In this document: positions 1 through 33,228 of the stretch, piece by piece | Position numbering within the stretch: position 1 is the first letter of the stretch | Layout of the letters: each line of letters starts with the position of its first letter | NCBI GenBank assembly: GCA_904373265.1 | Contig: CAJFEE010000004.1 | Span: 1 to 33,228, forward strand | Length of the DNA stretch: 33,228 nt | Origin: Candidatus Harrysmithiimonas galli | GTDB lineage: Bacteria; Bacillota; Bacilli; CAJFEE01 | Reading direction: 5' to 3' | Notes under the pieces: generated by a model | What the model saw: the letters and a program-made list of their open reading frames with translations, nothing else | What the model was told of the DNA's origin: nothing | Database searches by the model: none | Position numbers and translations under genes: made by a program

Positions 1-51
1 GTAAAAGCATTTATTGAAAATACAAATACAAAGCACCTGCAAATAGCGTAA
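1..51 (+). pseudogene. 3' end of an open frame entering from the left edge
   Basis: The first 17 codons are open in frame 1 and end in TAA at 49-51, with the last residues KHLQIA. The same codons recur at 4401-4451 with a single base change. They are either the tail of a gene upstream of the window (perhaps a tail-assembly gene, since a tape measure gene follows) or a fragment carried within the repeated toxin-antitoxin cassette. Too little is visible to name it. Confidence 0.35.
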
Positions 52-80
52 CATACGCATACAAAAATGATAAAATGCAT

Positions 81-109
81 ATACTTTTGTTGAGCACATG
101 TGTTATAAT
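81..109 (+). promoter_or_regulatory. Promoter of antitoxin RNA, cassette A
   Basis: There is a consensus -10 TATAAT at 104-109 with an extended TG at 101-102, giving TGTTATAAT. A weak -35 (ATACTT, 81-86) sits 17 bp upstream. Transcription should start near 116, exactly where the similarity to copy B ends. Confidence 0.65.
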
Positions 110-115
110 GTGCTT

Positions 116-186
116 AGAAAGACAAGGTGTTAAGAAAAATTATAACGCAACAAAAAAACAGGAGCCGTGAACTCCTGTTTTTTTGT
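116..186 (+). ncRNA. Candidate antisense antitoxin RNA A (Fst/par RNAII-like)
   Basis: A ~70-nt transcript is bounded by the extended -10 promoter and by the hairpin at 152-186. It has no ribosome binding site with a start codon. Its 131-151 segment is TAAGAAAAATT followed directly by ATAACGCAAC. The same two blocks, separated by CTAAC, occur at 288-313 across the toxin start codon. Because the toxin is read on the other strand, this direct repeat makes the RNA complementary to the toxin translation start. The terminator is shared by both converging transcripts. Both are hallmarks of the pAD1 par (fst) family. Expression is inferred. Confidence 0.65.
152..186. terminator. Bidirectional terminator shared by toxin and antitoxin RNAs, cassette A
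   Basis: The stem ACAGGAG/CTCCTGT is flanked by an A-run on the left and a T-run on the right, so it can end transcription on both strands. The corresponding hairpin of copy B has a different stem but a similar loop. Confidence 0.85.
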
Positions 187-209
187 TTATTTTTGGCTAA
201 TCTGTTGCC

Positions 210-305
210 CTAATTTTTTCTATCGTCCAGCCATTTGCAGATACGATTTACAATCACACCTGCCACGATAGAAACAACCAAAGGTATTAAGAAAAATTCT
301 AACAT
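210..305 (-). CDS. Fst-family type I toxin, 31 aa (cassette A)
   Basis: The minus strand reads a 31-residue peptide: a hydrophobic N-terminal helix (FFLIPLVVSIVAGVIVNR) followed by RICKWLDDRKN. One membrane-spanning segment ending in a charged tail with a KWLD motif is typical of Fst/Ldr-type toxins, which insert in the membrane when not repressed. The start is ATG at 305, preceded by AAGGAGG. A short hairpin, TTCCTG/CAGGAA, lies directly before and partly over that ribosome site, like the 5' stem-loop that restrains translation of fst mRNA. The gene is too short for routine ORF calling. Family assignment is from architecture and motif; toxicity is not shown. Confidence 0.75.
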   Translation of the reverse strand: MLEFFLIPLVVSIVAGVIVNRICKWLDDRKN

Positions 306-352
306 AACGCAACCCTCCTTCCTGTTGCAGGAATGGAGTAGGCAACGAAAAT

Positions 353-361
353 ATTATATCA
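353..361 (-). promoter_or_regulatory. Toxin mRNA promoter, cassette A
   Basis: On the minus strand this is the extended -10 TGATATAAT. A candidate -35 (TAGCAA) lies about 16 bp upstream. The start would be near 346, giving a ~40-nt leader. The same element is at 4743-4751. Confidence 0.65.
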
Positions 362-370
362 CTTTTTTAA

Positions 371-395
371 AGTCTTGCTAGGGCAAGGCTTTTTA
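371..395 (+). terminator. Terminator between cassette A and the tape measure gene
   Basis: AGTCTTGC pairs with GCAAGGCT (one G-U), loop of 4, followed by TTTTT. It sits only 30 bp before the tape measure start, so read-through from upstream tail genes should be weakened. The equivalent in copy B is at 4761-4785. Confidence 0.7.
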
Positions 396-425
396 CTTTT
401 GCTCAAAAAGAAAGAAGGTGAGTAA

Positions 426-3086
426 GTGAATAAAAATATCAAAGGAATTACCATCGTCCTTGACGGTGATACAACGAAGTTATCAAAGGCAATGCAGTCG
501 GTTGTGTCAGAGTCTGTGAAACTGCACAAAGAACTGAAAGAAGTCGAACGGGCTTTGAAGTTTGACCCTGGGAACACAGAATTGCTTTCTCAAAAGCAAG
601 AAATTTTAACAAAAAACATCGAATTAACAACACAGCGACTAAAGAAGTTGAATGATGTGCAAGCACAAGTAGAAGCACAATTCAAGCGCGGGGACATAAG
701 TGCAGAGCAGTATAGAGGATTCAGGCGTGAGGTTGTTTTAACTGAATCGTCGCTAAAAGATTTGAAAAGAAAGCTGGCGGATATTGACGGTGGAAGTAGT
801 TTAGATAAGCTTAAACAGCAGTTTTCTTCTATCGAAAAATCAGCAGATGATGCTAAAAAAAGTGTAACGGAACTTGGCGGCGAACTGAAAGATTTAGCGG
901 TCGGTGCCGTAGCTGGTGCTGGGGTTGCTGGGGTTGTGCAATCTGCATTGGATTTATCTGAACTTGATACGAAAATTGATATTTCGTTTGATATAAACGA
1001 TGATTCAAAAAAAGTTGTAAAAGAATCACTAAGAGAAATCGAAGCTTATGGTGTGCAAGGAGAAGAAGCACTCGAAGGGCTGCGTAGACAGTGGGCGTTG
1101 AATAAAGACGCAAGCGACGAAGCGAACGCAAGTATTGCGAAAGGTGCTGCGGCAATAACGAAAGCATTTGATGGAATCGACTTCAAAGAGTTGATTCAGG
1201 AAACAAACGAAATTGGCAGCGCGATTGGCGTTTCTAATGAGGAAGCTTTAGCTTTAACAAATACATTGTTAAAAGCTGGTTTCCCTCCGGATCAGCTTGA
1301 CACGATTTCGGAATACGGGCAGCAGATGCGAGACGCAGGCTTTTCTGCAAAGGAAATTCAATCAATTTTTGAAGCAGGAATAGATACGAAAACGTGGAAC
1401 ATAGACAATTTAAACGATGGTGTAAAAGAAGCAAGGATTCGCATGGCTGAGATGAGCCAGGGGTTATCGAAAGCAATGGAAGAAAATTTATTGCCTTCTG
1501 TTGGTATGGCATCAGAAAAATTTATCGAGTGGGGTCAAGCTGTGGCAGAAGGCGGTGAACAAGGCTCAAAAGCTATGTCGGAAATGGTAACTTGGCTTGA
1601 TGGCATTGAAGACAAAGCACTTAAAAACGCCATAGCGGTAGAGATTTTCGGTACCAAGTGGGAAGACCAGGGACAAAATTTAATTTCTGTTTTCAAAAGT
1701 GTAGGAGATGCCACGGATAAATCAAAAAGTAATATCGATGGGTTAGCAGATACAGTAAACAAAATAGACGAAACTCCCGCTGTTCAATTCAGGCAAGCCA
1801 TTTCAGATTTAAAAACTGCACTTGAACCAGTTTTAGCAGTTTTGGCGAAAATAATTGGTATAATTGCTTCCTGGGTTTCTGAAAATTCTAAGCTGGCCAG
1901 CATTATAATTACAATAGCTGCTATAGGTGCGGCTATAACACCTCTTACAGTCGGTTTTAAAGCTTTATTAGGTCCCATATTAGCAATAACAAAAGGGATT
2001 GGAAAATTTGGAAATGCTGTAAAGTCTATGAGTATTAATGCAGGCAATAATATAAAAAACTTAAGTAATTCTTTTTCTAATGTTAGTAATAAAGTAAAAA
2101 ATGCAGGGGCATCTGTAAAAGGATTGGATGGAGATTTCAAAAAATTAAATACTACACTGAAAAATGTAAAAACTTCTTCTTCTGGTGCGAACCAATCGAT
2201 AAATACGTTAAATAATAATACAAGTAGATTGAGCACCAGCAAAAATAAACTGAACACAACAATGAAGAATACAAATCAAACGCTTGGCAGTTTATCTTCT
2301 AACTTTACAAAAGCCGGAAATTCCGCAAGCAACGCAAGTACAAAAGCCGGGAAGGTTTCTGGAATATTTGGTAAGATGTCTCCATTATTGGGAAAAGTAG
2401 GGAAATTATTGCCAACAATCGCAAGAGGTTTCTTAGGATTTACAAATCCTGTTGGCATTGCGGTAAATGCGATTTCATTTCTAATAGATAAGTTCGATTT
2501 ATTTAAAAAGATCGACCTCAAAAAAATTGGAAAATGGATAATAGATGGATTCTTAAAAGTGTTAAAAAGTAGATGGAATAATGTGGTAAGCTGGATAAAA
2601 AACAAGGCTAAGGAAGTAGGAGATTGGTTTAAGAAAATACTAGGAATTCGCTCACCTTCAAGGGTTTTTATGAAATTCGGGCAATATACGATGGAAGGTT
2701 ACAAGATAGGTCTTGATAAAATGAGCAGTACGGTTAATAAAGATGTTGCAAATGCAGCCTATTCTGTTACGCAAAGCTTTAAAAACGCTTTGGGGAAATC
2801 CAGGTTAAAAGATGCAATCCCGAGATTGAGCGTTGATACCATTCAGAAAACAACAGTTGAATACAGAAACGGTATGCAGAATAATACCCAACAAAGCACC
2901 TATACAAATGGCTTGTTAGAATCTTTATTAGATAAAATGTCTAAAATCAACGGTGGAGATGGTAACCATACAGCTACAATCAACTTATATCTCGATGGAG
3001 ATATGATAGGTAAGGCAAACGTAGATTATATTAACCGAAGAAGTAAAATCGAGGGTAGAAGCATACTTAAAAACTTGACGTTTTAA
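426..3086 (+). CDS. Phage tail tape measure protein
   Basis: 886 aa. In siphophages this protein sets tail length and helps DNA pass the host membrane. The N-terminal ~120 residues are charged and predicted coiled coil. Near residue 150 there is an alanine/glycine-rich hydrophobic stretch. The middle has a long hydrophobic block (VLAKIIGIIASW, then IIITIAAIGAAITPL), followed by an Asn/Ser/Thr-rich linker. The C-terminus carries WFKKILGIRSPSRVF, a segment common at the end of Siphoviridae tape measures. The start is GTG at 426 after AGAAGGTGA. The length is plausible for a complete gene, but distal tail, tail-tip and lysis genes do not follow, and a terminator precedes it. This looks like an isolated survivor of a tail module. 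Confidence 0.9.
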   Translation: MNKNIKGITIVLDGDTTKLSKAMQSVVSESVKLHKELKEVERALKFDPGNTELLSQKQEILTKNIELTTQRLKKLNDVQAQVEAQFKRGDISAEQYRGFRREVVLTESSLKDLKRKLADIDGGSSLDKLKQQFSSIEKSADDAKKSVTELGGELKDLAVGAVAGAGVAGVVQSALDLSELDTKIDISFDINDDSKKVVKESLREIEAYGVQGEEALEGLRRQWALNKDASDEANASIAKGAAAITKAFDGIDFKELIQETNEIGSAIGVSNEEALALTNTLLKAGFPPDQLDTISEYGQQMRDAGFSAKEIQSIFEAGIDTKTWNIDNLNDGVKEARIRMAEMSQGLSKAMEENLLPSVGMASEKFIEWGQAVAEGGEQGSKAMSEMVTWLDGIEDKALKNAIAVEIFGTKWEDQGQNLISVFKSVGDATDKSKSNIDGLADTVNKIDETPAVQFRQAISDLKTALEPVLAVLAKIIGIIASWVSENSKLASIIITIAAIGAAITPLTVGFKALLGPILAITKGIGKFGNAVKSMSINAGNNIKNLSNSFSNVSNKVKNAGASVKGLDGDFKKLNTTLKNVKTSSSGANQSINTLNNNTSRLSTSKNKLNTTMKNTNQTLGSLSSNFTKAGNSASNASTKAGKVSGIFGKMSPLLGKVGKLLPTIARGFLGFTNPVGIAVNAISFLIDKFDLFKKIDLKKIGKWIIDGFLKVLKSRWNNVVSWIKNKAKEVGDWFKKILGIRSPSRVFMKFGQYTMEGYKIGLDKMSSTVNKDVANAAYSVTQSFKNALGKSRLKDAIPRLSVDTIQKTTVEYRNGMQNNTQQSTYTNGLLESLLDKMSKINGGDGNHTATINLYLDGDMIGKANVDYINRRSKIEGRSILKNLTF

Positions 3087-3106
3087 AAGAAATAATGGAT
3101 AAATAA

Positions 3107-3136
3107 AAGTTCTGCCTATTTGGTAGAGCTTTTTTG
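3107..3136 (+). terminator. Terminator after the tape measure gene
   Basis: AAGTTCTGCC pairs with GGTAGAGCTT (two G-U pairs), followed by a T-run. Confidence 0.75.
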
Positions 3137-3272
3137 TTGCTTAGAAAAATCAACAGATAGAATTGATAATTATTTTTGTCTAGAAAAATTAGTTAATAGG
3201 TTACTTCAATAAATATAAGTATTTTAATAGTAAAAATTATATAAAAAAATAATGAAAAATCTGTTCTTTTTA

Positions 3273-3281
3273 TGGTATCTT
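3273..3281 (+). promoter_or_regulatory. Candidate promoter of the zinc-ribbon/lipoprotein pair
   Basis: Extended -10 TGGTATCTT with no good -35. It lies 27 bp before the start codon, just upstream of the strong GGGAGGAGG ribosome site. This suggests that the lysogen-expressed pair has its own transcription unit. Confidence 0.4.
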
Positions 3282-3307
3282 ATACCTAGAGGGAGGAGGG
3301 ATTTTGT

Positions 3308-3778
3308 ATGAACTGCCCGAAATGTAAGGTAGAATTAAAAGATATGAAATGTCCAAAATGTGGCGTGAAGTATAAAGTTAAGGGAGCGAATTCTAGTACT
3401 AATTCTGATGGTGGCAAATCATCTAGTCGTGTAAAGACTAAAAAGAAAAAATCTATATGGTTACTAATTTCGGCTATTTTAGGTTCGTTATATTTTATTT
3501 ATGGAATAACCTATTTTAGTAATTTGATACGTGATTCTGGTGATGGTTTTGAAATGCTTGGGAGTGCCATGGCACTTGACATGGTAATGCCACATTTTCT
3601 AATGGTGTTTCTTGGAGCACTTTTCAATTGGCTTAGTTGGGCTATGTCGAATAAGGCTTTAGCTTTAACTGGAGCGATCATGTATTGCGTTTATATCGCA
3701 ATGTTTCCTATGTATACAATGTATGTTATTGCGCATGTTATATTATCGTTTATAGGGTTCGTAAGAATGAAAAAATAA
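3308..3778 (+). CDS. Zinc-ribbon membrane protein of unknown function
   Basis: 156 aa. The first 20 residues form a double-knuckle zinc ribbon (CPKC ... CPKCG). A Ser/Lys-rich linker follows, then about four hydrophobic helices starting near residue 49 (IWLLISAILGSLYFIYGITY) and continuing to the C-terminus, which ends in basic RMKK. Such zinc-ribbon plus transmembrane proteins are frequent next to superinfection-exclusion lipoproteins in prophages, and one follows here after 25 bp, so the two probably form an operon. The start is ATG after GGGAGGAGG. No catalytic motif is seen. A membrane role in host or phage exclusion is inference. Confidence 0.75.
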   Translation: MNCPKCKVELKDMKCPKCGVKYKVKGANSSTNSDGGKSSSRVKTKKKKSIWLLISAILGSLYFIYGITYFSNLIRDSGDGFEMLGSAMALDMVMPHFLMVFLGALFNWLSWAMSNKALALTGAIMYCVYIAMFPMYTMYVIAHVILSFIGFVRMKK

Positions 3779-3803
3779 ATTAAGTAATTATGGAGGTTCA
3801 GAG

Positions 3804-4226
3804 ATGAAAAAGATTTTATTTTTATTGGTAACAGGAGTACTATTTTTAACGGCATGTACTGATGAAGTAGTGGAGCAACACCCTAATCAACAAGAAGAAC
3901 AACAAATAAAAGAAGATGAGCAAAATCCAAGTAATATGACAAAAGGATAAGAAAATGCGCTTGCTTCTGCCAAAAATTATCTAGAATTTAGTCCGTTTTC
4001 ATACGATGGTTTAATAAAACAGTTAGAGTTTGAACAGTATTCTCATGAAGATGCGGTTTTTGCTGCTGATAATTGTGGTGCAGATTGGAACGAACAAGCC
4101 GTAAAAGCTGCACAAAATTATTTAGATACCATGTCTTTTTCTCGAGACGCTTTAATCGACCAATTAAAGTTTGAAGGATTTACAGATCAACAAGCTACAT
4201 ATGGGGTTGACAAAGTAGGACTTTAA
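3804..4226 (+). pseudogene. Ltp-type superinfection-exclusion lipoprotein, broken by an in-frame TAA
   Basis: The frame starts with a lipoprotein signal peptide (MKKILFLLVTGVLFLTAC, lipobox LTAC) and a Glu/Gln-rich linker. It meets TAA at 3948-3950, then continues open in the same frame to TAA at 4224-4226. The downstream part holds two copies of the helical repeat of host cell surface-exposed lipoproteins: AKNYLEFSPFSYDGLIKQL and AQNYLDTMSFSRDALIDQL. Ltp of phage TP-J34 is a secreted lipoprotein that blocks incoming phage DNA and acts on the tape measure protein of its target. A single base change (for example CAA or GAA to TAA) explains the break, since nothing else is damaged. As it stands only the 48-residue lipid-anchored linker would be made. 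Upstream ribosome site is TGGAGG. Confidence 0.85.
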
Positions 4227-4246
4227 GAAAATATTATATTAGGTTT

Positions 4247-4271
4247 AAGCACTCAATAAAGGGTGCTTTTT
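4247..4271 (+). terminator. Terminator after the lipoprotein pseudogene
   Basis: AAGCACTC pairs with GGGTGCTT, followed by TTTT. Confidence 0.8.
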
Positions 4272-4279
4272 CTATTTAC

Positions 4280-4324
4280 AAAAAAAGCAATAACTTGCTA
4301 GACTAGAAATCTAGGGTTACTGCT
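4280..4324 (-). terminator. Minus-strand terminator with no visible gene upstream
   Basis: On the minus strand AGCAGTAAC pairs with GTTATTGCT around an inner CTAGA/TCTAG-like stem and is followed by seven T. No convincing minus-strand gene lies upstream of it before cassette B. It may be left from another small toxin or phage RNA. Confidence 0.6.
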
Positions 4325-4349
4325 TTGGCGGTTAGTCACTCTCTTTAAT

Positions 4350-4451
4350 ATGGAAAATCTTGTAAGTGGTTTGGTTGATTGTGGTTGGGATTATGACAAG
4401 GTAAAAACATTTATTGAAAATACAAATACAAAGCACCTGCAAATAGCGTAA
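4350..4451 (+). pseudogene. 33-codon open fragment whose 3' end repeats the window start
   Basis: The open frame runs from ATG 4350 (no ribosome site; the frame is open back to 4302) to TAA 4449-4451. Its last 16 codons match positions 1-48 with one substitution. It is best read as a gene end carried along when the toxin-antitoxin cassette was duplicated. The product, if any, is unknown. Confidence 0.35.
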
Positions 4452-4516
4452 CATACGCATACAAAAATGATAAAATGCGTATACTTTTGTTGAGCACATG
4501 TGTTATAATGTGCTTA
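4401..4516 (+). repeat. Left flank of toxin-antitoxin cassette, copy B
   Basis: Direct repeat of 1-116, 114/116 identical, same orientation. It includes a perfect ATACGCAT/ATGCGTAT inverted pair and the antitoxin promoter. Confidence 0.95.
4481..4509 (+). promoter_or_regulatory. Promoter of antitoxin RNA, cassette B
   Basis: Same extended -10 (TGTTATAAT, TATAAT at 4504-4509) as in cassette A, within the conserved flank. Confidence 0.65.
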
Positions 4517-4576
4517 AGTCAAAAAGTTCAAAGTAATACACAAAAAAACCGAGAGCCGCTAACTCTCGGTTTTTGC
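4516..4576 (+). ncRNA. Candidate antisense antitoxin RNA B
   Basis: A ~60-nt transcript runs from the conserved promoter to the hairpin at 4542-4576. Its 4524-4540 block, AAGTTCAAAGTAATACA, recurs at 4687-4703 as AAGTTCAAAGCAATACA, which spans the start codon of the toxin read on the other strand. The one mismatch is compatible with a G-U pair. The layout is the same as cassette A, but this recognition block is unrelated to that of antitoxin A. Confidence 0.65.
4542..4576. terminator. Bidirectional terminator, cassette B
   Basis: ACCGAGAG pairs with CTCTCGGT, with an A-run before and a T-run after. It serves both converging small RNAs. Confidence 0.85.
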
Positions 4577-4598
4577 TGTCTAATATGACAGAATTAGG

Positions 4599-4694
4599 CT
4601 AGTTACCCTTGTTCATCCCGTCTAGCCATTTACATATATAGTAACTTGCTATATATGTCACGACAGGACAAATTAAATCAGTCATTAAGTTCAA
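4599..4694 (-). CDS. Fst-family type I toxin, 31 aa (cassette B)
   Basis: The minus strand encodes a 31-residue peptide of exactly the same length as toxin A: a hydrophobic segment (DLICPVVTYIASYYICKW) and the tail KWLDGMNKGN. Both peptides share ICKWLD near the C-terminus. The chosen start is TTG at 4694, which has GAGGGGAG about 9 nt upstream and lies inside the repeat complementary to antitoxin B. An in-frame ATG at 4685 would give 28 residues but has no ribosome site. An upstream CCCT run can pair with the AGGGG of the ribosome site, suggesting restrained translation. A membrane toxin of type I systems is the inferred role. Confidence 0.7.
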   Translation of the reverse strand: MNLMTDLICPVVTYIASYYICKWLDGMNKGN

Positions 4695-4742
4695 AGCAAT
4701 ACATCTCCCCTCAAAAATTAGTCAGGGATGGGTAACAGACAT

Positions 4743-4751
4743 ATTATATCA
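4743..4751 (-). promoter_or_regulatory. Toxin mRNA promoter, cassette B
   Basis: Minus-strand extended -10 TGATATAAT, identical to cassette A. Confidence 0.65.
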
Positions 4752-4760
4752 CTTTTTTAA

Positions 4761-4785
4761 AGTCTTGCTAGAGCAGGGCTTTTTA
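4761..4785 (+). terminator. Terminator at the right edge of cassette B
   Basis: AGTCTTGC pairs with GCAGGGCT (three G-U/U-G pairs allowed), then TTTT. Weaker than the equivalent at 371-395. Confidence 0.5.
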
Positions 4786-4810
4786 TTTTGGAAAAATTCC
4801 ATGAAATGGA

Positions 4811-4839
4811 TTGGATTTTGCGTACGCATAATGTATACT
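4811..4839 (+). promoter_or_regulatory. Promoter of the 50-aa phage-type gene
   Basis: TTGGAT, 17-bp spacer, TATACT. The spacer contains the palindrome GCGTACGC, a possible repressor site. Confidence 0.55.
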
Positions 4840-4898
4840 AAAGATAGTTAAGGAACATCTTAACAAATAAGGTGGCAAGTGCCAGAAAGGAGAACAAA

Positions 4899-5051
4899 AT
4901 GAACGTGGGAATGACAGATAAGCAGTTTAACGGTTTTGTTAGGTTTGTCTTAGATGCTTTGAAAGAAGCGAAAAGCGAAAACGAAGTAGAGAAGAAAGAC
5001 GAAAAGCTTGATAAAGTGATTGAGAACTTACAAAAAACTTTAGAGGATTAA
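4899..5051 (+). CDS. Small phage-type protein, 50 aa
   Basis: ATG at 4899 follows GAAAGGAG. The N-terminal MTDKQF motif (residues 5-10) and a Lys/Glu-rich helical C-terminus (ENEVEKKDEKLDKVIENLQK) resemble small uncharacterised proteins found in Firmicute prophage tail and lysis regions. It has its own promoter. Its stop overlaps the start of the A-run that ends the candidate minus-strand RNA. Function unknown. Confidence 0.65.
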   Translation: MNVGMTDKQFNGFVRFVLDALKEAKSENEVEKKDEKLDKVIENLQKTLED

Positions 5052-5119
5052 AAAAGCCCTACTTAAATAGCAGAGCTTACAAAAAATATCGGGTGGTACT
5101 TGTCGCCATCCGTTTCCCT
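5050..5119 (-). ncRNA. Candidate small minus-strand RNA antisense to the leader of the RHH gene
   Basis: The minus strand has the same extended -10 as the toxins (TGATATAAT at 5134-5126). About 70 nt downstream there is a terminator: AGCTCTGCT pairs with AGTAGGGCT (two G-U pairs), followed by TTTTTT. The transcript would be antisense to the region upstream of the ribbon-helix-helix gene. It holds a 10-codon frame (ATG at 5109, MATSTTRYFL) without a clear ribosome site. No expression evidence. Confidence 0.35.
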
Positions 5120-5158
5120 TTAAAAATTATATCACAGAATGACAAGGGAAAGGAAGAT

Positions 5159-5347
5159 ATGGACAAAGAAAAGAAAAAAATGGGTAGACCTTTAAAATTT
5201 GGCGAACCTAGAGATACCAGTTTACACTTAAGAATAAGCAAGCAAGAATCAGAGCGTATAAAAAAATGTTCTGAAAATCTAAATTTAAACAGAACAGAAA
5301 CGATTATGCGAGGTATAGAATTACTTGAAAAGAAATTTAAACTGTAA
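5159..5347 (+). CDS. Ribbon-helix-helix (CopG/Arc-like) protein
   Basis: 62 aa from ATG 5159 after AAGGAAG; the longer frame from 5093 has no ribosome site. The sequence is a basic arm (KKKMGRPLKFGEPRD), a beta strand (TSLHLRISKQ), then two helices (ESERIKKCSENLNLN, RTETIMRGIELLEKKF). This is the standard RHH DNA-binding fold, usually a dimeric repressor in plasmids and phages. The upstream TTTCCCTT (5113-5120) and AAGGGAAA (5144-5151) could form a hairpin next to the ribosome site or an operator. Likely a regulator of the mobile segment; target unknown. Confidence 0.75.
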   Translation: MDKEKKKMGRPLKFGEPRDTSLHLRISKQESERIKKCSENLNLNRTETIMRGIELLEKKFKL

Positions 5348-5479
5348 AAAATAATCGCAACTAATCACTTTGGCGAGAAGATAGTTACAGTTATTACACA
5401 CAAGGAATCCTTGCATGAAATATCTTAATTATAGGTAGGTACTTCTTTCAAATTACATTTTTGGGAGGAGTTTTTTTAT

Positions 5480-5629
5480 ATGACAAAACAGGAAATAGCT
5501 CATGAAATTGAGGATTTAAAATGATTTAGAAAAAGATATATCAGACTAGGACAAAACGAAAATCCTTATCTGCAATGAATATTTTGAATATATGGTGAAA
5601 GAAGGAGTCAGGATAATTTTATGTTAACC
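5480..5629 (+). pseudogene. Remnant of a small gene with frameshift and stop
   Basis: A good ribosome site (GGGAGGAG) and ATG at 5480 start a frame that ends after 14 codons at TGA 5522-5524 (MTKQEIAHEIEDLK). Shifting frame at the AAAA run at 5518-5521 lets it continue with NDLEKDISD, one TAG, then about 23 more open codons to TAA near 5629. This looks like a decayed small helical protein. Original function unknown. Confidence 0.4.
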
Positions 5630-6450
5630 ATTTTAAAGTGATAGAAAAAATCTTTGTCTTTATATGTTTGTTTTGCTCTTTTGTTTGCCATATTGTTGTT
5701 CATGTAAAATTGTTTTCTATATATACCGAAATATCTAATTATTTTAAAAAATTTAGTAATTCAATACATATACTTTAAATAAAGAAAGATATAGAATTTT
5801 TACCCACGCTTTTTATAATTTTTTGGCTCTGATTATACAGCATTTTTGTGTTTTGTACGTCTATAATGTATGAAAAAAATCTTTGATATGGTCTCTATGC
5901 TGGTCTATGGATCTACAAAACAAAAATTTTTTGATGTATGAGTATATCAGATGAAATTTTTATTGTATAAGAAAAAATTTGTAAATTTTTGTAGCGTATA
6001 TTATATGAAGTATATGGAAACATGGGATGACCATTCAATATTTATTTTTATAATCAATGATTTAAGAAAGAAATAGTAGATGTGCATTTGAATTTTTTGC
6101 ATATATAGCCAGTAAAACAAAAAAACCTGCCGGAATTTTCTCAGATCGCAGCAGGTAAAAAATATAATATAAAAAGAAAGGGATATTTGTTATATTCTTT
6201 GTGACTTGAAAAATTCCTTCAAAGAAAACAAATAAATTTTTAAAAGTATTTTATAAAAATCCGCATGAGTCTATAACAAATACAAGCCATTGATTCATAT
6301 GCTGAAACGAGAAAAGACAAAAATAAAGAATAGAAAAAGTCGGTTGATTTTAAACAATTAATCTTTATATTATCAAAATGATTGTTTGGCTTGATCATTA
6401 AATCAATTATGGTTAATTTTTAAGAGAAAAATCATTTTTGGAGGATTTAT
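5630..6450. other. Non-coding AT-rich stretch
   Basis: No frame on either strand has both length and a ribosome site. The only clear element is the minus-strand terminator at 6117-6156. Base composition is more AT-rich than in neighbouring genes, consistent with decayed sequence between the prophage relic and the core genes. Confidence 0.6.
6117..6156 (-). terminator. Minus-strand terminator without a recognisable gene
   Basis: On the minus strand ACCTGCTG pairs with CGGCAGGT and is followed by a run of T. No minus-strand gene is visible to its right up to 6530. Confidence 0.65.
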
Positions 6451-6474
6451 ATGAAGAACTTGGCTATTTTTTAA
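6451..6474 (+). other. 7-codon mini-ORF with a good ribosome site
   Basis: GGAGG, 7 nt, ATG, then MKNLAIF and TAA, 57 bp before the coat-like gene. It is either a leader peptide or the stump of a mutated gene. Confidence 0.25.
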
Positions 6475-6531
6475 AGGCTGCTTATAGATCAATTTATCTG
6501 AAGATTTTTGTTGTATGAAGGAGGAAAAGAA

Positions 6532-6726
6532 ATGAATCCAGATTATAATGTTTCGATCGGTATGCCACAAGCAACAGATACACGATTTTTGCCATTTATT
6601 GGTGGTTTTGCGTTAGGAGGGCTTGCCGGTTATGGTTTTGGCTCCGGAGGATATGGTGGTTATAGTTATCCATATTATGGGGGCTATATGCCATATGGAT
6701 ATCCTTATTATTACGGGTGGTATTAA
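6532..6726 (+). CDS. Small Gly/Tyr-rich coat-like protein
   Basis: 64 aa from ATG 6532 after AAGGAGG (the frame extends upstream, but without a better start). Residues 20-38 are hydrophobic and Gly-rich (LPFIGGFALGGLAGYGFG). The rest is nearly all Gly, Tyr and Pro (GGYMPYGYPYYYGWY). Low-complexity Gly/Tyr peptides of this size are typical of spore coat and crust proteins in Bacilli and some are cross-linked through tyrosines. The window carries other sporulation genes, so a coat role is reasonable, but composition alone is the basis. A signal or membrane-associated peptide is the alternative. Confidence 0.6.
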   Translation: MNPDYNVSIGMPQATDTRFLPFIGGFALGGLAGYGFGSGGYGGYSYPYYGGYMPYGYPYYYGWY

Positions 6727-6783
6727 TGCATACAGAAAAAGTATGCGATACAATTAAAATGACAAGATATTTTTATTCTATGT

Positions 6784-6848
6784 AAAAAGCTTTCGAAAAG
6801 TTGCATGAAAAACGGCTGATTGAAAGCTTTTTTCGGCTGTTTTTCGTA
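6784..6848 (+). terminator. Overlapping alternative hairpins after the coat-like gene
   Basis: Stem 1 is AAAAAGCTTTC (6784-6794) with GAAAGCTTTTT (6822-6832). Stem 2 is GAAAAACGGCTGA (6807-6819) with TCGGCTGTTTTTC (6833-6845, two G-U pairs). They share bases, so only one can form at a time. Either can act as a terminator for the gene ending at 6726. Confidence 0.55.
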
Positions 6849-7563
6849 ATCTCTTTCTTCATACGGAATGGAAATGGATGTTTCTTTCAAAGGATTCTTC
6901 ATACTTTTAAAATGAAGTCTATCGAAAGGTTTCATATTTCCAAATTACTTCTACTTGACTCACTTATGCTTTTATCTGAGATTAATTTTTCATATTATAT
7001 AATTTTTATAATATATAAATATATTTTCAAAATATTGTTTTATATGAATACTATCTATTTATTTTGGATATGATCCTCTAAGAGTATCAGTTTATAGAAA
7101 AATGGGATTTTTACATGATCTATCTACAGAAGATCATGTCAGGTTTGTTATTTTATAGATAAAATATATGGTTTATAAACATATTCACTTCATTAAAGTG
7201 ATATTATAAATTAATGTAGAAAATAATGTTATGAAATAATTTTAGGAGGAAAAGTCTATAAAAAGTATCATGATTTTTTAATTTATTTTTATGGTTATTA
7301 TTGTTAGGGAATTATTAGGTAGAACGATTATTATGTAAAAGGAAATGTTTGATTCTGATTTGATAAAAGTATGATAGATTCGAAACATGAGAATAAAGAA
7401 TTTTAATGCTAGAAAGTGCTAGTTTTTAGAGATATTATCGGATCAAATGTTGATTGAGGAATCAATGAATATCCCATTATGATGTATTGTTTTTTAAAAT
7501 ATAGTCTTTTTCATTTATTCATTTTCAATTATAATGAGGAAAAAGTTTGATTAAGGAGTTGTT
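6849..7563. other. Non-coding stretch before the NERD gene
   Basis: Very AT-rich. The frames here lack ribosome sites and have low-complexity Phe/Ile/Tyr content. A ribosome-site-like AGGAGG at 7243-7248 has no start codon at proper distance. A short open piece at 7066-7158 (VYRKMGF in it) faintly resembles an acetyltransferase C-terminus, but it is too short to call. Confidence 0.5.
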
Positions 7564-8244
7564 ATGAGAAATCTGACCCTATTAGAGAAAATTATTGTAT
7601 TAAATGTTTTTCGTTTGATTGAGCTTGTTTTTATCTTTTTTGGTGCGCTACTTTCAGTAACGCAAAATATTTGGTTTGTCCTGCTTACAGTTATTGGAAT
7701 TTTGTTTTTCCGTCAGCATACACGTATGATAAAGAAATATCAAGCCGGACGAGCTGGTGAAAAACAAGCTGGAAAATTGTTAAAAGGCTTACCAAAGGGA
7801 TATGAAAAGCGACATCATGTGTATGTAGTTTGGAATGGACAAAAAAGTGAGCTTGATTATTTGGTTGTGGGACCAACAGGTGTATTTGTTATCGAAGTAA
7901 AAAATATGAGTGGTGTTATTCGTGGAACAGAGGAAGATGCAAAGTGGACACAAAATAAAGTGTTAAAAAACGGAAAGCCATTTTCGCATGCTTTTTATAG
8001 TCCAGTGAAGCAGGTACGTACACATGCGGTTCGTTTATCCAAAAAATTAAATCATGTGCTGGAATATGATCAAAAAATCTGGGTGCATGGTTTGGTATTA
8101 TTTGTCCACCCAGAATCAAAAATGGAATTGGAGCATGTACAAACGCCTGTTTTTACAGAAATTCATCCGCTAATTCATTATATATTAAATCGAGAAAAAA
8201 AATATAATCGAAAACAAGTTCGGGAAATTTTGTCTGTGATTTAG
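7564..8244 (+). CDS. NERD-domain (nuclease-related) membrane protein
   Basis: 226 aa. Two hydrophobic helices at about residues 10-50 anchor the protein. From residue 60 a NERD domain begins with AGRAGEKQAGKLL and continues to SELDYLVVGPTGVFVIEVK. Glu66, Asp98, Glu111 and Lys113 fit the PD-(D/E)XK nuclease core, as in other NERD proteins, so a metal-dependent nuclease activity is possible. Its length suggests no fused kinase or helicase domain. The start is ATG after TAAGGAG. The next gene starts 15 bp downstream, so the two are probably co-transcribed. The biological role of stand-alone membrane NERD proteins is not established. Confidence 0.8.
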   Translation: MRNLTLLEKIIVLNVFRLIELVFIFFGALLSVTQNIWFVLLTVIGILFFRQHTRMIKKYQAGRAGEKQAGKLLKGLPKGYEKRHHVYVVWNGQKSELDYLVVGPTGVFVIEVKNMSGVIRGTEEDAKWTQNKVLKNGKPFSHAFYSPVKQVRTHAVRLSKKLNHVLEYDQKIWVHGLVLFVHPESKMELEHVQTPVFTEIHPLIHYILNREKKYNRKQVREILSVI

Positions 8245-8259
8245 GAGAAAAAGTACAGT

Positions 8260-9243
8260 ATGGAAAATAGGATGAAAAATAAAGTGATTTTGTTTCCGAA
8301 TATGCAGTCCAAGTGGAAAACGAAGATTTTTGAAATCTTTATGCATCAAGGAGATGTAGCTACATTATATGAAATTGAGCGATTTCATCGGCTGCATGGT
8401 GAAAAAAATATTTTTTTATTGTTGGCTTCTTTATGTTATTATCACTTAGGTGAGAAAGAGGAAGGGGAGTATATTTTACAGAAGCTTTTATGTCAAAAAA
8501 AGCTTGCACCTAGAAAAGAATTATATGCTCTTTTTGTTTTTATTTCAAAAGATGTGGATTTTTGGGCATGGCGTCAATGGTGTATGAAGTTTTGTTATAA
8601 AGAAGCAAAAGGAAGCTGCTTGCAAAGCTGGTTGGAGGAATTTCAACCAGCAAGATATCAATTATTGAGTGAATCTTTGGAGCAAAAGAAATCGTTTTCA
8701 ACTTTTGTACAGCGTTTTCTTCATGTTTTTCATGATAACAATGATTTTGAGATGCAGTTGATCTGGTTACAAGGACAGGAAGAGTGGGAGAAGTCTAAGG
8801 CATTTGTAAAAGCATGTCAAGTATTTTTGTCCAATTCAGATGCACATCCATTGATTCAAACCTTACTTTTACAGCAGTTAAAGTTTGAGAAAATTGATGC
8901 ACATTTTTTGGTTTGTAAAAATGGACATGCAAAACCAATTGATCTTTCTAAAATTGATTATCCGTTTCATAGTTTTCATGAGCAACAGATGATTCATAAA
9001 ATTCAATCCTATGAAAAAAACGATGTTACTTATGCCGAACAAATGTTAAAAATTTATCAACAATATATAATGGTTCACTATCCATTTATTCCAAAATATT
9101 CAGAGGCATTTTTTCAGGCTTTGATTTTATATACAGATTCTCTTTTTGGAAAAACAATAGATTTGCAATATTGTACAGAGGAAGAAAAACAAGTTTTTTC
9201 ATCACTTTCACAAGCAAATGTATCTATATTTTGTATGGATTGA
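8260..9243 (+). CDS. Helical repeat protein in the position of YsoA
   Basis: 327 aa, start ATG after AGGAG (a second ATG four codons on is possible). The sequence is helical with TPR-like segments near the N-terminus (KNIFLLLASLCYYHLGEKEE, residues ~48-67). It contains many aromatic residues and no signal peptide. In B. subtilis the gene before tig is ysoA, a TPR protein of similar length. Position and size agree with an ortholog, but I cannot confirm sequence similarity. Function unknown. Likely co-transcribed with the NERD gene. Confidence 0.6.
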   Translation: MENRMKNKVILFPNMQSKWKTKIFEIFMHQGDVATLYEIERFHRLHGEKNIFLLLASLCYYHLGEKEEGEYILQKLLCQKKLAPRKELYALFVFISKDVDFWAWRQWCMKFCYKEAKGSCLQSWLEEFQPARYQLLSESLEQKKSFSTFVQRFLHVFHDNNDFEMQLIWLQGQEEWEKSKAFVKACQVFLSNSDAHPLIQTLLLQQLKFEKIDAHFLVCKNGHAKPIDLSKIDYPFHSFHEQQMIHKIQSYEKNDVTYAEQMLKIYQQYIMVHYPFIPKYSEAFFQALILYTDSLFGKTIDLQYCTEEEKQVFSSLSQANVSIFCMD

Positions 9244-9265
9244 AAAAGCCGTATATTTTAAACGG

Positions 9266-9293
9266 TTGAAAGGTGACAAAACTGTGTTATAAT
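9266..9293 (+). promoter_or_regulatory. Promoter of tig
   Basis: TTGAAA, 16 bp, TATAAT with extended TG (TGTTATAAT). A vegetative SigA-type promoter about 80 bp before the start codon. Confidence 0.75.
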
Positions 9294-9374
9294 GGTAAAG
9301 TTGACAAATAGACGAGGAATCATCAGTGATCAAGGTATCAATGATTGAACTAATTTTTGGAGGGATCTTTTTTT

Positions 9375-10655
9375 ATGTCTGCAAAATGGGAAAAGCAAGA
9401 AGGAAATATCGGTGTTTTAACAATTGAGGTTGATGTGGAAACCTTCAATAAAGGATTAGACGAGGCTTTTAAAAAGATAGCAAAAACAATAAATGTACCT
9501 GGATTTCGTAAAGGAAAAATTACACGTAAATTTTTTGAACAAAGATTTGGTGTGGAGAGTTTGTATCAGGAAGCACTTGATAAAATTTTACCGAATGCCT
9601 ATATGAAAGCAGTGGTAGAGACAGAAATTGAGCCTGTTGATCAACCAGAAGTTGATATTCAACAAATGAAAAAAGGCGAGCCATTGGTTTTCACCGCAAA
9701 AGTAACCGTAAAGCCTGAATTTGAATTGGGTACTTATAAAGGTTTGAAAGCCAAAGAGCTGGATACAGTTGTAACAGATGAAGATATTGTAGAAGAACTA
9801 AAGAGAATGCAGGAAGGTCATGCCGATTTGGTTGTGAAAGAGGATGGAGTCGTTGAAGAGGGTGATACGGCTGTTATTGATTTTGAAGGTTTTGTGGATG
9901 ATGTTGCTTTTGAAGGTGGAAAAGGTACCAACTATTCACTTGTAATTGGCTCAAATACGTTTATTCCAGGTTTTGAGGATCAATTAATTGGTTTAAAAGC
10001 TGGTGAGTCAAAGGATGTTGTCGTAACATTCCCCGAAGAGTATCATGCGTCGGATTTAGCAGGGAAAGAAGCCGTATTTAAATGTACAGTTCATGAAATT
10101 AAAACAAAAGAGCTTCCTGAACTGAACGATGATTTTGTAGCAGAGCTGAATCAGGAAGGTATTGATACATTGGATCAGTTGAAGGAAGATATTAAGAAAC
10201 GTTTGGAAGAACAAAAGAAACATGAAGCGGAAGTGGCTTTACATGATTCTTTAATTGACCAAATTATTGAGAATACTTCGATTGATTTACCAGAAGCAAT
10301 GATTACAACTGAAGTGGATCGTATGATCCAAGAGTTTGAACAACGTCTCGGTTCTCAAGGTATGAATCTTGAATTGTATTATCAATATACCGGTGGAAAT
10401 GAGGAAAGTCTTCGAATTCAAATGAAGGATGAAGGAACACGACGAGTTCAAACACGGCTCATTCTTGAAGCAATTGCCAAAGCTGAAAATATTGAGGCAA
10501 CAGAAGATGATGTTCATGAGGAATTTAGCAAAGTCGCAGAGCAAACAGGTATGCCAATTGAGCAAATTCGTACTTTGATTCAAGATGTGGCTGCTGTTAA
10601 AAAGGACATTGTCTTACGTAAAGCAATAGAATTTCTAGTAGAGAATAAAAAGTAA
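9375..10655 (+). CDS. tig: Trigger factor, ribosome-bound chaperone and prolyl isomerase
   Basis: 426 aa, close to the family's usual ~430. The N-terminal ribosome-binding domain carries the signature VPGFRKGK, the loop that docks on ribosomal protein L23. The FKBP-type isomerase domain spans about residues 155-245 ([14 protein letters not shown] ... [11 protein letters not shown]). The C-terminal helical chaperone arms follow ([14 protein letters not shown] onward). The start was set at ATG 9375, 10 bp after GGAGGG; an upstream in-frame start at 9357 lies before that ribosome site. tig-clpX-lonB is the order known from Bacillus. The protein holds nascent chains as they leave the ribosome. 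Confidence 0.97.
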
Positions 10656-10680
10656 TCATCAAATCAAATACGGAAAATAT

Positions 10681-10805
10681 AAAGAGCTTAATGCAAAGCA
10701 AACAAAGTGAAAGGAACTGAGAATGAAAAGGTTCGTATAATAAGATTGAATAATTGTCTCGCTTTCAAATGAAATGTTTGATTTTGTCAAGCTCTTTATT
10801 TTTAT
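10681..10805 (+). ncRNA. Structured element downstream of tig (nested stems ending in a T-rich tract)
   Basis: Nested pairings are visible: AAAGAGCTT 10681-10689 with AAGCTCTTT 10789-10797; CAAAC 10699-10703 with GTTTG 10776-10780; TGAAAG 10708-10713 with CTTTCA 10762-10767; GAGA 10719-10722 with TCTC 10757-10760. The last outer strand is followed by ATTTTT. It may be a large tig terminator or a small RNA gene. No known RNA family was recognised. Confidence 0.4.
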
Positions 10806-10831
10806 GTTTAGATGCGAGAAGGTGACGCTTT

Positions 10832-10856
10832 GTGTGCATTATGCGCACTTTTTTTT
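10832..10856 (+). terminator. Terminator between tig and clpX
   Basis: GTGTGC pairs with GCGCAC, loop ATTAT-like, followed by eight T. Confidence 0.8.
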
Positions 10857-11004
10857 GTGAAAAGGAAATAAAAGGATTAAAATGTTCAGTTATTGGTAAA
10901 GCTAGGGTTGTTTTATGATTGAATCAAAAATGTTTCGGTTTTTGAGGCACCGTTTCGCTTAGAATAGGCAAAAGGGTAAATCAAATGTAAATACTTTCGG
11001 TTTA

Positions 11005-11013
11005 TGCTAGAAT
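11005..11013 (+). promoter_or_regulatory. Candidate clpX promoter
   Basis: Extended -10 TGCTAGAAT, 60 bp before the clpX start, with no strong -35. It indicates that clpX is expressed separately from tig. Confidence 0.5.
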
Positions 11014-11073
11014 ACATATATAATTTGTTCCGAAGGGATAGAACGAAGGATTTTATAGTTGAGGTGAAAATAA

Positions 11074-12327
11074 ATGGCAAAAAATCATGATGAGCATGAT
11101 CATTTAAAATGTTCGTTTTGTGGTAAAGATCAAGAGCAAGTTCGCAAGCTTGTCGCTGGACCTGGTGTATATATATGCGATGAATGTGTGGAATTATGTG
11201 GGGAAATTGTGCAAGAAGAATTTACGACTTTTAATGATTTGGAATTGGAAGATATTCCAAAACCAGTTGAAATTAAAGAAATTCTAGACGAATATGTGAT
11301 CGGGCAGGAACGTGCCAAAAAAACATTGGCAGTTGCAGTATATAATCATTATAAGCGGATTCGTTCAGGAAGTAATGTTGAGGATGTAGAGCTTTCAAAA
11401 AGTAATATTTGTTTGATTGGTCCAACTGGAAGCGGAAAAACTTACACTGTACAGACATTGGCACGGATTTTAAATGTACCTTTTGCCATTGCTGATGCAA
11501 CTACTTTAACAGAGGCTGGATATGTTGGAGAAGATGTAGAAAATATTTTGTTAAAATTGATTCAAGCAGCGGACTATGATGTGGAAAAGGCTGAAAAGGG
11601 AATCATTTATATTGATGAGATTGATAAGATTGCTAGGAAATCTGAAAATGTATCTATTACACGTGATGTTTCAGGTGAAGGAGTACAGCAGGCATTGTTA
11701 AAAATTTTGGAAGGCACTGTAGCTTCAGTTCCTCCACAAGGTGGTAGAAAGCATCCGCATCAAGAATTTATTCAAATTGATACGACAAATATTTTATTTA
11801 TTTGCGGTGGAGCGTTTGACGGGATTGATAAGGTCGTTAAGCGCCGAATGGGTGAAAAGGTAATTGGCTTTGGTGCAGAGGCAGTGGTTCATGATTTGAC
11901 GCAGCAGGAACTTTTGTCCAAAGTTTTACCAGAGGATTTACTGAAATTTGGTTTAATTCCTGAATTTATTGGTCGTCTTCCAATTATTTCAACCTTGGAT
12001 GCATTGGATGAACATGCTTTAATTCAAATTTTGACACAGCCAAAGAATGCTTTGGTGAAACAATATGAAAAATTGTTATCTTTGGATGGTGTGGAGTTGG
12101 TTTTTGAACCAGAAGCATTAGAAGAAATCGCTAAACTTGCAATTCAAAGAAAAACAGGTGCACGTGGTTTGCGTTCGATCATTGAAGGTATCATGCTGGA
12201 TGTCATGTTTGATTTGCCAACGCAAGATGATGTAACGAAATGCGTGGTTACAAAAGAAAGTGTGTTAGACAATCAAGAGCCAGAGCTTTATTCTGGATCT
12301 GGTATGCGAATTAAAAAAGCGAATTAA
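11074..12327 (+). CDS. clpX: ClpX, ATPase subunit of ClpXP protease
   Basis: 417 aa, the usual length. The N-terminal zinc-binding domain has four cysteines (CSFCGKDQ and CDECVELC, residues ~13-42), which dimerises and binds adaptors. The AAA+ module has Walker A GPTGSGKT (near residue 114), Walker [11 protein letters not shown] and the pore segment [11 protein letters not shown]. The segment around residue 264 ([10 protein letters not shown]) matches the IGF loop that docks onto ClpP. ClpX unfolds substrates and feeds them to ClpP. The start ATG 11074 has TGAGGTG upstream. lonB follows after 71 bp. Confidence 0.98.
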
Positions 12328-12398
12328 ATATGAATCGAAACTAAAAGGTTTACCTTCTTCTTTCCTTGTCCATACTGAGGAAAAAAGGGGGTATTTTT

Positions 12399-14099
12399 TT
12401 GGAATTATACTTGTTTTTATCACTGGCACAATTTGTGTTTACATTTATTATTGCATTATATTTTTTTATCATGCTTAAAGGACAAAGAAATCAAAAGGCG
12501 GCACTTGGAAACGAAGGCAAAGAGGAACTGGAAAAATTAAAAAAGCTTCGTGCGATAAAGTTAACGGAACCATTGACTGAAAAAACTCGTCCAGTAAAAT
12601 TTGAAGATATTATTGGTCAGGAAGATGGGATTCGTGCATTAAAAGCGGCGCTTTGCGGAAAAAATCCACAGCATGTTCTGATTTATGGTCCGCCAGGTGT
12701 AGGGAAAACAGCCGCTTCTCGTTTGGTTTTGGAATACGCTAAGCAGCAGTTGGAATCCCCTTTTACAAAAGAGGGAAAATTTATTGAAATGGATGCAACA
12801 CTGGCACGTTTTGATGAACGGGGAATTGCAGACCCGTTAATCGGGTCGGTACATGATCCAATTTATCAAGGTGCTGGTGCATATGGACAAGCTGGAGTAC
12901 CTCATCCGAAAAAAGGTGCAGTGACCGATGCCAATGGAGGGGTTTTATTTATAGATGAAATTGGAGAGTTGCATAAGATTCAAGCCAATAAATTGTTAAA
13001 GGTTTTGGAAGATCGAAAAGTGATGTTTGAGAGTGCATATTATTCAAAAACATCGACTGTTATTCCCGAATATATTCATGATATTTTTCAAAACGGCATG
13101 CCAGCGGACTTTCGTTTAATTGGTGCCACAACGAGGCAACCTCATGAAATTTCTCCGGCGCTTCGTTCACGCTGTGTGGAAATTTTTTTTAAGGAATTGG
13201 AACCAGAGGAATTAAAGCAAATTGCCAAGCATGCTGCAGATAAAATCGGTTGTTTGGTTCAGGAAGAAGTATATCAGGAGATGATCAGTTATGTAACCAA
13301 TGGTCGGGAAATGGTCAATCTTGTTCAGTTGGCAGCTGGCGTGGCTGCAGATGAAGGACGTAACCAAATCACAGAAAAAGATCTGCAATGGATTGTGCGC
13401 AGTGGTCGATTAGAAGCAATGCCTGAGAAAAAAGCAGGAACAGAAAAACGAGTGGGATGCGTGTATGGGTTAGGTGTAACACATGCGATGCGAGGGATGC
13501 TTTTAAATATCGAGATCTCCACCAGACAACAACGAAAAAAATCAGAAATTCGAGTTACCGGAATGATTGAGGAGGAAATTTTCCGTCAGGCAGAAAAAGA
13601 AATGAAAAGAAAAAGTCTGGCAGTGGCAGCTGTGGAAAATATTTTAACATATTTTCAGCATAGTGGTATGATAACGGATCATTACACCATTCATATTAAT
13701 TTTCCAGGCGGAATTCCTGTTGATGGTCCATCGGCTGGTTTAGCCCTGACAGTTGGAATATACGCAAGCATAACCAAACAGGCGGTTTCTGGAAAAGTAG
13801 CCTTTACTGGTGAAGTTGGCATTCATGGGCATATTTTGCCAGTTGGTGGTGTGAGAGAAAAACTCAGGGCAGCTAAACGTGTAGGTATTGAGCAAGTTTT
13901 CATTCCAAAAGAAAATTTTCATTCAACTTTTCAGGAAATACAGTCTTCCAATTTTCATATTATTCCGGTTGTTCATGTACAGGATGTGTTAAATAGTCTA
14001 TTTGTACTGCCTGCTTATCGCACAGATTCATCTAAAAGTAATTGTTCCAAGCAAATTTGGTCTCATATACTTTCTGATGAAGAATCCTCAGCCGGTTAG
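12399..14099 (+). CDS. lonB: LonB, sporulation-associated Lon-like protease
   Basis: 566 aa. An N-terminal membrane helix (LYLFLSLAQFVFTFIIALYF) replaces the Lon substrate domain. AAA+ motifs follow: Walker A YGPPGVGKT and Walker B GGVLFIDEIGE. The C-terminal protease has catalytic Ser in DGPSAG and Lys in REKLRAAK. In B. subtilis LonB is made in the forespore under SigF. The chosen start is TTG 12399, 7 bp after AGGGGG, which gives a protein with the membrane helix right at the N-terminus; the longer TTG frame from 12366 has no ribosome site. lonA, which follows lonB in Bacillus, is not here. This gene is a marker for an endospore former. Confidence 0.95.
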   Translation: MELYLFLSLAQFVFTFIIALYFFIMLKGQRNQKAALGNEGKEELEKLKKLRAIKLTEPLTEKTRPVKFEDIIGQEDGIRALKAALCGKNPQHVLIYGPPGVGKTAASRLVLEYAKQQLESPFTKEGKFIEMDATLARFDERGIADPLIGSVHDPIYQGAGAYGQAGVPHPKKGAVTDANGGVLFIDEIGELHKIQANKLLKVLEDRKVMFESAYYSKTSTVIPEYIHDIFQNGMPADFRLIGATTRQPHEISPALRSRCVEIFFKELEPEELKQIAKHAADKIGCLVQEEVYQEMISYVTNGREMVNLVQLAAGVAADEGRNQITEKDLQWIVRSGRLEAMPEKKAGTEKRVGCVYGLGVTHAMRGMLLNIEISTRQQRKKSEIRVTGMIEEEIFRQAEKEMKRKSLAVAAVENILTYFQHSGMITDHYTIHINFPGGIPVDGPSAGLALTVGIYASITKQAVSGKVAFTGEVGIHGHILPVGGVREKLRAAKRVGIEQVFIPKENFHSTFQEIQSSNFHIIPVVHVQDVLNSLFVLPAYRTDSSKSNCSKQIWSHILSDEESSAG

Positions 14100-14483
14100 T
14101 TATATGTTCCATCCTCAGTTTGATTAAAATATTTTATATATAAAAAGAAAAAAATTCTACACTTTTTATCGTTAAGATAAAATATTTGTATGGAAAAAAT
14201 GATATACAAAATAAGGTACACAAAAAATACCCAATAATTTATTTTTATGGTATTTCAAGATTTTTGTTATTATTTATGATAATCATATATATTTTTTATT
14301 TTAAGATAAAAAATCAGTCGAGTGATTTCTAAAATTTATATATAAATATTTATTTTATTGTTAAAGGGATAATTTTGTTTTCTATTTAATTATAGTATTT
14401 TAAGTTATATTTTTTATTTTGGTACATGTATTTTAAAGATCAAATAGACTTTTCAGCTAAGAACTCAGTTTAAGTAGATCAAA
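14100..14483. other. AT-rich gap between lonB and yqfC
   Basis: No supported gene. The sequence is rich in TTTTATA-type tracts. I see no clear terminator close to lonB; the first strong hairpin is at 14484. Confidence 0.6.
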
Positions 14484-14527
14484 AAAAGTGAAAGACACAG
14501 AGTTTGTTTTGTGTTTTTCACTTTTTC
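14484..14527. terminator. Strong bidirectional terminator upstream of yqfC
   Basis: AAAGTGAAAGACACA pairs with TGTGTTTTTCACTTT, flanked by A and T tracts. It isolates the yqfC operon from upstream transcription. Confidence 0.85.
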
Positions 14528-14532
14528 TTTTT

Positions 14533-14561
14533 TCATAAACATAGAAAGACAAACATATATT
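14533..14561 (+). promoter_or_regulatory. Candidate SigE-type sporulation promoter of yqfCD
   Basis: TCATAAA, 14-bp spacer, CATATATT. The -10 matches the mother-cell SigE consensus CATACANT at all but one position; the -35 matches the core ATA part. yqfCD is in the SigE regulon of B. subtilis. The predicted start falls next to the ribosome site, giving a very short leader, which lowers confidence. Confidence 0.4.
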
Positions 14562-14582
14562 CATAAAGAGGGGAGGCCGAAT

Positions 14583-14864
14583 ATGAAAAAGATTCATCAA
14601 GCAGTAAAGAATTTTTTGACAGATTCTGTTGGATTGCCAGCGGAATTGTTTTCAGATTTTCCTGGTATTTCTATTACCAAAAATCGAGTGATGATTGAAA
14701 ATCATAAAGGCCTGCTCTCATTTTCTACACAAGAAATTTGTTTGTTGACTGGAAGTGGACAAATGCAAATTCAAGGAGAGCATCTGGTGATTCAAAATTA
14801 TAACGATCGAGAATTGGTCTTAATCGGAAATATTGTCGATGTCAAATTTATAGAAAAAGCTTAG
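14583..14864 (+). CDS. yqfC: Sporulation protein YqfC
   Basis: 93 aa. YqfC proteins are small conserved proteins of spore formers needed at engulfment to stage IV together with YqfD. Sequence typical of the family: a short N-terminal helix, then GLPAELFSDFPGISITKNRV and a beta-rich C-terminus (LVIQNYNDRELVLIGNI). The start is ATG 14583 after GAGGGGAGG; the longer frame from 14511 runs back into the terminator hairpin. yqfD begins 11 bp after the stop, so they form an operon. Biochemical function is unknown. Confidence 0.9.
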   Translation: MKKIHQAVKNFLTDSVGLPAELFSDFPGISITKNRVMIENHKGLLSFSTQEICLLTGSGQMQIQGEHLVIQNYNDRELVLIGNIVDVKFIEKA

Positions 14865-14875
14865 GGGATTGAATT

Positions 14876-16099
14876 ATGAAGAATTTATGGTTTGATCGGT
14901 TTAAGGGAATTGTTTTACTTTATGTAAAAGGAGAAAAAGCTGTTGATTTTTTAAATGCTGCTGTCCAAAAGCAAATAAAGGTTTGGTCGATTCGTAAGGT
15001 AGATGAAGAGTGCATTGGATTTTTTATCTTAATTTCTGATATTTCACAGTTGAGAAATCTACGTAGAGATTATCATGTCCAGTTTTCTTTTGGTAAACGG
15101 GAAGGGCTTTGGTTTCATTGGCAGCGTGTAAAAAAAAATGGTTCATTTGTATTGGGAGGATTCTTGTTTGTCCTGCTTGTCACTTTGCTTTCCAACACGG
15201 TTTGGGAAATTAAAATTACAGGTGCGTCTAAAGAAATTGAATATCGGATTATGAAACAGCTAGATGAAATGGGTGTGAAAAGAGGTGCACTGCAATTTGG
15301 TTTACATACCCCACAGGAAATTCAAAAAGAAATTACAAAACAAAATGCAAATATTACTTGGGTTGGTGTTGAAAGAAAGGGAACCGTTTACCATTTGCAA
15401 GTTGTTGAAAAAACCATTCCCAAAGTTTCTCAGCCGCCTGAAAACAGACATTTGGTGGCAAAAAAGGCAGGTGTTGTATCTTATATTTTGGCAGATAAAG
15501 GTGAGCCAAAAGTTAAAGTAAACCAATACGTAAAAAAAGGACAAGTGTTGATTTCTGGATATATTGGAAAAGAGGATGAACCTGTGCCGATCGCTGCAAC
15601 TGGTAAGGTACTTGCAGAAACATGGTATGAAACAACCATTATTTTACCCCTAGAAAACCGTTTGGATACGTTAACTGGACATTCAAAATCAAAATATGGT
15701 TTTTCTGTATTTGGGCAATCGTTTTATTTCCCATGGCTAGAAAATCCGAATTTTACGTCTTTTTATACAGAAGAAAGGAGAAATCCGATTTATTTTTTCA
15801 AGTGGAAGCTTCCGATCACGTGGAATGAGAAGATTTTTTATGAAACAGAGAGGGTTGAAACTCATTATACGAGACAGGAAATTCAAAAGCTTGGTGTAAA
15901 ATTGGCACATGAGAAAATGCGTCAGGAAATTTCGGGTGCGTCCTCTGTTTATGGCATAAAAGTTTTGCGGCAACGAGAAACTAATGGTAAAGTAGAGATA
16001 ACATATCATTTTCAAATGATAGAAAGTATCGGCGTATATGAGCCAATTCATGAAAATAAGGAGAACGCATTGAATGACCAAAAATCAAAAGACAATTGA
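14876..16099 (+). CDS. yqfD: Sporulation protein YqfD (stage IV)
   Basis: 407 aa, close to the family's ~400. The N-terminal ~85 residues form a soluble domain. One membrane helix follows at about residues 90-112 (LGGFLFVLLVTLLSNTVWEI), then a large extracytoplasmic beta-rich region with a lipoyl/barrel-sandwich-like segment (KAGVVSYILADKGEPKVK). B. subtilis yqfD mutants are blocked in late sporulation. Ribosome site GGGGATT. The end overlaps phoH by 26 bp, so translation may be coupled. Codon use and composition match the neighbours. Confidence 0.95.
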   Translation: MKNLWFDRFKGIVLLYVKGEKAVDFLNAAVQKQIKVWSIRKVDEECIGFFILISDISQLRNLRRDYHVQFSFGKREGLWFHWQRVKKNGSFVLGGFLFVLLVTLLSNTVWEIKITGASKEIEYRIMKQLDEMGVKRGALQFGLHTPQEIQKEITKQNANITWVGVERKGTVYHLQVVEKTIPKVSQPPENRHLVAKKAGVVSYILADKGEPKVKVNQYVKKGQVLISGYIGKEDEPVPIAATGKVLAETWYETTIILPLENRLDTLTGHSKSKYGFSVFGQSFYFPWLENPNFTSFYTEERRNPIYFFKWKLPITWNEKIFYETERVETHYTRQEIQKLGVKLAHEKMRQEISGASSVYGIKVLRQRETNGKVEITYHFQMIESIGVYEPIHENKENALNDQKSKDN

Positions 16100-17042
16100 T
16101 TCATATATTGAAAATTCTGAGGAAGCAACAAAATTATTCGGTGTGAAGGATCAATACTTACATGTTATTGAACAACTGCTCGATGTATCTGTTGTTTCGC
16201 GCGGAGCGGAAATATATGTGACTGGGGAAGAGCAAAATATTCAAACTGCTGATCAATTGTTTGCGCTATTATTAAAGCAAATCCGTATGGGGCAGGAAAT
16301 TCATGAGCGAGATATTATGTATATCATTCGAATGCTGCGTATAGGTAAGCCCTTTGATATGGATCAACTGTTTTCCTGTGTGATTTTGCGAAATACACAA
16401 GGAAGATTGATTCGACCGAAAACATTCGGGCAGAGAAATTATGTGGAGGCGATTAAACAGTACGATCTTGTTTTTGGTATTGGTCCTGCTGGTACCGGCA
16501 AAACATATTTGGCGGTTGTAATGGCTGTTGCAGCCTTGAAAAATCATGAAGTCAAAAAAATTATTTTAACCCGTCCAGCTGTGGAAGCAGGGGAAAGCTT
16601 AGGATTTTTACCAGGTGATTTAAAGGAAAAAGTGGATCCGTATTTACGTCCCTTATATGATGCATTGCATGATGTGCTAGGTCAGGAGCAGACCGAAAGA
16701 TTGGTTGAAAAAGGTGTAATTGAGATTGCACCGCTAGCATATATGCGTGGACGTACTTTGGAAAATGCTTTTGTCATTTTGGACGAGGCACAGAACACAA
16801 CATTGTCGCAAATTAAAATGTTTCTGACCCGACTGGGTTTTCAATCAAAAATGATTGTAAATGGAGATCGTTCTCAAGTGGATTTGCCAAAGGGGACAAA
16901 ATCTGGACTAGAAGTGGCTATTGAAATTTTGCAAAATGTCAAAGGTAGTAAATTTATTTTTCTGGATCAGATGGATGTTGTTCGTCATCCGTTAGTTGCC
17001 AGAATTATTAATGCTTTTGAAAAAGCTGATCGATCCAAGTAA
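16074..17042 (+). CDS. phoH: PhoH family ATPase
   Basis: 322 aa, the usual length. An N-terminal KH-like region is followed by a superfamily 1 P-loop ATPase with Walker A GPAGTGKT and a Walker B-like VILDEAQNTT, plus the PhoH motif RPAVEAGESLGFLPGD. In many Firmicutes phoH neighbours ybeY and is linked to RNA metabolism; its precise activity is unsettled. ATG 16074 has AAGGAG 10 bp upstream and lies inside the end of yqfD. A terminator follows directly, which is unusual since phoH normally continues into pgpH and ybeY. Confidence 0.93.
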   Translation: MTKNQKTIDSYIENSEEATKLFGVKDQYLHVIEQLLDVSVVSRGAEIYVTGEEQNIQTADQLFALLLKQIRMGQEIHERDIMYIIRMLRIGKPFDMDQLFSCVILRNTQGRLIRPKTFGQRNYVEAIKQYDLVFGIGPAGTGKTYLAVVMAVAALKNHEVKKIILTRPAVEAGESLGFLPGDLKEKVDPYLRPLYDALHDVLGQEQTERLVEKGVIEIAPLAYMRGRTLENAFVILDEAQNTTLSQIKMFLTRLGFQSKMIVNGDRSQVDLPKGTKSGLEVAIEILQNVKGSKFIFLDQMDVVRHPLVARIINAFEKADRSK

Positions 17043-17052
17043 ATTCAATTAT

Positions 17053-17080
17053 GCCCGGAAATGTACCGGGTTTTTTTATT
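17053..17080 (+). terminator. Terminator after phoH
   Basis: GCCCGG pairs with CCGGGT around AAATGTA, followed by seven T. Confidence 0.9.
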
Positions 17081-17454
17081 TTTCTGGTTTGAAGATGAGT
17101 AAAGTAGCATTTTGTAAAGTCTGGCTCAAAAAATGGATTTTGTTCATTTGAAATAAAGAATGAGGAGAGATAAAATCAGGTTCTTTGTCTTTGATTTGCT
17201 TTCCTTTGATATATTGAGAATCTATTTACAAAAATTAGTATTATATGTTTTATTCATCATCTTGACAATGATAAAGGGTTTAAAAAAATGGGTTGTAATT
17301 AGACTTTTTTGGGGGGAAAACACTTTTGACTTGGATTTTTATATATGTTTTGGAATCATGGTTTCACAAAGTGATTTGACTTTTGTGAGATAGATTTTGA
17401 AATTGTTTTTGAATCGTAAAAATCTGGAAGGTTAAATAAAAATTAGAGATCGGT
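17081..17454. other. Non-coding gap where pgpH (yqfF) would be expected
   Basis: In B. subtilis the c-di-AMP phosphodiesterase gene pgpH lies between phoH and ybeY. Only ~370 bp of AT-rich DNA are present here. A 77-codon hydrophobic frame at 17160-17393 has no convincing homology to the 7TM-HD family and is probably chance. Confidence 0.6.
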
Positions 17455-17483
17455 TTGCTTTTCCTGGCTAGGTTTGTTATGTT
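17455..17483 (+). promoter_or_regulatory. Promoter of the ybeY-dgkA-cdd-era operon
   Basis: TTGCTT, 17 bp, TATGTT with extended TG. It lies 28 bp before the ybeY start, after the phoH terminator. Confidence 0.6.
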
Positions 17484-17511
17484 AGAACTGTGAGAGGAAA
17501 GGTGATGAGGT

Positions 17512-17979
17512 ATGCTTGATTTGGAAATTATTGATGACCATCAGCGGTTAACAGATAAACAGATAGTGCTTTTGCAGGATTTGATACAGTATACCGCAGG
17601 AAGTCTGGAAATTCCAGAAGGAGAATGCTCAGTTTTGATTGTAACAAATGATGAAATTCAAATATACAATCGGCAATACCGTGGAAAAGATATGCCAACC
17701 GACGTGCTCTCTTTTGCCATGCAAGAGCAAGGAGATCCAGATTTTGATTTTGAGTTAGAAGATGAACTTCCAGCTCTTGGAGATATTTTTATTTCCTATG
17801 AAAAAACAAAAGAGCAGGCTGAAGCTTACGGGCATTCTTTTGAAAGGGAACTTGGCTTTTTGGCGGTGCATGGTTTTTTGCATTTAATTGGATATGATCA
17901 TATGACTGAGGCTAAGGAAAAGGAAATGTTGGATTTACAAAAAAGGATTTTAGATGCTTATGGATTATCGCGGAGCTGA
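17512..17979 (+). CDS. ybeY: YbeY endoribonuclease
   Basis: 155 aa. The metal-binding signature HGFLHLIGYDH (residues ~121-131) is complete, with three histidines that coordinate zinc. YbeY takes part in 16S rRNA 3' end maturation and 70S ribosome quality control. The upstream motif RGKDMPTDVLSFAM is also conserved. Ribosome site AAAGGTGATGAGGT precedes ATG 17512. It overlaps dgkA by 26 bp. The two are usually adjacent in Bacilli. Confidence 0.96.
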   Translation: MLDLEIIDDHQRLTDKQIVLLQDLIQYTAGSLEIPEGECSVLIVTNDEIQIYNRQYRGKDMPTDVLSFAMQEQGDPDFDFELEDELPALGDIFISYEKTKEQAEAYGHSFERELGFLAVHGFLHLIGYDHMTEAKEKEMLDLQKRILDAYGLSRS

Positions 17980-18364
17980 TCGTTTTCCAAAAAGGAATCC
18001 ATCTTGGGTTAAACGATTTATTCATGCCATACATGGAATTTTATATGGATTTCAGACTGAGAAAAATTTTCGCTTCCATGTTATTGCTGCGATTACTGTT
18101 ATGCTGGTTGCTTTTTTGTTGCAAATTTCGCGTTTGGAATGGATTTGTGTATTATTTGCGATTGGAATCGTGATGGGAGCAGAGCTGTTGAACAGCGCAA
18201 TTGAACGTACTGTGGATTTGGTAACAGAGGAATTTCATCCTTTGGCAAAGTCTGCTAAAGATTTGGCAGCCGGAGCAGTTTTTGTAGTTTCCATGATTGC
18301 AGCACTGATCGGCATTTGTATTTTTGGGCCATATGTCGTACAATGGATATCAATTTTAAAATAA
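17954..18364 (+). CDS. dgkA: Undecaprenol / diacylglycerol kinase DgkA
   Basis: 136 aa. The small integral membrane kinase of Gram-positives phosphorylates undecaprenol for cell wall carrier recycling. The signature GAELLNSAIERTVDLV and the AKDLAAGAV segment are present. There are three hydrophobic helices (from about residues 35, 58 and 98). The N-terminus is slightly longer than in B. subtilis. The start is ATG 17954 (AAAGGA at a good distance; ATG 17960 is an alternative), so the start lies inside ybeY. Confidence 0.94.
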   Translation: MLMDYRGADRFPKRNPSWVKRFIHAIHGILYGFQTEKNFRFHVIAAITVMLVAFLLQISRLEWICVLFAIGIVMGAELLNSAIERTVDLVTEEFHPLAKSAKDLAAGAVFVVSMIAALIGICIFGPYVVQWISILK

Positions 18365-18380
18365 AAAGAGGAGTTCCATT

Positions 18381-18779
18381 ATGATAAACAAGGAGCAACT
18401 GGTTCGAGCGGCAATTCAGGCAAGGCAAAGCAGCTATGCGCCATATTCAGGCTTTGCGGTTGGAGCAGCTTTATTGTTGCAAAACGGTATAGTCATTTGT
18501 GGATGTAACATTGAAAATGCTTCCTATGGTTTAACAATTTGTGCGGAGCGAACAGCGATTTTTAAAGCGATTTCTGAAGGGAAGAGAGATTTTGTAGCGC
18601 TTGCTGTTGCTGCAGGAGAAAATACTCCGACATCACCTTGTGGGGCCTGTCGTCAAGTGATTTCAGAATTTTTTCCTAAAGGAGCTCCGATTTATTATGC
18701 CAATGTGAAGGGAGAGTTCATTGAAACAACAGTTAGCAGCCTGCTGCCAGGTGCATTTTCAAGAGAGGATTTGAAATAA
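18381..18779 (+). CDS. cdd: Cytidine deaminase
   Basis: 132 aa, homotetrameric Gram-positive type. The catalytic Glu is in CAERTAIF and the zinc ligands are that Cys plus the two in PCGACR. It deaminates cytidine and deoxycytidine for pyrimidine salvage. Ribosome site AGAGGAG. Its stop overlaps the era start (TAATG), so the genes are translationally coupled. Confidence 0.97.
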
Positions 18780-19687
18780 TGACAGAGAAAAACTTTGTTT
18801 CAGGATTTGTTTCGATTATCGGGCGACCAAATGTAGGGAAATCGACATTTTTAAATTATGTAATTGGACAAAAAATAGCGATTATGAGCAATAAGCCACA
18901 AACGACACGAAATAAAATACAAGGGGTTTACACATCTGAACATTCGCAAATAATTTTTATTGATACGCCAGGTATTCATAAGCCAAAACATAAACTGGGT
19001 GACTTTATGATGAAGGTTGCGCAAAATACATTAAAAGAAGTTGATGTTATTTTATTTATGGTAAATGTAACAGAAAAATTTGGTTCCGGTGAAAAATTTA
19101 TTTTGGAGAAACTACAAAATGTTGAAGCACCTGTATTTTTGGTTTTAAATAAAATTGATCAAACTGCAAAGGAAGAAATTCTACAGGTTATTGCACAATA
19201 TAAGGACCGATATTCATTTGCTGAGATTGTTCCAATTTCTGCTTTAACTGGTAAAAACATAGACACATTATTGAAGCAGATTGAAAAATATATGCCAGAA
19301 GGTCCGATGTATTATCCAAGTGATCAGGTTACGGATCATCCAGAGCGTTTCATTGTTTCTGAATTGATTCGGGAAAAGGTGCTTCATTTAACAAGGGAAG
19401 AGATTCCGCATTCGATTGCTGTAATGGTAGAGAAAATTTCTACAGAGAATGAAGGACGTAGTGTACATATTCATGCGACAATTATTGTGGAGCGAGACTC
19501 ACAAAAAGGAATCGTGATTGGTAAGCAAGGAAAAATGCTAAAAGAGGTTGGGACCCGTGCCCGAAAAGATATTGAAAATTTATTTGGGTCAAAGGTGTTT
19601 TTAGAACTTTGGGTTCGCGTTGAAAAAAATTGGAGAGATAAAGCTAGTTATTTACGAGAGTTTGGCTATAAAGAGGACGAGTATTAA
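18779..19687 (+). CDS. era: Era, GTPase for 30S ribosome assembly
   Basis: 302 aa. G1 is [10 protein letters not shown]3 DTPG and G4 NKID, followed by SAL in G5. The C-terminal KH domain holds [13 protein letters not shown], which binds the 3' end of 16S rRNA near the anti-Shine-Dalgarno sequence. Full length. It is the last gene before the small yqzL and recO. Together with YbeY it places 16S maturation functions in one operon. Confidence 0.98.
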
Positions 19688-19828
19688 CAACGTTAAAAAG
19701 GGTAAAGGAGAGCAGTTGGCTTCATTTGGGGAAAATCAGACAGTTTACACAAAATTTCATTCAGGAGGCATATTAAAGCAGTTTCGTTTTACACGGCTTT
19801 TGTGCGGAATATGAAAGGACGGAGTAAC

Positions 19829-19975
19829 ATGTTGGATTGGATTTGGGAAGCCTTTGAAAAAACAGGTGATATACAAATTTACCTTCTTTATAAAACATTT
19901 GAGCAAGCATATGATGAAGGCTCTTTCATAATGTTTACAGAATATGAAAATGAGAATACTCACCCGCTTTGCTGA
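19829..19975 (+). CDS. yqzL: YqzL family small protein
   Basis: 48 aa, ATG 19829 after GGACGGAG. The N-terminus MLDWIWEAFEKTGDIQIYLL fits the YqzL pattern (aromatic-rich start, T-G-x-I, then YLL-K). It lies between era and recO, where yqzL sits in Bacillus. Function unknown. It is easily missed because of its length. The stop is 31 bp before the recO start. Confidence 0.8.
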   Translation: MLDWIWEAFEKTGDIQIYLLYKTFEQAYDEGSFIMFTEYENENTHPLC

Positions 19976-20006
19976 TAGCTTCACATCTTTCAAGGAAGGG
20001 TTACAG

Positions 20007-20744
20007 TTGGAAAAAATTGAAGGCATTGTCATTAAAACACAAGAATATAAAGAGAAAGATAAACTTCTTTGGATTTTTACACGTACTTATGGTAAGGTGT
20101 CGCTTGTTGCACATAGTGCCAAAAAAAGTTCCAGTCATTTATCTGCCTGTACGCAACGTTTTACGTACGGGCTTTATGTTTTTACATGGAGAAATGGATT
20201 GTCCACTTTGCGTTCAGGAGAAATACTTAATAATTTTAATATGATTAAAACCAATTTATGGAAAACGGCATATGCCTCTTATTTGTTGGAGCTGATTGAT
20301 AAAGGAATTCACGATGGAGAACAACATCCTTATGTATATGAATGGTTACTCCGAATTTTGCAGAAAATAGATGAGGATGAAGATGCTGAAATATTGATAC
20401 GTATTTTTGAAATGAAAATGACAGAAGTATTCGGCATCCAGCCAAATGTAGAAAGTTGTGTTCATTGTAATTCTTGTGAAAATTTAGTAGGATTTACTGT
20501 AGCTGATGGTGGATTTTTATGTGGAAATTGTTTTGTCTTATCCCAAGATGCAATATTGTATCCGCCAGCTGTTCTTCATTTATTGTACTTGTTTTCCAAA
20601 ATTGGTCCCAAACAAATCGGTAATATTTCTGTAAAACAAGAAACAAAAAACATGTTAAAGAAAATTTTGTATGATTATTTGGATAGGCATACTGGAATTT
20701 TTTTTAACAGTCGTAAATTTATTGAGGAGTTGGATCTTTTGTAG
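20007..20744 (+). CDS. recO: RecO recombination mediator
   Basis: 245 aa. An N-terminal OB fold (LEKIEGIVIKTQEYKEKDKL), then a helical domain and a zinc finger with CVHC, CENL and CGNC cysteines (residues ~150-185). RecO loads RecA on SSB-coated DNA with RecR. I chose TTG 20007, 6 bp after GGAAGGG, because it places the conserved K-x-x-G-I-V-I/L motif at residue 3, as in B. subtilis. The ATG at 19944 has no ribosome site and adds 21 residues that overlap yqzL. Confidence 0.93.
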   Translation: MEKIEGIVIKTQEYKEKDKLLWIFTRTYGKVSLVAHSAKKSSSHLSACTQRFTYGLYVFTWRNGLSTLRSGEILNNFNMIKTNLWKTAYASYLLELIDKGIHDGEQHPYVYEWLLRILQKIDEDEDAEILIRIFEMKMTEVFGIQPNVESCVHCNSCENLVGFTVADGGFLCGNCFVLSQDAILYPPAVLHLLYLFSKIGPKQIGNISVKQETKNMLKKILYDYLDRHTGIFFNSRKFIEELDLL

Positions 20745-20826
20745 ATTGAATTTTTACACATGCAAAATCATTGATGGTTTGATTTTCGCGTGATATGAAA
20801 ACTTGCTTTGGTAATTGGAGAAAAGA

Positions 20827-20855
20827 TTGCATATATGCAGTAAAAATGATATCAT
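20827..20855 (+). promoter_or_regulatory. Promoter of the glyQS operon
   Basis: TTGCAT, 17 bp, TATCAT with extended TG (TGATATCAT). The start is expected near 20862, leading into the T-box leader. Confidence 0.65.
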
Positions 20856-20861
20856 GACATA

Positions 20862-21162
20862 TAGTATGAATACATATATCATACATTGACGGAAAAAAGT
20901 ACTTATTCATTGCAATAAAGCGAGTTCGGGATGGGTGGAAAGCCGAACATTGCAACATAAGGAAATGGGCACTCCTGAGTATGATTTTACAAGCGGCTTT
21001 GAGCCGGTTTTTGGCAATAATCGGTTGTTATTTTGTGGCTGATGTTTTGCTGTCATATTTTACAAGAGATTTTGGCTTTGTGCCAAAATAATTAGGGTGG
21101 AACCGCGGGTAATTTAAGCACTCGTCCCTATGCCTCATGCATAAGGATTGAGGGCTTTTTTG
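20862..21162 (+). promoter_or_regulatory. Glycine T-box riboswitch with terminator
   Basis: The T-box sequence AGGGTGGAACCGCGGG is at 21094-21109. Stem I begins about 20899 with the conserved GCGAGTTCGGGATGG loop and CCGAAC partner. A candidate GGC (glycine) specifier lies at 20968-20970, just before ACTCCTGAG. A stem III is AGCGGC/GCCG near 20992-21006. The terminator at 21123-21162 ends in TTTTTT. Uncharged tRNA-Gly is expected to stabilise the antiterminator and switch on glyQ and glyS. Assignment of the specifier fits the downstream genes. Confidence 0.93.
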
Positions 21163-21193
21163 TTTATAAAAATTTGGAGGTGCAGTTAAAGCT

Positions 21194-22078
21194 ATGTATT
21201 TTCAAGATATGATTTTAACTTTGCAAAAGCATTGGGGCAGCCATGGTTGTATTTTAATGCAGGCATACGATGTAGAAAAAGGGGCTGGTACATTAAGTCC
21301 GTATACGTTTTTACGAAGCCTAGGTCCAGAACCTTGGAATGTGGCATATGTTGAACCTTCTCGCCGCCCAGCAGATGGACGCTATGGAGAAAATCCGAAT
21401 CGTTTGTATCAGCATCATCAATTTCAAGTTATTATGAAACCATCTCCTAATCATATTCAGGAGATTTATTTGGATTCTTTGCAGGCGCTTGGCATTGATC
21501 CACTAAAGCATGATATTCGATTTGTTGAGGATAATTGGGAGCATCCGGCACTTGGTGCTGCTGGATTAGGTTGGGAAGTCTGGCTTGATGGAATGGAAGT
21601 GACTCAATTTACTTATTTTCAACAGGTCGGCGGTTTAGAGTGCAAACCGGTATCTGCTGAGATTACATATGGATTGGAACGTTTGGCTTCTTATATTCAG
21701 GATAAGGATAATGTTTTTGATTTGATGTGGACAAAAGGGGTTACCTATCGCGATATTTTTGGGCAAGGTGAATATGAACATTCCAAGTATACCTTCGAGG
21801 AATCAGATATTAATTTATTATTCCAAAGTTTTACCAATTTTGAAAAAGAAGCGCATCGTTTGATGGAGATGGGGCTTGTTCTCCCAGCTTATGATTATGT
21901 ACTCAAATGTTCACATTTTTTTAATTTGCTTGATGCCAAAGGTGCGATTTCTGTTACCGAAAGAACTGGTTATTTGGGGCGTATCCGCAATTTATCGCGA
22001 GGTATTGCGGCAAGTTATGTGAAAGAACGTGAACGGCTAGGTTTTCCAATGTGTAAAAATAAGGAGGAAGTAAAGTAA
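21194..22078 (+). CDS. glyQ: Glycyl-tRNA synthetase alpha subunit
   Basis: 294 aa, full length. The conserved start [19 protein letters not shown] and class II motifs ([20 protein letters not shown], and [13 protein letters not shown]-like [12 protein letters not shown]) are present. This subunit makes glycyl-adenylate in an alpha2beta2 enzyme. Ribosome site TTGGAGG. One base separates its stop from glyS. Expression is controlled by the T-box. Confidence 0.98.
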
Positions 22079-22079
22079 A

Positions 22080-24158
22080 ATGGTGCATACATTTTTACTC
22101 GAAATCGGTTTGGAAGAATTACCAGCACAATATGTGCTGGGAGCACAGCAGCAATTGAAGGAAAAAGTTATAACATTTTTGAATGAAGTTCGTCTATCTT
22201 ATGAAACTGTTACAGCTTATTCGACTCCAAGGCGTTTGGCAGTCCTCGTTGAAGGATTGGCGAGTAGGCAAACTAGCGTAGAAGTGCAAGCAAAAGGACC
22301 TGCAATGAAAATCGCCAAAGATGATAACGGAAATTGGACAAAGGCAGCAGAAGGTTTTGCTCGTGGGCAAGGTCTGACCGTTGATGATCTATTTGTGAAA
22401 AATGTAAAAGGTGTCGACTATGCATATGGTTTAAAAAAAGAAATTGGAAAATCGGCAAAAGATGTGTTGACTGGAATGGAGTCGGTTGTTTCTGATTTGA
22501 CATTTTCCAAAAGTATGCGATGGAGCGATTTGGATTTTAAATATATTCGTCCGATTCATTGGATTGTAGCACTTCTTGATGGTGAGGTGATTCCGTTTGA
22601 AGTTGCACGTGTAAAAACCAGTCGCCATACATTCGGGCACCGCTTTTTAGGTAGTAAGATCACACTTTCAGATGCAAAACATTATGTTGAGGCTTTAGAA
22701 TCAGAAAATGTCATCCCTGCTTATGAAAAACGGAAGAAAAAAATCGAAGCACAAATTACCGAATTGGCTGCTATGAATGGTTGGTTCGTTCCTTTAGATG
22801 CCGAACTTTTGGAAGAAGTGACAAATTTAGTTGAATGGCCAACGGCATTATATGGTTCGTTTGAAGAACGATTTTTACATGTTCCGGTCGATGTATTGAT
22901 TACAAGTATGAAGGAGCATCAACGTTATTTTCCGGTATTTGATGTTAAAGAAATCGATTGTATAAAGCCGTATTTTATAACGGTTCGTAACGGTGGAAAA
23001 GCGCATATTGAAATGGTGCAAAAAGGAAATGAGAAGGTACTTACTGCTCGTCTGTCTGATGCAGCGTTTTTCTTTGATGAAGATTTAAAAAAATCAATCG
23101 TTTCTTGCACAGACAAATTGAAAAATATTGTTTTTCATGTAGAATTGGGCAGTTTGGAACAAAAAGTTCTTCGTATGAAGAATTCTGTGAAATTTATGGC
23201 TGAGGTATTAAATTGGAAGGGGGATCGTAAGCAATTAGAAAGAGCGACAGATATTTGTAAATTTGATTTGGTAACCAATATGGTTTATGAATTTCCAGAA
23301 CTTCAAGGTCGTATGGGGGAGATTTATGCATTAAAAAAAGGTGAAGATCCGTATGTTGCCAAAGCCATTAACGAGCATTATATGCCAAGAAATGCTGAAG
23401 ATGGGGTGCCAGAAACTGAGATGGGTGCGATTTTAAGTGTCATTGATAAATTAGATACGCTTGTTGGTTTCTTTACCATTGGGAAAATTCCGACAGGTTC
23501 TGCTGATCCGTATGCTTTACGGAGACAAACTGCTGGTATGATTCAAATTGTTATGGAGAAAAATTGGAACATTTCCTTGGAGTCCCTTATTGATTATATT
23601 TATGAACAATATAAAGTTTCCGGATTTACAAAATCTGACTTGTCAGAAACAAAATCTGCGATTTGTCAATTTTTGGGCATTCGTTTGAAAACCGTGCTTC
23701 AAGAGATGGCATTTCGTTTTGATGTGATCGAAGTTGCATTGGCTACTAATATTTTTCATATTTGTCATACTGTTTCATTGGCTCAAGCTTTGCAGACTGC
23801 TGTATTGAATCCGGATAATAAACCATTGTTTGAAGCATTCAACCGAACGATTCATATTACAAAAGATGCGACACCAGGAGCGGTTTATGAGGAATACATG
23901 CAGCCAGAGGAAAAAGCATTGTATCATACGTATACGGATCTATGTCCGAGATTTAAAGTTGCTGTGCAGGAAGGGAATATGAAAGAAGCTTTGGATGTAC
24001 TTAAAAGCTTAAGAGAACCAATTGAGGTATATTTTGATCATATTATGGTTAATTGTGAGGATGAAAAATTACGACAAAATCGTTTAACTGCATTGGCAAA
24101 TATTCGAGCATTGATTTTGGAATTGGGGAATGTTTCTTTGTTAAACTTAAAGGAATAG
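22080..24158 (+). CDS. glyS: Glycyl-tRNA synthetase beta subunit
   Basis: 692 aa. The conserved LLEIGLEELPAQYV start, the central GSADPYALRRQTAG motif and the C-terminal anticodon-binding domain ending VNCEDEKLRQNRLTALA are all present. It binds tRNA-Gly. Ribosome site AAGGAGG lies within the end of glyQ. No damage. Confidence 0.98.
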   Translation: MVHTFLLEIGLEELPAQYVLGAQQQLKEKVITFLNEVRLSYETVTAYSTPRRLAVLVEGLASRQTSVEVQAKGPAMKIAKDDNGNWTKAAEGFARGQGLTVDDLFVKNVKGVDYAYGLKKEIGKSAKDVLTGMESVVSDLTFSKSMRWSDLDFKYIRPIHWIVALLDGEVIPFEVARVKTSRHTFGHRFLGSKITLSDAKHYVEALESENVIPAYEKRKKKIEAQITELAAMNGWFVPLDAELLEEVTNLVEWPTALYGSFEERFLHVPVDVLITSMKEHQRYFPVFDVKEIDCIKPYFITVRNGGKAHIEMVQKGNEKVLTARLSDAAFFFDEDLKKSIVSCTDKLKNIVFHVELGSLEQKVLRMKNSVKFMAEVLNWKGDRKQLERATDICKFDLVTNMVYEFPELQGRMGEIYALKKGEDPYVAKAINEHYMPRNAEDGVPETEMGAILSVIDKLDTLVGFFTIGKIPTGSADPYALRRQTAGMIQIVMEKNWNISLESLIDYIYEQYKVSGFTKSDLSETKSAICQFLGIRLKTVLQEMAFRFDVIEVALATNIFHICHTVSLAQALQTAVLNPDNKPLFEAFNRTIHITKDATPGAVYEEYMQPEEKALYHTYTDLCPRFKVAVQEGNMKEALDVLKSLREPIEVYFDHIMVNCEDEKLRQNRLTALANIRALILELGNVSLLNLKE

Positions 24159-24189
24159 AAAGAAAAATCGGTAAATAGCCTTTAAGGGG

Positions 24190-24828
24190 GTGCAAACCAT
24201 CGAACTGAACGAACGCCAGTTGAAAATTGTAGAGATTGTAAAAGCATACGGACCGATTACAGGCGAGCGAATTGCTGAACTTCTTTCTGTTACAAGAGCA
24301 ACCTTACGTCCAGATTTGGCAATTTTAACCATGTCTGGTTTTTTGGAAGCAAGACCACGTGTTGGTTATAAATATGTCGGACGTAGAGATGGGATTGAGG
24401 ATATTGAACGTATCAAAAAGAAAATCGTTCAAGAATATATGTCTATTCCGGTTGTTGTGCATACAAACGCAAATGTTTATGATGCCATTTGTACTATGTT
24501 TTTAGAAGATGTTGGTACTTTATTTGTGGTTGATGAGAATAAAGTTCTTGTTGGTGTGATTTCTAGAAAAGATTTGCTTCGGGCGAGTATCGGCAGTCAG
24601 GATTTACAAAAAATGCCAGTTAATATTATCATGACGCGGATGCCAAATATTACATATTGTTATAAAACAGATTCAATGGCTAAAGTTTCAAAAATTATGA
24701 TGGATAAGGCAATCGACGGTTTGCCTGTAGTACGTGATACGAAAACTGGATTGGAAGTCATCGGAAGAATTACGAAAACCAATATTACAAGATTAATGGT
24801 AGATATTATTGAAGGACGTATTATTTAA
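24190..24828 (+). CDS. ccpN: CcpN, HTH plus CBS transcription regulator
   Basis: 212 aa. An N-terminal winged helix (residues ~8-62: [12 protein letters not shown] ... ARPRVGYKY) is followed by two CBS domains ([14 protein letters not shown]-like [20 protein letters not shown], and [11 protein letters not shown]). In B. subtilis CcpN represses gapB and pckA during glycolysis, responding to ATP/ADP. Here it sits between glyS and ppsR as in Bacillus. The start is odd: GTG 24190 aligns with the B. subtilis N-terminus but lies inside the ribosome site AAGGGGGTG; an ATC at 24199, 6 nt after that site, is a possible non-standard start. Confidence 0.93.
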
Positions 24829-24860
24829 AGATGGTGTCTTCATATGAAGGAGGTTTTTTT

Positions 24861-25670
24861 ATGGATAGGCCGAGGATATACATTGTTTCTGATTCGGTGG
24901 GAGAAACGGCAGATCTTGTGATTAAAGCGGCTATTAGCCAGTTTGATTGTTCGATTGTCACGAAAAGAATTCCATATGTGGAAGATAAAGTAACGATTAA
25001 AGAGGTTGTAACCATGGCAAAGCTGAATCATGCTATGATTGCCTTTACATTGGTCAAGCCAGAAATTCGTTCGTATTTGCTACAACAAGCGGAGGAATAC
25101 AGTGTTCCGGTTTTTGATATTATTGGACCAATGATTGATCAAATGCAGAACTTTTATCATATTTCTCCCAAGTATGAACCAGGCATGGTTCGTAAAATGG
25201 ATGATGAATATTTTAAACGTGTGGAAGCAATTGAATTTGCTGTGAAATATGATGATGGGAGAGATCCGCGTGGCATTTTATATTCCGATTTGGTTTTAAT
25301 TGGGATCAGCCGCACCTCAAAAACTCCGCTTTCTCAATATTTGGCACTGAAGCGCTTAAAGGTTGCTAATGTACCGATTGTCCCAGAAATTGAGCCGCCA
25401 GAGGAGCTGTTTCAAGTTCCAAAAGAAAAATGTGTCGGTTTGAAAATTAATCCCAAACGTTTGATTCACATTCGAAAAGAACGTCTGAAAACATTAGGAC
25501 TTAGTGATGAGGCAAGTTATGCAAATCTGAAGAGGATTCAAGAAGAACTGGTGTATTTTGAACAACTGATTGAAAAAATCGGTTGTCCAGTTGTGGATGT
25601 AACAAATAAGGCAGTAGAAGAAACTGCCAATCTGGTATTGGGAGCGTTGAATACTGAGAGAGAAGGATAG
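24861..25670 (+). CDS. ppsR: Pyruvate, phosphate dikinase regulatory protein (YqfL/DUF299 family)
   Basis: 269 aa, the family length. The P-loop is [11 protein letters not shown] (residues ~152-162). The enzyme is bifunctional in characterised members: ADP-dependent phosphorylation and Pi-dependent dephosphorylation of PPDK or PEP synthase. It starts at ATG 24861, 8 bp after AAGGAGG; the upstream frame start at 24831 has no ribosome site. Together with CcpN this places control of the PEP-pyruvate node behind glyQS. Whether a PPDK exists elsewhere is unknown. Confidence 0.93.
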
Positions 25671-25682
25671 AAATGGTAAGAT

Positions 25683-25717
25683 AGATGGTTGTCGTTTTCT
25701 GGCTGCCATCTTTTTTT
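25683..25717 (+). terminator. Terminator of the glyQS-ccpN-ppsR operon
   Basis: AGATGG pairs with CCATCT, followed by seven T. Confidence 0.85.
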
Positions 25718-26138
25718 GGTTTCATTTCATTGGATATTCTCTGACAGGCATTTTCTTGTTTTTATTGACCTTTTTATCCAATTTATCAATGAAATACTAT
25801 TTATTGAAACAAAATTATTAAGTCTTTTTATGGTAGCTAATCTAATATCATGTTTGACCAGTGTATTATGTAGAGATAAAAAATTTTTCGGTGCAGTAGA
25901 AATTATCCCGTTTGCTGTATAAAGTATGTAACAAAATTCATACAAATATCGAATAGATTTCTAGGAAAATGATTGTAATGTGTATGGACATTTTTGAGCC
26001 ATTCTATTTTTTCCTGATTTTGTACGATTGCATATGATGAAAGTCATTTTTTATTTTGTCGATTTTTGTCAACTTGATTGCCCAATTGGAATTTTATGAT
26101 AGATTGTTTTTTTAATAGTAAAAAATAAGGAAATCCGC
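25718..26138. other. Non-coding gap where yqxD would be expected
   Basis: B. subtilis has yqxD between yqfL and dnaG. Here nothing coding is supported: the frames are AT-biased and lack ribosome sites. Confidence 0.6.
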
Positions 26139-26144
26139 TATAAT
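26116..26144 (+). promoter_or_regulatory. Upstream promoter candidate of dnaG-rpoD
   Basis: Perfect -10 TATAAT at 26139-26144; the -35 (TAGTAA) at 17 bp is weak. Confidence 0.45.
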
Positions 26145-26241
26145 ATATACTTGTGGTCATCAAAATAAAATAGATATATTGAAGAATATGCCGATAAAAA
26201 GCAGGAATTCAATTGAAATATGTAGAAGAACAAAGATAAAG

Positions 26242-26270
26242 AAATGTCGAAAATCCATATTTCGGTATTT
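26242..26270 (+). other. Hairpin in the dnaG leader
   Basis: AAATGTCGAAA pairs with TTTCGGTATTT (two wobble pairs), loop of 7. There is no full T-run, so it may be a weak terminator or a leader structure. Confidence 0.4.
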
Positions 26271-26280
26271 TAAAAGCATA

Positions 26281-26317
26281 TATATGACAAAATTCGACGC
26301 GAAATATGTCATATAAT
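26281..26317 (+). promoter_or_regulatory. 35-bp dyad overlapping a promoter -10 upstream of dnaG
   Basis: TATATGACA (26281-26289) and TGTCATATA (26307-26315) are perfect inverted repeats. TTCG (26293-26296) and CGAA (26300-26303) share the same centre at 26298. The right arm overlaps TATAAT at 26312-26317, about 70 bp before the dnaG start. This is the layout of an operator for a dimeric repressor. The regulator is unknown. Confidence 0.55.
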
Positions 26318-26383
26318 GATAGAAATGTTCTATGAGTTAGCTTTATGATTAAGTTGCTATATGTGAAATAGAGAGGTGTAAAA

Positions 26384-28204
26384 ATGGTTGGAAAAGTTCC
26401 AAATGAAGTTTTCGATGATATTCGTTCTTCGGTCGATATTGTTGATGTCATTGGGGAACAGGTTTCTTTAAAAAAGGCTGGAAGAAATTATAAAGGACCC
26501 TGTCCTTTTCATCAAGAAAAAACACCATCTTTTTCCGTTTCATCAGATAAACAAGTCTACCACTGCTTTGGATGTGGTGCAAGCGGAAATGTTGTGACTT
26601 TTTTAATGGAAAGTCAAGGTTATACTTTTTATGAAGCCATGCTTGACTTGGCAAAGCGCTCTGGTAAAGAACATTTGCTAAAATCAGTATCATTCCCTTC
26701 AGTACAAAGAGAAGAATCAAATGATAAAGATCTGTACGATGTTCACGATATTTTAACCAAGCTTTACATGCATTATTTACTGAATAGTGATGAAGGTACA
26801 GTTGCACGTAAATACTTAGAAAAAAGGAATGTTTTTACAGAAAGTATAAAGTTATTTCAAATTGGGTATGCTCCCGGTAAAGATTTGGCTTTAAATTATT
26901 TGAAAAGTTTAGGATATGAACTGGAATTATTGGACAAGGCTGGTATTGTAACCAAATCTGAGTCCGGAATTTATCGGGATACTTTCCGTGATCGTTTGAT
27001 ATTTCCGATTCATGATGCGCTTGGACGCGTCATTGCATTTAGTGGCAGAACATTGAATGATAGAAGTCCAAAATATTTAAACAGCAAAGAGACGCCGCTT
27101 TTTCATAAAACGAAGATTTTATATAACTTTCACAGAGCACGTCAAGAAATAAAGCAAACTGGAACAGTTGTCCTTTTTGAAGGATATATGGATTGTATTG
27201 CGGCACATGCAGCTGGTGTTTCCAATGGAATTGCGACAATGGGTACAAGTTTTACACAAGAACATCTGTCAGTGATTGGAAAAAATATTAAAGAAATTAA
27301 GCTTTGTTTTGATGGAGATGCTGCTGGATTAAAAGCAACAAGTATAACTGGTCGTTTTTTGGTTGAAAATGGATATCAGGTTTCAGTTTGTCGTTTACCT
27401 TCTGGGCTGGATCCAGATGAATATATTCGAAAATACGGTAAGGAAGAATTTCAAAACCAAATTATTTTTGGTACAAAGACTTATATTTCTTTTCAATTGG
27501 AATATGTTAAGAAGGATAAGAATTTAGATCGTGCCGAAGATTTTGGACAATATTTGAAAGAAGCATTAGAAATTATTGCTCAAGTGAAAAATGAATTTGT
27601 ACAAGAAGGTTATATTCAAGCTTTAAGTATGGATATAGGAATTTCTTCAAGAGATTTGAAAGAAAAACTGGATCGCTTGCAAAAAGGTGGTCTGAATACA
27701 TCGCCACCTGGACAAAGTCTTGCAACAGAGAAAGCATTTGTTCCAAAAAGAGGTTTGACGCAATTTACAGTAATTCAAAATGCAGAACGTTTTTTACTGG
27801 CGTATATGCTGGAAAGCTCTGAAATAACAATGCGTGTGAAAGAAAGAATTTACCAATCCTTTTCAATTGTTGAGCATCAAGCTATTGCAACTTTATTATA
27901 TGCTTTTTATGAGGAGGGAAGTCCGCCTTCTTTAGAAAAGTTTTTAGGGCAAGTGAGTGATGCCTGCTTACGGGCAATCATTCTAGATATCAGTGAGATT
28001 CCGATTCCAGATGAAATTTCACAGCAAGCATTTGAAGATTATTGTCGCATCATTTTGGTAGATCTTCCTGAAATGATACGCAAAGAAAAAATTGAGAAGG
28101 AAATTGAAGAGGCTGAACGGAATCATAATTATATACGAGCAGCCGAGCTGGTTCAAGAGCTGGCGAAAAAGAACGCAGGGGTTCTTATTCCTATGAAAAA
28201 TTAG
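26384..28204 (+). CDS. dnaG: DNA primase
   Basis: 606 aa. The N-terminal CHC2 zinc-binding domain (CPFHQEKTPSF ... YHCFGCGASGN, residues ~40-67) binds template DNA. The catalytic core has the TOPRIM motifs VVLFEGYMDC and CFDGDAAGLKA. A C-terminal helical domain contacts DnaB/DnaC helicase. Ribosome site GAGAGGTG precedes ATG 26384. It primes Okazaki fragments. rpoD follows after 12 bp, forming the classic macromolecular synthesis pair. Confidence 0.98.
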   Translation: MVGKVPNEVFDDIRSSVDIVDVIGEQVSLKKAGRNYKGPCPFHQEKTPSFSVSSDKQVYHCFGCGASGNVVTFLMESQGYTFYEAMLDLAKRSGKEHLLKSVSFPSVQREESNDKDLYDVHDILTKLYMHYLLNSDEGTVARKYLEKRNVFTESIKLFQIGYAPGKDLALNYLKSLGYELELLDKAGIVTKSESGIYRDTFRDRLIFPIHDALGRVIAFSGRTLNDRSPKYLNSKETPLFHKTKILYNFHRARQEIKQTGTVVLFEGYMDCIAAHAAGVSNGIATMGTSFTQEHLSVIGKNIKEIKLCFDGDAAGLKATSITGRFLVENGYQVSVCRLPSGLDPDEYIRKYGKEEFQNQIIFGTKTYISFQLEYVKKDKNLDRAEDFGQYLKEALEIIAQVKNEFVQEGYIQALSMDIGISSRDLKEKLDRLQKGGLNTSPPGQSLATEKAFVPKRGLTQFTVIQNAERFLLAYMLESSEITMRVKERIYQSFSIVEHQAIATLLYAFYEEGSPPSLEKFLGQVSDACLRAIILDISEIPIPDEISQQAFEDYCRIILVDLPEMIRKEKIEKEIEEAERNHNYIRAAELVQELAKKNAGVLIPMKN

Positions 28205-28216
28205 GAGGAAAGTTGA

Positions 28217-29335
28217 ATGGAAGAAAAACAAAATAATGTACAGGAAACAGAGGTATCATTGGAGCAGGCCAAACAGGACATTGTTTCGGCAGGAAAGAAA
28301 CGTGGTATCTTATCTTATGAAGAAATTGCTGAAAAGCTAAGTGTCTATGAAATTGATTCAGATGCAATGGATGAGTTTTATGAACATATTCGTGAGCAAG
28401 GAATTGAATTGATTGGTGCGATTGAAGATGATGCACTGATCCCCTCTGTTGAAGATGCAGATAAAGAAGAATTTGACTTGAATGACTTGCGAATACCGCC
28501 TGGTGTAAAAATCAATGATCCAGTTCGTATGTATTTAAAAGAAATTGGGCGTGTTGACTTACTATCGGCTGCTGAAGAAATTGAATTGGCAGAAAGAATT
28601 GAGGCTGGTGATAAGGAAGCCAAACGTAGGCTGGCTGAGGCCAATTTGCGTCTAGTTGTTAGCATTGCGAAAAGATATGTCGGTCGAGGTATGTTGTTTT
28701 TAGATTTGATTCAAGAAGGCAACATGGGATTAATTAAAGCTGTTGAAAAATTTGACTATCGAAAAGGATTCAAATTCAGTACGTATGCAACATGGTGGAT
28801 TCGTCAAGCCATTACACGAGCCATTGCCGATCAGGCAAGAACGATTCGGATTCCAGTGCATATGGTTGAAACCATCAACAAATTAATTCGGATTCAAAGA
28901 CAATTGCTGCAAGACCTAGGACGAGATCCAACACCAGAAGAGATCGGTGCTCAAATGGATTTACAACCCGAAAAAGTTCGAGAGATTTTAAAAATTGCAC
29001 AGGAGCCAGTGTCTTTGGAAACTCCAATTGGTGAAGAAGATGATTCACATCTAGGAGATTTTATTGAAGATCAAGATGCTACATCACCTTCTGAGCATGC
29101 GGCTTATGAGCTATTAAAAGAGCAATTGGAGGATGTACTGGATACATTAACGGATCGAGAGGAAAGTGTGCTTCGTTTGCGTTTTGGTTTGGATGATGGA
29201 CGGACAAGAACATTAGAAGAGGTAGGTAGAGTTTTTGGCGTAACACGTGAACGGATTCGTCAAATTGAAGCAAAAGCATTAAGAAAACTGCGTCATCCAT
29301 CTAGAAGCAAGCGTTTAAAAGATTTTTTGGAGTAA
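28217..29335 (+). CDS. rpoD: RNA polymerase primary sigma factor SigA
   Basis: 372 aa (B. subtilis SigA 371). Region 1.2 is [11 protein letters not shown]. Regions 2.1-2.4 include [18 protein letters not shown] and [13 protein letters not shown], which read the -10. Region 3 is [15 protein letters not shown]. Region 4.2 is [20 protein letters not shown], which reads the -35. Ribosome site TAGGAGG. It directs vegetative transcription, consistent with the many TATAAT and TGnTATAAT elements in this window. Confidence 0.98.
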
Positions 29336-29354
29336 TAAAGCAATACCATTGAAA

Positions 29355-29399
29355 GAAGAGAAGCAATTTGGTCATTGGATCAGAGAGCTTCTCTTTTTT
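29355..29399 (+). terminator. Terminator after rpoD
   Basis: AAGAGAAGC pairs with GCTTCTCTT, followed by a T-run. The loop is fairly long (~22 nt). Confidence 0.8.
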
Positions 29400-29412
29400 G
29401 CAGTTTGTTTGT

Positions 29413-30471
29413 TTATATACCAATGTCTATAACAATACCAATGGATGCTATGGAGACAGAGGTTTCAGCAGGTAAAGCAATCGGCAAAGCAGCAATTGGT
29501 GAAACGCTGGTGGTTATTGCAATTGTATTATGGATTCCTTCATGGTAATCTTCATGTTTTTTCTGTTGTATGTGTTCACTTGGTGATGGATAATAGTCTC
29601 GGATTTGTCCGTATTCCCGAACACGCCGTTTAACTTGTTTATCTTCAAGCATTTGCCGCATTTGCATTGCTTTTTTTAATTGTTCACGTTCAGCAGCTTT
29701 TTTGGCAGCGGATGTTAATAATTGTTCCTCATTTAATCTCTTTATTTTAATCTTTGCTTTTAGCAATACTTGTTCAGCTTGCCCAATCAGAATATGGGCA
29801 TTCTTTTTATCATCTTTATTGAATTTTAACTGATAAATTTTTCCACGAATACTAGAGATGGCTCCCTTTACATCTTGCTGATTACGAGCTTTTGCTATGC
29901 GCATCAGATCTTTTGCAGGAACATAACTGGCTTTCTTTTTAGGTATCCATTCGTTTTCTATTGTTGTTTTGTAAGGCTCTTTTAGATTTTTCTGTTGGTT
30001 TTGGTACATATCTTGATCAGAATAACGAATCGGTAAGGCGGGCATATGCGCAAGCCATTGTTTGGTTTGTCCGTCTTTATCTAGTATGATACCAGCCCCT
30101 AGAATATTTTTTCCTGAAAGTTGTGCAAATTGTATTTTTTGCAGTTGTTCTTGTCTATTCAGTTTGATTGTATGAATGGTTTGCTCTTTAAATGCTGTGT
30201 TTTGTACCATATTTTTCAAGGCTTCTGGTGAGAGCAAGACTTGGAACATGTCAAGATTTTCTTTGACATAGTTTTTGATCTCAGACGGGTCAGAAAGCTG
30301 AACCACTTGAATATTTGCACCAGGTAGTTCGCTTTTCAGTTGATTTAAAAAGTTTTCAATTTCTGTTTGTGTATTCCCTTTCATTCCAGTATACTTGATT
30401 GAATCAATTTGAAATGATTTGGTATAGTTCTGTTTTATTTTTGTCTGAGGAAATTCTTTTTGGATATGCAA
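29413..30471 (-). CDS. Conserved unknown protein (DUF6033-like N-terminal half)
   Basis: 352 aa, the only large minus-strand gene here. Residues ~30-150 contain LLSPEALKNMVQNTAFKEQ and GAGIILDKDGQTKQW; the spacing resembles DUF6033-type proteins of Clostridia and relatives (from memory, not searched). Residues ~185-310 are strongly basic and helical, probably coiled coil (AAKKAAEREQLKKAMQMRQM). The last 40 residues become hydrophobic and rich in Ala, Ile, Ser and Pro (SPIAALPIALPAETSVSIAS). No N-terminal signal is seen. The start is TTG 30471, 10 nt after AAGGAG. Function unknown. Its placement between rpoD and trmK is unlike Bacillus. Confidence 0.7.
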   Translation of the reverse strand: MHIQKEFPQTKIKQNYTKSFQIDSIKYTGMKGNTQTEIENFLNQLKSELPGANIQVVQLSDPSEIKNYVKENLDMFQVLLSPEALKNMVQNTAFKEQTIHTIKLNRQEQLQKIQFAQLSGKNILGAGIILDKDGQTKQWLAHMPALPIRYSDQDMYQNQQKNLKEPYKTTIENEWIPKKKASYVPAKDLMRIAKARNQQDVKGAISSIRGKIYQLKFNKDDKKNAHILIGQAEQVLLKAKIKIKRLNEEQLLTSAAKKAAEREQLKKAMQMRQMLEDKQVKRRVREYGQIRDYYPSPSEHIQQKKHEDYHEGIHNTIAITTSVSPIAALPIALPAETSVSIASIGIVIDIGI

Positions 30472-30631
30472 TTTTATTCATCTCCTTTTCCTTATTTTCT
30501 TTTCTTTATTTTTATTATCGGTTTGATTCTATAAAATTTTGGGGAGAAGAAGAGTGGTGTATTGTCAATGAATTGTACTTCTTTTTCATTTGACATGTTA
30601 TCTTTTTCATTTTCTTTCCTGAACTTTCCAG

Positions 30632-30637
30632 TATAAT
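30632..30637 (+). promoter_or_regulatory. Promoter candidate for the membrane protein-trmK-nif3 operon
   Basis: Consensus -10 TATAAT with a poor -35, 30 bp before the start codon. Confidence 0.4.
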
Positions 30638-30666
30638 AGAAAGAAAAAGCAAGGAAGGTGGTATAT

Positions 30667-31206
30667 GTGGATAAAAATAGGAAAGAGATTATTGTTAAGG
30701 AGATTGAATATTGGGAAGAAAATCGTATGCTTCCAGCACATTATTGTCAATATTTACTTACTCTTTATACAGAGGGGAAAGGTAAGGAAAATTTTAAAAA
30801 ACATATTAAGCCGCCTGGAATACTTGTGCTTGCGATCGTGTTTTTTGTTTTTGCGTTAATCATATCGCTCCTTATCCATGTGCTCAATTGGTCTGTATAT
30901 ACGAAAGGAGCTGTAATATTTGGGATCTATACGCTGCTTATGGCACTGATTGTATATATCCGTAAAAAAACGGAATGGTACGTATTTTATTTGGCACTCT
31001 ATAATATTGGATTGTTTTTTTCTTTGTTAATCTTTTTATATGAAATGAATTTCCATATTATGGTTATGTTGGGATTTTCTGCATTTTATATTGTTTTTTT
31101 ATTTTTGCAAGGTCTATTGTTGCGTTTAAAGGCGATAAAAATTGCCAGCTTAATTGGATTGATTTGTGTGGTGGGAACAACTACTGCCTATTATTTTATT
31201 TTTTAA
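30667..31206 (+). CDS. Five-helix membrane protein of unknown function
   Basis: 179 aa from GTG 30667, which has AAGGAAGG 8 bp upstream; an in-frame GTG at 30658 overlaps that site. A cytoplasmic N-terminus of ~50 residues has the pattern IEYWEENRMLPAHYCQYLL, which I have seen as a recurring motif in Bacillus membrane proteins of unknown function. Five hydrophobic helices follow (ILVLAIVFFVFALIISLLI first). trmK starts 22 bp after its stop, so they share a transcript. No enzyme motif is visible. Confidence 0.7.
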   Translation: MDKNRKEIIVKEIEYWEENRMLPAHYCQYLLTLYTEGKGKENFKKHIKPPGILVLAIVFFVFALIISLLIHVLNWSVYTKGAVIFGIYTLLMALIVYIRKKTEWYVFYLALYNIGLFFSLLIFLYEMNFHIMVMLGFSAFYIVFLFLQGLLLRLKAIKIASLIGLICVVGTTTAYYFIF

Positions 31207-31228
31207 TTCAAATGGAGAATCAATAAAA

Positions 31229-31939
31229 ATGTCACAATCATTACGTTTATCCTATCGTTTGGAAACGGTAGCCAAATATATTCAAAAAAATAGCTTTTTA
31301 GCAGATATTGGTTCGGATCATGCATATTTACCAGTGTACTGTATACAAACTCAAAAGGCAAGACAAGCCATTGCTGGAGAGGTTACAAAAGGTCCCTATG
31401 ATTCAGCAAAGAAAACCGTTTGTCAATATAAGTTATCCGATCGTATTGATGTGCGTTTAGGCAACGGATTCGATGTGATTTTGGGAGAAGCTGTTGAGTG
31501 CGTTACAATTTGTGGAATGGGCGGTCAACTGATTCGAGATATTTTGGAACATGGAAAAGAGAAGATACCGACTGTTCAGAGACTCGTTTTGCAGCCGAAT
31601 GTTGCTGCGTATACCATTCGGAAATGGGCAGTGCAAAATGGTTGGAAACTTACAGCTGAAGAAATTTTAAAAGAAGACCATAAGATTTATGAGATTCTTG
31701 TATTGGAACGAACATTTAAGGAGATGGATGCGACCTTGGATGCAAAAGATCTCCTGTTTGGTCCATTTTTGCGTAAAGAAAAAAATGAAGTTTTCCAGGA
31801 AAAATGGTATAGAGAGCTAAAAAAGTTGTCTTATGTGAAGAAAAGTTTGGAGAACGCACCGCAAACAACTGAAAATATGCGACGTTTACAGGAAGTTGTA
31901 GAGGAATATCAACAAATAGAAAGGATTTTGTCAAAATGA
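31229..31939 (+). CDS. trmK: tRNA (adenine-N1)-methyltransferase TrmK (A22)
   Basis: 236 aa. The SAM-binding motif I is LADIGSDHAYLPVY (residues ~24-37), and ICGMGGQLIRDIL follows. Both are hallmarks of TrmK/YqfN, which methylates A22 of bacterial tRNAs. The start is ATG 31229 after TGGAGAA; the frame continues upstream into the membrane protein gene without a ribosome site. Its stop overlaps the next start (ATGA), the same arrangement as yqfN-yqfO of B. subtilis. Confidence 0.95.
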   Translation: MSQSLRLSYRLETVAKYIQKNSFLADIGSDHAYLPVYCIQTQKARQAIAGEVTKGPYDSAKKTVCQYKLSDRIDVRLGNGFDVILGEAVECVTICGMGGQLIRDILEHGKEKIPTVQRLVLQPNVAAYTIRKWAVQNGWKLTAEEILKEDHKIYEILVLERTFKEMDATLDAKDLLFGPFLRKEKNEVFQEKWYRELKKLSYVKKSLENAPQTTENMRRLQEVVEEYQQIERILSK

Positions 31940-33054
31940 AAGTTGCAAATGGGATTGAGATCATTAAGGTTTTGGAGCAGGCATTTCCAAAATATTTAAG
32001 TTATGCAAAAGATCCAATTGGGTTACATATTGGTACATTGAATAAAAAGGTAAAGCGGATTATGGTAACACTTGATGTATTGGAAAATGTTGTAGATGAG
32101 GCTATAGCAAAAGAAGTGGACTTGATTGTTGCCCATCACCCGCTATTGTTCCGACCAATTCAGGCCATCGATACAGCGACACCTCAAGGTCGTTTAATTG
32201 AAAAAGCCATTTGCCATCAAATTGCTATTTATGGCATTCATACGAATCTGGATATCGGAACAGGTGGAATCAATGACTATATGGCAAACTCTCTAGGTTT
32301 GAGTAATTGTGAAATTATGGATGTAACTTATGAGGAGCCGCTTATAAAGCTTGTAACATTTGTCCCCAAAAGTCATATCGAAGCAGTGTATGAAGCGATT
32401 TGTCACGCTGGAGCAGGGCATATTGGAAACTATAAAGGAACATCATTTCAAACAGAAGGTATTGGAATGTTTATTCCATTAAAAGGAGCAGCACCATTTA
32501 TTGGGAAAGTGGGGCATGCTGAGCAGGTATCAGAGATTCGGTTAGAGACGATTTTGCCTCTTAAGCTACAAAATAAGGTTTTGAAGGCTTTGCTGGTGGC
32601 ACATCCGTATGAGGAGGTTGCGTATGATTTTTATCCGTTAAATCAAAAAGGCAAGGCATATGGATTAGGGAGAGTTGGTTGTTTGGCTGCTCCAATGTCA
32701 CTGCATGCCTTTGCAAATTGGTTAAAAGAAAAATGGGATTTGGATGGTGTTCGGGTTATTGGCGACTTGAATCAGCCAATACAAAAAGTAGCAGTTTCAG
32801 GAGGAGATGGAAATAAGTATATCGCAAAAGCAAAAAGAATGGGTGCAGATGTGTTTGTCTCCGGTGATATTTACTATCATAATGCACATAGTGCAATGGA
32901 GATGGGGCTTTCTATTGTTGATGTTGGGCATCATGCAGAGAAAATTTGTAAACCGTTGTTGGCAGATTTCTTTTGTCAGAAGGCACAAGAGTACAAGTGG
33001 ATGCTGGATGTGCTCCAATCTGAAAGCAATACCAACCCATTTCGTTTTTTGTAA
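31936..33054 (+). CDS. yqfO: Nif3-like dinuclear metal-center protein YqfO
   Basis: 372 aa, matching B. subtilis YqfO (~373). Metal ligands are in VAHHPLLFRP, IHTNLDIGTGG and, at the C-terminus, IVDVGHHAEK. Residues ~130-235 are the PII/CutA-like insertion found in long Nif3 proteins. It is often annotated as GTP cyclohydrolase 1 type 2 homolog, but its substrate is not established. Translation is coupled to trmK through a 4-bp overlap. Confidence 0.94.
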   Translation: MKVANGIEIIKVLEQAFPKYLSYAKDPIGLHIGTLNKKVKRIMVTLDVLENVVDEAIAKEVDLIVAHHPLLFRPIQAIDTATPQGRLIEKAICHQIAIYGIHTNLDIGTGGINDYMANSLGLSNCEIMDVTYEEPLIKLVTFVPKSHIEAVYEAICHAGAGHIGNYKGTSFQTEGIGMFIPLKGAAPFIGKVGHAEQVSEIRLETILPLKLQNKVLKALLVAHPYEEVAYDFYPLNQKGKAYGLGRVGCLAAPMSLHAFANWLKEKWDLDGVRVIGDLNQPIQKVAVSGGDGNKYIAKAKRMGADVFVSGDIYYHNAHSAMEMGLSIVDVGHHAEKICKPLLADFFCQKAQEYKWMLDVLQSESNTNPFRFL

Positions 33055-33161
33055 AAGCGGATCAAAAGAAATTTATGAACAGAATTAAAGTATCTGAACG
33101 TGGCAGTTTGTTAAATCAAATGGGATAAATTTAAGTATTGAGAAAAATCAATAGTGAAAAT

Positions 33162-33217
33162 AAGAAAAGCCCCTAGTTATAAGTGATTTTTGGTCTTTCA
33201 TCCTTATTTTAAGGGGC
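33162..33217 (-). terminator. Minus-strand terminator near the right edge
   Basis: Read on the minus strand, GCCCCT pairs with AGGGGC, with a second stem ATAAG/CTTAT, followed by TTTTCTT. It would end a minus-strand gene that lies right of the window. A plus-strand T-run is missing, so it is not a good terminator for yqfO. Confidence 0.5.
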
Positions 33218-33228
33218 GTATATGATTC

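Follow-up and report, generated by a model that had tools for sequence, protein, structure and literature searches.

A single-copy 35-bp dyad ahead of dnaG-rpoD in Candidatus Harrysmithiimonas galli that resembles a CcpN box pair

Whether dnaG and rpoD, which encode DNA primase and the primary sigma factor in Candidatus Harrysmithiimonas galli, are preceded by an operator, and which protein might read it, is the question raised by a palindrome on contig CAJFEE010000004.1 (the window, i.e. the whole stretch of 33,228 nucleotides analyzed here). The dyad spans 26281-26315, is centred on 26298 and pairs at 14 of its 17 symmetric positions. Its outer arms form a perfect 9-bp inverted repeat, TATATGACA (26281-26289) and TGTCATATA (26307-26315), and its inner arms TTCG (26293-26296) and CGAA (26300-26303) enclose ACG within 26293-26303 and share the same centre, so that the full sequence reads TATATGACA-AAA-TTCG-ACG-CGAA-ATA-TGTCATATA. 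Pairing count, simulation and an inverted-repeat listing, in which the dyad appears with 16-nt arms that are 88% complementary, describe the same feature, to which no strand is assigned. The two-level symmetry around one centre that a first-pass annotation had noticed is real; the extent given there, up to 26317, holds for the dyad as far as 26315, and its last position is the end of a TATAAT hexamer. The dyad lies in the AT-rich 713-bp spacer between yqfL and dnaG, with its 3' end 68 bp before the ATG of dnaG. It is real, single-copy and well placed, and its function is unproven. An intrinsic terminator was considered and rejected: the stem is followed by ATGATAG, without a T run, and the scan placed no plus-strand terminator there.

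The surrounding gene order is glyQ, glyS, ccpN, yqfL, the spacer, dnaG and rpoD. On the plus strand lie ccpN, encoding the transcriptional regulator CcpN (24190-24828; NF053704, 304 bits against a cut-off of 260), a yqfL/ppsR-type gene for a regulator of pyruvate phosphate dikinase (24831-25670; NF003742, 321 bits), dnaG for DNA primase (26384-28204; TIGR01391, 463 bits) and rpoD/sigA for the primary sigma factor (28217-29335; NF006666, 679 bits). CcpN is an HTH-CBS repressor of gluconeogenesis. A search with the protein of the sister genus G001 found no yqxD in the window. Directly after yqfL, a terminator-like hairpin (25683-25717, plus strand; AGATGG...CCATCT, then a T run) was read by eye, its loop exceeding what the terminator scan allows. 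Since this hairpin would end the ccpN-yqfL unit, dnaG probably has a start of its own within the spacer.

Where this start lies is less evident. The right arm had been said to cover the -10 element, and TATAAT (26312-26317, plus strand) indeed overlaps the last four bases of that arm as a possible -10; however, inspection of the sequence and a promoter scan gave no usable -35, and a sigma-A promoter with this hexamer is absent from the ten best-scoring promoters of the spacer. The best sigma-A score in the whole spacer, 16.8, is nearly equal to the median of random spacers, 16.5. With a promoter further upstream, the dyad could fold into a hairpin within the dnaG mRNA leader, 5' of the coding region, and affect stability, processing or translation, a role that we consider improbable. 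Its predicted fold of -12.1 kcal/mol (z of -3.7 against shuffles) would suit such a leader, although every DNA dyad folds as RNA and there is no homologue from which covariation could be read. Starts further upstream are possible, given that seven promoters, two of them sigma-H, serve this operon in B. subtilis (PMC2824700). A sigma-H-like sequence, GCAGGAATT-N14-AGAAG with one mismatch, does occur upstream of the dyad at 26201-26228, but it is one of 31 such matches in the window and therefore at chance level. Also in the spacer, about 133 bp before dnaG, stands TGTCGAA (26245-26251), a Spo0A-type box, of which the window holds just two exact copies when both strands are counted; spo0A is present in the genome. 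Repression of dnaG transcription has been reported in connection with starvation and sporulation (PMC12090719).

Could a palindrome of this quality have arisen by chance, without any function, in a 713-bp AT-rich spacer? Dyads in which 14 or more of the 17 positions pair appear in only 1.6% of 3000 first-order Markov spacers of the same length and composition, which argues against chance, as do the position ahead of an essential operon and the resemblance to the pckA operator of the same genome described below. On the scale of the window the picture changes: equally good dyads occur in 17 of 60 Markov windows of 33 kb (mean 0.3 per window), and three centres in the real window reach this level. 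The dyad is thus unusual for the dnaG spacer, but in a whole window inspected by eye its presence is no great surprise, and taken by itself it is no strong proof of function. Spacer promoter scores that do not rise above random, and the lack of conservation in 35 dnaG upstream regions and in 397 other genomes of the class, are further points on the side of chance, an explanation that we hold to be a serious, if minority, possibility.

The comparison that gives the dyad a candidate reader is with TRTGHYATAYW, which we take to be the consensus of the CcpN box. This motif was tried on the upstream regions of pckA from 30 relatives and of gapB from 29. Plus-strand boxes with at most one mismatch were found in 27 of the pckA and 25 of the gapB regions, and exact ones in 22 and 20, respectively; 40 of these 42 exact boxes end in CT, the exceptions being at loci L096 and L158. 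The consensus therefore holds in the relatives, with the last two letters narrower than written. In the genome studied here, pckA carries a perfect inverted pair, AATATAACATA-N11-TGTGTTATACT, and gapB the box TATGCTATACT; a trained matrix scores them at 17.9 and 11.4 bits for pckA and 14.9 bits for gapB. Among the relatives, many gapB promoters (L150-L178) have, some 33 bp downstream of the first box, another CcpN-like one in inverted orientation, and several pckA promoters (L075-L104) have such a box about 21 bp upstream.

Read against the same consensus, the dnaG dyad forms an inverted pair: the left box TTTGTCATATA (26281-26291, minus strand) agrees at 10 of 11 positions and the right box TATGTCATATA (26305-26315, plus strand) at all 11. 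Their matrix scores are low, 2.0 and 6.9 bits, because both arms end in ATATA, with TA in place of the CT of the ATACT ends at pckA and gapB in relatives. In an alternative register the right side holds a further exact box, TATGACATATT (26303-26313, minus strand), of 9.7 bits. Single boxes that outscore those of dnaG exist elsewhere in the window, 12% of random spacers reach 9.7 bits, and among random dyads of the same composition 1.25% reach this score and 0.8% contain an exact consensus box. The starts at dnaG are 24 bp apart, against 21-22 at pckA, and with at most one mismatch only pckA (distance 22) and dnaG (distance 24) have inverted pairs in the whole genome at these two distances; pckA is the only perfect pair at distance 22, and dnaG the only place at distance 24 with up to two mismatches. 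Simulation gives an expectation of 0.25 pairs with at most one mismatch per 2.7 Mb over distances of 18-30. The motif that the first-pass annotation did not recognise hence resembles a CcpN box pair and is not wholly unrecognisable. The inverted boxes of the TRTGHYATAYW type are shared with the pckA and gapB operators of Bacillales, in which one box overlaps the -10; at dnaG the overlapped -10 would be the TATAAT for which no usable -35 was found. Unlike those operators, the dnaG arms end in TA, and the box starts are 24 bp apart.

Similarly to the Bacillales pckA/gapB systems, CcpN is encoded in the same genome, in this case 1.5 kb upstream of the dyad, a nearness that was itself part of the reason for picking CcpN as the candidate. 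A 14-residue stretch of this CcpN, presumably in its HTH region, is identical in five of the seven relatives compared. We put the probability that the dyad is a CcpN operator of the dnaG-rpoD unit at roughly 0.3.

The suggested genome-wide check gave no second copy of the arms with N17 in the 2.70-Mb genome at up to two mismatches, and one place at three. When the spacing between the arms was allowed to vary, a single additional match turned up, within a coding frame, and a control pattern gave as many. Among 398 genomes of the class, a 26-base version with up to three mismatches occurred just in its own. Retention of the dyad before dnaG in close relatives, on which the annotation had wanted an operator to be judged, was found in none of 35 dnaG upstream regions (nearest: five mismatches in 18 arm bases), a weak test in that the nearest DnaG, from the sole other genome of the same family compared, is just 45% identical; this absence consequently says little about close relatives. 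The set comprised 29 relatives and six further loci; 31 other loci, and 30 relatives that matched but for which no locus was obtained, lay outside it. In the 29 relatives the 1500 bp ahead of dnaG contain no inverted pair of CcpN boxes, and the few single boxes of at least 8.5 bits there are all more than 950 bp away. In the sister genus G001, a 14-pair, 35-bp dyad of unrelated sequence precedes dnaG between yqfL and yqxD (L041, 730-830); read by eye, it seems to be the start of a longer hairpin-rich element resembling a repeated palindrome.

The dnaG-rpoD unit may plausibly have an operator in front of it, and the single copy fits the annotation's word "dedicated", although the promoter is not evident and chance is a serious alternative. 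The dyad might also serve another dimeric regulator, for instance one with dnaG-rpoD as its only target. To this we give a rather low probability: 14 of 17 pairs at 68 bp from the ATG are unusual for the spacer, a single genomic copy would suit a dedicated regulator, and the CT in which good CcpN boxes end is missing from the arms, but neither a regulator gene nor a second site points to any candidate, and the dyad is common to no relative examined. Sites of GlnR/TnrA, Fur, CIRCE, PurR, LexA, Rex and dif type seemed unsuitable, because their half-site order or spacing differs.

If CcpN is the reader, what would it do? In B. subtilis it represses gapB and pckA (PMC7028823). By analogy, CcpN, encoded two genes upstream, would bind as two units to the two inverted boxes, whose starts are separated by 24 bp; the right-hand unit would cover the putative -10, and the two would hold the dnaG-rpoD transcription unit down during glycolytic growth as at pckA and gapB. 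Supply of primase and primary sigma factor would then follow the state of carbon flux. Binding, promoter and direction of control are all inferred here. The dyad would govern replication and transcription genes and not gluconeogenesis, a difference from the pckA/gapB operators, as is its lack of conservation in the relatives examined. The CcpN regulon of Lactobacillales (ppdK, ccpN and fbp) shows that the targets shift between lineages (PMC3616900), although in that group they stay gluconeogenic.

The arrangement has a parallel in the macromolecular synthesis operon of B. subtilis and S. epidermidis, where ccpN (yqzB/serp1130) and yqfL (serp1129) also lie upstream of dnaG-sigA, although the available text of PMC2824700 describes no such dyad and yqxD was not found in our spacer. 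The same paper reports co-transcription of serp1130, the YqzB/CcpN homologue, and serp1129 with dnaG and sigA in S. epidermidis, suspects termination between serp1129 and dnaG, and asks whether the two proteins regulate the operon. A CcpN-like operator before dnaG-rpoD, if true, bears on that question; if chance made it, the dyad is ordinary. Glycolysis mutations rescue B. subtilis dnaG, dnaC and dnaE mutants, through a mechanism discussed in terms of enzymes and metabolites (PMC1866360), and such suppression also appears in PMC9009071 and PMC10427196; CcpN is unmentioned in the sections available of these three papers, and a search of an open-access collection found no report of CcpN acting on dnaG. 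Direct control of primase and primary sigma factor by CcpN through the dyad, a doubtful proposition at this stage, would add a transcriptional link from central metabolism to replication and transcription capacity beside the enzyme-contact links proposed for B. subtilis.

Two observations concern the genes upstream. At the start of the glyQS T-box leader lies a weak inverted CcpN-type pair (20851-20885, three mismatches), at chance level. This glycine T-box leader (20877-21132) may govern the CcpN repressor too, because the gaps that follow are very short, 31 bp between glyQS and ccpN and 2 bp between ccpN and yqfL.
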